From Prochlorococcus sp. AG-363-O16 (GTDB taxonomy: Bacteria; Cyanobacteriota; Cyanobacteriia; PCC-6307; Cyanobiaceae): a stretch of DNA of 64,000 bases. The position numbers and the translations under genes were made by a program. Location of the stretch: positions 1 to 64,000 of the forward strand of contig QCGA01000003.1 in the NCBI GenBank assembly GCA_003280095.1, written 5' to 3'. This document shows positions 1-64,000 of the stretch, piece by piece (the first letter of the stretch is position 1; every line of letters starts with the position of its first letter). The notes beneath the pieces are model-generated. The model saw only the letters and a program-made list of their open reading frames with translations, ran no database searches and was not told the origin of the DNA.

Positions 1-1
1 T

Positions 2-322
2 GCTTTTTCTCTTGTTGCATCAGGGGCTGTTATTGGTGCATTATTACGTTGGGTCATACAGAATGACCTTTTGGTAAACGTATTTGGCTCAGCGATTTTG
101 GGCTTTATTTTAGGAATGCCTTCTAGTCAACGGTGGAAACTATTCATTGGTGTTGGTTTTTGTGGTGCTTTTACAACTTTTAGTGGATGGATTTATGACG
201 TCCTATTGTTGGCAACTCATGTAAGTATCATTGAAGCTATTCGCTCAATTAGTTTCATGCTTGTGGTGGGTTTATTGGCTATATCGACTGGTTATCTATT
301 AGGAAAGCAGATTAGTTGTTGA
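2..322 (+). CDS. crcB: CrcB/Fluc family fluoride channel, 5' truncated by window edge
   Basis: Frame 2 is open from base 2 (AFSLVASGAVIGALLRWVIQNDLLVNVFGSAILGF...GFCGAFTTFSGW); ALLRW and GFCGAFTTFS motifs are typical of CrcB. Confidence 0.85.
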   Translation, partial: AFSLVASGAVIGALLRWVIQNDLLVNVFGSAILGFILGMPSSQRWKLFIGVGFCGAFTTFSGWIYDVLLLATHVSIIEAIRSISFMLVVGLLAISTGYLLGKQISC

Positions 323-791
323 GTGCTTCTTCTATAGCTTGTTTTAGTTCTGTAGAAGAAGGATCTACATTGCTTTTGAACCGATTGAGTATTTGTCCAT
401 CTTTGCCTATGAGGAATTTTTCGAAGTTCCACTGAACATCACCTGGAGGATTGCTTTGATTCAGGGTTGTATATGGTTCTGTTGTATTTCCTTTTGCATG
501 GACTTTGCTAAATATCTCAAATTTTGCACCAAAGGTCGAAGAACAGAATTCTTTAATTTCATCAACGGTGCCAGGTTCTTGTCCTCCAAAATCGTTGCAA
601 GGGAAGCCTAGTACTTTGAAACCCTTTGATCCATAGTTGTCTTCAAGGGCTTGCAAGGCTTTGTATTGCTTGGTAAACCCACAGCGGCTTGCCACATTCA
701 CTATCAATAAAACATTTCCTTTATATTCGCCGAGGCTTTTGTTTGAACCAGCTGCAGTGGTAACTGTGACTTGGCTTACGTTCATGCTCAT
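312..791 (-). CDS. glutathione peroxidase family protein
   Basis: NVASRCGFTKQYKALQALEDNY, GFPCNDFGGQEPGT and WNFEKFLI motifs of the GPx family. Confidence 0.93.
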   Translation of the reverse strand: MSMNVSQVTVTTAAGSNKSLGEYKGNVLLIVNVASRCGFTKQYKALQALEDNYGSKGFKVLGFPCNDFGGQEPGTVDEIKEFCSSTFGAKFEIFSKVHAKGNTTEPYTTLNQSNPPGDVQWNFEKFLIGKDGQILNRFKSNVDPSSTELKQAIEEALNN

Positions 792-843
792 GAGTGTTTA
801 ACTATTGAGGTTGACCATAGCGAGAACTGTGTAGCAATACACT

Positions 844-2283
844 GTGGACGCCCTGAATGGTCTGCCCATGAATGAGGCAACAGGGGGCGACGCTACGACA
901 GCTCCATCTTTAGTTGCTAGTCCTCAAATGGTTGATGAGGTGGCTCATGAGTTGCAGGCTTTATTGTCTGCCGGCAATTATGACGCGGTAAAAGCCTTGC
1001 TTCAACCGGTTCAACCGGTTGATATTGCTGAGGCTATTGGGAGTTTGCCAAGGACTTTGCAGGCACTTGGTTTTCGCTTATTAAGTAAGGACGAGGCAAT
1101 AGAAGTTTATGAATATCTTGATCCTGCAGTTCAGCAAAGTTTGCTCGATAAGCTTCGTTCTAATGAGGTTTTAGAACTAGTTGAGGAGATGTCTCCTGAC
1201 GATAGGGTGCGTCTTTTTGACGAGCTTCCAGCGAAGGTGGTTAGGCGGTTGTTTACGCAGTTGAGTGCTTCCGAGCGAAGAATTACGGCTCAATTACTTG
1301 GATATGAGCAGGAAACAGCCGGTCGACTCATGACTACCGAGTTTATTGATCTCAAAGAGTTTCATACTGCTGCTCAGGCTTTGGCAATAGTTAGGCAGCG
1401 TGCACCTGATACAGAAACGATTTATAGCCTTTATGTCACCGATGGTGAGCGCCATTTAACAGGAATCTTGTCCTTAAGAGATCTTGTCACTGCTGATCCT
1501 GCTGATCCGATAGGCGATGTAATGACGAGAGATGTTGTAAGCGTAAGGACTGATACTGATCAAGAAGAGGTTGCAAGAGCAATTCAGCGTTATGACTTCC
1601 TTGCGGTTCCCGTCGTTGATCTTGAGCAGAGGCTCGTAGGCATTGTTACTGTTGATGATGTTATTGATGTTATAGAGCAAGAGGCAACAAGAGATCTTTA
1701 TGCCGCTGGTGCAGTTCAAGCGGGTGATGAAGATGATTACTTCCAAAGCAATTTGTTTATAGTTGCTCGTCGGCGAGTGGTTTGGTTGGCCGTTTTGGTT
1801 GTTGCAAATGGTTTGACAACAGAAGTAATTGCAAAGAATGACGTCGTACTGCAACAGGTTGTTTTATTGGCTGCATTTATCCCTTTATTGATTGGCACTG
1901 GAGGCAACGTAGGTGCTCAGAGCTCTACGGTTGTTATACGAGGATTAAGCACGCAGCGGATTCAGGCTCTTGGGCCTATGAAAGCTGTTTTTAGAGAGGC
2001 AATGGCAGGTGCATTGCTTGGACTTTTGATGTTGCTTTTAGTAGTTCCTTTCGCATGGTGGAGAGGGGAAGGTCCCTTAGTGGGTGCTGCTGTAGGAATC
2101 AGTCTTATGGCAATAACAACTTTGGCAGCGACTGCAGGTGCTGCTTTGCCTCTGCTTTTTGATCGGATGGGGCTAGACCCTGCTTTAATGTCTGCGCCTT
2201 TTATCACTACTGCAACTGATGTTGCAGGAGTCCTTATCTACTTGCGAACTGCTGCGTGGCTCTTGCAACACATGAATAGCTGA
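844..2283 (+). CDS. mgtE: magnesium transporter MgtE
   Basis: MgtE N domain, CBS pair (DVMTRDVVSVRTDTDQEEVARAIQRYDFLAVPVVD) and C-terminal membrane domain (IGTGGNVGAQSSTVVIRGL). GTG start at 844 or ATG at 870. Confidence 0.93.
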   Translation: MDALNGLPMNEATGGDATTAPSLVASPQMVDEVAHELQALLSAGNYDAVKALLQPVQPVDIAEAIGSLPRTLQALGFRLLSKDEAIEVYEYLDPAVQQSLLDKLRSNEVLELVEEMSPDDRVRLFDELPAKVVRRLFTQLSASERRITAQLLGYEQETAGRLMTTEFIDLKEFHTAAQALAIVRQRAPDTETIYSLYVTDGERHLTGILSLRDLVTADPADPIGDVMTRDVVSVRTDTDQEEVARAIQRYDFLAVPVVDLEQRLVGIVTVDDVIDVIEQEATRDLYAAGAVQAGDEDDYFQSNLFIVARRRVVWLAVLVVANGLTTEVIAKNDVVLQQVVLLAAFIPLLIGTGGNVGAQSSTVVIRGLSTQRIQALGPMKAVFREAMAGALLGLLMLLLVVPFAWWRGEGPLVGAAVGISLMAITTLAATAGAALPLLFDRMGLDPALMSAPFITTATDVAGVLIYLRTAAWLLQHMNS

Positions 2284-2384
2284 GTTCATTAGCCAGTGTT
2301 CAAGAAACAAGGGAGAGAGAGAGGGGGGGGGTAGACGCTTAACACTTCTTAAGGTTATGCTTTACATAACTTAATTATCTGAAT

Positions 2385-3392
2385 ATGTCGCTCGTTGAAG
2401 TCCCCTCTTCAACCTCTAATGGTGTAAAAACTCCTTCCTTCCGAATCAATCTTGAGATTGATTCGGTCAGTTGTTATCTACGTGAGATTGGTCGGGTTCC
2501 ATTGCTTACTAATGAGCAGGAAATCACATTGGGGCGCAAGGTTCAGGAACTACTCTCTTTGGAAGCTTTAAGGGCTGAATTAACGCATCAGGCAGGACAA
2601 GAACCTACTTTTGATCAGTTTGCTAAGGAGGCAGGATGCACAACTTTGCAGTTGAAAAGGAAGTTGAGAGCTGGTCAACGAGCTAAAGAAAGAATGGTTG
2701 CGGCTAATTTGCGCCTTGTAGTTAGTGTGGCTAAGAAATACACCAAAAGGAATCTTGACTTGCTTGACCTGATTCAGGAAGGAACTCTTGGTTTAGTGCG
2801 GGGTGTTGAAAAGTTTGATCCAACTCGTGGTTATAAATTTTCTACTTATGCGTATTGGTGGATCAGACAGGGTATGACTAGAGCAATTGCTGAGAAAAGT
2901 AGGACTATCCGACTGCCAATTCATGTCACAGAATTGCTTAATAAGCTTAAGAAAGCTCAAAGAGAACTCATTCAGGAATTAGCAAGAACTCCATCATTTC
3001 AAGAATTAGCAGATTTTGTTGGGTTGCCAGTAGAGGAAGTTAAGGATGTGATTTTTAGAGCTTCTCAGCCTGTGAGTTTGGATGTGAAGGTTGGTGAAAG
3101 TGATGACACTGCCCTAATGGATCTTCTAGCTGATACACATCAGTTACCCACCGATAAATTGGCCACTGATTTGTTAAAGAATGATTTGAATTCTCTTCTG
3201 GAACAATTGCCTACAAAACAGGCTCAAGTTTTGCGAATGAGATATGGATTAGATAATCAGGAGCCAATGACTCTGACAGGGATTGGTCGTATTCTTGGAA
3301 TTAGTCGAGATCGAGTTCGTAAACTTGATAAGGATGGTTTGTCAGCTCTTAGGGAACATTCTAATTCTCTGGATGGTTATTTTGTTTCCTGA
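2385..3392 (+). CDS. RNA polymerase sigma-70 family factor (group 2, RpoD-like)
   Basis: DSVSCYLREIGRVPLLTNEQEITLGRKVQ; LDLIQEGTLGLVRGVEKFDPTRGYKFSTYAYWWIRQGMTRAIAEKSRTIRLP; C-terminal HTH. Confidence 0.95.
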   Translation: MSLVEVPSSTSNGVKTPSFRINLEIDSVSCYLREIGRVPLLTNEQEITLGRKVQELLSLEALRAELTHQAGQEPTFDQFAKEAGCTTLQLKRKLRAGQRAKERMVAANLRLVVSVAKKYTKRNLDLLDLIQEGTLGLVRGVEKFDPTRGYKFSTYAYWWIRQGMTRAIAEKSRTIRLPIHVTELLNKLKKAQRELIQELARTPSFQELADFVGLPVEEVKDVIFRASQPVSLDVKVGESDDTALMDLLADTHQLPTDKLATDLLKNDLNSLLEQLPTKQAQVLRMRYGLDNQEPMTLTGIGRILGISRDRVRKLDKDGLSALREHSNSLDGYFVS

Positions 3393-4291
3393 AGAATTTT
3401 TATTAGGATTTCGTTTACAGAGTTAGGTTCTTCATCATGAGGACAATGACCAGCATTTGTGACACTTGTGAGTGAACGGATGCAAGGAATTGATTGCATC
3501 CAATTTTGCGCTTCCTCTATAGGTTCCCAAGGATCTTTTTCTCCCCAGATTAAATCAACTGGAACGTTAATATTTGTCATTAAATCTGGGGCTAAGTGAT
3601 CATTAAATAGATTTATAAACCCTCTAAAAGCTTCAGAAGCTCCTTCTCTCTTACTTGGTTTTAATAGAAGATTTACAAGGTCTTCGTCAATATTTTTCCC
3701 ACTAGGGTAGGCTTGTTTTAATATTTTTTTTATTATTGATTTGTTGGCAGCATTTCGGAATAGGCTTTTACTCAACCAGCGTTGTCTAACTAAGGATTTC
3801 AGATATGGTCTAGTCCATCTCATCCAGTTTGCTTGTTCATTTAAGCGCTTGTCGTCCATTTGACGTTGAGCACAATCAATTAAGACAAGGCCAATACATT
3901 CCTCTTGGAGTATTTGGGCGGCTCTAAGTGCTACTACTGCTCCTATGGAATTGCCAATTAAGAAGGTTGGTTGCTTAACAACATCTCTACAAAAATCAGC
4001 TACTTGTCTAGCCCATGAATCAAAACAGTAATGAAATTGTTTTGGACTCTGTGGTTCATCAGTTAGCTGTGATTTTGGTTGACTGCTCCCACCAAATCCA
4101 ATCAAATCGATTGCATAGCATTGAGAAATTTTCCCAAGAATTGGTTGGTTGTTGCGCCAATGTTCTTTGCAAGCTCCAAATCCATGGATCAATACAGATG
4201 GCGCAACGGTTGAGCAACTATTTTCGCTTGCTTGATTCCAAGCAACTTCCCATTGTTGCCAGTGCCAAATTTGTTCTTTGATGGAATTCAA
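3377..4291 (-). CDS. alpha/beta hydrolase
   Basis: VLIHGFGACKEHWRNN, LIGNSIGAVVAL nucleophile elbow, GHCPHDEEP catalytic His. Confidence 0.88.
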   Translation of the reverse strand: MNSIKEQIWHWQQWEVAWNQASENSCSTVAPSVLIHGFGACKEHWRNNQPILGKISQCYAIDLIGFGGSSQPKSQLTDEPQSPKQFHYCFDSWARQVADFCRDVVKQPTFLIGNSIGAVVALRAAQILQEECIGLVLIDCAQRQMDDKRLNEQANWMRWTRPYLKSLVRQRWLSKSLFRNAANKSIIKKILKQAYPSGKNIDEDLVNLLLKPSKREGASEAFRGFINLFNDHLAPDLMTNINVPVDLIWGEKDPWEPIEEAQNWMQSIPCIRSLTSVTNAGHCPHDEEPNSVNEILIKILQETK

Positions 4292-5085
4292 TTGAAGTTG
4301 TGTTTTTGTTCGAGAGGTCTTTCCTGCTCTTTTATTTGTTGATTCTGTCCAGTTGGAAATGCACTACTGCAGCGGAATGAGTCTACGTTTTCGTTGAGGT
4401 AAATCTTTAGAGGAGTTATCACTTCATCTTTGACCCGGCCATGAATAATTTTTACTTTGAGGCCTGGACCAACTAACCATGGTTTTGGAGTTCTCAGATT
4501 GTATTCGGGAGGTAAAATCCAGCTCCTTAGACCTTTATGTTTACTTGTCCACCACATTGCAGCACGAAGAGAAGCCTGATCAAACGGAACGCCTGCAATG
4601 TCGTAAGTGGTGAGCCATCGTCTAATTAATGCATGTGTCCTGCGAGAACGTCTAAAGCCAAGTACTCCACTATTTATTTCACAGAATCCTTCTGGAACAT
4701 TAGGGTCATTCCATTGACACCATCTCACAGGAGCATGACAACCAATTATGTCGAATGTTTCAAGCATTCTAAAAAGATCATCAATTTGTTCAATTAATTC
4801 GAGATCAGTATCTAGAAACAATGTTCGTTCATATGGAAGATTTAGTAACGGGGGAATTTTATCTCTATAAGTATATTGAATGTCAGGATGTATTCTTACT
4901 TGATCAAAAAGATCTTTGAGTCTTTCTGTGGGTTCATCTGTTACTATGGTTAATGGTCTGCCATTTAGGTAGGGTCGAATCTTTTGAACACTCTGAATAG
5001 CTTCTTGGCAGTATTTGTTGCCAGTTGCTACTAGTAGTACCCCTTCTTTATAGTTTGTTTTTGTCAAGGCAATTGTGCCTCCCAT
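4288..5085 (-). CDS. glycosyltransferase, GT8-like nucleotide-diphospho-sugar transferase
   Basis: TLFLDTDLELIEQIDDLFRMLETFDIIGCHAPVR with a DxD motif; FCEINSGVLGFRRS; overlaps the downstream hydrolase by 4 bp. Confidence 0.65.
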   Translation of the reverse strand: MGGTIALTKTNYKEGVLLVATGNKYCQEAIQSVQKIRPYLNGRPLTIVTDEPTERLKDLFDQVRIHPDIQYTYRDKIPPLLNLPYERTLFLDTDLELIEQIDDLFRMLETFDIIGCHAPVRWCQWNDPNVPEGFCEINSGVLGFRRSRRTHALIRRWLTTYDIAGVPFDQASLRAAMWWTSKHKGLRSWILPPEYNLRTPKPWLVGPGLKVKIIHGRVKDEVITPLKIYLNENVDSFRCSSAFPTGQNQQIKEQERPLEQKHNFN

Positions 5086-6083
5086 CGTTCCAAAGAAGTT
5101 GCAACTGACTTTTTCATTTCTTCTCTTGAATATTTTATACTGATCTCTTTTGCGGTTTGTAAAAGAGAAGTTGATAAATTGCTTGAATTAGATGTCATCG
5201 CTTTATCTAAATTTTGACAGGCACTAAGGAATTTTGACCAGTTTCCATAGTCTACTTCTTCTCCCGAGGAGTTTCTGACAGCCAGATCAAAAATTTCTCG
5301 GCCACCCAGGCCTGAGTAACCAATTAAATAGCAACCACATGCTGCAGCTTCTGCTAATGGGAGTCCAAAACCTTCGGGATGACCAAATGAAAGAAAGCAT
5401 AAGCAATTTTGTAGTTGCTTTGCTACTTCTAAATGAGACAATTTGTTAATTGCTAATAGTTCCCAATTGTTTTCCTTGAACCAGGACTGTTTGCTCAATA
5501 ATGTGGTTACGATTTGAGCATCCATTATATTTTTTCTTGGCATGAATGCTATTGTTTTAGACTTTAATTTTCCAGGATAGAAAATATTTGTTTCTATTCC
5601 ATTAATTAATCGGCTCACTTTTTCTGCTCCTAGTCCCATGGAGTTAACGAGTAAATCCTCATCATATTTAGATACACATATGACATGGATCACATCCTTA
5701 TGATTGTATAACTCTATAATTTGTTTAGGGTTTTTCCCGTAGGAAGTATTTGGAGCACCAAATGTGTAAGAACCATTTTGATTAAATATTATTTTAGGTA
5801 TCCCCTTAAAGTATTTTCCTATTCTTTTTATATATGTCTCGGGAATTATAAGAACATCATTTTTTGGGTTTAAGTCTTTTTTCGCCATAAAATCTTCTAA
5901 AGAAACTGTATTAACTTGGCTTTCAAACCAACCCGGATGAAATAATGTACTTTCTTGAATAATCGTAGCTTTTCGTCCGAGAGTATTTAAAGCCTCAACT
6001 AAGCGATGTATCTGTTTTACGCCTCCAATGGGTTTGTTGGTGTCATGGTGCAACCCAATCCAATAGTTGTAGTGATGTTTCAT
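5064..6083 (-). CDS. glycosyltransferase group 1 (GT4-like)
   Basis: Start GGVKQIHRLVEALNTLGRKATII; C-terminal CFLSFGHPEGFGLPLAEAAACGCYLIGYSGLGGREIF. Confidence 0.8.
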   Translation of the reverse strand: MKHHYNYWIGLHHDTNKPIGGVKQIHRLVEALNTLGRKATIIQESTLFHPGWFESQVNTVSLEDFMAKKDLNPKNDVLIIPETYIKRIGKYFKGIPKIIFNQNGSYTFGAPNTSYGKNPKQIIELYNHKDVIHVICVSKYDEDLLVNSMGLGAEKVSRLINGIETNIFYPGKLKSKTIAFMPRKNIMDAQIVTTLLSKQSWFKENNWELLAINKLSHLEVAKQLQNCLCFLSFGHPEGFGLPLAEAAACGCYLIGYSGLGGREIFDLAVRNSSGEEVDYGNWSKFLSACQNLDKAMTSNSSNLSTSLLQTAKEISIKYSREEMKKSVATSLERWEAQLP

Positions 6084-6243
6084 CCCATTATTGTCGCCTC
6101 TATTCGGATGATTGACACAAACTAATAATGAGAAAACTAATGATTCAGTAATAAATACTTTATATTCAGTACAGGTTTTTCGAATTGATCTTTCACAAAT
6201 TAATCTTATAGGTTGGTTTTGTACTGATTAATCATGTCTGGAG

Positions 6244-7365
6244 TTGCTGGTTCAAGCGAAGTTACCTTTCCAAAGCATGCGCGTCACTTTGCGTGAATGG
6301 TGGAAACTGAATGGGCGACGTTCAATTCCATGGAAATTTACTGCTCAAGGTAGAGAGCCAGTATGTGGTGAGCAGTTGGATCCCTATCCAATTTGGATTG
6401 CAGAAGTGATGTTGCAACAAACTCAGCTCAAGGTCATGTTGCCTTTTTGGGAAAGATGGATGGAGATCTTTCCAAATGTTTCATCCCTAGCAGCTAGTCC
6501 TGAGCAGAAAGTATTGATTTATTGGCAGGGTCTTGGCTACTACACAAGAGCACGACGTCTTCATCAAGCTTCTTTGCAATTGGTAGGTTTAGCTTGGCCA
6601 AAGTCTTTAGACGCTTGGTTGGTAGTTCCTGGAATTGGCAGAACTACTGCTGGAAGCATCCTGTCTTCTGCTTTTGATTTACCTTTTCCAATTTTGGATG
6701 GGAATGTAAAGAGGGTCCTTTCTCGAATTGTTGGAGGGTCTAATCCAAAACTTCTATCGATTTCTAATCTTTGGAAATTGAGTGAATACTTATTAGATCC
6801 ATTAATGCCAAGGGATTTCAACCAGGCATTAATGGATTTAGGTTCAATTATTTGCACTCCAAAGAATCCTAGTTGTGATAAATGCCCTTGGAAATTAAAC
6901 TGTTCTGCTTACGTTACAGGTGATGTAGATCATTTCCCAGTGAAAAGCAAACAGAAACCGCACGAATTCCAACAAATAGGCGTGGGAATAGTTATCAATA
7001 GTCAAGGTAAGGTTTTAATTGATCAGCGAAATGAAGAAGGTCTTTTCGGAGGGCTTTGGGAGTTCCCCGGGGGAAAGCAAGAGTCTGGAGAATCTATAAC
7101 TGCAACAATAGAGAGAGAGCTCAAGGAAGAGCTTGATATTGTTGTATTGGTAGGTGATGAACTCATTACAATTGATCATTCTTATAGCCAAAGAAAAGTG
7201 CGTTTAGTAGTACATCTATGTGATTTATTGAGCGGTGAACCTAAACCTCTTTCATGTCAACAATTTCGTTGGGTGTATTTGAGCGAATTATCTAATTACC
7301 CGTTCCCTGCTGCAAATACAAGGATGATTTCTGCGCTTCTAGAACATATGGGTAAGCTTCGGTAA
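6244..7365 (+). CDS. mutY: A/G-specific adenine glycosylase MutY with C-terminal NUDIX domain
   Basis: WIAEVMLQQTQLKVM, VPGIGRTTAGSI, CxxxxxxCxxCxxxxxC Fe-S motif (CTPKNPSCDKCPWKLNC); GGLWEFPGGKQESGES...ERELKEEL Nudix box. Confidence 0.95.
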   Translation: MLVQAKLPFQSMRVTLREWWKLNGRRSIPWKFTAQGREPVCGEQLDPYPIWIAEVMLQQTQLKVMLPFWERWMEIFPNVSSLAASPEQKVLIYWQGLGYYTRARRLHQASLQLVGLAWPKSLDAWLVVPGIGRTTAGSILSSAFDLPFPILDGNVKRVLSRIVGGSNPKLLSISNLWKLSEYLLDPLMPRDFNQALMDLGSIICTPKNPSCDKCPWKLNCSAYVTGDVDHFPVKSKQKPHEFQQIGVGIVINSQGKVLIDQRNEEGLFGGLWEFPGGKQESGESITATIERELKEELDIVVLVGDELITIDHSYSQRKVRLVVHLCDLLSGEPKPLSCQQFRWVYLSELSNYPFPAANTRMISALLEHMGKLR

Positions 7366-7371
7366 TTACTA

Positions 7372-8451
7372 GTGTTGATCAAGCGAAGGCTTGTTTCGAC
7401 GCGAACATTGCTTGTGATGGTTATGGCATCTTATTTTCCACAAGTGGTTTGCTTGGGTGAAGCCCTTATTGATCGTTTGGGGCCATTAGGGGAAGATCCA
7501 GCCTTAGTTTCCCCTGCTTTGCTGGATGATCGGTTTGGAGGGGCTCCTGCCAATGTTGCATGTGGTATTGCCAGGTTGGGTACAAAATCAGCATTTGTGG
7601 GAAGAGTTGGCTCTGATGCAATTGGTGATCAACTGCAGCAGTTATTTGTGGAAAAGGGAGTGGATCTCTCTTGTTTACAAAGAGATTTAAAGGCTCCTAC
7701 AAGAATTGTTCTTGTCCGTCGTGATAGTCACGGAGATAGAAGCTTTCAGGGGTTTGTTGGTTCTCCTGACAATAGTTTTGCGGACCAAGCACTTGCAACG
7801 AATGATCTATTGCAATCACTACCTGAATTATTTCAGCGGGCTCAGTGGTTACTTGTAGGCACTATTTCCCTGGCGAGTGAAACTTCGTCATCTGCTTTGC
7901 ATCATGCAGTGAAGTTGGCGAATGAATGCTCAGTTTTGTTGGCAATTGATGTGAATTGGCGTTCTGCTTTTTGGAACGAAGGTGTTGGAGTTGATTCAGG
8001 TCCATCTAAAGAGCAATGTTTATTGATTAGACCGCTTTTAGAACAAGCAGCACTTGTGAAGCTGTCAGCAGAAGAAGCTGATTATTTTTTTGGAAGTAGG
8101 AACCCGATGGAAATTTCGGGAGCTCTTTCTAATGGTCCTGCTGTAATTGTCACTAATGGTGCAAACTCGATTTCCTGGAGCTTTGGAGGTCAGAATGGAT
8201 CTCTATCTGCATTTGATGTGGATGTTGTCGATAGTACGGGAGCTGGTGATGCCTTCTTGGCTGGATTAATTCATTGTTTATGTAATGATCCATCACTTTT
8301 GAAATCGAGTTCGCGATCGGACATTTCCTATCCTTTGATAGAAGTAATGAAGTTCTCAAATGCTTGTGGGGCCTTGGTATGTAAAGGTGCTGGTGCCATT
8401 GATCCACAGCCAACATCGGAAGAAGTTTTTGATTTTCTGGGAAAATTCTAA
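7372..8451 (+). CDS. PfkB family carbohydrate kinase (fructokinase-like)
   Basis: VVCLGEALIDRLGP, GGAPANVACGIARLG, DSTGAGDAFLAG signatures. Confidence 0.9.
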   Translation: MLIKRRLVSTRTLLVMVMASYFPQVVCLGEALIDRLGPLGEDPALVSPALLDDRFGGAPANVACGIARLGTKSAFVGRVGSDAIGDQLQQLFVEKGVDLSCLQRDLKAPTRIVLVRRDSHGDRSFQGFVGSPDNSFADQALATNDLLQSLPELFQRAQWLLVGTISLASETSSSALHHAVKLANECSVLLAIDVNWRSAFWNEGVGVDSGPSKEQCLLIRPLLEQAALVKLSAEEADYFFGSRNPMEISGALSNGPAVIVTNGANSISWSFGGQNGSLSAFDVDVVDSTGAGDAFLAGLIHCLCNDPSLLKSSSRSDISYPLIEVMKFSNACGALVCKGAGAIDPQPTSEEVFDFLGKF

Positions 8452-8634
8452 GCACTAATCAATCAATATCAGTTCTTCTTAGCTAAGAGACTTAGGCGCG
8501 TTAATTTTTTTGAAATATAGAATTTGGACGCACAAAGTTGATTGGATCCGATTATTTGAGACATTTTTCTGCTTCTTAGATGTAGTTAAATTCGTTTTTG
8601 GACCTAAGATATATGTCTAGTTGGTTTTGTCTTT

Positions 8635-9462
8635 GTGTTAGAGACTGAACCTTTGCTCGTTAGAGAAAGTGTTTTATTCCTTAGCCTTGATTCCTGTCGT
8701 TATGACAGCTTTCTAAGGGCGCAAGTGCCTGTACTGAGATCGATTGGCTCTGTCTATAAAGCTTTTTCTCCAAGTTATTTTACCTTTGGTAGCCATGCGG
8801 CTTTTTGGATGGGATTTACTCCTGGTGTTGTGGGAAGTCAAAGACCTTGGTTGAATCCGAAAGCGGGAAAATTGTTTCGAATGTCTTTTGCTGGCAGTGC
8901 AGGAGATGATTTAGATGGATTCAGACTTTCTGGCTCAAATTTGATTGAAGGTTTTAGGAGACTGGGATATAGAACCATAGGGACCGGAGCTGTTGATTGG
9001 TTTAACACTGACACTGATACAGGTGCTGTTTTGGCTGAACCTTTTGAGTCTTTTTGGTATAGCGGCAACACTTGGAGTCTGACCTCTCAGTTGAACTGGA
9101 TTAATAGTCAACTTGCAACAGTGCAGCCAAGTCAGCCTGTTTTTCTGTTTCTCAATGTAGGAGAAACTCATGTTCCTTATTGGCATGCTGGGGCTAACTG
9201 GGAACCTTGGCCGAGTCCATGTGTCCCATTTGGTGGACCTTATTGCTCGAGAAGAGAGAGTCGGCGGCGTCAAGTTGCCTGCTTAGAGTGGGTTGATCAA
9301 CAGCTTGCGCAGTTAATTAATCGATTTAAAGATTGCACAATTCTCGCTTGTGCGGATCATGGTGATTGCTGGGGAGAAAATGGTCTTTGGGAACATGGAG
9401 TAAGTCATCCCGCAACTCTTACGGTTCCTTTATTATTGAAAGTTCGAGGTAAATCTATTTAA
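8635..9462 (+). CDS. alkaline phosphatase/sulfatase superfamily-like metalloenzyme
   Basis: LFLSLDSCRYDSF N-terminal metal site; FLFLNVGETHVPYWH; ADHGDCWGENGLWEHG resembling sulfatase metal ligands. Confidence 0.6.
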   Translation: MLETEPLLVRESVLFLSLDSCRYDSFLRAQVPVLRSIGSVYKAFSPSYFTFGSHAAFWMGFTPGVVGSQRPWLNPKAGKLFRMSFAGSAGDDLDGFRLSGSNLIEGFRRLGYRTIGTGAVDWFNTDTDTGAVLAEPFESFWYSGNTWSLTSQLNWINSQLATVQPSQPVFLFLNVGETHVPYWHAGANWEPWPSPCVPFGGPYCSRRESRRRQVACLEWVDQQLAQLINRFKDCTILACADHGDCWGENGLWEHGVSHPATLTVPLLLKVRGKSI

Positions 9463-10046
9463 AGTTCAATTAAGAGTTCTCTTCCATGATTTTTTTTATC
9501 GTTTGTTTTTGGAAGATTTAATTGTATTTTCCAAGAGTTTTCTGGAACAAAACTAAGCCTTTCTGGCCATTCAACTGCTATTAGGGCACCCATTTCATAG
9601 GCTTGTTCTTCTTCTTGTACAAATAATTCATCAGCTGCTGAACTATTTTCAAGTCTGTATAGGTCGATGTGTACAAGAGAGGTGGTCATATTTTCTAGTT
9701 GACCTTTGTAATGATGTGCTAATGCAAAGGATGGACTTGTTATGGGTTCTTGGATTCCAAGTCCATTTGCTATGCCTTTGACCAGACTTGTTTTGCCTGC
9801 ACCAAGTTCTCCCATTAGTAAAACTATTGGACAATCTTTTTGATAGACACCTGTTTGCTGAATAGTTTTTGATGCTTCAATCCATTCAAGTGCGAGTTGT
9901 CTACCCATGCAATGCGTTGCATCAGTGTCGGGGAGAAATACATGTTGATTTGGCTTGCCAGTAGATTGCTTGAAAAGCAAACCCGAGATTTCTGGGTCTT
10001 TGCTGAGATTCCTTTCCAAAATTCCCTCAAGGGAGCTTTTAACCAT
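9459..10046 (-). CDS. tsaE: tRNA threonylcarbamoyladenosine biosynthesis ATPase TsaE (YjeE)
   Basis: Walker [44 protein letters not shown]. The N-terminal ~30 aa are of uncertain authenticity, so the start may lie downstream. Confidence 0.88.
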
Positions 10047-11475
10047 GGTGGCAGTGCCTACATCTTCTGCTGATTTACAACTCGCTTCTGAATATGTTGT
10101 TGCAGATCTTGCTCTCGCCGATTTTGGACGAAAAGAGCTGATGATCGCAGAAACAGAAATGCCTGGATTAATGACTCTTCGCGAGAAGTATGCATCTGCA
10201 AAGCCTTTGAGAGGTGCAAAAATCTCGGGAAGTCTTCATATGACTATTCAAACTGGTGTTTTAATTGAAACTTTGGTGGCTTTAGGGGCAGAGGTGCGTT
10301 GGGCATCTTGCAATATTTTCTCTACTCAAGATCACGCAGCTGCAGCCATTGCCTCGGTTGGTGTTCCTGTGTTTGCAAAGAAAGGCGAAACATTAGATGA
10401 ATATTGGGAATACACTCACCGCATTTTGGATTGGGGTCAATCAGGGACCCCAAATATGATTTTGGATGATGGAGGAGATGCAACTGGATTGGTCATTCTT
10501 GGTAGTAAGGCCGAACAGGATTTGTCAGTTTTGGACCAGCCCTCCAATGAAGAAGAAGTTGCTTTATTTTCTTCAATACGTTTGAAGCTTTCTAAAGATC
10601 CTACTTTTTACTCTAGGGTTAAAAAAAGTATTCAAGGAGTTACGGAAGAAACAACAACTGGTGTAGCTCGTTTATATCAAATGGAAAGGAACAATGAGTT
10701 ACCTTTTCCTGCCATTAATGTTAATGATTCAGTAACCAAGAGTAAGTTCGATAATTTATATGGATGCCGAGAGTCTTTAGTAGATGGAATTAAGAGGGCT
10801 ACAGATGTAATGGTCGCAGGAAAAACTGCCCTTGTGATGGGCTATGGGGATGTGGGTAAGGGATCAGCACAATCTTTGAGAGGTCTTGGTGCAACAGTAA
10901 TGATTGCTGAGATTGATCCGATATGCGCATTGCAAGCAGCTATGGAAGGTTATCGTGTGGTTTGTCTCGATGATGTAGTTAATCAGATTGATATATTTGT
11001 AACCGCAACTGGCAACTTTCAGGTTATTCGTCATGAACATCTAGTTCAAATGAAAGATGAGGCAATTGTTTGCAATATTGGTCATTTTGATAATGAAATA
11101 GACGTTGCTTCTTTAAAGCAATATCCTTGGGAAAATATCAAACCCCAAGTAGACCATATTACGTTACCTAGCGGTAATAGATTGATACTTTTAGCTGAGG
11201 GAAGACTTGTTAATCTTGGCTGTGCGACAGGACATCCGAGCTTTGTTATGAGTAATTCTTTTACTAATCAAGTTTTGGCACAAATAGAGTTGTTTACTAA
11301 AGGGAATGAATATGGTCATCAGGTTTATGTGTTGCCAAAACATTTAGATGAAATGGTTGCCCGCTTGCATTTGCAAAAACTTGGAGTTAAGTTAACTAGG
11401 CTAACCCGACAGCAAGCTGATTATATTGATGTTCCTATAGAAGGTCCTTACAAGCCTGAACATTATCGTTACTAA
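10045..11475 (+). CDS. ahcY: adenosylhomocysteinase
   Basis: [66 protein letters not shown]-terminal [11 protein letters not shown] at 10045 ([28 protein letters not shown]). Confidence 0.97.
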
Positions 11476-11563
11476 TGGGTCTAATAGGAATTTTTTTAGA
11501 GGCCGCTAGGTTACATTTTAATCATAAAACATTTCATTTAATCACCTTCTGGAGATTGCAATA

Positions 11564-13243
11564 ATGACAGCTTGTATTTATTATCATCCTGACGGATTCT
11601 CCACGGTAGATCGTCAAGTAATGGGAAGAAGGGTTGTCGGTAAATCTTTTCTCAAGGCATTTATTCAACACCATCTTTCTGATCAGATTTGGATTCAAGT
11701 AGAAAAAGTAAATCATGCTAAAGAGTTCCTGCAATTATCTAGACAATTAGGCCATAAGGAAAAAATAAAAATTATTCAACGTAATACTCTTGCAAACCTG
11801 AATAAATTAGGTTGTGTTTATTATTCTGGCCCGGGGTTAGGTGAATGGGCTCGACATAGGGCTATTTATGGTGATAGTCAATGGAGCCTGTGTGGTTTAA
11901 CTCATACAACATCTAGCCAGCTTGCAATGGAGTCTATAGCTGATCTTTTGTTGGCTCCTGTTCAACCTTGGGATGCGTTGATTTGCACCAGTCGAGCTGT
12001 TCATGACAATGTTTCAAGAGTACTTGAGGCTCAGGCTGAATACCTTCGTTATCGTTTTCGTGCTGCGCGAATTGTCCAACCTCAATTGCCAATTATTCCT
12101 TTAGGAGTGCATTCTGCAGAGTTTTCAGTCTCTAATGCTCAAAAGAAAAAAGCTCGAACTGATTTGAAGATACCTGAAAATACTTTGACTATTTTATTTG
12201 TTGGGAGGCTGTCATTTCATAGCAAGGCTCATCCTTTTACGATGTATTTAGCTCTTGAGGAGGCTGTTAGGCAAACAGGTAAGCAAGTTATTTTGTTTGA
12301 ATGTGGTCATTATCCAAATGAGGAGACCAAACGAGCTTTCGCCAAAGCATCTTGTTTGGCATGTCCAAGTGTTGAGGTTCGAACTCTGGATGGAGGTGAC
12401 TCTGAGCTCTTCCAACTTGGATGGAAAGCTGCTGATGTTTTTTGCTCGCTATCTGACAACATTCAAGAAGCATTTGGAATTACCCCTGTTGAGGCAATGG
12501 CCGCAGGCTTGCCAGTTGTGGTGAGCGACTGGAATGGATATAGAGATACTGTTAGACATAATGTGGATGGATTCCTAATTCCTACTACTTCAGTACCTGC
12601 TGGCTATGGGAGGGACCTTGCTGAACTTTATGCCCTAGGACTATGTAGATATGACATGTATTTAGGATATACATCCTCGATGGTCAGTGTCGATTTTCGC
12701 AAGGCTGCTAATGCATTTATAACTCTTTTTTCCTCTGAAAAACTTCGAAATAGTATGGGTTTGGCAGGGAAAAGAAATGTGGAGCAAAATTATGATTGGA
12801 GTGTAATTATTCCTCGTTACGAGGAACTTTGGTCAGAGTTAAGTGCATATCGAAAGAAATCTAATTCTTCCAACCCTTCCTCTTTATTGCATCCTTGTGC
12901 AACCCGATTAGATCCTTTCTATGCATTCGAATCATACCCAACTTCTTCCTTTCAAACGAAATCAAAAATTCAGCTTTTTGATCGAAGTTTTGATGCTTCA
13001 CGTGAACGATTAACAGCAATTCTCAATCTAGACATGTTTGCTTATGTTTCCAAGATCATGGCCCCAGCAAATCAGCTTGAGTCAGTTTTGAAGATTTTAG
13101 TTGTAGGCCCTAGATCGTTTGAAGAAATCTCAGAAGATTTACAGTTAGATGATTTTCAATCAAAGAAACTTTTTAGATCACTTGTATGGCTTTTAAAGAT
13201 GGGCTTAGTTGTGCAGGTCAGAGAAGAAAGTGCTGAGTATTGA
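11564..13243 (+). CDS. glycosyltransferase (group 1) with C-terminal extension
   Basis: ILFVGRLSFHSKAHPFTMYLALEEA; EAFGITPVEAMAAGLPVVVSDWNGYRDTV; about 120 aa C-terminal extension of unknown function. Confidence 0.82.
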   Translation: MTACIYYHPDGFSTVDRQVMGRRVVGKSFLKAFIQHHLSDQIWIQVEKVNHAKEFLQLSRQLGHKEKIKIIQRNTLANLNKLGCVYYSGPGLGEWARHRAIYGDSQWSLCGLTHTTSSQLAMESIADLLLAPVQPWDALICTSRAVHDNVSRVLEAQAEYLRYRFRAARIVQPQLPIIPLGVHSAEFSVSNAQKKKARTDLKIPENTLTILFVGRLSFHSKAHPFTMYLALEEAVRQTGKQVILFECGHYPNEETKRAFAKASCLACPSVEVRTLDGGDSELFQLGWKAADVFCSLSDNIQEAFGITPVEAMAAGLPVVVSDWNGYRDTVRHNVDGFLIPTTSVPAGYGRDLAELYALGLCRYDMYLGYTSSMVSVDFRKAANAFITLFSSEKLRNSMGLAGKRNVEQNYDWSVIIPRYEELWSELSAYRKKSNSSNPSSLLHPCATRLDPFYAFESYPTSSFQTKSKIQLFDRSFDASRERLTAILNLDMFAYVSKIMAPANQLESVLKILVVGPRSFEEISEDLQLDDFQSKKLFRSLVWLLKMGLVVQVREESAEY

Positions 13244-13406
13244 GAATTTTAATTCGATTCATTGAACGTATTTTATCTTATAAACCTTAGTCTTTTGTTT
13301 GAACTTACTGGGGTTAATGTTTGTACTTGGGTATGCATTCAATATATTGTGATATGAAGTTGCATGATCGATAGTACTCTTTGTTGATGGTTGCTTTTAA
13401 GTATTT

Positions 13407-14054
13407 GTGGGCTTAAGCGAGATTTTGCATCAGCTTCCTCTGTTGATTGGGAATGCCATAGAGGCCAATCAATGGATGGGGTATTTCGCAATCCTTTTGG
13501 CTATGTTCTTGGAAAATATTTTTCCACCAATACCTTCTGAATTAATTATGCCCTTAGGGGGGTTTTATGTGCAGCAAGGCCAACTTGAATTGGTTCCTGT
13601 TGTTATGGCAGGTTTAATTGGAACTCTTTTAGGTGCTCTGCCTTGGTATGGAATCGGTAGGGTAATGAATGAAGAGCGAATTGAGAGATGGCTCACTAAA
13701 AGCGGCCGAAGGTTCGGAATTGCTCCAGAGGATTTAGCACGTAGTCGTCGTTGGTTTAACCGTTTTGGGAATGCGCTTGTTTTTTGGGGTCGACTGGTGC
13801 CTGGAATAAGAACTTTGATTTCTGTGCCGGCAGGTATTGAAATGATGCCCTTGTTGCCATTTCTTATTTGGACTACAGCAGGCAGTTTTATTTGGACCCT
13901 CTTATTAACCCTTGCCGGAGTGGCGCTTGGAGAAAGTTATAGCCAAGTAGAGGTCTGGATTGATCCAGTTTCTAAGTTTATAAAAATTGCCCTGATTTTT
14001 GCTTGCGTCTTCGGAGCAGTACTTTTGGCGGTGAGAATTTTGCGCCGCCGTTAA
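13407..14054 (+). CDS. DedA family membrane protein
   Basis: FLENIFPPIPSELIMPLGGFYVQQG; FWGRLVPGIRTLISVPAGIEMM; GSFIWTLLLTLAGVALG. Confidence 0.9.
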   Translation: MGLSEILHQLPLLIGNAIEANQWMGYFAILLAMFLENIFPPIPSELIMPLGGFYVQQGQLELVPVVMAGLIGTLLGALPWYGIGRVMNEERIERWLTKSGRRFGIAPEDLARSRRWFNRFGNALVFWGRLVPGIRTLISVPAGIEMMPLLPFLIWTTAGSFIWTLLLTLAGVALGESYSQVEVWIDPVSKFIKIALIFACVFGAVLLAVRILRRR

Positions 14055-14086
14055 TTACTTAATGGTATTAGCCGGTTTGAATTGTT

Positions 14087-14539
14087 CTAGAACGGGACAT
14101 CTTCATTTGAAGGACTGTTAAAGCCATTGGTTTCCGCATCACGCTTGGAACCAAGTAGTTCTAAACGGTCAACTCTGATTACTGGTTTGGTTTTTTCTTC
14201 ACCAGTGTTTTTGTCCTTCCAGCGATCCAGCTTAAAGCTCCCTATTACACCCAAAAGTGATCCTTTCTTGACATAGTCGGCAGCAACTTGAGCTTGTTTT
14301 CCCCATATTTCTAGATTGAACCAATCGGGTTCATCATCTCGGCTTTTGCGGTTTACTGCCATGGTCAAGTTCGCCACAACACTGCCTGATTCGAAGTAGC
14401 GCACATCAGGGTCTCGGCCAGCTCTGCCAACAAGGGAAATGGAATTGATGCTCATAAATGGCTCTTGATCATGGACTAATGATGGGTCACTTGAGGTTGT
14501 AATGGGAGAAAAAGATGAATGATTTTTTATCTCTTTCAT
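14087..14539 (-). CDS. ssb: single-stranded DNA-binding protein
   Basis: MSINSISLVGRAGRDPDVRYFESGSVVANLTMAVNRKSRDDEPDWFNLEIWGKQAQVAADYVKKGSLLGVIG; C-terminal EDVPF. Homologous start is probably at about 14455. Confidence 0.92.
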   Translation of the reverse strand: MKEIKNHSSFSPITTSSDPSLVHDQEPFMSINSISLVGRAGRDPDVRYFESGSVVANLTMAVNRKSRDDEPDWFNLEIWGKQAQVAADYVKKGSLLGVIGSFKLDRWKDKNTGEEKTKPVIRVDRLELLGSKRDAETNGFNSPSNEDVPF

Positions 14540-14583
14540 TGGATCGCATGCTGCTGCCTTTATGATTCGCCGACTTGAGTTAC

Positions 14584-15642
14584 ATGGCTGTGTTTTTTAG
14601 TCGTTTCAAACTTTCTCGTGACATTGGCATTGATCTGGGAACTGCGAACACATTGATTTATGTCTCTGGTAAAGGCATTGTTCTTCAGGAGCCTTCTGTG
14701 GTGGCCTTGGATGTTGAGGAAGGACTGCCTTTGGCTGTTGGTGATGATGCAAAGTTAATGCTCGGTCGCACACCAGGAAATATTCGGGCTGTTCGTCCTC
14801 TCAGAGATGGAGTTATCGCAGACTTTGATGCGGCAGAGCAAATGCTTAAAAGTTTCATTCAGAAGTGCAATGAAGGCCGTGGAATAGTTGCTCCTCGTCT
14901 GGTAGTTGGTATTCCAAGTGGTGTTACTGGTGTGGAAAGGCGAGCAGTTAGAGAGGCTGGGATGGCAGGAGCAAGGGAAGTGCATTTGATTGACGAGCCT
15001 GTGGCGGCGGCTATTGGTGCGTCTCTACCAGTCACTGAACCAATAGGAACAATGATTGTTGACATTGGTGGAGGCACAACAGAAGTTGCTGTTTTAAGTC
15101 TTGGTGGAACTGTCCTTAGTGAGTCAGTGAGGGTGGCTGGTGATGAATTGAATGATGCGATAGGGATATATTTGAAGAAGGTCCACAATTTGGTCGTTGG
15201 TGAGCGCACTGCTGAAGAAATAAAGATTCGCATTGGTTCAGCCTTCCCGGACAATGAATTTGATATGCAATCAATGGATGTAAGAGGACTCCATTTGCTG
15301 TCTGGATTACCACGCTCAATAAATTTGCAAGCAGGAGATCTTCGTGAAGCCATGGCGGAGCCATTGAACAAGATTGTTGAGGCAGTTAAGAGAACTCTTG
15401 AAAGAACACCACCGGAATTGGCTGCAGATATTGTTGATCGAGGAATAATGCTTGCTGGTGGGGGTGCATTAGTTCGTGGTATCAGCGATTTAGTAAGTCA
15501 TGAGACGGGAATTTTTACTCATGTTGCAGAAGAGCCCTTGCTTTGTGTTGTGAATGGATGTGGTCAAGTCCTCGAAGATTTCAAGCGTCTAAGGCGTGTG
15601 CTCGACACTCCTGAATTTGCTCGTTCAGCTCTAAAGGATTGA
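14584..15642 (+). CDS. mreB: rod shape-determining protein MreB
   Basis: RDIGIDLGTANTLIYVSGKGIVLQEPSVVALD; IVDIGGGTTEVAVLSLGG; LAGGGALVRGI. Start at ATG 14584 inside ORF 14575..15642. Confidence 0.95.
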   Translation: MAVFFSRFKLSRDIGIDLGTANTLIYVSGKGIVLQEPSVVALDVEEGLPLAVGDDAKLMLGRTPGNIRAVRPLRDGVIADFDAAEQMLKSFIQKCNEGRGIVAPRLVVGIPSGVTGVERRAVREAGMAGAREVHLIDEPVAAAIGASLPVTEPIGTMIVDIGGGTTEVAVLSLGGTVLSESVRVAGDELNDAIGIYLKKVHNLVVGERTAEEIKIRIGSAFPDNEFDMQSMDVRGLHLLSGLPRSINLQAGDLREAMAEPLNKIVEAVKRTLERTPPELAADIVDRGIMLAGGGALVRGISDLVSHETGIFTHVAEEPLLCVVNGCGQVLEDFKRLRRVLDTPEFARSALKD

Positions 15643-15646
15643 TGTA

Positions 15647-16390
15647 ATGGGGGGACCCCATTGGGCCGGGCGTATCCGCTTAAAAAATCTAGGGCGTTTA
15701 TTGCCTTTATTAATTTTTGGGGGAGGGCTGTTTTTGGTTCGATTGACAAAAGGGGCAGTTTTTTTAGATACATATGCATTCTTGAGCCGTCCTTTTTGGC
15801 CTGGACCAGCACAAAAAGAATGGCTTAGAAACGGTTTTTCGATTGAGCAACAAACGAAACTGCGATTACTTGAGCAGGACAATAGAAGACTAAGAGTTTT
15901 GTTGGCTTTAAAAAAGTCATCATCTGCGCGTCAGATTTCTGCTGCTGTCATATCTAGACAGACTCAAGGATGGTGGCATCAACTTGAAATAGGTAAAGGT
16001 CAGCTTGCTGGAATCAGTGCTGATGATCCAGTTTTGGGTCCAGGAGGATTGCTTGGAAGAATCCAAAGTGTTACTCCAACTACGGCACGAGTCCGACTCC
16101 TTACTTCCCCTAGCAGTCGAATAGGGGTCTGGGTACCTCGTACTGGCAGACATGGCCTTTTGGTTGGAATGGGTACCAGTCGAACAAAGCTTGTTTTTTT
16201 AGATAAGGGATCTTCGGCGCTTCCTGGCGATGTAGTTAGTACATCGCCAGCAAGTACATTGCTACCTCCAAACCTGCCAGTGGGTGTAATTCAATCATTG
16301 AATAATCAAGTCCCCTTAGAACCTCAGGCGGTGGTTCAGTTGATTGCGACTCCTGCAGCTGTTGATTGGGTACAAGTTCAATTACGTTGA
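15647..16390 (+). CDS. mreC: rod shape-determining protein MreC
   Basis: Position after mreB; N-terminal TM; coiled-coil; ADDPVLGPGGLLGRIQSVTPTTARVRLLTSPSSRIGVW. Confidence 0.85.
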   Translation: MGGPHWAGRIRLKNLGRLLPLLIFGGGLFLVRLTKGAVFLDTYAFLSRPFWPGPAQKEWLRNGFSIEQQTKLRLLEQDNRRLRVLLALKKSSSARQISAAVISRQTQGWWHQLEIGKGQLAGISADDPVLGPGGLLGRIQSVTPTTARVRLLTSPSSRIGVWVPRTGRHGLLVGMGTSRTKLVFLDKGSSALPGDVVSTSPASTLLPPNLPVGVIQSLNNQVPLEPQAVVQLIATPAAVDWVQVQLR

Positions 16391-16950
16391 TGGGGCCTCT
16401 CTATAAACGCCCAATTTGTGTCCTGTCTGGTTTCACAGTCCCTTGGCTAGTTTTGGTTTCGCCTTCTTGGCTTAGCCTTTCTGGTGTAGGTCCATGTTGG
16501 GCAGTTTTGTGGTTATTGCCCTGGGCCTTAGAAGATGGGTGGGTTTCGGGAATGATTGCTGGATTCTTTCTAGGGATACTCTTGGATGCAATTAGTTTGG
16601 GTGGAGCTACTTATGTGCCGGCCTTGGTGGCACTTGGTTGGTGGTGGGGAAAATTGGGTCGCAGAAGTCCCTTACTTGAAGGGAGCTTAAATCTTGGTTT
16701 GTTGGCTTGGATTGGTTCTGCTGTTGTTGGTTTGAGCCTTGGAGCTCAATTTCTGGTTAAAGAATTTGGAGAATCGATTTTCTGGTTGCTCCATTGGAGT
16801 TTCTTAACGTTACTTTCACAGTCCATAGTTACAGGTTTGGTGGCTCCAATAATTGCTTCACTCCTTTTGTTGCTTTGGCGGAGGAAGAGACCAATACCTT
16901 TTTTGGAAAAAACACGATTACGTAAATTTGCTAGGAACAGAAAAAAATAG
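16390..16950 (+). CDS. mreD: rod shape-determining protein MreD (hydrophobic)
   Basis: Hydrophobic ORF following mreC with a 1-bp stop/start overlap (TGATG). Confidence 0.7.
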   Translation: MGPLYKRPICVLSGFTVPWLVLVSPSWLSLSGVGPCWAVLWLLPWALEDGWVSGMIAGFFLGILLDAISLGGATYVPALVALGWWWGKLGRRSPLLEGSLNLGLLAWIGSAVVGLSLGAQFLVKEFGESIFWLLHWSFLTLLSQSIVTGLVAPIIASLLLLLWRRKRPIPFLEKTRLRKFARNRKK

Positions 16951-17094
16951 TGATGGAAAGCTCCATGGAATATTCATAGATTGCGACCAAATTAGGGATA
17001 AATACTTAAGTATAAGTACTCTTTAAACCTTAAAAAAATAAAAAACTCTTAGCCATTCGTCCTTTTAACTACTTTTTGAGCCAGGCGGAAGGTT

Positions 17095-17934
17095 ATGGTT
17101 GCGTTTCTTGATGAGGAATTACTCATGTCTTTGGGAGGTCCATCGAAGCTTGAAAGCACTGATGGTCCAATTACAAAGACAAGAGCAATACCCAAGGCAT
17201 CCATATTGGTTGTGGATGATGAGCCAGCAGTTCTAAAAGTTTTGATTACCCGTTTGCAGCTTGCGGGTTATGAGGTTCTTTCTGCAAAGGATGGAGAGGA
17301 AGCGTTGGAAGTATTTCACCGTGAATCACCTGATCTTGTGGTTCTTGATGTAATGCTTCCTAAGCTTGATGGTTTTGCGGTTTGCAGAAGGTTAAGAGCT
17401 GAATCCTGCGTTCCGATCATTTTTTTAACTGCGCTTGAGGCGATTTCAGAGCGAGTTGCAGGATTGGATCTTGGAGCTGATGACTATCTTTCTAAGCCTT
17501 TTAGTCCAAAGGAATTGGAGGCAAGAATTGCAACTATCTTACGAAGAGTGGGTCCAGGTTCTTCCACCACAGAACCAAGAGATATTCCTGTAGGTCAGGG
17601 AGTCCTTCGAGTGGGAGAGTTGGTGGTAGATACAAATCGCAGGCAAGTTAGTCGGGGTGGAGATCGTATAAGCCTCACTTATACAGAATTTAGTTTGCTG
17701 GAACTTTTGTTTAGAGACCCGGGCCGGGTGGTACCTCGTGCTGAGATCTTGGAGCAGCTTTGGGGCTACCCGCCAAGAAGGGCAGCAGACCTAAGGGTTG
17801 TTGATGTTTATGTTGCCCGTTTACGGGGAAAACTAGAGCCAGATCCACGCAACCCAGAATTAATCCTTACAGTAAGGGGAATTGGATATTCTTCACAAAG
17901 AGTGGGAGAGTTCCCAACCGCAATAGCCAGTTGA
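17095..17934 (+). CDS. rpaB: OmpR-type response regulator, RpaB/Ycf27-like
   Basis: KASILVVDDEPAVLKVLITRL...DLVVLDVMLPKLDGFAVCRRLRAES...GADDYLSKPFSPKELEARI; winged helix; LEPDPRNPELILTVRGIGY. Closer to RpaB than RpaA by eye. Confidence 0.7.
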   Translation: MVAFLDEELLMSLGGPSKLESTDGPITKTRAIPKASILVVDDEPAVLKVLITRLQLAGYEVLSAKDGEEALEVFHRESPDLVVLDVMLPKLDGFAVCRRLRAESCVPIIFLTALEAISERVAGLDLGADDYLSKPFSPKELEARIATILRRVGPGSSTTEPRDIPVGQGVLRVGELVVDTNRRQVSRGGDRISLTYTEFSLLELLFRDPGRVVPRAEILEQLWGYPPRRAADLRVVDVYVARLRGKLEPDPRNPELILTVRGIGYSSQRVGEFPTAIAS

Positions 17935-17981
17935 ACAATTTATCTAAATGTTTATTGCCGTAAATCTATCGACAGTCAATA

Positions 17982-19526
17982 TTGCTTTTGTTGACTCTTG
18001 GTCCCTTGTCTGATCTTCGAGATACTCGCATAGAAAAGGCTAAGGCCTTAAAGGAAATGGGACAGGGGCCTTATGCCCTGGGGTTTCAGTTGACTCATCA
18101 TTCAGCAAGTCTTCATAAGGAGTTTGAGGCTCTTCCTAATGGTGAAGAGCGAGATGTGTCAGTTGCTGTTGCAGGTCGAGTAATCACAAGGCGTGTAATG
18201 GGCAAGTTGGCATTTTTTACTCTTGCTGATCAAACAGGAACTATTCAGTTGTACTTGGAGAAGGCAACGCTGAGCCGCCCTGATGAGGAAGAGTCTGGTT
18301 TGAGTCCCTTTAAGCAGTTAACCGATTTTGTTGACTCAGGAGATTGGATAGGAGTAATTGGGATTTTGAAAAGGACAGATCGAGGGGAGCTTTCAGTGAA
18401 GGTGAAGTCTTGGCAGATGCTTACAAAATCTCTTCAGCCCCTTCCAGATAAGTGGCATGGACTCTCAGATGTTGAGAAGCGTTATAGGCAAAGATATTTG
18501 GACTTGATTGTTTCTCCTAACTCTCGTCAGACTTTTAAAAGACGAGCATTGTTGGTTAGTGCAATACGGCGTTGGTTGGATGAGCGTGATTTTTTGGAAA
18601 TTGAGACACCTGTTTTGCAATCTGAAGCCGGTGGAGCTGATGCTAGGCCATTCGTTACTTTTCACAACACTCTAGATCAAAAATTATATCTTCGTATAGC
18701 AACTGAATTGCATCTTAAAAGGCTAGTAGTAGGAGGATTCGAGAGGGTTTATGAACTAGGTCGCATCTTTAGAAATGAGGGAATAAGTACGCGACATAAT
18801 CCCGAATTTACATCGGTTGAGATTTACAAAGCATTCGCTGATTATGTGGAAATGATGGAGTTAACTGAGCAGCTGATTGGAAGCATTTGTTCTCAGATTT
18901 GTGGGTCGACAAATATTCAGTATCAGGGTCAAGAAATTAATTTAACTCCTCCATGGAGACGAGCCACTATGCATGACTTGGTTCATCAGGCTACAGGTAT
19001 TGATTTTCATATCTTTAAGGAGGATCGAGCCAAGGCTGAATCTGCAATGGTTGCGGCAGGACTGGAAGCCCCATCCAATGCAGATAGTGTTGGACGCTTA
19101 TTGAACGCAGCTTTTGAGCAGGCAGTTGAATCAACACTCATCCAACCAACTTTTGTGATTGATTATCCGATAGAGATTTCACCACTTGCCAGACAACATC
19201 GTAGTAAGGAGGGCATGGTTGAGCGATTTGAACTTTTTATCGCAGGACGGGAAACTGCAAATGCCTTTAGTGAGTTAATAGATCCGATTGATCAACGTGA
19301 GCGTTTGCAGACTCAACAGAAACGTCGAGAGGGTGGAGATCTAGAGGCTCATAACATTGATGAGGACTTTCTAATGGCCTTGGAGGTTGGTATGCCGCCT
19401 ACTGGAGGCTTGGGTATTGGGATTGATCGACTTGTCATGTTGCTTACAGATAGCCCTTCCATTCGTGACGTAATTGCCTTTCCTTTGCTTCGATCGGAAT
19501 CGATTAGGGAAGATTCCGGCGCATGA
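17982..19526 (+). CDS. lysS: lysyl-tRNA synthetase (class II)
   Basis: [87 protein letters not shown]. Confidence 0.96.
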
Positions 19527-19573
19527 ATAGCCGTCAAAGTGGATAATTATCACAGTGGCAAGGTTCTCTTCAA

Positions 19574-19837
19574 ATGAGTGGTGAGCGCGTAGGTTTCCGC
19601 TTCAAGCACACCGATGCGGTGGTCAAGCGCAATCCCCAGGGTCGTTCGCGGCGAGGCTGGGTTATGGAGCCGGTCGAACAGACCACAAGCCGTGGAACAA
19701 AAATGCCCGCTTATCGAATTCGATGGCGAGATAGTGAACGTCCCGAGATTGTTCTTCAACACATGCTTATTGCCGATCCTGATCCTTCACCCCCGCCGGC
19801 AAATGTCAGCTTAGAACCTCCTGCACCAAAGGCTTAA
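19574..19837 (+). CDS. hypothetical protein (small, basic)
   Basis: 87 aa ORF, good context between lysS and a convergent gene; no recognised domain. Confidence 0.65.
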   Translation: MSGERVGFRFKHTDAVVKRNPQGRSRRGWVMEPVEQTTSRGTKMPAYRIRWRDSERPEIVLQHMLIADPDPSPPPANVSLEPPAPKA

Positions 19838-19838
19838 A

Positions 19839-20324
19839 TCATCGGCCGAGGTCATTTTTTCTTTTGAGCTCATCAAGTTCTTGTTGAGTTTGGAATCTGG
19901 ACCATTTCTCTTCGAGAGAAGATGGATGGTTTGTTTTTTTGTGAGTAGTGAGGAGTTTTATTTGTGTTTCATTTTCATTCCAGCGATTTCCAAGTTTTTC
20001 GAGTTCCTCCCAAAGCTCTCTACCTTCTACCATTAAATTTTCCAAATGCTTTTCCGCTCGATTAGCTAGATCAGTAGCTCCGGATTCACGTGCACGGTGA
20101 GATCTATTTTCCCATTCCCTGACATTTGCGAAAAGCTTAAGGATTTGTTCGCGGAGTTCAGTGGCTTCAGCTTGGATATGACATTGTTTTTTCCTTAGGT
20201 AGGTTTTGCGTTCGTGATCTGTATGTTCACGAAGAAGTCTGTCTTGAAAGGGGTTGGTATTTAGAAAGCTGTCTAAACCCTTCTCAAGCGCTTGTTCTAG
20301 TTTCTCGAGCCATTCGTGGCTCAT
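19839..20324 (-). CDS. hypothetical coiled-coil protein
   Basis: 161 aa, charged helical sequence; 4-bp overlap with the upstream ORF on the same strand. Confidence 0.7.
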   Translation of the reverse strand: MSHEWLEKLEQALEKGLDSFLNTNPFQDRLLREHTDHERKTYLRKKQCHIQAEATELREQILKLFANVREWENRSHRARESGATDLANRAEKHLENLMVEGRELWEELEKLGNRWNENETQIKLLTTHKKTNHPSSLEEKWSRFQTQQELDELKRKNDLGR

Positions 20325-20551
20325 AGGTTTTTTGGCGGAGTTGTGATTACTGGTGCTTCAATTTCCTTTCGCAACGGTGAGAGAGCGGCTTCACGCGATT
20401 GCAGAATTGCTCGGGTGAGTTTTGTGATAGCTCCTTCTCCAAGATCAAGTTTGCTGAGCTGGTCAAATGAGATTTGGTACAGGCCGTCTAGCTCTTCTAA
20501 AAGTTTTTCGCGATAGAGCCGAATGATTTTGCGTTGATTTTCTGGACTCAT
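20321..20551 (-). CDS. hypothetical protein
   Basis: 76 aa ORF immediately upstream of and overlapping the 19839..20324 CDS. Confidence 0.6.
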   Translation of the reverse strand: MSPENQRKIIRLYREKLLEELDGLYQISFDQLSKLDLGEGAITKLTRAILQSREAALSPLRKEIEAPVITTPPKNL

Positions 20552-20677
20552 TTGTTTTGAGAGATTTAGGTTGCTTTTGTTTAGTGTTTGATTGATTTTG
20601 CTATTTTAGCGGTCCAAATAATTCTATGAAAAGATTTGGTATATGCTTTGATGTTCCTTGAATTGTACTCATCACTA

Positions 20678-21169
20678 TTAGTAGCGAGCCAGTACTGACC
20701 TGGCATCTTTGTCTGCTTCTTTTCTTTTCTCTTCTTGTCTTTTATCATGAAGCTTGCGACCCTTGCCTAAGCCAATTGTCATTTTTATCCACGAGCCTTT
20801 TAAATGTAAATTGAGTGGGATCAAAGTTAAACCTTTCTTGTCTACTTGGCCACGTAATTTACTTATTTCTTGTCTATGGGCTAACAATTTTCTCACTCTT
20901 AAGGGATCATGATTGAAATAGCTCCCAGCATGACTATGAGGGGATATGTGCACATTATGTAAATGAAGTTCTCCTTTTCTTATTAAGCAGAAACCATCGC
21001 GCAGATTCGCTTGACCAGCTCTAATAGACTTTACTTCGGTTCCAAGTAGTTCGATCCCAGTTTCAAGAGTTTCTAAGATTTCATATTGATGACGAGCAAG
21101 GCGGTTGTCGGCCAGTAAACGATTGGCCGCTTTTCTGGAGGCTTGAGTTGCTTTTTTAGCCTTTGCCAT
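20678..21169 (-). CDS. smpB: SsrA-binding protein SmpB
   Basis: [66 protein letters not shown]. Confidence 0.95.
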
Positions 21170-21219
21170 ATGCCTTTACTAATACACCGACCTTATCCAT
21201 AGCTCGGTACCCTTCCAGC

Positions 21220-22281
21220 ATGTCCATAGTTTCTTCTAACAACGGTCGGTCCTTCAGAAAGGGTCCTAAAGGGCAATCCCGTGTTGTGGATGCATGTCCA
21301 ACTGCAGATGAGTGTATTCCTGTTAAAGAAGATGGATTAAGACCAAATAGTTTTGATGAATATATTGGCCAGACTGCTCTTAAACAAGTTTTAGGTATCG
21401 CGGTTCAAGCCGCTAAAGGCAGAGGAGATTCTTTGGACCATGTTTTGTTGTATGGCCCGCCTGGTTTAGGGAAAACAACAATGGCAATTGTTTTAGCAGA
21501 AGAATTGGGTGTTAGATGTCGTATTACTAGTGCACCGGCTTTAGAACGTCCTAGAGACATTGTTGGGTTGTTGATTAACTTGCAACCTCGAGAAATTCTT
21601 TTTATTGATGAAATCCATCGACTCACCAAGGTCGCTGAAGAGTTGCTATATCCGGCAATGGAGGATCGCCGAATAGATCTGACTGTTGGGAGGGGGGGGA
21701 CATCACGCATTAGGTCAGTAAATCTCTCGAGTTTTACTCTTGTGGGTGCAACTACAAGAGCTGGTTCTATAAGTTCACCTTTGCGTGATCGGTTTGGTCT
21801 TGTTCATAGATTGGAGTTTTATGGTTTGAATGATCTGCAAGCAATAGTTAAAAGAGCTGCTTCATTGTTGGCCATGTCATTAACTGAAGATGCTTGTTTC
21901 GAGATGGCTAGAAGATGTAGGGGGACCCCAAGGATTGCCAATCGACTTCTTAGACGTGTGAGGGACGTGGCAACTGTTCGAGGTGAAGTTGATTCTTCTA
22001 TAAACGCCCAATTGGTAGATGAAGCCTTGAGATTGCATTCTGTTGATTCGAGAGGTTTGGATTCCAGTGATCGAAAGTTGCTCAAATTGTTGTTATATGA
22101 GCATGGCGGTGGCCCAGTTGGATTGGAAACGCTTGCCGCCTCATTAGGAGAGGACTCGTCAACTCTTGAAACTGTTGTTGAACCATTTCTTTTGCAGTTG
22201 GGTTTTTTGCAGCGAACACCTCGTGGGCGTGTGATTACAGCGTCGGGGAAAGAACACCTTTCCTTACAGGGAGCTTCATGA
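21220..22281 (+). CDS. ruvB: Holliday junction DNA helicase RuvB
   Basis: [71 protein letters not shown] extends to 21163; ATG 21220 looks the more likely start. Confidence 0.95.
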
Positions 22282-23081
22282 GCATTTGGCCATTGTTTAA
22301 AAACCTGATGGTTGGTTTTTTTTGTTTGGTTTTTTTGTCATTTATTTTTGTCCCAATTCCTTTATTTGCTATTTCTGATACTCAGGTATTGTTTGAAAAT
22401 GCTCTTAAAGCTAGTAGAGAAGGAGAATTTGTCGAGGCATTATCGCTTTGGGATGAGCTTATTAAGATTGATTCAGATAATTCTGCTGCATGGAGTAATC
22501 GAGGAAATGTGCGTCTAGCTCTTGGAGACTCTAGGGGAGCAATTGAAGATCAGACGAAGTCAATCGAACTGACGCCCATGGAAATAGACCCCTATCTAAA
22601 TCGAGGGTTGGCTGAGGAGTCTTTGAAGCTTTGGGATGCGGCCAGGAAAGATTACACATTGATTTTGGACCAGAATCCTGAGGATCCTTCTGCTCTTTAT
22701 AACCTCGCTAATGTTTATGGAGCACAGGGCAATTGGTCTAACGCGGCTTTTCTTTACCAAAAGGCATCTTTAGCTCGCCCTGGGTTTGTTATGGCACGTT
22801 CTAGCGAGGCTTTATCTACTTACCAAAATGGTGAATTTGATCAGGCAGAGTCACAATTAAGAAGTGTGATTCGAAGATACCCAATGACTGCTGATGCTAG
22901 AGCTGCGCTTAGTGCGCTTTTGTGGAGGCAAGGTCGTTTTGGCGAAGCAGAGAGTCATTGGACTGCAGCAATTGGATTGGACAATAGGTATATGCATAAA
23001 GACTGGTTATTAAATGTTCGACGTTGGCCACCTCAACCTTCTGAGGATTTGATTGCTTTTCTAGCTTTGGAGCGTCCATGA
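22278..23081 (+). CDS. TPR repeat protein with N-terminal signal/TM segment
   Basis: Repeated TPR units ([55 protein letters not shown]); hydrophobic N-terminus; 4-bp overlap with ruvB. Confidence 0.85.
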
Positions 23082-24268
23082 GTACTCTTTTGCACTGGGA
23101 AGAGCAGCTTGATCTTCTTTTGCCAGAGTTGTTAGAGATCAGAAGGCATTTACATGCACATCCAGAGCTGAGCGGGCAAGAACAACAAACTGCTGCTTTA
23201 GTTGCAGGTGAGTTAAGAAGGTATGGCTGGAAGGTCCGCGAAGGTGTTGGTCGTACTGGCGTAGTTGCGGACCTTGGACCATCTAATGGTCCTTGTGTAG
23301 GGCTAAGGGTTGATATGGATGCTTTACCAGTTGAAGAATTGACTGGGCTTTCTTATGCATCAAAGCAGTTGGGAGTGATGCATGCCTGTGGCCATGATTT
23401 GCATACTTGTATTGGCTTAGGAGTCGCGAATCTATTAGCAAAAGAGAAGCAGCTTTTGACTGCAGTGAGGTTGTTGTTCCAGCCTGCAGAAGAATTGGCC
23501 GAAGGAGCTCGTTGGATGCGGAAAGATGGGGCAACAGAGCATTTAGACGCCTTGTTTGGTGTACATGTTTTTCCTGAATTACCAGTAGGGAGTATTGGTG
23601 TTAAGAGTGGAAGTCTTACAGCAGCAGCAGGTGAGTTGGAAATAGAAGTTATTGGAGAGGGTGGTCATGGCGCGAGACCTCATCAAGCTGTTGATGCAAT
23701 TTGGATTGCATCTAAGGTTGTGAGTGGATTGCAAGAGGCTATTAGTCGTGGTTTAGATGCTTTACAACCAGTTGTGGTGAGTTTTGGCCGTATTGAAGGT
23801 GGTAAGGCTTTTAATGTAATTGCTGACAAAGTCAGACTTGTTGGAACTGTTCGTTGCTTAGATGTCCGTTTGCATGAAAGACTCCCAGACTGGATTGAAA
23901 AAACAGTCAAAGCCATTTGCCATAGTTGTGGAGCAGATGTAATTGTTCGCTATCGCTGTATAACTCCACCTGTTTACAACGATCCTGAACTCACTGCTTT
24001 GCTAGAAAAAAGTGCGATTGCTCAATTGGGAGCTGAGAATGTTGTTCGACTCGACAAAGCATCTCTTGGTGCTGAGGATTTTGCGGAACTTCTTAAAGAA
24101 GTGAGAGGGACAATGTTTCGCTTAGGAGTTGCTGGAGAGGAAGGCTGTGCCCCACTTCATAGTGGTCAGTTTGTCCCAAAGGAGGATTCTCTCGGAGTCG
24201 GAATCAAGGTGATTATCGAAACATTGTTTGCATGGATGCATGAAAGAAAACATTTGGGTAATTATTGA
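23078..24268 (+). CDS. M20 family amidohydrolase (hippurate hydrolase/N-acyl amino acid amidohydrolase-like)
   Basis: IRRHLHAHPELSGQE; GLRVDMDALPVEE; MHACGHDLHTCIGLG; LLFQPAEELAEGARWM; GAEDFAELL. Confidence 0.93.
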   Translation: MSTLLHWEEQLDLLLPELLEIRRHLHAHPELSGQEQQTAALVAGELRRYGWKVREGVGRTGVVADLGPSNGPCVGLRVDMDALPVEELTGLSYASKQLGVMHACGHDLHTCIGLGVANLLAKEKQLLTAVRLLFQPAEELAEGARWMRKDGATEHLDALFGVHVFPELPVGSIGVKSGSLTAAAGELEIEVIGEGGHGARPHQAVDAIWIASKVVSGLQEAISRGLDALQPVVVSFGRIEGGKAFNVIADKVRLVGTVRCLDVRLHERLPDWIEKTVKAICHSCGADVIVRYRCITPPVYNDPELTALLEKSAIAQLGAENVVRLDKASLGAEDFAELLKEVRGTMFRLGVAGEEGCAPLHSGQFVPKEDSLGVGIKVIIETLFAWMHERKHLGNY

Positions 24269-24492
24269 CCATGAAGAATTTTGGCCACCCTTTACTCTCT
24301 CTTGCTGGACCTTTCTTAATTCTTTTGTCTCTATTTGCGATAATTCAGCGTGAAGGCAGTGATCAGTTGCAGCCTCTACCTGCGCTTCTTGTTGGAATTG
24401 GGTTGGTTTTAAGTAGCGTATTGGCTCGTAAAAGGAGAAGGCAGAAATTGCTTTCTGCACTTCGAAGAAGTCAATATGATGAAAATTCATAG
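24265..24492 (+). CDS. small membrane protein (DUF3188-like)
   Basis: 75 aa, two hydrophobic segments, 4-bp overlap with the upstream amidohydrolase. Confidence 0.6.
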   Translation: MTMKNFGHPLLSLAGPFLILLSLFAIIQREGSDQLQPLPALLVGIGLVLSSVLARKRRRQKLLSALRRSQYDENS

Positions 24493-24577
24493 GATTTCAA
24501 ATCGGAAGTTTTGATTTTCTCCAAGTAGGTTCCTTTCAGCGTACGGTTTGTTTAGATTAAAGGTAGGTAAGTTATTC

Positions 24578-24670
24578 GTACCACTAGGGGTGCTAGTCAA
24601 AGAAATTATTGACTGGCTGAGATCACACCCTCTGACCTGATCCTGTTAATTCTGGCGAAGGGAAGTGTTG
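24578..24670 (+). ncRNA. TPP riboswitch (THI element) upstream of thiC
   Basis: ACTAGGGGTGC...GGCTGAGATCACACCCTCTGACCTGATCCTGTTAATTCTGGCGAAGGGAAGTG contains the conserved THI-box sequences (GGGGTGC, CTGAGA, ACCTGATC, GCGNAGGGAAG). Confidence 0.96.
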
Positions 24671-24685
24671 AAGCGTGATCTCTGA

Positions 24686-26095
<1,410 letters not shown>

Positions 26096-26142
26096 TTTGA
26101 ATCGATTGATGGTGAATATTTATACACTGTTTTGATTTTCAT

Positions 26143-26206
26143 AATAAAACAAGAAGCCAGGCTTATTTATTAAAAATAAATAAAATGTCTGGCTTCTTGT
26201 TTTATT
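26143..26206. terminator. bidirectional hairpin terminator between convergent thiC and tkt
   Basis: Perfect 18-bp inverted repeat AATAAAACAAGAAGCCAG (26143-26160) / CTGGCTTCTTGTTTTATT (26189-26206), with a nested 9-bp repeat TTATTTATT (26163-26171) / AATAAATAA (26175-26183). Confidence 0.9.
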
Positions 26207-26223
26207 TTTAAAGTTGATAAAAA

Positions 26224-28236
26224 TCAGGATTCAAGTAATGAATTAGCTTTTGAAAGAACATTTTCAACTGTGAATCCGAATTTCTCCATACATACTCCCC
26301 CTGGAGCTGATGCTCCAAAGCTTGTCATAGTTACACTGTCACCATCAAGGCCAATATATTTATGCCAACCGAAGCCTGAGGCTGCTTCAACAACCAACCT
26401 TTTGCGGATAGAAGGAGGGAGTACTTCTTGCTTATAGCTTTCACTTTGTTCTTCAAATAGTTCCACGCAAGGCATAGAAACAACTCGTACTTTTTTGCCA
26501 CTGGCAGTAAGTTTTTTGGCTGCCTGGACACATAGATCTAATTCGCTTCCTGTGCCTATCAAGATAAGTTCTGCTTGTCCTTGGCAATCTTCAAGGACAT
26601 ATCCACCTAGGGCTACTTTGTCTATTGAGGAATTCGCTTGATTCGCCATTCCTTGACGACTAAGGCATAGAGCACTGGGTCGGTTTCGGTTTTGAACGGC
26701 AAGCTTATAAGCACCACTTGTTTCATTGCCATCGCCAGGACGGAAGACAAGCATATTCGGAATTGCCCTTAGAGAAGGAATGGTTTCAACTGGTTGGTGA
26801 GTTGGTCCGTCTTCACCAACTCCTATTGAGTCATGCGTGAGAACGTATATGACTCCAAGGCCGCTGAGAGCAGATAATCTCATTGACCCTCTCATGTAGT
26901 CAGCGAATACAAGGAAAGTTCCCCCGTAAGGAATTAGACCGCTTTTGTGATAAGCAATACCATTCAGAATGGCTGCCATTGCATGTTCTCTAACTCCAAA
27001 ATGCAGGTAGCGTTTTGAGCGGGTTTCAGCTTGGAAAGATCCAGTTTCTCCTTGAATATCTGTGTAATTTGAATGTGTTAGGTCAGCTGATCCACCAATT
27101 AATTCTGGGAGATTCGGACCTAATGCACCGAGACAGATCTGAGAGTGTTTTCTTGTGGCAAGTCCTTTATCTTCTGAGGAGTAAGAGGGAAGACTTTTGT
27201 CCCAAGATTGTGGGAGTTCATTTCTGAGCATCCGCTCGAATTCAGCTGCTTCATCTGGGTACTTCAGACGGTAGTTTGCAAGTTTTTTATTCCACTCATT
27301 TTCTAGCTGGGAGCCTCTCTCAATAGCTTTTTGGTAGTGGTTGTATACCTCTTGTGGAATCTCGAAAGGAGCATGCTCCCATTCGAGTTGTTTTCTCGTG
27401 AGAGTGGCTTCTTCTTCTCCTAGTGGTGCCCCATGGACTCCAGCTGTATCACTTTTATTGGGTGATCCAAAACCAATGGTTGTACTTATCTTGATAATAG
27501 AGGGTTTATTGGTAATACTTTTGGCTGTTTCAATTGCTTTTGAAATCGAGTTTATATCGTTATTTCCATCGGCCACATGTTGTACATGCCATCCATAAGC
27601 TTCATATCTTTTGAGAACATCTTCTGTAAAGGAAACTTCGGTACGACCATCAATTGTAATTTGGTTATCGTCATATAAGGCAATCAATTTTCCTAATTTG
27701 AGGTGCCCTGCTAATGAGCAAGCTTCTTTTGATACCCCTTCTTGATTGCAACCATCACCCATGATGACGTAGGTGAAATGGTCGACGATTGTTGAATCGG
27801 GTTTGTTGAATTTTGCAGCCAAGTGTGACTCGGCAATGGCTAAGCCAACTGCATTAGAGATTCCTGCTCCCAGAGGACCTGTCGTCACTTCTACACCAGC
27901 TGTTTCAAAGGTCTCAGGATGGCCTGGTGTGCGCGAGCCCCATTGTCTGAATTGCTTTATATCTTCAATGGTTACTGAGTCATATCCTGTGAGGTGTAGT
28001 AGTGCATATAGAAGCATGCAACCGTGACCGGCTGAGAGAACGAATCTATCTCTGTTAAACCATTCAGGGTTCTTTGGGTTGTGCTTGAGAAATTTGTCCC
28101 ATAGGGAATAACCCATTGGGGCGCAACCCATTGGCAGCCCTGGGTGGCCGCTGTTGGACTTGTTAACTGCATCTACGGCGAGCATCCGGATGCTATTTAT
28201 GCAGAGCTTTTCAAGTGAAGCGGGCACAGCGACCAT
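26224..28236 (-). CDS. tkt: transketolase
   Basis: [80 protein letters not shown]. Confidence 0.97.
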
Positions 28237-28287
28237 TTTTTTAAAGAGGGGTTTGGTAATTCTGAAGGATGGTTGGTTAAAGATTGG

Positions 28288-29535
28288 CTAGGCCATTCGT
28301 TTAAAGGCAAGGCAGACATTGTGGCCGCCAAAACCAAAAGAGTTAGAGATGATCACATCTAGCTTGTGTTCTCTTGCTTTGTTCGGCACGTAATCCAAGT
28401 CACAGAGTGGGTCAGGGTTGGTGTAGTTAATTGTTGGAGGTATTAATCCATGTTGAATTGCGAGAACGCTAGCGACTGCTTCAATTCCCCCAGAACCTCC
28501 TAGTAAATGTCCGGTCATGGATTTTGTGGAGCTTACGGGAATTTGATGTGCTCTTTCTCCGAAAACAGTTTTTATAGCTGCTGTTTCGTTGCTGTCATTT
28601 GCAGGAGTGCTTGTCCCGTGAGCGTTGATGTAATCAACATCAGTGGTGTTTAGTTCACCATCTTTAAGAGCAAGTTGTATTGCCTCGGCCCCACCAATGC
28701 CGCCTGGTGTTGGTGAAGTGATGTGGTGGGCGTCGCAAGTTGAGCCATAACCAATTAGCTCAGCATGAATTGTTGCACCTCTGGCCTGCGCATGTTCGAG
28801 GTTTTCCAGAATTAGCACTCCCGAACCTTCTCCAATAACAAAGCCATCACGTTCGGAATCGAATGGTCGACTCGCTGACGAGGGATCATCATTTCTGAAT
28901 GAGAGTGCTTTTGCACTTGCGAAACCAGCCACTCCTAGCGGAGTGATGCTGGCTTCTGCGCCCCCACAGACCATTGCTTTGGCTTTTCCGAGTTGAATCA
29001 GTCGGAATGCATCGCCAATAGCATTTGAGCCGGCTGCACACGCAGTGGCCACTGCCGAGCTAGGACCTTTCGCGCCTAGTGCAATGGCTGTAAGTCCAGT
29101 TGCCATGTTTGGAATCATCATTGGCACTGTGAATGGACTAACCCTGCCAGGTCCTTTGTTTTCAAGAACATGTGCCTGAGTTTCCATAGTTAACAAGCCA
29201 CCAACTCCTGAACCAATGATGACTCCAACATCTGATTGATTGTTTTCGTCAATACAAAGTCCTGAGTTGGCTAATGCTTCCTTTGCAGCTACTACACCAA
29301 ACTTTGAGAATCGATCCCATCGTTTTGATTCTTTTGGTTCGAGAATTCCAGTTGGGTCAAAATCTTTGACCTCTGCTGCAAATTGACAGGCATGAGATGA
29401 GGCGTCAAACAAAGTGATAGCCGCAACACCATTGCGGCTGTTTGTTAAACCTTCCCAATAGGCCTGAACTGTGTTCCCAATAGGAGTGATCGCGCCGAGG
29501 CCAGTGACCACAACGCGATGAAGACCCGCCATCAT
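28288..29535 (-). CDS. fabF: beta-ketoacyl-ACP synthase II
   Basis: RVVVTGLGAITPIGNTV; ATACAAGSNAIGDAFR active-site Cys; NAHGTSTPANDSNE; GHLLGGSGGIEAV. Confidence 0.97.
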   Translation of the reverse strand: MMAGLHRVVVTGLGAITPIGNTVQAYWEGLTNSRNGVAAITLFDASSHACQFAAEVKDFDPTGILEPKESKRWDRFSKFGVVAAKEALANSGLCIDENNQSDVGVIIGSGVGGLLTMETQAHVLENKGPGRVSPFTVPMMIPNMATGLTAIALGAKGPSSAVATACAAGSNAIGDAFRLIQLGKAKAMVCGGAEASITPLGVAGFASAKALSFRNDDPSSASRPFDSERDGFVIGEGSGVLILENLEHAQARGATIHAELIGYGSTCDAHHITSPTPGGIGGAEAIQLALKDGELNTTDVDYINAHGTSTPANDSNETAAIKTVFGERAHQIPVSSTKSMTGHLLGGSGGIEAVASVLAIQHGLIPPTINYTNPDPLCDLDYVPNKAREHKLDVIISNSFGFGGHNVCLAFKRMA

Positions 29536-29543
29536 TATGTCCC

Positions 29544-29786
29544 TCAGGCTTGCTTTTCTTCGATGTACTTGACAGCATCACCAACGGTGGTGATGCCTTC
29601 AGCTGCCTCATCGGGAATCTCGATGTCAAAGGCTTCTTCGAGAGCCATGACGAGTTCGACAGTATCGAGGGAGTCGGCCCCAAGGTCATTCTGAAAGCTT
29701 GATTCAGGTTTTACTTCGTCTGCGGCAACGCTTAGTTGCTCTGCAACGATTGAACGAACTTTTTCTAAGATCGCTTCCTTGGACAT
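29544..29786 (-). CDS. acpP: acyl carrier protein
   Basis: [68 protein letters not shown] phosphopantetheine site. The longer ORF (to 29882) overruns the homologous start. Confidence 0.97.
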
Positions 29787-29848
29787 ATCTATAGAGATAG
29801 GGGGGTTCCGCATCCTACGAGTTGGTGGGAAGTAGTTAACAACAGTGA

Positions 29849-30172
<324 letters not shown>

Positions 30173-30218
30173 ATTTTTTTCAGTCCTTCCTATTTCTGAG
30201 CTCAACACCATAAGCTTT

Positions 30219-30241
30219 GCCCGGCTATTGCCGGGCTTTTT
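30219..30241 (+). terminator. Rho-independent terminator after psaC
   Basis: GCCCGGC (30219-30225) TATT GCCGGGC (30230-30236) followed by T5. Confidence 0.88.
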
Positions 30242-30243
30242 CT

Positions 30244-32148
30244 ATGTGTGGAATCGTTGCAGTTATTGGCTCCCGCCAGGCGGCACCTTTGCTGCTTGAG
30301 GGACTTCGGCGGCTTGAATACCGTGGTTATGACTCAGCTGGACTTGCTACGGTCCAAATCAATGGTCATGGAGAGAATGGGTCTCTTAGCTGCAAGAAAG
30401 CCAAGGGAAAACTTCTTAATCTTTCTGTAAAAGTTGAGTCAGAGGGTTCGCCAGGGTATTTAGGAATTGGACATACTAGATGGGCTACCCATGGGAAGCC
30501 AGAGGAGCGAAATGCTCACCCACATGTTGATTCTTTAGGGAAGGTTGCAGTTGTCCAAAACGGAATTATTGAAAACTATCGTTCATTGAGAGAAGGTCTC
30601 GAGAAAGAGGGTGTGGCTTTCGTTTCTGAGACAGATACAGAAGTAGTACCTCACTTAATTGCTCGAGAATTAGAACTCCTAAAGGTCAATGGTAGATCTG
30701 CTAGTGAGACTTTGCTTTTGGAGGCAGTACAAAGGGTTTCTTTGCAATTGCAAGGTACATATGCCATTGCAGTGGTATGGACAGAGGCACCTAATGCCTT
30801 GGTTCTAGCTCGATGGCAGGCGCCTTTGGTCATTGGCCTTGGAGAAGGAGAATTCTTATGTGCTAGTGATACTCCTGCTATTGCTGGTTTTACTAGAACA
30901 ATCTTGCCAATGGAGGATGGTGAGGTTGCTTTATTGACTCCTTTAGGCATTGAGCTTTATGACAGCCAAGGGGAAAGAAAGCAGAGAAATCCATTGTTAT
31001 TGAAAGGAGTGGATCATGTAGCTGACAAAAGAAACTTTAAACATTTCATGCTGAAGGAAATACATGAACAGCCAGAAACTGCTGAATTGTGGGTTACTCG
31101 TTATCTCCCATTAGGTTTACCCTCTGACAACCCTGTTGCACTCCCTTTTCAAGAATCTTTTTATGAAGGAATTCAAAGGATTCAAATTCTGGCTTGTGGA
31201 ACAAGTAGACACGCAGCAATGGTCGGATGTTATTTGTTAGAACAATTTTCAGGAATACCAACCTCGGTGTTTTATGCAAGTGAGTTCAGATATGCACCTC
31301 CTCCATTAGAACCTCATACCTTAACTATTGCTGTTACTCAATCTGGAGAGACTGCTGATACCCTTGCTGCGTTATCTATGGAGGTGAAAAGGCGCCAGTC
31401 TTGCAATGATAAGGATTTTGCACCGCGATTGTTGGGTTTTACTAATCGCCCTGAAAGTTCTTTGTCAAGGATGGTTGAAAATATCTTAGATATCGGAGCA
31501 GGAATAGAGATTGGGGTCGCTGCCACAAAAACATTTTTAGGCCAATTGTTGGGGTTTTATGGACTTGCAATTTCTTTTGCCGCACGACGTAAAAGTCGTT
31601 CTTCAGAAGAAATAACTAATTTGATATCTCAGCTAAGAATTTTACCTGGTCAGATTAGAACGCTAATTGGACAACATGATCAGTTGTCTGAGTCTTTGGC
31701 GCATCGATTTTCAGATACGAAGGATGTGATTTTCCTGGGTCGTGGTATTAACTATCCTATAGCTCTTGAGGGTGCTTTAAAGCTTAAAGAAATTAGCTAT
31801 ATTCATGCAGAAGGTTACCCTGCGGGTGAAATGAAGCATGGTCCAATAGCACTTTTAGATCCACATGTACCGGTCATTTCAATAGCTACTCCGGGGACTG
31901 TTTTTGATAAGGTTTTAAGCAATTCTCAGGAAGCGAAGGCTCGTGATGCTCAATTAATAGGTGTTGCCCCTGAGGGACCTGATACAGAAATGTTTGATGC
32001 ACTTTTACCCATTCCTGAAGTTAGTGAATGGGTAAGTCCGCTGTTTTGTGTGGTTCCTATGCAGTTACTTAGTTATCACATAGCAGCGCATAGAGGCTTG
32101 GATGTTGATCAACCACGTAACCTTGCTAAAAGTGTGACAGTTGAATAA
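30244..32148 (+). CDS. glmS: glutamine-fructose-6-phosphate aminotransferase (isomerizing)
   Basis: MCGIVAVIGSR (Cys1 N-terminal nucleophile), GIGHTRWATHG, two SIS domains (CGTSRHAAMVG; FLGRGINYPIALEGALKLKEISYIHAEGYPAGEMKHGP); C-terminal DVDQPRNLAKSVTVE. Confidence 0.97.
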   Translation: MCGIVAVIGSRQAAPLLLEGLRRLEYRGYDSAGLATVQINGHGENGSLSCKKAKGKLLNLSVKVESEGSPGYLGIGHTRWATHGKPEERNAHPHVDSLGKVAVVQNGIIENYRSLREGLEKEGVAFVSETDTEVVPHLIARELELLKVNGRSASETLLLEAVQRVSLQLQGTYAIAVVWTEAPNALVLARWQAPLVIGLGEGEFLCASDTPAIAGFTRTILPMEDGEVALLTPLGIELYDSQGERKQRNPLLLKGVDHVADKRNFKHFMLKEIHEQPETAELWVTRYLPLGLPSDNPVALPFQESFYEGIQRIQILACGTSRHAAMVGCYLLEQFSGIPTSVFYASEFRYAPPPLEPHTLTIAVTQSGETADTLAALSMEVKRRQSCNDKDFAPRLLGFTNRPESSLSRMVENILDIGAGIEIGVAATKTFLGQLLGFYGLAISFAARRKSRSSEEITNLISQLRILPGQIRTLIGQHDQLSESLAHRFSDTKDVIFLGRGINYPIALEGALKLKEISYIHAEGYPAGEMKHGPIALLDPHVPVISIATPGTVFDKVLSNSQEAKARDAQLIGVAPEGPDTEMFDALLPIPEVSEWVSPLFCVVPMQLLSYHIAAHRGLDVDQPRNLAKSVTVE

Positions 32149-32161
32149 ATAGTTCACGAAT

Positions 32162-33709
32162 TTAATTTGTTTTGTTATTTCTTGAGTACTGATCTTCAAT
32201 ACGGACGATGTCATCTTCTCCTAAATATGCTCCACTTTGGACTTCTATGAGTTCCATGGGCATTTTCCCTGGGTTTGTTAGTCGATGTTTGCACCCTAAG
32301 GGTATATATGTACTTTGGTTTTCTCCTAGTAATTCTTCCTCTCCATTCTTTTCAACTAGGGCTGTTCCTTTGACTACTACCCAGTGCTCTGCTCTGTGAT
32401 GGTGCATTTGGAGTGAAAGACTTGCACCAGCCTTTACCTCAATTCGTTTGACTTGCCATCTGCTCCCTTCTACTACAACTGTGTAGTACCCCCATGGTCT
32501 ATAAATTTTTCGGTGTGCTTTCCCTTCAGGACTGCCTGCTTTCTCAAGTCGTTTAACTAATGTTTTAACTTTTTGGGACTGATTGCGCTCGGCAACAAGT
32601 ACTGCATCGTCAGTTTCAACGACTATTAGATCTTTGATTCCAAGCCCTACTAGGAGCCGATGCTCACTACGTAGATAACAATTGTGTGATTCTTCAGCGA
32701 TGACTCTTCCTCTCTGAACATTGCCTTGGTTGTCTTTTTTGCTTGTTTCCCAAAGTGCTTTCCAGCTTCCTATATCGCTCCATCCTGCATTTAATGGAAG
32801 GACGCTACCTAGTGAAGTTTGTTCCATTACTGCCACATCAAGTGAAACGTTGGGGCATCTAGCAAAGGCATCTTTATCTAATCGTAGAAAATCAAGGTCA
32901 GCTTCGTCGTTCTCAAGTGCTGTCTGGCAACATTGAACAATTGTGGGATTTAGGCGTTCTAGTTCTTTCAGGATGACACTTGCTTTAAAAAGAAACATTC
33001 CACTGTTCCAGGTGAAGCGACCATCTTGTAGAAATTGTTCTGCATTGGATTGATTAGGTTTTTCTATAAATCTTGCTATTGGAACGCTTTTCGGGCTGCT
33101 TTGGTTTAGAGGCTCAGCTGCTTCTATGTATCCGTAGCCTGTTTCAGGTGAGGTTGGAACAATTCCGAAAGTTACTAACCTGCCTGTTTCAGCGACTTCG
33201 CGGCCAGCTTCTATTAGTTCGCGAAAAGTTGCCTCCTCACGAATGATGTGATCTGCCGCGAGAATGAGTAGTAAAGGGTCTTCACCACTTTCTGTTGCTT
33301 TAAGTGCAGCCAAAGCAACTGCTGGAGCAGTGTTCCTCCCAGTAGGCTCTAAAAGGATTGAACTAGGTTGAACATCAATCTCACGCATTTGTTCAGCCAC
33401 AATGAAGCGATGTTCTTCATGACAAATTAATAAAGGCGCTGATAGATCTTTAAGTCCCTTAAGTCGTTGCTGGGTTTGTTGAAGCAGAGTGACTTTGTTT
33501 TGCCCTGCTAGTGCCCAGTACTGCTTCGGGTAGGTAGCGCGAGATAGGGGCCAGAGTCTGGTTCCCGTGCCTCCGCATAAAATGACTGGAACTAGTGGTT
33601 TTGCGCCCACGATTTTCCGTTTCTTTTGTACGAATTGCTCAAATTTAATTGCTCTTGCTGATTGTTTTATAGCTCCAAAAGACCAGGGGGTGGAGTAATG
33701 AGGAGCCAA
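32162..33709 (-). CDS. manC: mannose-1-phosphate guanylyltransferase / mannose-6-phosphate isomerase
   Basis: [41 protein letters not shown]-terminal cupin [47 protein letters not shown]. Annotated start overlaps rimM; a downstream GTG (about 33.61 kb) is an alternative. Confidence 0.94.
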
Positions 33710-34206
33710 CCGTCTTTGAGATGCACTTTTGGGACAATCGCATCCACGAATGGAATCAACACGGATCGACCATTTAGGAGCATGATTTCGAGTAGATCAT
33801 TACCTGCCGTTATAAGGTTTGTGACCTTCCCAATAGGTGGTTTGTCTGGTTGTATTCGCACTTCCAGCCCCACTAGATCCAGAAGGTGAAATTGATTGTC
33901 AGACAGTACTGGTCGTTCATTAGCTGGGACCAAAAGACTGTCCCCTACGATTGCCTTTGCGTCATTGCGGTTTTCGATACCAGCAAAGGTAACGACATAA
34001 ATGCATTTCCCAGGGAGTTGTCTTCCTCGTAATAATTTAATTTTTCGAGGTTTTTCGCCTTTTTTCTGAAGCCACCGATAACCAGGTTTTGTAAATCTTT
34101 CTGGGAAGTCGCTTTCGGGATTGATGCGTATCTGGCCCTGCAATCCTTGAACTCCAACTAGTTTTCCCACTATTAGCCACTGATCAGGATTGGTCATTGC
34201 AGGCAA
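33667..34206 (-). CDS. rimM: 16S rRNA processing protein RimM
   Basis: [32 protein letters not shown]-barrel [23 protein letters not shown]. Confidence 0.92.
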
Positions 34207-34249
34207 TTCATTTAGAGGATAATTGGAAGACTTCTATTGATATTGCGAC

Positions 34250-34435
34250 ATGGTTGAGACAAACTCACCGATTCTGCCTGGAGCAACGGTTGTGGTTAAT
34301 GATATTTCATCGATATACAATGGATATAAGGGTTTTGTTCAGAGGGTAAGTGGAGATAAGGCAGCAGTTCTATTTGAAGGCGGTAATTGGGACAAGTTGA
34401 TGACAATTCCAATTAAGTATTTGGTTGCTCTATAG
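34250..34435 (+). CDS. ndhS: NAD(P)H-quinone oxidoreductase subunit S-like (NdhS/DUF3252)
   Basis: 61 aa SH3-like sequence ILPGATVVVNDISSIYNGYKGFVQRVSGDKAAVLFEGGNWDKLMTIPIKYL. Confidence 0.75.
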   Translation: MVETNSPILPGATVVVNDISSIYNGYKGFVQRVSGDKAAVLFEGGNWDKLMTIPIKYLVAL

Positions 34436-34452
34436 CGTTATTAATGGATTAT

Positions 34453-34494
34453 TTATTCATTAAATTAACTGAATAGAGATTTTTGAATGAATAA
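34453..34494. terminator. hairpin between convergent ndhS and rnc
   Basis: Inverted repeat TTATTCATT (34453-34461) / AATGAATAA (34486-34494) in a convergent intergenic gap; AT-rich. Confidence 0.4.
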
Positions 34495-34505
34495 TCAGTT
34501 CAGAT

Positions 34506-35303
34506 TTAATTCTTCCTGGTTTTGTTATTGCCTGAGTAGCACTTTAATCTTTTGAGGGCATTTCGAGCAGCGTGCTGTTCAGCCTCTCGACGTGAACCAC
34601 CCCATCCGTTGCCAAGGGTTTTTTCATCAAGACTTACCTTGCAGAAAAAACGCATTGGGTCACCATGTTTCATGCTTATTTCTTCGCATCGATAGTTTGG
34701 TCTGTTGAAACCTTCTCCTTGGCACCACTCTTGGAGAGCAGACTTACTGTTTAACCAATGAGGATCTTTGAAGACAGTTTCGCTTGTTTCATGCCAATGA
34801 GGAGTGAGCCAAATGTGAATTGGTTTGAGGTCATTAAAGTATTCATACAAGGCTCCAATCAGTGCTTCAGTTGCTTCTGCGTCAAGAGTTGCTTTGGCTG
34901 AGTTGTCACCAGCAGCATTTGGTCCAACAAGAAGGATTTTGTTGATTTTTATCTTTTGGCCAACTTGTGCTAGCCAGCGGTCACTGACTAATTGCGCTCT
35001 TAATGCAGATCTTTTTCCAACGTTCATGTCAGGGAAGTTGCGGTCTATGAATTCTGATGCAGCTAGTCGAAGAACTGCATCGCCTAAGAACTCCAGACGT
35101 TCATGATTTATGGGTGCTTTGGCTGAAGTATGTGTGAGTGCTTCGTTCAGGATTGAAATTCTATTGAGATGTTCTTCTTCGTTGAACTCTGGCTCATGTT
35201 CATGAAGTCCTAAATCCTTGAGTAATTGTTCCAATTGGTTTATCCGTTCTTTGGAGATTTCAAGATTTGTTTTTGGTTGTACAAGTTTTCTTGTTCCCAT
35301 CAC
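34506..35303 (-). CDS. rnc: ribonuclease III
   Basis: NHERLEFLGDAVLRLAASEFI signature; LDAEATEALIGALYEY; C-terminal dsRBD (GNGWGGSRREAEQHAARNALKRL). Confidence 0.95.
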   Translation of the reverse strand: MMGTRKLVQPKTNLEISKERINQLEQLLKDLGLHEHEPEFNEEEHLNRISILNEALTHTSAKAPINHERLEFLGDAVLRLAASEFIDRNFPDMNVGKRSALRAQLVSDRWLAQVGQKIKINKILLVGPNAAGDNSAKATLDAEATEALIGALYEYFNDLKPIHIWLTPHWHETSETVFKDPHWLNSKSALQEWCQGEGFNRPNYRCEEISMKHGDPMRFFCKVSLDEKTLGNGWGGSRREAEQHAARNALKRLKCYSGNNKTRKN

Positions 35304-35353
35304 ACTAATTATCTTGGTTAGAGAGAGAAATTATGCGTGGTTTCGGTTGATTT

Positions 35354-35753
35354 GAATGAGGAGAAAGCAGGTCGTAAGCCGGGTTCTGTTCACCAATACT
35401 GGTGGGTGATCATCTATCTGGGACTATCGTTGCCGATAGCCTCTAGCGGCGCATTTCGTTGGAACATGGCAGATGGCCAGCCTATGTCCCTTGGCCTTGC
35501 TCCCTGCCGGGGTTTACCGAGCCAGTACCTCTCGATACTGCTGGTGCGCTCTTACCGCACCTTTGCACCCTTGCCTGTGCTTTAAAGGCCATCGGCGGTG
35601 TGTTTCTGTGGCACTATCCTCACGGTCACCCGCACTGGGCGTTACCCAGCAAGCTGGACCATCGGGGAGCCCGGACTTTCCTCAATACGAAAAAAGATTG
35701 TATTAAAACAGTCTTTTTCGATTGCGATCACCTCTCCTGCTTTCAACCTCCAT
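35354..35753 (-). ncRNA. rnpB: RNase P RNA (M1 RNA, bacterial type A)
   Basis: Minus strand reads ...GAGGAAAGTCCGGGCTCCC... near the 5' end and ...CAGAACCCGGCTTACGACCTGCTTTCTCC at the 3' end, the conserved P4/P1-proximal elements. Ends approximate. Confidence 0.93.
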
Positions 35754-35782
35754 AATGCACTGTTGAGAGTTTTCTTGCCTTT

Positions 35783-35856
<74 letters not shown>

Positions 35857-35955
35857 TGTATTTACCTATTTCTCTGAAAATTTAAGAGCTACTACATATG
35901 GTGGACTGGTGAAATCCCACACTGTCGCTAGCGTAAGTTTAGTGAAACAGTCTCA

Positions 35956-36285
35956 ATGACCCAGCTTCACGATCTACGTCTAAAACTCCTTGTACAGCAG
36001 GAAAGCGAAAACATCGCCAAGTCTCAACCTGCTGATATTGACCTTTCGGTAGTACAGGCCCGGTGTCTCTGTTGGCTGGCGCTTCTGGCGGAGGCCCATG
36101 AGGAACAGGCAAGCGATGCTGAGCGTCGGGGTGATACTGAGCAGGCGATGGGATGGTTCGCCGATTCGATGCGTCTTCGTGACGTTATTCAAGTAGTTAC
36201 AACTATTGAAATCCCTTTACCTGGGAGCGTTGATTCTGATGATCAGGGAGATGACTTTTTAGAAGATCCCCCTTTGGCGGCATAG
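35956..36285 (+). CDS. hypothetical protein
   Basis: 109 aa ORF; MTQLHDLRLKLLVQQESENIAKSQPADIDLSVVQARCLCWLALLAEAHEEQ; no recognised domain. Confidence 0.65.
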   Translation: MTQLHDLRLKLLVQQESENIAKSQPADIDLSVVQARCLCWLALLAEAHEEQASDAERRGDTEQAMGWFADSMRLRDVIQVVTTIEIPLPGSVDSDDQGDDFLEDPPLAA

Positions 36286-36322
36286 AGGATGTCATGATGG
36301 GACTTGAGCTACTAGGACTGTT

Positions 36323-36781
36323 GTGCCTGAAGAGCCCTGCCAATGTCCTGATTGTCAAAGGTTCTATAAAGAACATGACCGACTTATTCGGGAATTTCCA
36401 ACTCTCCGACAACAGCAAGAGCTGAATTGGGCTGCTTTGCAGTCTTTTAGAACGTTGGCGGGGCGAGTTCTTGAGGATCTTCAGAAGCAACCAGGAGCAA
36501 AAAACGTTAATGAAGTTAATTCCCAATTAACAGCTGTAGGTGGCCAGGAAGAGCATTCGGATGATTTGCAACAAGCAATTTCAGATCTTGAGAATATTAA
36601 TGCCTACCTTTTTTCAATAGAGGCTGTCATGGAGAGAATATTCGATGTTCGAGTTCCTCATGAGGTTGAACAGAAGTTCAAAGAATTAGCAGGTGAGTTA
36701 GCTCCAGATCCCCTAAATATTGATCGTTTGAGATTGAATCGCCTTTTACATCAGACCCCTGATTTGCCGGATAGAAATTAA
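36323..36781 (+). CDS. hypothetical protein with N-terminal CxCxxC motif
   Basis: 152 aa ORF; begins MPEEPCQCPDCQRFYKEHD. Start codon GTG/TTG type. Confidence 0.65.
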   Translation: MPEEPCQCPDCQRFYKEHDRLIREFPTLRQQQELNWAALQSFRTLAGRVLEDLQKQPGAKNVNEVNSQLTAVGGQEEHSDDLQQAISDLENINAYLFSIEAVMERIFDVRVPHEVEQKFKELAGELAPDPLNIDRLRLNRLLHQTPDLPDRN

Positions 36782-36808
36782 ATTATTTAGCAGAAATATA
36801 AGATAATC

Positions 36809-39331
36809 TCACCTTACATCACATGTGATTTCTACAGGGAGAGCATCAATAGACCAGATTGATTTTGCGTATTCTTTTATAGAACGATCAGAAGAGAAGA
36901 ATCCAGATTTTGCAGTATTTAATAGAGACATTTGATTCCAATGATGCCTATTTTCCCAAGCACTACTTACATTGTCTTGAGCTTTGAGGTAATCGGCAAA
37001 ATCAGCCATTACGAAAAAAGGATCATTCCCAATTAGATTGTTTAAAAGAGGTCGGAATAGATCACTGTCACCATTGCTAAAGTGACCTAGTTCTACTAAA
37101 CGTAGTGCTTCTGATAATTCGGGTAGATCATCAATAAACTCTTTAGGCTTGTAACCTTCTTTTTGTAATGACATTATCTCAGATTCATTGTTCCCAAATA
37201 GGAAAAAGTTTTCAGCTCCTACTCTCTCACGAATTTCTATATTTGCACCATCCAGTGTTCCAATCGTGAGGGCACCATTCATTGCAAATTTCATATTGCC
37301 GGTACCTGATGCTTCTTTGCCTGCGGTAGATATTTGTTCTGAAAGATCAGTAGCTGGATAAACTTGCTCTCCTAGCTTCACATTATAGTCAGGTAGAAAT
37401 ATGACTCTTAGCTTACCGTCCATATCTGGATCTGAGTTGATCACTTCAGCAATTCCATTTATGAAGCGGATGATTAATTTGGCCATAAAATATCCCGGGG
37501 CTGCCTTGCCTCCGAAAATCACTGTTCTTGGAGCAATCCCCTGTGATTTTCCATTCTTGATTCGAAGGTATTGAGTAATTATTTGGATAGCATTTAGATG
37601 TTGCCTTTTGTATTCATGAATTCTCTTTACTTGAACATCAAAGAGACTGTATGGGTCGACTAAAACACCAGTTTGCCGATGTATATAACCAGCAAGTTTT
37701 CTTTTCATTGAAAGCTTTCGAGTCTCAAAATCTTTTAGGAAACCCTTGTCTTTTATTAAACTCTCCAGGTTGGAAAGTAACTCCATGTTGGTGATCCAAT
37801 TGGGACCAACTTTTTCGTCTAATAGATTAGATAATTCAGGGTTGGCTAAACCGACCCATCTGCGCGGAGAAACACCATTAGTTACATTTGTGAATTTCTC
37901 TGGCCAAAGTTTTGCAAACTCAGGCATAAGTTGTCTTTTGACTAAATCTGAATGAAGAGCAGCGACACCATTTACGTGATGAGCTCCTATTGTTGCTAAA
38001 TGAGCCATGCGAACAGCTTTTCCCCCCTCCTCATCAATAATTGATAATTTCCTAAGGATCGAATCATTTCCTGGATATCTAAGACGAAGTTGTTGAAGAA
38101 AGCGTCTATTAATTTCAAAAATCAATTCCAAATGTCTTGGAAGGAGGCTATTGAATAAAGAAAGATCCCACTTCTCTAGTGCTTCAGGAAGCAAGGTGTG
38201 ATTGGTATAAGCCACTGAGCGATTAGTAACTTCCCATGCCTTATCCCATGCAAAGTGTTTTTCATCAATAAGTAGACGCATTAGTTCTGCAACTGCAATG
38301 GCTGGGTGCGTGTCATTCAATTGAACTGTCCAATGTTGTGCAAAGTCTTCTAAGGGAATCCCTCTTTTTTCAAGACTTCTCAACATGTCTTGGAGTGAGC
38401 AGCTCACAAAGAAGTGCTGTTGCTTCAGCCGGAGTCTTCTTCCTTCATCTGTCCCATCATTGGGATAAAGAACTTTTGAGAGAGTTTCTGAACCAACTTT
38501 CTCTTCAACTGCTCCGTAATAGTCACCGATATTGAATGCATAGAAATCGAAGCTTTCGGTAGCATCCGCTCTCCACAATCTCAGTCTGTTGCAGGTGTTA
38601 ACTCGATATCCCAATACAGGGACATCATGAGGGATTCCAATTGCGTGCTCTGTAGGGATCCATCTAGAGCGATAGTTCCCTTGATCATCGGTGTAGTTTT
38701 CTGTTTTTCCACCAAATCCAACAAAGCATGCTTCGTCGGGTTGTGGCAACTCCCAAGGCCAACCTCCCTTAAGCCATTTGTCAGTGACTTCTACTTGCCA
38801 ACCATCTCTAATTAATTGATTAAAAATTCCAAATTCATAGCGAATTCCATATCCAATTGCGGGGATTTGCAAGCTTGCAAGAGATTCCATATAGCAAGCA
38901 GCAAGCCTTCCTAACCCTCCGTTTCCAAGACCTGGCTCCTCTTCTACATCCAAAATGTTGTTCAAAGATTCGATTCCAAAGCGTTGTAAAGCCTCTTCTG
39001 CCTCTTTTTGGATGCCTAGATTTAGAAGATTATTGTTTAATTGAGGACCAATCAGAAACTCTGCGGATAAATAGGCAACGGTTTTGTGGGGACGTGCTCT
39101 AATTGCCTCTTGGCTAGCAAGATATCTTGTCATTAACCTATCCCTTACGGCATAACTAACCGCCATGTAGAGGTCATGAAGACTTGCTGTTGGTGCGAGT
39201 TTGCCGAGAGTAAAGAAAAGGTGCTCAGTCATGCCATCAAAGACGGCATTAGCATCGATACCTGCTCGCTCTGGGTCGGCATAGCAGCCAGGCGTAGGCA
39301 AGCGCAGATCTAGAGGCTGGGAGCTACTCAT
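36809..39331 (-). CDS. glgP: glycogen/starch/alpha-glucan phosphorylase
   Basis: KTVAYLSAEFLIGPQLNNNLLNLGI; GNGGLGRLAACYMESLASL; EASGTGNMKFAMNGALTIGTLDGANIEI PLP site. MSSSQPLDL start inside ORF to 39364. Confidence 0.97.
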   Translation of the reverse strand: MSSSQPLDLRLPTPGCYADPERAGIDANAVFDGMTEHLFFTLGKLAPTASLHDLYMAVSYAVRDRLMTRYLASQEAIRARPHKTVAYLSAEFLIGPQLNNNLLNLGIQKEAEEALQRFGIESLNNILDVEEEPGLGNGGLGRLAACYMESLASLQIPAIGYGIRYEFGIFNQLIRDGWQVEVTDKWLKGGWPWELPQPDEACFVGFGGKTENYTDDQGNYRSRWIPTEHAIGIPHDVPVLGYRVNTCNRLRLWRADATESFDFYAFNIGDYYGAVEEKVGSETLSKVLYPNDGTDEGRRLRLKQQHFFVSCSLQDMLRSLEKRGIPLEDFAQHWTVQLNDTHPAIAVAELMRLLIDEKHFAWDKAWEVTNRSVAYTNHTLLPEALEKWDLSLFNSLLPRHLELIFEINRRFLQQLRLRYPGNDSILRKLSIIDEEGGKAVRMAHLATIGAHHVNGVAALHSDLVKRQLMPEFAKLWPEKFTNVTNGVSPRRWVGLANPELSNLLDEKVGPNWITNMELLSNLESLIKDKGFLKDFETRKLSMKRKLAGYIHRQTGVLVDPYSLFDVQVKRIHEYKRQHLNAIQIITQYLRIKNGKSQGIAPRTVIFGGKAAPGYFMAKLIIRFINGIAEVINSDPDMDGKLRVIFLPDYNVKLGEQVYPATDLSEQISTAGKEASGTGNMKFAMNGALTIGTLDGANIEIRERVGAENFFLFGNNESEIMSLQKEGYKPKEFIDDLPELSEALRLVELGHFSNGDSDLFRPLLNNLIGNDPFFVMADFADYLKAQDNVSSAWENRHHWNQMSLLNTAKSGFFSSDRSIKEYAKSIWSIDALPVEITCDVR

Positions 39332-39568
39332 TTCAACTGAGGGGAGGGTTTTGCGAGAGAACAATCAATGGCGGTGTTGCAAAAAGAGTCTTTGTAAGAC
39401 TGCTTCGGTGTCAGGAATAGAGTTGCCACTTCTAGAAGCTCTAGAAAAGGACGCTAGCCCCGCTTTGCATTTCACGTATTGAGTGACTTCAGATCAACAC
39501 CATCTCCAATTGCAAAAGTTTGTAATTTCAATTTCTTTCGTTTGAGATAGGCGGTCATTTATGGTCCC

Positions 39569-40969
39569 TTGATAAGGATTATGCAATCTCGTGTTATGGA
39601 TCTGACTCCGTTGTTGTCAGTACTAAGTACTCATGATGTAGAGGTGGCTGAGACTCTAATAGGAGTGATCAACTTTCTGTTGATTTTCTTGGCAGCAAGG
39701 ACTTTGGCTGAGGTCTTGGTAAGACTGCATTTGCCCACGATTGTTGGAGAATTACTTGCTGGAGTAATTATTGGTGCTTCAGGGTTCCATTTGCTGATGC
39801 CCCCTAGCACTAGTGCACAGTTAAATGAAGGTTTTATAAGTCTCATTAGTTCATTGGCGTCTGTACCTCCTGAGGCAGTTCCTGATCTGTATTTCGAGAC
39901 ATTCCCTTCTTTGCAAGCAGTAGCAACCCTCGGTTTGTATGCACTCTTATTTCTTACGGGATTGGAGAGTGAACTTGAAGAACTTGTAGCTGTTGGTGTT
40001 CAGGCCTTCACTGTTGCGATGGCTGGGGTCATTTTGCCGTTTGCCTTGGGGACCTTTGGTTTGATGTTTATTTTTCAAGTGGATTTGATTCCAGCTATTT
40101 TCGCAGGGGCTTCAATGACGGCAACGAGCATTGGCATTACAGCAAGTGTATTTGGAGAATTAGGTTATCTAAAAACTCGAGAAGGTCAGATTGTTATTGG
40201 TGCAGCTGTTCTTGATGACATCCTTGGGATTGTAATTCTGGCTGTTGTCGTAGCTCTTGCAACCGGAGGTTCTTTGGAGATTGCTCCCATAGTTAAGTTG
40301 GTTTTGGCTGCAGTTGTGTTTGTTGTTGCTGCTATTGCACTTAGTAGGACTGCTGCACCAGCATTTGATTGGTTATTAGACAGGCTGAAGGCACCTGGGG
40401 CAGTTGTTGTTGCTTCTTTTGTGATTTTAGTCTTGAGTTGTTTTGTTGCTACTGCCATTGGTTTAGAAGCTGCATTAGGAGCATTTGCTGCAGGTTTGAT
40501 TTTGAGTAGCTCCAAAAACAACCATGCTATTCAGCAATCTGTATTGCCTTTGGTTTCCCTGTTCGCAACAATCTTTTTCGTTTTAGTTGGCGCTGGTATG
40601 GATCTTTCAGTTATCAATCCATTGGATCCTGCTAGTCGAACCGCATTGGTTGTCGCTGGTTTCCTTTTGGTTGTTGCGATCATTGGCAAAATTGCCGCTG
40701 GTTGGTCTTTCATAATTGACAAGCCAACTAATCGTTTAGTTGTTGGCCTGGGCATGATGCCTAGAGGAGAAGTTGGTCTGATCTTCTTAGGTTTAGGAAC
40801 AAGTGCAGGATTATTAACACCTTCGTTAGAAGCAGCAATTCTATTAATGGTTATTGGTACTACCTTTCTTGCGCCTGTTTTACTTCGATTGGTTTTAAGA
40901 GACAAAACCCCTGGAGGAGGGAATGAGATCCCAGATGATGTTGCAGCCAACCCAGTAGGTTTGCTTTAG
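39569..40969 (+). CDS. CPA2-type Na+/H+ antiporter
   Basis: LHLPTIVGELLAGVIIGASG; GASMTATSIGITASVFGELGYLKTREGQIVIGAAVLDDILGIVIL; MMPRGEVGLIFLGLG. Confidence 0.92.
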   Translation: MIRIMQSRVMDLTPLLSVLSTHDVEVAETLIGVINFLLIFLAARTLAEVLVRLHLPTIVGELLAGVIIGASGFHLLMPPSTSAQLNEGFISLISSLASVPPEAVPDLYFETFPSLQAVATLGLYALLFLTGLESELEELVAVGVQAFTVAMAGVILPFALGTFGLMFIFQVDLIPAIFAGASMTATSIGITASVFGELGYLKTREGQIVIGAAVLDDILGIVILAVVVALATGGSLEIAPIVKLVLAAVVFVVAAIALSRTAAPAFDWLLDRLKAPGAVVVASFVILVLSCFVATAIGLEAALGAFAAGLILSSSKNNHAIQQSVLPLVSLFATIFFVLVGAGMDLSVINPLDPASRTALVVAGFLLVVAIIGKIAAGWSFIIDKPTNRLVVGLGMMPRGEVGLIFLGLGTSAGLLTPSLEAAILLMVIGTTFLAPVLLRLVLRDKTPGGGNEIPDDVAANPVGLL

Positions 40970-41074
40970 AAAACATTCTTCTCTGAGTAAGGCTCATGAA
41001 TCATGTTTGAAATTTCTTCGCAAAGTTTTCAATAACTTCCTAAGATCGCTAATCCAGTTTTTCTCGCCGGTGAA

Positions 41075-41983
41075 ATGTCAGCGCCTGTTGCTGTTTCCAA
41101 TACCCCATGGAGCTATAGAGGTCATTCGGTTCACTGCCTGAGAAGTGAACCGAATACTGATGAACAGGGGGGAAGTGGTATCAACGGTCCGGCACTTTTA
41201 TTGGTGCATGGTTTTGGTGCTTCAACTGATCATTGGCGTCACAATATTCCTGTGCTATCTCAGCAGTATGAGGTACATGCATTAGATCTACTTGGTTTTG
41301 GCAAAAGTGCTAAGCCTTCTGAGTTGGCTTATGGAGGAGCTCTTTGGAGGGACCAAGTCGTAGCTTATGTAAAGGAGCGTATACAGCGTCCTACGGTATT
41401 AGTTGGCAACTCTTTAGGAGGATATGCGGCACTAGCTGCTGGTTCAAATCTTGGGGAGGCTGCTGCTGGTGTGGTTTTATTAAATGCAGCAGGATATTTC
41501 AGTGATGAGAAGCGTTCTAAAAAAAGTTTTCTTAGCAAGATAAGTCAATTTGTTGGAGGTGGCCTACTTAAGGACCCTCTTGTTCAGCGATTGATTTTTG
41601 AAAACCTTCGCCAACCAGCAACTATTCGACGCACACTCAATCAGGTTTATATCGATACGAGAAATGTTGATGATGAATTGGTTGAAGCTATTCGGAAACC
41701 ATCTTTAGATCCAGGAGCTTTTAAGGTCTTTCGAAGTGTTTTTGATACAAGAGGGCCACAGGGTCAGCCTCTTGATGAATTGTTCTCTCAGTTAAAGGCG
41801 CCACTTTTGTTACTTTGGGGGCAGAAAGATCCTTGGATGAATGCAGAAGGGAAGCGGGCTAGCTTTTTGCGGCATGCACCCGTCGCTACTCAAGAGGTGA
41901 TTTTGGATGCCGGTCATTGCCCACATGATGAAGTTCCAGATCAAGTGAATGCAGCTTTATTAGATTGGTTAAAGAGTGATTAA
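41075..41983 (+). CDS. alpha/beta hydrolase
   Basis: LLVHGFGASTDHWRHNIPVL; LVGNSLGGYAALAAG; LLLLWGQKDPWM; GHCPHDEVP. Confidence 0.92.
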   Translation: MSAPVAVSNTPWSYRGHSVHCLRSEPNTDEQGGSGINGPALLLVHGFGASTDHWRHNIPVLSQQYEVHALDLLGFGKSAKPSELAYGGALWRDQVVAYVKERIQRPTVLVGNSLGGYAALAAGSNLGEAAAGVVLLNAAGYFSDEKRSKKSFLSKISQFVGGGLLKDPLVQRLIFENLRQPATIRRTLNQVYIDTRNVDDELVEAIRKPSLDPGAFKVFRSVFDTRGPQGQPLDELFSQLKAPLLLLWGQKDPWMNAEGKRASFLRHAPVATQEVILDAGHCPHDEVPDQVNAALLDWLKSD

Positions 41984-42019
41984 TTTCTTTTGAATGGTTG
42001 GTAGCGTTCTTTTAGAGCA

Positions 42020-42868
42020 GTGAGCTTGATTCAACACGACGACCCATATTCATCTCTTGAGTATGTACATCCAAATAGTGGTGATTCTTTGAGAATAGTT
42101 CCAGAGCGAGGAGGCTTGCTTACAGGATGGTGTTGTGGTGGGGAAGAAATACTTTATTTTGATCAAAAACGTTTTGCTGATACCTCGAAAAGTATTCGAG
42201 GTGGTATGCCGATACTGTTCCCAATATGTGGTGACTTGCCAGGTGATGTCTTACGTATTAGACAGGAAGAGTTTGTTCTAAAACAACATGGATTCGCAAG
42301 GGATTTGTCTTGGAAGTCGACACTTTTAGATGATGATAGTGGTGTTAAGTTAACCCTTTCTGATACCTATATAAGTAGAAAAATGTATCCTTTCTTGTTC
42401 AAGGTAGTGATAGTTTTGCGCCCATTAAAAAATTCCCTAGTTATAAGTATTCGGATTCAGAATTCTGGAACGGACCCAATGCCTTTTAGTTTTGGAATTC
42501 ACCCTTACTTTGTAATTAATGATTTAGATTCTGTAAGGATTGAAGGGCTTGCTCAAACATGCTTCTCTCATATTGATAAGGCTGAAACTCAAACCAATCT
42601 TCAGCTTGCAAGGCTTTCTAAAGGTGTTGATTTTATTACTACTCCAATAGATAAAGTGAGATTAGTTGACATGCAGTCTGGCCGGAAGGTGACTATGCAA
42701 GCAAAAGCTCCAATGGACATGGTAGTTGTTTGGACAGATCCCCCGCGAAATATGGTTTGTTTAGAACCTTGGACAGCTCCAAGAGAAGCTTTGGTGAGTG
42801 GTAACAGGAGAATAGTGTTGGAGCCTGGATGTGTTCAAGATCTTGAATGTAGATATTTAATCGACTAG
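42020..42868 (+). CDS. aldose 1-epimerase / glucose-6-phosphate 1-epimerase-like (galactose mutarotase fold)
   Basis: SLRIVPERGGLLTGWCCGGEEILYFD; RGGMPILFPICGDLPGD; QHGFARDLSW; FSFGIHPYFVI. Confidence 0.85.
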   Translation: MSLIQHDDPYSSLEYVHPNSGDSLRIVPERGGLLTGWCCGGEEILYFDQKRFADTSKSIRGGMPILFPICGDLPGDVLRIRQEEFVLKQHGFARDLSWKSTLLDDDSGVKLTLSDTYISRKMYPFLFKVVIVLRPLKNSLVISIRIQNSGTDPMPFSFGIHPYFVINDLDSVRIEGLAQTCFSHIDKAETQTNLQLARLSKGVDFITTPIDKVRLVDMQSGRKVTMQAKAPMDMVVVWTDPPRNMVCLEPWTAPREALVSGNRRIVLEPGCVQDLECRYLID

Positions 42869-44088
42869 GATTTTACACCCGGAAGTCTTCCTTTTGATAG
42901 CTGATTCTTTGGATCAAATTGTAGTTTTATGGATTTAATCAAATCTCTCGATTTTGCATCTTGCCATGAATACAATCGGGGATTGCATCCATCTGGTTGC
43001 GTTAATATGGTTATTTGGCCTCCAAGTTCTTGAGCTATATCGCGTAGTTTTTTTATTGCTTCAGGGTTGCTAAAATTAATTTTTTCAGAATATACTTGCC
43101 AACCATCACCAACTCCTATTATGGCAGGTATTCGCCATTTCCACCCGACCAGTTCGTTCATAATTTGACTATTTATGAAAGCATAAATTTGTGATGGTGG
43201 GATAGCAAGACGAACTAACCATGTTAGACTCTCATTAGGTACTAAGTATTCTATACCTTCAATTTGTGGACTTTTCCAGGAGTCTCTTTTTGTGTGTAAC
43301 TGATTTTCTTTGCTTAAATTTTCAATAATAATAAGTTGACTTTCTATGGCCTCATTATTCACACTCGCTAGGCCAATTTGAAGACCCCAATTTTCAGGAT
43401 TAATATCTACCCAATCGAAGAATTCTGGCGTGATATTTTTTCTTCCTAGAGCAATTCGACAATTTTCTAATTTGTCCAGTTCTCCTGTTAGTAGAATACT
43501 ACTCCGGTGTTTTTTAATAGGTTGAGTACGGAGTGTGAGTTCTGTAATTAATGCAAGGCTGCCCCAGCTACCACACAGAAGGCGCATTAGGTCATAACCG
43601 GCTACATTTTTGACTACTTTCCCACCTGCATTGGCTGGAGTGCCATCTGTGCGAAGGATCTCAATTCCAATAATTTGATCTCTAATGTTCATATGACGGT
43701 GGCGCAAACTACCCGATAACCCTCTGGCGACTAATCCACCAATGCTTCCACTACTTGGTGGATTAGTTAGGGGATCACTGCCCCAAGGCCAGTCGATAGG
43801 AATCCATTGTTGATGCTTCGCAAGCGCATTTTGTATTTCCGCAAGGCTGGCTCCTGCTTCGACAGTAATAGTTAGATCTTCTTTGCAATGCTCAATTATG
43901 CGGTTTAGGTTTTTTACACTGACTTGTTTGCAAGGTTTTTCTATGGGTGGCCCCCAATGAAGGCGGGAACCTAAACCAGAGGGGAACCATGCTTTCTCTC
44001 GTATATATAAGTCTGAGAGCAATTCCTTTATATCGCTTTTGCTGCTAGGAGAAATTATTGTGGTTGTTTTTTCAGAGGAAGTTGTCAC
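42865..44088 (-). CDS. glcE: glycolate oxidase subunit GlcE-like (FAD-binding)
   Basis: LTITVEAGASLAEIQNALAKHQQWIPIDWPWGSDPLTNPPSSGSIGGLVARGLSGSLRHRHMNIRDQIIGIEILRTDGTPANAGGKVVKNVAGYDLMRLLCGSWG (FAD-binding domain). Confidence 0.88.
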   Translation of the reverse strand: MTTSSEKTTTIISPSSKSDIKELLSDLYIREKAWFPSGLGSRLHWGPPIEKPCKQVSVKNLNRIIEHCKEDLTITVEAGASLAEIQNALAKHQQWIPIDWPWGSDPLTNPPSSGSIGGLVARGLSGSLRHRHMNIRDQIIGIEILRTDGTPANAGGKVVKNVAGYDLMRLLCGSWGSLALITELTLRTQPIKKHRSSILLTGELDKLENCRIALGRKNITPEFFDWVDINPENWGLQIGLASVNNEAIESQLIIIENLSKENQLHTKRDSWKSPQIEGIEYLVPNESLTWLVRLAIPPSQIYAFINSQIMNELVGWKWRIPAIIGVGDGWQVYSEKINFSNPEAIKKLRDIAQELGGQITILTQPDGCNPRLYSWQDAKSRDLIKSIKLQFDPKNQLSKGRLPGVKS

Positions 44089-44102
44089 AGCACGATGTTG
44101 TT

Positions 44103-45467
44103 ATGAAGATTGTGGTATTTGATGACGACCCAACTGGTTCTCAGACAGTACATGGTTGTCACTTGCTTTTTTCGTGGGACGTGGATTTGCTTTGTAAGGG
44201 TCTCCGCAATCCCTCACCACTTTTATTTATTCTGACCAATACCAGGTCGATGTCACCTGAGGCGGCATTGCTCAGAAATTCAGAAATTTGTCAAAATCTA
44301 TGCGAAGCCTTGCAAAGGGAGGGTTTGGATTTTCACGAAGTTGTCGTGGTTAGTCGAGGTGATTCAACGTTGCGTGGACATGGTGTATTAGAGCCAAAGG
44401 TCATTGAAGAGGAATTGGGACCTTTTGCCGCAACTTTGCATGTTCCAGCCTTTTTGGAAGGTGGACGTTCAACGATAAATGGTATCCATTGTCTGAATGG
44501 AATTCCGGTTCATGAGACAGCTTTTGCTAAGGATTGTCTTTTTGGGTTTTCTACTAGCAACCTTGCTGAGTGGCTGGAAGAGAAAAGTCTGGGGTCAATA
44601 AAACAAACGGATGTTCTACGGATTACTTGTAAGCAATTAGATGAAGCAGCCTCTACTGAATTGGGTAGGAGAAATTTAGTAGATTTTTTAAGAAATTTGG
44701 ATAGGAATCAATCAGTTGTTGTTGATGCAGAAACCTCAAAGCAACTCTCATGTTTAGGTGATGCCATTCGATCTCTATTGGAAGACAAACGTTTTTTATT
44801 TCGTTCTGCAGCCAGCTTTATTAACGCTCTCTCAGAGGTTGATTCGAAAATATTGGAATTGGATTCACTTCAGCATTTTCGAAGGAAAAATGAGTTAGGA
44901 ATTTCATTGCCAGGTATGGTGATGGTCGGATCTCATGTTCCACTTGCAGATATTCAGTTAGATGAACTACTTGCTGTAGATCAATGTGATGGTTTAGAGC
45001 TGCCAGTTGGTGAACTAAGGAGATTATTTGATGGTTCATCTGAGAATTTTTTATTGTCTGAATTAGAGAAATTATGGGTGAATCAACTCCTTCAATTAAT
45101 CCAAGGAGGAAAGACACCTGTTCTATATACAAGCCGTGAAGACATTCATTTTGATTTGCCAGAAATGCAACGAGAATTTGAGCAATCTCTTGCTCTCTTA
45201 ATGTCTAGATTAGTTACTAGTATTTCTCCAAAGCTTGGTTATCTCATTACTAAGGGTGGTTTAACTACACAGACTTTTTTGGTTCATGGATTACAGCTTA
45301 AGGAGGTTTATCTTGAAGGGCAATTGTTGCCAGGCCTATCTTTAGTTCGACCAACTTTTAATGATGAATTAGGCACTTTGCCGATAATTACTTTCCCAGG
45401 CAATTTGGGGGAGAAAGACACATTATTGAGGTCTTGGTGTTTGATGGAGTCCTGCAGATATTGCTAA
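44103..45467 (+). CDS. four-carbon acid sugar kinase family protein (DUF1537-like)
   Basis: MKIVVFDDDPTGSQTVHGCHLLFSW; FILTNTRSMSPEAALLRN; VVSRGDSTLRGHG; PAFLEGGRSTINGIHCLNGIPVHETAFAKD; GYLITKGGLTTQTFLVHGL. Confidence 0.85.
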   Translation: MKIVVFDDDPTGSQTVHGCHLLFSWDVDLLCKGLRNPSPLLFILTNTRSMSPEAALLRNSEICQNLCEALQREGLDFHEVVVVSRGDSTLRGHGVLEPKVIEEELGPFAATLHVPAFLEGGRSTINGIHCLNGIPVHETAFAKDCLFGFSTSNLAEWLEEKSLGSIKQTDVLRITCKQLDEAASTELGRRNLVDFLRNLDRNQSVVVDAETSKQLSCLGDAIRSLLEDKRFLFRSAASFINALSEVDSKILELDSLQHFRRKNELGISLPGMVMVGSHVPLADIQLDELLAVDQCDGLELPVGELRRLFDGSSENFLLSELEKLWVNQLLQLIQGGKTPVLYTSREDIHFDLPEMQREFEQSLALLMSRLVTSISPKLGYLITKGGLTTQTFLVHGLQLKEVYLEGQLLPGLSLVRPTFNDELGTLPIITFPGNLGEKDTLLRSWCLMESCRYC

Positions 45468-46802
45468 CAATTGCATTGGATGAAGTACCGAAAGTGAATC
45501 TTTCAGATGATTTCGAAGTTGGAGTGTACATCCAATGTTCGCACTTGCAACTATCTTTCCTCCCGTATTGACTAGTTCGTTTGCTTTCATTTTACCTAGT
45601 TGATTTGCTTCTTTTGGTTGTATAAGGTTGTAAATACCTGCACTACCGCAACATAATCCTGGTTCTAATACCTCACGTATTTCTAATGAAGGAATTGATT
45701 GTAAAAGTTGACGCGGTTCTTTGAAGATCCCTTGTCCATGGACCATATGGCAAGCATCATGATAGGCCAAGGTCAATGGTGATTCACTGTCGGAAGATTG
45801 TCCATTTGGATGATTTAGAGGTGTCAATTTATTTAGGAAGGTTTCACTTAGTCCTTTGAGGTAAAGGTATTCGTGAACATCAAATACTGGTACTTTGAAA
45901 TTATCTTTTGTTTTTAGTAGATGCTTATAAGCTTTCAAAGTATGACCACATCCTGATGCGGCAACTAATATTGCCTCTAGTGGTTCTGTTCCTCCTGGTT
46001 TGTCGGGACCAATTATGCCCTCAAAGCTTTTTACTAACGCTTGAGCTAATTGTTGAGTGTGTTTAATGTGCCCTTGATGATGAGTTACAGCACCACAACA
46101 CCCCTGCTCTTTTGGTATGACTACTTCGAAACCATTTGCTTGAAGAACTTTGACGGTGGCTTGATTGACATTCGGATCAAAGCATCTTTGGACACATCCA
46201 AGTACAAGACCTACTTTTCCACGTTTAATCCCTGTGGCCACATTAAGTATTTGGAAGTCATCTTGAAAATTCTTTTTGTCTAGTTCAGGAAGCAAGGATT
46301 CCATCGCTTCTAGTTGAGGCCCTAATAGAGCAGTGATTCTTAGTCTTCTCAGACGATGCTGAAACCAGCTCCCTGAGTAGCCTCTCATTGTTTGTAAAAC
46401 TGCTCTAAGGCGATTTGGATAGGGAAGTAGGAATAGAAGTAATTGACGAAATAAGTTTTGACACTTTGGACGCAGTTCTCTTGAATTGAGTAATGGACGG
46501 GTATTTTCGAGAAGTTCGTCGTAGCGCACCCCTGAAGGACATGCACTTACGCAGGCGAAGCAGCCAAGACAGGTGTCGAAGTGACTTGTTAGTGTTGGGT
46601 CTAATTTCAACTCTCCTTTAGAGAGTGCTTTTAGTATGTGGATTCGACCTCGGGGAGAATCCATTTCAGTTCCTAAGACCCTATAACTTGCACAACTTGG
46701 GAGGCAAAAACCGCAGTGAACACAAGGATCAGCAGCTTTTGTGGAAGCCGGGTTCAGAGGTGATGTGTATTGATTTGAATCAGTTCCAAGTTGATTTGGC
46801 AT
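45423..46802 (-). CDS. glcF: glycolate oxidase iron-sulfur subunit GlcF-like
   Basis: CVHCGFCLPSCASYRVLGTEMDSPRGRI; CLGCFACVSACPSGVRY; CCG domains (GLVLGCVQRCFDP; EQGCCGAVTHHQG; PGLCCGSAGIYN). Confidence 0.93.
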   Translation of the reverse strand: MPNQLGTDSNQYTSPLNPASTKAADPCVHCGFCLPSCASYRVLGTEMDSPRGRIHILKALSKGELKLDPTLTSHFDTCLGCFACVSACPSGVRYDELLENTRPLLNSRELRPKCQNLFRQLLLFLLPYPNRLRAVLQTMRGYSGSWFQHRLRRLRITALLGPQLEAMESLLPELDKKNFQDDFQILNVATGIKRGKVGLVLGCVQRCFDPNVNQATVKVLQANGFEVVIPKEQGCCGAVTHHQGHIKHTQQLAQALVKSFEGIIGPDKPGGTEPLEAILVAASGCGHTLKAYKHLLKTKDNFKVPVFDVHEYLYLKGLSETFLNKLTPLNHPNGQSSDSESPLTLAYHDACHMVHGQGIFKEPRQLLQSIPSLEIREVLEPGLCCGSAGIYNLIQPKEANQLGKMKANELVNTGGKIVASANIGCTLQLRNHLKDSLSVLHPMQLLAISAGLHQTPRPQ

Positions 46803-46930
46803 AAAAGGCGATATTTCCCTAAAAGGTTTAATGAATAGTCGATAGAAAAAGTTCGGTGAAGGACTTAAGTCGATATTTCCAGTGATAAGTATATTCTTTT
46901 TGATGTAAATAATCTGCGCTTTGTAATTGG

Positions 46931-48355
46931 TTAAAATCTGTCTATTATTGCTTGCGCGAATCCACTACAACTCAACGGCTCTACTGCTGGTTCCATTAAT
47001 CTTGCAAGGTCATAAGTCACCTTTTGTTCTGCAATGGCTCTACTAATGCCATTGGTTATTAGATCAGCTGCTTCTTTCCATCCTAAAAATTCCAGCATCA
47101 TTACTCCACTAAGTATTACTGAACCAGGATTGATTTTATCTAAACCGGCGTGTTTCGGCGCTGTCCCATGTGTGGCCTCGAAGATCGCAGCATTGTCACC
47201 AATATTTGCACCAGGTGCCATCCCAAGGCCACCTACGATTGCAGCAGCAGCATCAGAAATGTAGTCTCCATTTAGATTGAGCGTTGCAAGAATTGAATAT
47301 TCTTGTGGACGAGTTTGAATTTGTTGGAAAATACTATCTGCAATTCTGTCGTCAATCAAAACCATATTTTTCCAATTATTATTTCCATGAGTTGAGCCGA
47401 TTTTATTAATGACAGCTTCTACCTCTTTATAGATTAAATTTTGTTTTTCTGGAGTAAGTGAGTCGTAGCCAGGTTCAATCATCTGGGCATTTTCTCGAAC
47501 ATCTATTTCAGGATTTTTGTTTATATTATCTAGGATCCAGCTTTCACGTTCAGTAATACATACATCTCTAAATTCAGTTGTTGCTAATTCATATCCCCAA
47601 TCTCGAAATGCTCCCTCTGTGAATTTCATGATGTTTCCTTTGTGGACAAGGGTTACGTGGCGCTTATTGTTTTTCAAGTTCAATGCGTGCCGTATTGCTT
47701 TACGTATATGTCTTTGGCTTCCTTCTTTGCTGACAGGTTTAATTCCTATACCTGAATATTCTGGTATCTGACGATCTCCTAATTTCCCGTTAGCTGGAAT
47801 GGCTTCTTTATTGAGATAGTCTCGCAGTTTCGAGCCGGTTGGATCATTCGCCTCCCATTCAATTCCCATATATATATCTTCTGTATTTTCTCTGTATACA
47901 ATCACGTCCAAATCTTGGGGACGTTTGTGGGGACTAGGCGTGCCTTTGTAATACCTGCAAGGACGAACGCAGCTATAAAGATCAAAGATTTGGCGTAAAG
48001 CGACATTGAGTGAGCGGATACCACCACCAACTGGAGTTGTTAGAGGACCTTTTATGGCAACACCAAAAGTACGGATCGCTTCAAGAGTGTCTTTTGGCAG
48101 ATATTGGTAGGTTCCATAGAGATCACATGCTTCATCGCCGGCATAAATCTTGAACCATTCAAGTTGTCTGTCCTTTCCATAAGCCTTTTTGACTGCTGAG
48201 TCGAGGACATGCTGTGTAGCTGGCCAAATATCCACGCCTGTTCCATCACCACGGATGAAGGGAATAATTGGGTTATTAGGGACAATTGGTCGCCCATTCA
48301 TAAATTGGATGACTTCTCCTTGGCTGGGGGGGGCGAGTTTTTCGAATTGAGACAT
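46931..48355 (-). CDS. icd: isocitrate dehydrogenase (NADP)
   Basis: [89 protein letters not shown]. Confidence 0.97.
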
Positions 48356-48492
48356 GAAATGGCTTAGAACTTTCTTATGTTCCAATTAAGCCTATGACTC
48401 AAAGGTGGGTTTTATATTTTGCATTTTCCACGTAGCGTGAAATAGGAAAAATGAATTGGTAAAAAGTTCAGTCTTTTGGAGCTGTTTAAATT

Positions 48493-49467
48493 ATGAAGTC
48501 AAAGAGTGATGCTTTTTCTGAGAATTCTCAAGTATGGGTTGTCGCAGCTTGCTTCAATGAAGAAGAAATCATAACTAGTTTCATCAAGCGTGTTTTAGCA
48601 ATTTCTGGGGTTGCCAGGTTGGTACTTGTTGATGATGGATCTAGTGATGGGACTGTACAGAACATCCGTGCTTTTCAAGATTCACTTTCAGATACAGAGG
48701 GAGGAACAAAAGTTTCGCTGTTAGAGCTCACACGTAATTTTGGTAAGGAGGCGGCAATGCTGGCTGGTCTCGATTATTCAAAGAATCAATGTGGTGCAGT
48801 TGTCTTAATCGATTCGGACCTGCAACATCCACCAGAGTTAATTGCTGAGATGTTGGATGCATGGAGTAATGGTGCAGAAATTGTGACTGCGGTCAGGAAT
48901 GACCAGGATCAAGAAACACGTTTGAAGGTTGCTACTGCTTCGTGGTTCTACAAGGTTTTTAATCAACTAGTTGATTCAATTCAGCTAGTAGAGGGTGCAG
49001 GTGATTTCCGTTTGTTAAGTGCTCCAGTCGTAGAAGCTCTGACTGAGATGCGTGAATTTAGTCGCTTTTCTAAGGGTTTGGTTCCATGGACTGGTTATCG
49101 AAGTGTTGAGTTGGTTTATAAAAGGACTTCTCGTTCCGGGGGGCGTACTTCTTGGAGCCCTTTGAAATTGTGGGGTTATGCCTTAGATGGAATTTGTTCC
49201 TTTTCAGTAATGCCTTTAAAAGTATGGAGCTTGCTTGGGCTTAGTGTTTCGGCTTTTAGTTTAATGTATGCAGTAATTATTATATTTCGCACACTTTTAA
49301 TAGGAGTAGATGTCCCTGGCTATGCATCATTAATAGTTGCTATACTGTTTTTAGGAGGCATTCAACTAATAGGCATTGGTGTCCTTGGCGATTATATCGG
49401 TCGTGTTTACGTAGATACTAAAGCAAGACCTCATTATTTTATAAGAGCTATTCACGGACCTATTTAA
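48493..49467 (+). CDS. family 2 glycosyltransferase (DPM1/GtrB-like, C-terminal TM pair)
   Basis: VVAACFNEEEIITSFIKRVLAI; LVDDGSSDGTVQNI; ELTRNFGKEAAMLAGLDYS; VVLIDSDLQHPPELI; two C-terminal TM helices; GVLGDYIGRVYVDTKARPHYFI. Confidence 0.93.
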   Translation: MKSKSDAFSENSQVWVVAACFNEEEIITSFIKRVLAISGVARLVLVDDGSSDGTVQNIRAFQDSLSDTEGGTKVSLLELTRNFGKEAAMLAGLDYSKNQCGAVVLIDSDLQHPPELIAEMLDAWSNGAEIVTAVRNDQDQETRLKVATASWFYKVFNQLVDSIQLVEGAGDFRLLSAPVVEALTEMREFSRFSKGLVPWTGYRSVELVYKRTSRSGGRTSWSPLKLWGYALDGICSFSVMPLKVWSLLGLSVSAFSLMYAVIIIFRTLLIGVDVPGYASLIVAILFLGGIQLIGIGVLGDYIGRVYVDTKARPHYFIRAIHGPI

Positions 49468-50758
49468 AATTGGTTTCTAACTCGTTGCTTGCTTTAGCTG
49501 TTTCCCATTCTCTTTGACGCCAGTGTGACTTGAAAAATACTTTAGATAAAGGGAATTTTAATAATCCAAACTGAATTTCATGGTTTGTTAGACGATTGGA
49601 GGGATGAATTAATAAAAGAGGCTTAGTTTCATTTTGATTAGAGGGAGAGACTTTTAATTCTTTTATTGATTGTTCAAAGTTTTTACCAACCATTCGACCT
49701 GAAAAAAGTACTCCTGCAAATCGAGAATTGGTTTGAATCTTTGAATATCTAAGCTGTGGCTTCGCAAGAATTGTGAGACATTGAAGTACAATCCATTTAA
49801 GCCAACCGCCCTGAAGGAAACACCTAATCCAATTGCTCGATGGGATACCAAGAGGTAACGATTCTTGCGTTGTTCGAATCCAGTAAATTCCATTTTGTTT
49901 TGATAGATTTAATATTATATCAAGGACGATAGGTACCAGATGAATATGTTGATGCCCATCAATGGATATTTTTTCAAGGCCAGTCAACTCCTTATAGTAT
50001 TGAATTTGTCTGCGGATTTCACATTCAATCTTGCTTTCTAATCTTCTTCGGAAGGGTACTTTCTTGTGTAGAATTGATGCTAGAAGTAGTGTTGAAAAAG
50101 ATGTATTAAAAACCCCTTCTTTATTAATTGGTCCCTCTACTTCATCTTTGTCTGCCAATGTGGGACCTTCTGTTAAACAAATATGTAATGATAGAGGTAA
50201 TCTTTTATTTTTGAACCAATTTTGCATTGCAGATTCAACAGCTGTTCCGTTCACCAGGAGGCTTGCACTATCTAAAATTCCTTCCTCAAAAAGATCAAAT
50301 ATTGCATCATTTACAGATTTGGTTAAGCCTAAGTCATCTGCATGAATGTATGGAACCTGGTTGTTTTTTTTCTGTCTTTTATTACTAAAACTTGCTGCTT
50401 TTGACCAAATCAAGGCATTCAAAAGAGTTGGAGTAAATACTAGAAATAAAGTGGTAATTAGTTTTCCTTCCCAAGCTTGTAATGCGATTGGTAGAAGAGC
50501 ACTCGCCAATAGATTAACGGTGAACTGGATTACCAGCCATCTCCTGGCAAATCGTTTCCCATTAGTTTCTATACGAAATGTGAAATATGAATGACCAAGA
50601 TAGCTGAGGAAGGAGGCTCCTAGAAATCCGCTTAAGTTACTTGTCCAAAATGGAAGAAAGTTATTAGTAGTTGTAAGAATTGAGGCATGTATTGCTGCCG
50701 CAAAAGCTCCCACAACTCCATATTTGCTAATGCGTTTGAGAAGTCCTTCATGAGTCAT
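49460..50758 (-). CDS. GtrA-like membrane domain fused to ChbG/HpnK (YdjC) deacetylase-like domain
   Basis: N-term KYGVVGAFAAAIHASIL...FLGASFLSYLGHSYFTFR (GtrA); C-term YIHADDLGLTKSVNDAIFDLFEEGILDSASLLVNGTAVESAM...SLHICLTEGP...SIDGHQHIHLVPIVLDIIL (YdjC/ChbG metal site). Confidence 0.85.
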   Translation of the reverse strand: MTHEGLLKRISKYGVVGAFAAAIHASILTTTNNFLPFWTSNLSGFLGASFLSYLGHSYFTFRIETNGKRFARRWLVIQFTVNLLASALLPIALQAWEGKLITTLFLVFTPTLLNALIWSKAASFSNKRQKKNNQVPYIHADDLGLTKSVNDAIFDLFEEGILDSASLLVNGTAVESAMQNWFKNKRLPLSLHICLTEGPTLADKDEVEGPINKEGVFNTSFSTLLLASILHKKVPFRRRLESKIECEIRRQIQYYKELTGLEKISIDGHQHIHLVPIVLDIILNLSKQNGIYWIRTTQESLPLGIPSSNWIRCFLQGGWLKWIVLQCLTILAKPQLRYSKIQTNSRFAGVLFSGRMVGKNFEQSIKELKVSPSNQNETKPLLLIHPSNRLTNHEIQFGLLKFPLSKVFFKSHWRQREWETAKASNELETNFK

Positions 50759-50913
50759 AGGTACACTCTATTGTATGTTTCTTGTGGCATATAGATACAG
50801 AACCTTAGGAGATTATTTGCTAAGAGGTGTCTTGTTCATAGTCTTGAACGTGCGTTAACTCTAAATACGTGGCATTTTCATAAGGGGTTCGTTGGTTTAG
50901 TAGGGAGGTCTTT

Positions 50914-51336
50914 GTGAACGCTGTTGATCAGGCTCATAGTTTTGCTTGTGTGCAAGCTCTTGCTTCAGTTGTGACTCTTGTTAAGTCTCATTTTCCTGAG
51001 GTATCTCCTAGTTTTGCTCCATGGCGAGATGATCTACAAACTCGAAGATGGAGTGAGAGAGAAACATTGGATCTTGCATTTTATTTCCCAGGGTGGAGCC
51101 CAAGACTTCAATGTCGAAGTGTGTTGGTTCAACTAAGGGTCAGTGAGGGTTGCTTGGAGAAGAATCACCCAAATTTGTTGGGGGTCGTCATGAGGGGCAT
51201 GACATATGACGGAGAGCGATGGCGTCTTGTCACTGCTGGTAATTGGGAGCCAACTGGGACACATCTTCCTCAGCCATTACAAGTGGCTCAGTTGCAGGAA
51301 ATATGTCGAGGACTCTTTAAGCTATTTTCAGCTTAG
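50914..51336 (+). CDS. hypothetical protein
   Basis: 140 aa ORF with its own intergenic region upstream; no recognised domain. Confidence 0.7.
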   Translation: MNAVDQAHSFACVQALASVVTLVKSHFPEVSPSFAPWRDDLQTRRWSERETLDLAFYFPGWSPRLQCRSVLVQLRVSEGCLEKNHPNLLGVVMRGMTYDGERWRLVTAGNWEPTGTHLPQPLQVAQLQEICRGLFKLFSA

Positions 51337-51430
51337 GTTTTTGTAGTAATAACTTACCTAGTTATTCCTCAATAGCTTCTAAGATTGGTGCAGTCTCATT
51401 TGTTCAGATCTTTTCTTGGGCAATAGTTCA

Positions 51431-52141
51431 ATGTCGGTAGCCCTAGCGCAGCAACTTAGAGAAGGTACCAAGAAGTCACACACGATGGCTGAGAATACTG
51501 GCTTTGTGACTTGTTTCCTAAAAGGCGTGGTAGATAAGTCGAGTTATCGGAATTTGGTCGCTGATCTGTATTTTGTCTATTCAGCGATGGAAGAGGAAAT
51601 TGGAGTATTACGAGCACACAATCATCCTGTTGTTGCGCCAGTTGGTTTCCCAGAACTTAATAGATGTAAGGCATTAGAAGAGGATCTGGAATTCTATTTT
51701 GGTCTCGACTGGATCTCTATTGTAAAACCTACAGCGGGCGCTCAAGCGTACGTAACTCGTATACGTGAAATAGCTCGAGAGACTCCTGAATTATTAGTTG
51801 CACATCATTACACTCGTTATATTGGAGATCTGTCAGGGGGGCAGATCTTAAAGAAGATTGCTCAAAAGGCTATGAATTTAGGAGATCATGAAGGTTTGAG
51901 ATTCTATGAATTTGACGATATCAGTAATGAAAAGGCTTTTAAAACTAATTATTCCATGACATTGAATTCATTGCCAATAGACCAGAATATGGCTGACCTG
52001 ATTGTTCAAGAAGCGAATAGGGCATTTGAGTTCAATATGCAAATGTTTAAGGAACTAGAAGGTAGTTTGATAGCAGCTATTGGCAAAGTTCTATTTGGCT
52101 TTCTGACTCGCCGTCAAAGAGTTGGAAGCACAGAAATATAG
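51431..52141 (+). CDS. ho1: heme oxygenase
   Basis: ALAQQLREGTKKSHTMAENTGFVTCFLKG; AHHYTRYIGDLSGGQILKKIAQKAM. Confidence 0.97.
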   Translation: MSVALAQQLREGTKKSHTMAENTGFVTCFLKGVVDKSSYRNLVADLYFVYSAMEEEIGVLRAHNHPVVAPVGFPELNRCKALEEDLEFYFGLDWISIVKPTAGAQAYVTRIREIARETPELLVAHHYTRYIGDLSGGQILKKIAQKAMNLGDHEGLRFYEFDDISNEKAFKTNYSMTLNSLPIDQNMADLIVQEANRAFEFNMQMFKELEGSLIAAIGKVLFGFLTRRQRVGSTEI

Positions 52142-52301
52142 GAGAAGCCATCTTGAAATCAATGTTTGTTCGAGTTTTGCTTTATCTTTGTTTAGTTTCA
52201 CGAAAGTCTGAATTATCTTAAAGACCAATCATTTCAATGTTCTACCCAATAGCAAGAGTGAAAGATGTTTATGTGTTTTGTTCAGCAAGTCATATTTATG
52301 A

Positions 52302-53051
<750 letters not shown>

Positions 53052-53066
53052 CTCCTTTGAAAAAGA

Positions 53067-53840
53067 ATGGGCACTACGCGATTAAACAGTCTTGATCCCG
53101 TAGATATGCCTGGGTGGCGTTGGTCTTCATTTCTGGAGAATGCAATTCAGGCATTGGCTCCGTTTGAGCCTGAGTTATATGACATTCAACCTGACTTTCT
53201 ACAAAAGGAAGGGGTCGCAGGTTCCAGATCTAATCCTTTGAATGTGCAGACTATGACTTGGGCATGTAAAACCAACAAGCTCAGGCAAGTCCGAGCCTGT
53301 TGTGTTGAGGCAGGTAATTTTGCTTCGGTTTGCAATTTTGTGATCAGTCCATTTCATACTTATGAACTTCCTTTTTTTGGAGCGGATCTTGTTACGCTTC
53401 CGTCTGGCCATCTTTTAGCCTTGGATTTACAGCCCGTGTTGAAATCTGATCAGTTTCATACTGGATTTGTTTGGGAGAAGCTCATACCATTATTTGAGAA
53501 ATGGCAAGTTCGTCTGCCAGATGGAGGACCAATCCCTGAGGAAGCTCGTACTTATTTTTCTCCAGGTTTCCTTTGGACAAGACTTCCTTTAGGGAAGCAA
53601 GCAGATAATTTGATTGAAGATGTTATTATGCCAGCTTTTTTAGAATACTTTGAACTTTATTTGACTTTAGTCCGGAATGCAAATCCAGTAATATCTAGCC
53701 GTGCTCTTTTACTTTTAGAAGGACAGAAAAAGTATATGGCTTATAGAGCAGAAAAAGATCCTGCTCGTGGCATGCTGACTAGTTTTTACGGCAAAAAGTG
53801 GACAGAATCTTATATTAAGAGAGTTCTTTTTAACCTTTAA
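53067..53840 (+). CDS. pebB: phycoerythrobilin:ferredoxin oxidoreductase
   Basis: [81 protein letters not shown]. Confidence 0.93.
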
Positions 53841-53937
53841 GGTTATATTTTAATAAATATCTACTTAAGTTTCTATAAGACTAATCTTATCTGATCCAGA
53901 ATAGCGAAATAATATTTGCTTACTAGTTTGATTTGAA

Positions 53938-54408
53938 ATGGTGCAAAGAGTTTTGTTTGTTTGTCTTGGGAACATTTGTCGATCTCCTGCTGCAGAGGGC
54001 GTTTTTTTGAAACTAATTCAATCAAAGGGACTTGAAGATAAATATTTTGTAGATTCTGCAGGCACAGGAGGCTGGCATGTGGGTAGGCAGCCTGATCCTA
54101 GGATAGTTGATGCTTCTAGTAGAAGGGGAATTTCTTTATCTAGTCGTGCGAGACAAATTCAGTTGAGAGATTTCTATGAATTTGATTGGATTTTGACTAT
54201 GGATAACGATAACTTAGAAATTGTTAATAGTATGATTTGTAAGTTGGATAAACCACAAAAAGCTATTGTCAGACCAGTTTTATCTTATGCAAGAAAATAT
54301 AACTTGAGTGAAGTTCCTGATCCTTACTATGGGAGTGATTCTGGTTTTGAATATGTTCTCGATATATTGCAGGATGCCTGCCAAGGTTTACTGGAAGAAA
54401 TTAATTAG
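53938..54408 (+). CDS. low molecular weight protein-tyrosine phosphatase
   Basis: VLFVCLGNICRSPAAEGVF (CX5R P-loop) and EVPDPYYG acid loop. Confidence 0.95.
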   Translation: MVQRVLFVCLGNICRSPAAEGVFLKLIQSKGLEDKYFVDSAGTGGWHVGRQPDPRIVDASSRRGISLSSRARQIQLRDFYEFDWILTMDNDNLEIVNSMICKLDKPQKAIVRPVLSYARKYNLSEVPDPYYGSDSGFEYVLDILQDACQGLLEEIN

Positions 54409-55957
54409 GGTCGGAAGGCCAAACCTCATCTGGAACCTTTGAATGGAAAATGTTTATTAATTCATCAATGACTTCTTCAATACTCATTCCGTCAGTAATT
54501 AATTGAGTAGCATCTTTTGCTTGAATGAGAGGAGATATCTCTCTGGTACTATCTATTTTATCTCTTTCTATAATTTGAGCTTTTAAGTCTTCTAAACTTG
54601 GTGGAGAAAAACCTCTTTTTCTTAGATCTTTTTCGCGCCTTCTAGCTCTTTCTATAGGTGTTGCAGTTAGAAAAACTTTGACTTCTGCTTTTGGAAATAC
54701 TGCTGTTCCTACATCTCTACCTTCAGCAACTAGCCCACCATGTTCACCCATTGCTCTTTGTTGTTTAGTTAGATAATCACGAACCAGTTTATTTGAAGAA
54801 ACTTTAGCTACACACTGCGTCACTTTTGGTGAACGTATTTGTTCGGTTATATCAATATCATTTATCATTACTCTTTGTCCTTTGTGTTGTTCGGGTATAA
54901 ATACTATTTTGGAATTCTGAAGAACTGTTAGCACCTCAGAATCATCTTCAATATTTATATTTTGATGTTGTATCATCCAAGTGATAGAGCGATACATAGC
55001 CCCAGTGTCTAAGTAGGTAAGGCGCATTCTCTCGGCAAAGATTTTAGTGACAGTACTTTTCCCAGCGCCTGCTGGTCCATCAATAGCTACGATTGGTTTT
55101 CTACTCATAAGGAAAATGTGGTCAATTAGGCGAGTTTGCCCGCATCTGACGGCAGCTGCTAATAAGCATAGTTTCCTGTCAGGTTTTATAGGTTTTAGAA
55201 GAAAAGGATCAACGGTTTCTAAATACTCCAAACTCAAGCCTTCATTTTTTATTTGGGAACGAAGTTTCCCAATATCTATTTGTTTCCCTTGTTGAAAGTT
55301 ATTTGCTGTCTTAGACAGTAAATAAGGTAATAAGTTTGCTCGCTTACGTTCAGATTCATTGAGGTATAAATTTCTTGTGCTATAAGCTAAGCCATTGTCA
55401 TCTCTCACAGTTGCTACTCCCTTCACTTTGATTGGTAAATTAAGGGTGGCTATCAAATTACGCAGGATTATTAGTTGCTGCCAGTCTTTCTCTCCAAGTA
55501 CAACTATTGTAGGTTTGATAAGAGTTAAAAAGCGTTCCATAACAGCAACTACGCCTTCGAAATGACCCGGTCTATTAGATCCACATAAGTAATTTTGGAG
55601 GTTATTAAGGGCTTTAAATTTTGAGTGAGTGGAGGATTGTTTATTGGGAAATATTTCTTCAACACTTGGGGCCCATATGGCAGAAGCTCCTGCCAAAGTT
55701 GCTGTTTTTTTATCACTCTTCAGGTCGCGTGGATATGTCAGGAAATCTTCATTGGCTCCAAATTGCAGCGGATTTACGAAAATGCTTACAAGAACAACTG
55801 GTTTTCTTTTAGAGCTAGACCGACTCGCAACCTTGATCAATGCACTATGACCTTTATGAAGACCACCCATGGTCGGCACAAAATGGATGGGAGACTGTTG
55901 CTCGCTTCGCCATCTTGATAGATCGGCTTTTGTTTTTAGAAAAGAGACGCTAGGCAC
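54401..55957 (-). CDS. panC/cmk: bifunctional pantothenate synthetase / cytidylate kinase
   Basis: FVPTMGGLHKGHSALIKVA; FVNPLQFG; GEKDWQQLIILR; then PIVAIDGPAGAGKSTVTKIFAERMRLTYLDTGAMYR (Cmk). Confidence 0.96.
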   Translation of the reverse strand: MPSVSFLKTKADLSRWRSEQQSPIHFVPTMGGLHKGHSALIKVASRSSSKRKPVVLVSIFVNPLQFGANEDFLTYPRDLKSDKKTATLAGASAIWAPSVEEIFPNKQSSTHSKFKALNNLQNYLCGSNRPGHFEGVVAVMERFLTLIKPTIVVLGEKDWQQLIILRNLIATLNLPIKVKGVATVRDDNGLAYSTRNLYLNESERKRANLLPYLLSKTANNFQQGKQIDIGKLRSQIKNEGLSLEYLETVDPFLLKPIKPDRKLCLLAAAVRCGQTRLIDHIFLMSRKPIVAIDGPAGAGKSTVTKIFAERMRLTYLDTGAMYRSITWMIQHQNINIEDDSEVLTVLQNSKIVFIPEQHKGQRVMINDIDITEQIRSPKVTQCVAKVSSNKLVRDYLTKQQRAMGEHGGLVAEGRDVGTAVFPKAEVKVFLTATPIERARRREKDLRKRGFSPPSLEDLKAQIIERDKIDSTREISPLIQAKDATQLITDGMSIEEVIDELINIFHSKVPDEVWPSDPN

Positions 55958-56080
55958 AAAATCCCTATTTGATGTGTTGATATTTATAGGGCTACAACTA
56001 AATCCTGGCAGTATTGGGTGAACATTGGCTCATTAGGCTAGTTCTTAGAAGATTTCCCTTTTGCAGGCTACAACGCACCT

Positions 56081-57118
56081 ATGGATTACAAGACTTCCGG
56101 AGTAGATGTAGAGGCTGGTAGGGCATTCGTTAAACGCATTAGGTCCACTGTTCAATCAACTTTTCGTTCTGAGGTATTGGGTGGTCTCGGTGGTTTTGGT
56201 GGGCTAATTCGTCTCCCCTCTGGCTTGGAAAAGCCCGTTTTGGTTGCGGGGACAGATGGAGTGGGTACAAAGCTAGAGCTTGCTCAAGCCCATGAAAGCC
56301 ATTTCAGCGTAGGGGTTGATCTGGTGGCTATGTGTGTCAATGACGTAATAACAAGTGGTGCAGAACCATTGTTCTTTTTGGATTACATGGCGACAGGTGT
56401 TCTTAGTCAGGAAGCCATGTCTGAAGTGGTGGAAGGTATTGCGGATGGTTGTCGTATGAGCAATTGTTCCTTGTTAGGTGGAGAGACAGCTGAGATGCCA
56501 GGTTTTTATCCACCCGGTGGCTACGATTTAGCAGGTTTTTGTGTTGCAGTTGTAGATGAAACTTTATTGATAGATGGTAAAAAAATAGCTGATGGCGATC
56601 AAATAGTTGGGGTCGCAAGTAGTGGTGTTCATAGCAATGGTTTTAGCTTGGTGAGGAAAGTACTGTCTATCTCAGAAGCAAATTCAGCAACTCGTTTTGG
56701 TTCAGATGACCGTTTCCTGATAGAAGCTTTGCTGACACCAACTACTCTCTATACCAAGTTGGTCAAAGAAATGTTGAGCTATCAAATCCCGATTCGAGGG
56801 ATGGCTCATATCACAGGAGGAGGTTTACCGGAAAATCTTCCACGTTGTTTACCTAAAGGAGTAAAGGCTTCCGTTGACCAATCAACTTGGACGAGACCTG
56901 AAATTTTTCAATGGTTGAAAGATGTTGGGAAGATCCCTGAGCGTGATCTATGGCACACCTTTAACCTTGGTGTGGGATTTTGCGTGGTTGTCCAAAAGGA
57001 AGCTGTTGAAGAAGTCTTAGAGATTTGTTCTGAGCAGGGTTTTGATGCATGGATCATGGGTGAGATTAAAGAGAAATCTGATTGTGCTGAACAGGCTTGT
57101 GAGGGAATTCCTCTTTGA
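56081..57118 (+). CDS. purM: phosphoribosylformylglycinamidine cyclo-ligase
   Basis: [86 protein letters not shown]. Confidence 0.97.
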
Positions 57119-57127
57119 GGGAACATT

Positions 57128-57149
57128 AAGTGACTGCGAGGAGTCACTT
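57128..57149. terminator. hairpin just downstream of purM
   Basis: AAGTGACT (57128-57135) GCGAGG AGTCACTT (57142-57149), perfect 8-bp stem starting 10 nt after the purM stop; lacks a strong T-tract. Confidence 0.45.
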
Positions 57150-57268
57150 GCTTCGGTGTTCTACGACTAGTTTCAGCTGATGCTTTACCATTTATGATCG
57201 TTGTTAAGGTTCATTCAATCCATTTGAAATTTTTGGTTCGGTAGCCGAGTTACTAAATTTTTAGATCT

Positions 57269-57913
57269 ATGCCTTTTGATCCCCCACAGCGCACAACGCG
57301 TAGGCGCAGTTCTGCAGGTCCAGTTCCACCCCGAAGGCCTCTTTCTGGTTCTACTGACAATTTTGGTAGGCAGGGAGGAGGAGCTAGACCCACTTTCTTG
57401 ACTCTTAGAGATCATGGCAAAGTGTACGTGGCAGATTTGCCCAATCTTTCTGATGGTCAGTTAGCTCATATTGGGAAAGAGGCTGAAGAGGTACTGGAAA
57501 GCCTTGAGAGACGTATTACTGATTTAGAGCGTGAGGTTGGTTCAGGCGTTGGAGATAGCGATACCTTTATTAAGGCTTCAACAAAACGGGACGTTACAAG
57601 ACGATTTATACGAGCAATTCATGATGAGCAAGATCACAGGCGCAATAACCCAGCGTTACGTGATGCAGCAAGTGAGTCTCTTCCAAGAACATTTTTAGAG
57701 GTCGCTCGACATAGGCTGCCTGGAGCAACATTTGACTCTTTACTTCGGGAGGCTTTGGCTGCTTGTTCACAGGAGGATACTCAGGAACCAGAACCACCTA
57801 AAAAGGTCTCGTCAGAACCCCCAGTAAAGGTTGTTCAATTACGTGCAACTGACAACAGCATGCCAGTGGTTGTCAGTCCTGATCCACCTAGGAAAGGTTC
57901 CACTAGAGCGTAG
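57269..57913 (+). CDS. hypothetical protein
   Basis: 214 aa; PTFLTLRDHGKVYVADLPNLSDGQLAHIGKEAEEVLESLERRITDLEREVG; C-terminal Pro-rich region; no known domain recognised. Confidence 0.75.
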   Translation: MPFDPPQRTTRRRSSAGPVPPRRPLSGSTDNFGRQGGGARPTFLTLRDHGKVYVADLPNLSDGQLAHIGKEAEEVLESLERRITDLEREVGSGVGDSDTFIKASTKRDVTRRFIRAIHDEQDHRRNNPALRDAASESLPRTFLEVARHRLPGATFDSLLREALAACSQEDTQEPEPPKKVSSEPPVKVVQLRATDNSMPVVVSPDPPRKGSTRA

Positions 57914-58035
57914 GGATTTTTTGAATCGAACTGTTTAAAGTTCGAATTGGTTGGTTAAAGTTAAAGGCTCATAGTTCAAATATTTTCGTTGACTTTTTAC
58001 ATAAAAGTCTTACTAATAATTATTTCGTTAATTAC

Positions 58036-58296
58036 TTAATTAGTTGCTCCATTGCAGTACCTGACAGCACTTGAGGCAGTTTGACCACTGGCCTTGGCTT
58101 CTCTAATACATTGATTGAAAAACTCTGCCTCTTGTTTTATTGAGCAGAGACTTAAAGCAATTGTCACTAAAGCTAGTGCAGAGATAATTCTTCCTCCCAA
58201 TTGGATACTGCCATAAACCAACATGGCTTTTCTGCTGTTGCCTTTGCATCTTTTTGAGCCGCCGTTACTCTTGTTTTTGGATTTTTTGTCTCCCAT
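58036..58296 (-). CDS. hypothetical small membrane protein with basic N-terminus
   Basis: 86 aa: MGDKKSKNKSNGGSKRCKGNSRKAMLVYGSIQLGGRIISALALVTIALSLC; one TM; two downstream Cys. Confidence 0.6.
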   Translation of the reverse strand: MGDKKSKNKSNGGSKRCKGNSRKAMLVYGSIQLGGRIISALALVTIALSLCSIKQEAEFFNQCIREAKASGQTASSAVRYCNGATN

Positions 58297-58628
58297 TGGG
58301 GGGGGGTGCGAGTTCTAGAGTCAGCCTATATGAATATTTTATAGAGTGCGTCTATATGTACTTGATATTCCATATATCTGTTGAGCCAGCATAGTGCCTG
58401 ATAATTTGTGATTTGATGGTTTTTTGTTGATTATATTTCAGGTGATGATCTATGTTACATAAGAACTACTTTCTTCGGATTAGAATAATTTAGATTAAGT
58501 AAGTTTCAGGGCTAGGGTACTAAATATTGTTTTTTATTTTAATGAAGGCTTGATTCCTCTAGATGGAATCCTTGATGTATCTAATTCAGGATAGAAGAGA
58601 CATTAATATTTCCTAGGGAATTATTAAT

Positions 58629-59159
58629 TTACACTTCCCCACCCCCAAAGAAGCTTCCAGTTTTTTCGTAAATATATTTCTTCTGACCTTTAATTTTTAT
58701 TCCATATGGATTGGTGAAAATAGCAATTAGTACTCTTAAGAAACTGCATGGATTTCTTCTAATATTTGAGCTTGTTTCGTACACATCCTGAAATTGATTT
58801 CTTGCTGATTCCAAAAGAAGATTGACAGTTTCGGTATTAAGTATTCCTTTTTCTTTGAGAGCAAGAAGTACTTTCTTGCATTCATTTTCTTCAAGGACTA
58901 AAAGCAATCTCTTGAGAGAATTAATTGAACTTTGATTGCCTTTGACTATATCTCTGAGGACACTTTGATATAATATCTCCCACTTGTATGGCTCTTGCCT
59001 GAATAGATCTAATTCGGGCTTATGTAAAGTCTGTTTGTTGACTATAGAAAGACGTAAATAGTTATCTCTTTCTGTTTGTGAGGACTCCCAGAAACCATGC
59101 AACGGAGAACTTTCATTTATCTTTGACGAAATTTTTGAAAGTTGCTTCGAGGAACTCAC
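58629..59159 (-). CDS. hypothetical protein
   Basis: 176 aa ORF in an AT-rich region; no recognised domain. Confidence 0.5.
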   Translation of the reverse strand: MSSSKQLSKISSKINESSPLHGFWESSQTERDNYLRLSIVNKQTLHKPELDLFRQEPYKWEILYQSVLRDIVKGNQSSINSLKRLLLVLEENECKKVLLALKEKGILNTETVNLLLESARNQFQDVYETSSNIRRNPCSFLRVLIAIFTNPYGIKIKGQKKYIYEKTGSFFGGGEV

Positions 59160-59274
59160 CTGTTAATAGCTTTTATTGCTAGGAGTAGTTTCCCATAATT
59201 GCATGAGGTGAGACTGTGCTGGCTTATTTGATTTCAGGGTTCTGTAGGCCTTATTCCATTGTCTAGAGAAATGT

Positions 59275-59342
59275 ATTGGGCGCCTCTGGGGACATTGGGC
59301 GCCCGAGCCTGGGACAAATTGTATCTTTTTTGTCCCGACTCT
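59275..59342. other. tandem GC-rich stem-loops (candidate structured RNA, strand unproven)
   Basis: GGGCGCC (59278-59284) / GGCGCCC (59298-59304), then GGGACAAA (59311-59318) / TTTGTCCC (59329-59336); direct repeat ATTGGGCGCC at 59275 and 59294, in an AT-rich intergenic gap. Confidence 0.5.
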
Positions 59343-59370
59343 ATTGTCTTTCTAAACAGGAGACACGCTT

Positions 59371-59412
59371 ATGGCTGCAGGTAGAAATACCTGTTTTAAG
59401 TTTGTTAGATAG
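59371..59412 (+). CDS. candidate 13-aa micro-ORF MAAGRNTCFKFVR with AGGAG Shine-Dalgarno
   Basis: AGGAG (59358-59362), 8-nt spacer, ATG (59371), TAG (59410-59412); contains CAGGTA-GAAA-TACCTG hairpin followed by TTTT. Confidence 0.25.
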   Translation: MAAGRNTCFKFVR

Positions 59413-59418
59413 ATTGAA

Positions 59419-59649
59419 TTAGCCTATTTCTTTATTGATTGCTTCGGCATAAAAGACTTGTCCATTTGGCGTCATCATTAGTTTGTTCCATTCGCCATCT
59501 TCTGTTTTTAGAGCTACTTCCAAAACTTTTTCTTGGCCTCCGTTAGTAGTCCATTCCCTTACCCACCATTGGTTCTCTTGTTCAAATTGATATCCTCTAG
59601 ACCTTAATAGTGTGCGAATCGTGATTTCTCTGGCAAATGCTGAATCCAT
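59419..59649 (-). CDS. hypothetical protein
   Basis: 76 aa; REITIRTLLRSRGYQFEQENQWWVREWTTNGGQEKVLEVALKTEDGEWNKLMMTPNGQVFYAEAI. Confidence 0.6.
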   Translation of the reverse strand: MDSAFAREITIRTLLRSRGYQFEQENQWWVREWTTNGGQEKVLEVALKTEDGEWNKLMMTPNGQVFYAEAINKEIG

Positions 59650-59676
59650 TTCATTATCTCCTGTACTAACTTATTT

Positions 59677-59871
59677 CTAGACAGGCAAAAGAAGGCCGTC
59701 ATTGGGTAAAACTTCTTCTTTTGGTTTTCTGAGGATGGACCAATGTTGACATGACAGCTTTTTAGCTTCATTAGAAGCTATAGGGCAATTCCAAACTCGA
59801 CAGAAACCTCCTTCCAGTGGGCATCCACCAAAGTTGCGACAATTGGCACAACGAGCACGATTGAAAGGCAT
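59677..59871 (-). CDS. hypothetical Cys-rich small protein
   Basis: 64 aa; RARCANCRNFGGCPLEGGFCRVWNCPIASNEAKKLSCQHW, six Cys. Confidence 0.6.
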   Translation of the reverse strand: MPFNRARCANCRNFGGCPLEGGFCRVWNCPIASNEAKKLSCQHWSILRKPKEEVLPNDGLLLPV

Positions 59872-60028
59872 CTTTAGATGTCGAACTGCCTATTCCATTG
59901 TTAGTCAAATCGTCACCTCTAGTCAGTAGGCATAAGCTACTGTTTGGGAGCGTTCATTGTTCTAAAAACTATCAAGTTTAAAAAACACTAGTTAAATAGG
60001 CTTAAACTGATTAAATTTAATGATTACT

Positions 60029-60066
60029 GTTCTGTTAAGAGCGTTTTTGGAACACGATAACAGAAC
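60029..60066. repeat. 9-bp inverted repeat upstream of small ORF
   Basis: GTTCTGTTA (60029-60037) / TAACAGAAC (60058-60066), 20-nt loop, 30 bp before ORF 60097..60414. Confidence 0.6.
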
Positions 60067-60096
60067 GCTTTGGAATATTTTCGAAAGTGATCTTGA

Positions 60097-60414
60097 TTGG
60101 TTCTCAGTGATGCAAAAGACAAGAATGCTCTTGCACTCTCGAATATTCGCAGGATCATTTTAGAAAAGGACCTCGACTGCATGAATGATTCCAGTCATAG
60201 AACAGCAAAGTATGTCCGTATTCCTATTCCTCTAAAGAGAGAGTCTAAGCAGAGGAAAGTTTCACTGAAGGTCTCTCAGCTTATAGCGTTTCATAAGAAT
60301 TCGATTATTAGGGAGAAACAGAAACTGGGAGTTAGTGATTATGGGTTGCTTTGGATCTCCTTCTTTAGAGGGATAATAGTTGCTGTAGTCCTTGAGAGGC
60401 TTTTATTACATTGA
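60097..60414 (+). CDS. hypothetical protein with C-terminal hydrophobic segment
   Basis: 105 aa; overlaps the next ORF by 4 bp; possible start codon further downstream. Confidence 0.45.
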   Translation: MVLSDAKDKNALALSNIRRIILEKDLDCMNDSSHRTAKYVRIPIPLKRESKQRKVSLKVSQLIAFHKNSIIREKQKLGVSDYGLLWISFFRGIIVAVVLERLLLH

Positions 60415-60602
60415 TTAGGATTCTTTTACTTTGCTCAATCCTTTTAGTGGGATGGTCTTCTCCTGCACTTCGTTTTGCAGCCTCTAAAGCTCTTCGAATT
60501 ACTGCAAATAGGATAGAACCTAAAGAAGCCTTGAAGGAATCAAAGAACCCCAGATTTTTTAAAATACCCAATCCTTTTTATGACGAGAATCATCGGGAAT
60601 GA
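60411..60602 (+). CDS. hypothetical small protein with signal-like N-terminus
   Basis: 63 aa; MIRILLLCSILLVGWSSPALRFAASKALRITANRIEP. Confidence 0.5.
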   Translation: MIRILLLCSILLVGWSSPALRFAASKALRITANRIEPKEALKESKNPRFFKIPNPFYDENHRE

Positions 60603-60993
60603 CTAGCTCATCGAACAAACTTCTTCCTATTCCATTTCAGGTCAATCATTTACAGTAATCTTTCAACAATTCACTAGCTTGTTTAATAATTTTAGTTGCG
60701 ATATTATTTAATATATTTATTACTAGAAGCTTTTATAGATAAATGAATTATGCTCAATTCATTTGGGAGATCATCAATCAATAGTAATATAGCTTGATTC
60801 TATCTTTGTTAGCCCTTTGCATCAGTTCTTAATTCCTCATAGCCATTTTGATCTCTCTTTTGCAGTTAAGAGAAACCTATTTGCGCTATATCGATGCTGA
60901 GTAGATTGCTGTAAGGGCAATAAGCACTATCAAGCCAACGTCGAATATTAGGTGCCAGAATATTGGACAATATTGATGTTTCTAATCAATCAA

Positions 60994-61290
60994 TCAATTT
61001 TTTGATGTAAATGCAAGAAAAGAAAGGACAAAGAAAGTTATTGCAGCACCATATCCGCTTTTAAAATCTAGGAAACACATTGGAGAAGGTGTACAAAATG
61101 GAGGAGAAAAAGCATTCATAAAAAAATGTCCTACGAACTTAAGAACATAGAAAGTCATCACTACATAGGAGAACAACATTACAAAATTTCTTGGATTTTG
61201 TAGACCAGTCAGAAATATTGATTTCTTGCGATTATTGCTACTTAGCTTTTTTGCTGCTTCAGCACTTCCTAATTCTTCCTTTTCATTCAT
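60994..61290 (-). CDS. hypothetical small membrane protein
   Basis: 98 aa; two predicted TM segments (FVMLFSYVVMTFYVLKFVGHFF; YGAAITFFVLSFLAF). Confidence 0.5.
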   Translation of the reverse strand: MNEKEELGSAEAAKKLSSNNRKKSIFLTGLQNPRNFVMLFSYVVMTFYVLKFVGHFFMNAFSPPFCTPSPMCFLDFKSGYGAAITFFVLSFLAFTSKN

Positions 61291-61533
61291 ATCGTTTGCT
61301 CTAAAAGATAAATGCAGGTTAGTTCATTTTGCTTGGCGTTACAGGGATAAATTATTGCTCAAGGAATAGAGCTTCCTCTTGCTGACTTGGTGGTACAAGG
61401 ACGTTAAATTAAATACAGGGCGATGGTACTAGCCGTGTACCACCATTATTTATGGCGAAAAGGATTAGAAAAAATGATCGAATAGTTGAGTTCTTGCAAC
61501 TGACCACAGGGATCAGTCAGAAGAAAGGTAAGA

Positions 61534-61604
61534 AGGCGGCACCCAGATTCGAACTGGGGATAAAGGATTTGCAATCCTCTGCCTTACCACTTGGCCATGC
61601 CGCC
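61534..61604 (-). tRNA. trnC-GCA: tRNA-Cys (anticodon GCA)
   Basis: Minus strand GGCGGCATGGCCAAGTGGTAAGGCAGAGGATTGCAAATCCTTTATCCCCAGTTCGAATCTGGGTGCCGCCT; complete cloverleaf, loop TTGCAAA, U73 discriminator. Confidence 0.97.
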
Positions 61605-61628
61605 GAGAAGGTTTCTTCACCCTCATCA

Positions 61629-62879
61629 ATGGATCGTATCAGCGAAGGTGTTAACTCTTTGTTAGTAATTTCGAATGGTCATGGTGAAGATGAGATTGCA
61701 ATGCGAGTTTTGGAAGCTCTGCATGAGTTGTACCCTCGACTATTACTGGAAGTTTTACCATTAGTGGGAGGTGGAAACGCTTTTGAGTCTGCTGTCTCGG
61801 CTGGCTGGCTAAAACGTTTGGGTCCATCAGCATATTTGCCAAGTGGAGGTTTCTCAAATCAAAGCTTGGTTCCTTTAATTAAGGATCTTTTTGCGGGTTT
61901 AATTAGTTTGAGTTGGGAACAACTTAGAGTGGTTCTCAAGTCTGCTCATCACAACAAAGGAGTTCTCGCTGTTGGGGATCTTTTGCCTTTAATATTGGCT
62001 TGGATGAGTAGGTCTAAATATGTATTTATTGGGACTCCGAAAAGTGATTACACCTGGAGAAGTGGTCCTGGTAAGGCACTTAGTGATTATTACCACATGC
62101 TGAAGGGATCGGAATGGGACCCTTGGGAGTGGTTTCTCATGCGATCCAATAGATGTCAAATGGTGGCAGTGCGAGATAAATTAACCGCTAAAGGCTTGCG
62201 GAGACATGGAGTACTTGCTCAGGCTCCCGGTAATCCAATGATGGATGGTTTTATCGAAGAGCCTCTATCTATTGATTGGGGTCCATATAGACGTGTTTTA
62301 TTACTGTGTGGTAGTCGAATTCCAGAAGCTGTAGAGAATTTCACAAGATTATTACGCGCAGTCAATCGTTTAGATCATGTAGAGCCTTGTGCTGTGTTGG
62401 TTGCTCTTGGCTCAGAACCATCGGTTAAATATTTAGAAGTTGTGCTATCAGAGCATGGATATTTCGAGATACCTTCTCCAGTTGGAGGAATAGGGGTGAG
62501 CACTTGTTGGAGTAATGGCACAAAAATCTTTTGTCTAGGCCCTGGTCAATTCAAGCCTTGGGTACGTTTGGCTGAAGTGGGGTTGGCTACAGCAGGAACT
62601 GCTACAGAGCAATTAGTAGGTCTAGGGATTCCTGCTTTGTCAATTCCTGGACATGGCCCACAGTTTACTTTTGCTTTTGCTTTGCGCCAGAGTCGACTTT
62701 TGGGAGGAGCTGTACAACTTTGTCGAACTCCTAAGGCAATGGGTAACAGGTTGCAATTGTTGCTTGCTGATGAAGCTCTCAGGAGACGTTTTGGCAATGT
62801 TGGAGTTCAAAGGATGGGGCCAGCTGGAGGAAGTCGCGTTTTGGCCAAATTGATTGCTAAATCATTCTTTGGAGAATGA
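61629..62879 (+). CDS. lipid-A-disaccharide synthase-related protein (cyanobacterial LpxB-like family)
   Basis: LLVISNGHGEDEIAMRVLEAL; LPLVGGGNAFES; GTPKSDYTWRSGPG; APGNPMMDGF; GTATEQLVGLGIPALSIPGHGPQFT. Start placed after the antisense tRNA-Cys. Confidence 0.85.
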   Translation: MDRISEGVNSLLVISNGHGEDEIAMRVLEALHELYPRLLLEVLPLVGGGNAFESAVSAGWLKRLGPSAYLPSGGFSNQSLVPLIKDLFAGLISLSWEQLRVVLKSAHHNKGVLAVGDLLPLILAWMSRSKYVFIGTPKSDYTWRSGPGKALSDYYHMLKGSEWDPWEWFLMRSNRCQMVAVRDKLTAKGLRRHGVLAQAPGNPMMDGFIEEPLSIDWGPYRRVLLLCGSRIPEAVENFTRLLRAVNRLDHVEPCAVLVALGSEPSVKYLEVVLSEHGYFEIPSPVGGIGVSTCWSNGTKIFCLGPGQFKPWVRLAEVGLATAGTATEQLVGLGIPALSIPGHGPQFTFAFALRQSRLLGGAVQLCRTPKAMGNRLQLLLADEALRRRFGNVGVQRMGPAGGSRVLAKLIAKSFFGE

Positions 62880-62927
62880 AAACATTTAACCTGAAAGATC
62901 GATTCTTATAGCCCACACCTCATATCT

Positions 62928-63197
62928 ATGGCAGCCATTCAGGATCATGCCTATCTCAAGCTTTGTGCAGAGTTGGCAAGCTATCTCAGTATTAGTCTTT
63001 CTTCTGCTCGGAAGAAGGTCGAATTGGCAGCGCTTAAAAATGGAGGGAAGGACCTTGAGGCGCGCAAAGAAATGGCTATTCGTTTGGTTCAGGAGGCAAA
63101 GTCTCTCTCAAGCGGAAAGGATGGTTCTGTGGCTAAACAATTTGATGTTTTGCTTGCGGCTCTTGCAGAAGAAGAAAATTTCATGGTTGAGGATTAA
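62928..63197 (+). CDS. hypothetical protein
   Basis: 89 aa helical ORF MAAIQDHAYLKLCAELASYLSISLSSARKKVELAALKNGGKDLEARKEMAIRLVQEAK; no known domain recognised. Confidence 0.65.
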   Translation: MAAIQDHAYLKLCAELASYLSISLSSARKKVELAALKNGGKDLEARKEMAIRLVQEAKSLSSGKDGSVAKQFDVLLAALAEEENFMVED

Positions 63198-63204
63198 GTG
63201 GTCT

Positions 63205-63858
63205 TTAGTGTTCAAACACGTGTGTAAAGCGGAGTCGATCTAACTCTGATATTGCAGGCACACATTTAAAACAGCGCTGAGCTAAGTCCCAACGCTTTTC
63301 TCTTAAAAGCATCTTTTTTAGTTGCTGTTGGATAGCAATTAGAAAACGAGCATCATTGGCTGCGTATTTCAACTGAGCTGAACTTAGTTCTTCCACTCGA
63401 CCCCAGTCGCTGCTTTGGGCATGTTTGTCCAGTTCAACTCCTACTAATTCCATGACAACCTCTTTTAGTCCATGCCTTGGGCTGTAGGTTCGTGCTAGAC
63501 GACTAGCAATTTTGGTACAGAAGATAGGGTCGACTTTAATGTTTAGCCCGCTTGTTAGGGCAGCCACATCAAATCTTGCGAAGTGAAAAACCTTTTCAAT
63601 GGAAGGATTTTCCATAAGCATTTGTAGCCTAGGTGCAGATTTTTGACCAAGTAGAATTTTGATGCACGCAACGTTATCAAGAGGGTCGCAGATCTGAACT
63701 AGACAAAGTCTGTCTCGACCATGTACAAGCCCCATTGCTTCAGTATCTACCGCTAGCACTGAAGCCTTTCCTAATCGATCTGCCCATTCTTGGTTTAGGT
63801 CTTCATTGAAGACATTAAAGCTGGCTGGATTTTCAGGAAAATTTGACATGGCTGGCAA
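63205..63858 (-). CDS. rnd: ribonuclease D-like 3'-5' exonuclease
   Basis: VLAVDTEAMGLVHGRDRLCLVQICD; KVFHFARFDVAALTSGLNI; QLKYAANDARFLIAIQQQL (DEDD/DnaQ-like motifs). Confidence 0.88.
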   Translation of the reverse strand: MPAMSNFPENPASFNVFNEDLNQEWADRLGKASVLAVDTEAMGLVHGRDRLCLVQICDPLDNVACIKILLGQKSAPRLQMLMENPSIEKVFHFARFDVAALTSGLNIKVDPIFCTKIASRLARTYSPRHGLKEVVMELVGVELDKHAQSSDWGRVEELSSAQLKYAANDARFLIAIQQQLKKMLLREKRWDLAQRCFKCVPAISELDRLRFTHVFEH

Positions 63859-64000
63859 TAAATAATTTTAATCAAAGACACAGATTCTTCTGATTGTTCC
63901 ATTGGAACAATTGTTTTGTTTGGGATCTGTTATGTCAGACTAATTCCCTCTTGATCTATTAAAAGCTTTAGTGATGTAGTGCACTAGACAAATAATGCTC

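Follow-up and report, generated by a model that had tools for sequence, protein, structure and literature searches.

The window examined here, 64,000 nucleotides at the start of a contig of Prochlorococcus sp. AG-363-O16, contains what we believe, with a probability of roughly 0.55, to be one copy of a dispersed, non-coding, intergenic family of elements of about 140 nt that belongs to low-light Prochlorococcus. In layout it is a pair of hairpins in a row, with a conserved single-stranded block and a conserved 3' motif behind them. The original prediction for this region, made from the letters alone, had favoured a structured leader that controls a tiny peptide; the conserved structured element, of about 130–140 nt, stands, while the cis-regulated micropeptide does not.

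The tandem GC-rich hairpins, the AGGAG, its spacer and ATG, the CAGGTA hairpin and the TTTT behind it, all described by the original prediction between 59275 and 59412, were each found in the window letters in their place, to the base (Table 1). The limits of the element are different from those first proposed, since it starts at about 59268 and the covariance model match ends at 59402. Its left end motif, CATGAAGA as a rule in the family, is degenerate in the window copy. The segment 59265–59412 folds with −51 kcal/mol compared to −37.5 ± 4.0 in 200 shuffles that preserve dinucleotides (z = −3.35), and 0 of the 200 shuffles reached so good a value.

Table 1 Features of the element copy in the window, and other RNAs of the same window.
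Feature	Position	Strand	Details
Two-hairpin element copy	59268..59402	.	covariance model match 59277-59402, R2 78.7 bits, E 7.3e-15; alignments A4, A5
Hairpin 1, GGGCGCC-13 nt-GGCGCCC	59277..59305	.	arms 59278-59284 and 59298-59304; helix 1 pair changes; RNAalifold
Hairpin 2, outer GAG(UC)/GACUC, inner GGGAC/GUCCC	59305..59341	.	helices 2 and 3; outer pairing GAG 59305-59307 / CTC 59339-59341; inner arms GGGACAAA 59311-59318, 10 nt, TTTGTCCC 59329-59336
Conserved unpaired block TTTCTAAACAG, family TTCTA[AG].CA	59348..59359	.	A4 columns TCTAA/TCTAG
AGGAG	59358..59362		8-nt spacer, then ATG
Micro-ORF MAAGRNTCFKFVR	59371..59412	+	present, from ATG 59371 to TAG 59412; no conservation of start codon, SD or frame
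3' end motif CAGGTAGAAATACCTGTTTT, family about [AG]AGTAnAAACACCT[GC]TTTT	59378..59397	.	perfect hairpin private to the window copy
Hairpin CAGGTA-GAAA-TACCTG	59378..59393		TTTT directly after
Weak match, similar to a degenerate second copy (3' half)	59665..59727	+	R2 28.6 bits, E 0.00235 (own genome)
TPP riboswitch	24576..24680	+	above gathering score
RNase P RNA, class A	35359..35744	-

The weak match downstream overlaps a 64-aa Cys-rich ORF (59677-59871, minus strand) at its 3' end, and a 50-aa Cys-rich ORF of similar type is bracketed by two full copies of the element in Prochlorococcus sp. AG-409-O23. We considered whether the element is the leader of a divergent Cys-rich ORF and rejected this, as the ATG that stands beside hairpin 1 in one genus opens no conserved ORF.

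The family was built up from a single relative. A blastn search of the window against 400 genomes of the family Cyanobiaceae returned one convincing match, in Prochlorococcus sp. AG-409-O23 (G012), where 27 nt spanning hairpin 1 are identical. Alignment of the two shows that the likeness extends through hairpin 2, which is altered on both of its sides, and through the TAAACAG block, and that the ATG is not common to them. The loop pattern alone was abandoned as a query, its matches being mostly due to chance. A covariance model made of these two copies (R1) detected the element in G013 (E 6.5e-10) and, as several copies apiece, in three genomes of genus g30; with a second model of 17 copies (R2) it was detected in 96 of the 360 genomes and in 36 of the 59 genera of the family, with 1–10 copies per genome. 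Ten genomes scored in depth with R2 hold 2–10 copies each. Copy number reaches 10 in G071 and eight in both G030 and G119, and the window's own genome (G000) has six. The genomes which we take to be SS120, MIT9211, NATL2A and MIT9313 carry 3, 4, 2 and 10 copies, respectively. On C1 of G071 the copies lie at 334077, 535594, 1005147, 1009976, 1017656, 1043464, 1062647, 1661288, 1667790 and 1797836, and on C1 of G109 at 384010 and 1591320. In copies of genus g56 (L305–L309, L460) the loop of hairpin 2 is much enlarged, and the whole element measures 165–178 nt.

R2 found no element at E ≤ 0.05 in the high-light-type genus g18, presumed to include MIT9312, and none at that threshold, with lax filters, in 20 of 21 presumed Synechococcus genomes, a clade that may be too distant for this model. 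The matches in these 21 genomes were one of 27.9 bits at E ≤ 0.05 in G010 and one at E 1.2. The former (L461, 1501-1623) is a possible distant homolog with the 3' motif ATGAGTAAAAAAACC, and is the sole such match at E ≤ 0.05 in any model run. A viral origin was also considered and set aside: no copy was present in IMG/VR or phage records, and five pattern matches fail as elements by R2.

The element matches no family in Rfam. Rfam 15 gave nothing over it in the window at gathering score, nothing in 59000–60000 up to E 5, and nothing in six other copy-bearing loci up to E 3. The glnA, Downstream-peptide and Yfr families present in Rfam were included in this search and none fits, consistent with the earlier view that the region is not one of the cyanobacterial glutamine motifs.

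The compensatory changes in relatives that would be expected of a conserved structure are present in large number. In a model-fitted alignment of 86 copies, which are not independent of one another, 17 of the 18 base pairs are doubly compensated at least once, 94.2% of cells are paired (76.4% in shuffles, and 41–51% when one arm is slid by 1–3 columns), 239 cells carry double changes compared to 77 in shuffles, and the covariation score is 0.400 versus 0.131. Double changes occur at all nine pairs of helix 1, where 96% of cells are paired, and at eight of the nine pairs of helices 2 and 3. The 5' arm of hairpin 1 reads GGGGGACG, GGGCGGG, GGGCACC or AAGGGGGCGA in relatives, and the 3' arms match. 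RNAalifold, applied to a structure-free MAFFT alignment of 14 divergent copies, recovered hairpin 1, four of whose pairs are double-changed, but missed hairpin 2, apparently as a result of misalignment by MAFFT. Hairpin 2 is evident on inspection by eye: it changes from GAGUC/GACUC to GAGAC/GUCUC in L270, and its inner helix, which elsewhere reads AGGAC/GUCCU, AGCAC/GUGCU or AGCUC/GAGCU, passes among copies from the first of these to the second and the third. The structure is confined to the element, with a mean fold z across the family of −3.2, compared to −0.8 for the left flank and −0.2 for the right flank. The mean folding energy is the same on both strands. Wobble pairs were tried as an indicator of the strand and discarded, since the excess on the minus strand is gone once alignment slips are removed and most A-C cells are such slips.

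The ends of the element are defined by the extent of conservation. On the left it breaks off sharply at a motif close to RCATKAAGA, about 9 nt before hairpin 1, and on the right it ends after ACCT[GC]TTTT. Clustering of the flanks reveals independent assortment of the neighbours on the two sides. In G071, four copies have a left flank in common and different right sides, and two copies are 99% identical over 720 nt of right flank but have different left sides. Direct duplications comprise the left flank together with the element: 246 bp at 99.6% in G084, 321 bp at 91% in G022 and 431 bp at 98% in G000. The last of these, in the window's own genome, are direct repeats at 1761-2191 and 5349-5779 of L322 (G000:C21), each with an element, and some 3.2 kb of accessory genes lie between them.

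A lineage-specific gain of the element is seen between two core genes: a 147-aa ORF and pdhC are 75–82 nt apart in 12 genera, whereas in G027 the distance is 319 nt and includes the element. This gain may be part of a larger replacement, as the spacer differs beyond the element too. Neither a target-site duplication nor a clean empty site was found at the loci compared. A candidate empty site at the MTIQKPFH gene was rejected because the orthologous spacers are too diverged, and at a second locus, in the SS120-type genus, the partners lie apart, rearranged, and form no empty site. At a locus common to several genera, identity is 91% for the element, 72% and 81% for the flanking spacers and 92% for the adjacent gene. 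Copies from different genera intermingle in the tree, and several subfamilies occur within individual genomes.

The sharp ends, the exchange of neighbours and the gain together point to dispersal or recombination, and the conserved unpaired blocks with their high conservation suggest that the element is recognised by something, at the level of RNA or of DNA. Since a pure selfish repeat needs neither sequence-specific unpaired blocks nor conservation at the level of coding sequence, we argue for an RNA function on top of dispersal. We propose that the element would act as a folded single strand, either as RNA made by read-through from adjoining genes or as single-stranded DNA; that it may spread as a non-autonomous repeat, via copying or recombination; and that its copies could form junctions that join accessory genes in new orders, like ERIC/IRU or REP repeats elsewhere. 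Shuffling of neighbours at both ends is equally expected from ordinary homologous recombination between repeats, without transposition. A bolder form of the proposal, in which this is an unreported mobile or recombining element whose fold is recognised by a protein that joins accessory genes in new orders, amounting to cassette shuffling without an integron that was lost in the high-light lineage, seems to us unlikely.

Among known repeats, the ERIC/IRU sequences, dispersed intergenic imperfect hairpins of about 130–140 bp that are multi-copy and non-coding, are close in layout. The element resembles them in its length, its imperfect hairpins, its intergenic position, its copy number, its non-coding nature and in not being tied to one neighbour gene. 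The comparison is one of layout, not of sequence, and it has limits: ERIC/IRU is one long imperfect palindrome, whereas the element has two hairpins and a conserved unpaired 3' half, and no TA duplication was seen at the element. The REP/RAYT systems (GTAG and CGTC repeats) are likewise short palindromic intergenic repeats, and RAYT genes occur in the genus richest in element copies. REPs, however, measure 20–40 bp and carry a fixed tetranucleotide tag (PMC3733652), and most element-bearing genera are without RAYT. G030, G071 and G119, all of genus g30, have 4–8 RAYT (PF01797) matches each, some of them 1–3 kb from a copy. These make up the 3 of 10 element-bearing genomes with such a match, in one genus of the seven tested, and none was found in the six other genera; RAYT was therefore rejected as the mobiliser, being confined to one of seven genera.

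The strongest alternative, which we consider possible though doubtful, is that the copies are a multi-copy family of trans-acting sRNAs, each with its own promoter, perhaps the Prochlorococcus clade of Yfr103 or one of Yfr106–108. Such genes would agree with the conserved fold and unpaired blocks, with the T-run at the 3' end of many copies and with the frequent duplication of the left flank together with the element. However, no −10-like site keeps a constant distance from the element, on one strand or the other, and the 3' end forms no conserved hairpin, the last 45 nt of 78 copies having a mean z of only −0.67. Neither a conserved promoter nor a terminator hairpin, as expected of a self-contained sRNA gene, was thus found across copies, and the embedded terminator hairpin proposed for the window copy does not hold for the family. 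The strains reported for Yfr103 resemble our presumed positive strains, with 3, 2 and 10 copies in the genomes presumed to be SS120, NATL2A and MIT9313, and both families are multi-copy with a conserved secondary structure. Yfr103 comprises seven structured and highly expressed paralogs of 290–328 nt in Synechococcus CC9605, with homologs in Prochlorococcus SS120, NATL1A/2A, MIT9303 and MIT9313 (Hou et al., PMC5069720). This length stands against the approximately 140 nt of structure and conservation observed here, and Yfr103 is widespread in Synechococcus, in contrast to the one distant R2 match that the 21 presumed Synechococcus genomes gave at E ≤ 0.05. The genome presumed to be MIT9211 has four copies, yet that strain is not in the published list for Yfr103.

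Yfr103 was also sought in an 800-kb portion of a presumed Synechococcus genome, where the repeats turned out to be arrays of Nif11-like peptide genes and not the element. Arrays of Nif11/prochlorosin-like peptide genes were seen as well at L221, L222 and L281 of G071 and at 345-353, 595-599 and 789-796 kb of G140, and several element copies in G071 adjoin such arrays. Yfr106–108 are sRNAs of NATL2A with low-light homologs and predicted conserved structures (Lott et al., PMC7368042), a likeness by description only, and their copy number is not reported in that study. The element is set apart from Yfr103 by description as well, on the grounds of length, host range and the missing promoter; our main doubt about novelty is that some copies may overlap one of these named sRNAs.

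It is improbable, in our judgement, that the element is a cis-acting 3'UTR or transcription-termination module at gene ends, acting mainly on the strand opposite to that first proposed. The right end does tend to face the 3' end of the neighbour gene (36 versus 15, counting ORFs of 85 aa or more up to 500 nt away), it sometimes lies within 20 nt of the stop codon, and read on the minus strand the element offers the GC-rich hairpin 1 followed by pyrimidine-rich UUCUUC. Part of this bias, however, stems from one orthologous locus, and the left side has none; the end motif is a fixed sequence and not a U tract, a neighbouring gene at the shared locus has a terminator hairpin of its own, and neither the corrected wobble pairs nor the folding energies favour a strand.

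Still less likely is an attC-like site for the site-specific recombination of gene cassettes, recombined as folded single-stranded DNA. Copies in the same orientation bracket 2–6 kb of accessory genes in several genomes, and the independent partners on the two sides, with breakpoints at the element ends, would suit such a site. On the other hand, the duplications reach beyond the element, and by inspection its left and right end motifs are not complementary, so that the element as a whole does not fold into a single attC-type hairpin.

A structured leader controlling a micropeptide is highly improbable, despite the well-spaced AGGAG and ATG of the window copy and a 3' motif that often reads N-T-C/S-F in one frame, because relatives are without the ATG and the AGGAG, roughly one copy in two has no start in that frame, many have in-frame stops just upstream of the motif, and orthologues differ by indels of 1 or 2 nt. 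With no conserved ORF and with frameshifts between orthologous copies, the element is, judged by its sequence, non-coding, and we regard the micro-ORF and the third hairpin of the window copy as incidental, probably chance features.

For the streamlined genomes of Prochlorococcus, a structured repeat with up to ten copies and conservation at the level of coding sequence at one shared locus is unexpected. The element sits at junctions between island genes that have been combined in varying order, and the high-light-type genomes, which are without it, offer a natural comparison. Since copies are present in cultured strains (presumably MIT9313, SS120, NATL2A and MIT9211), both the expression and the mobility of the element are directly testable.
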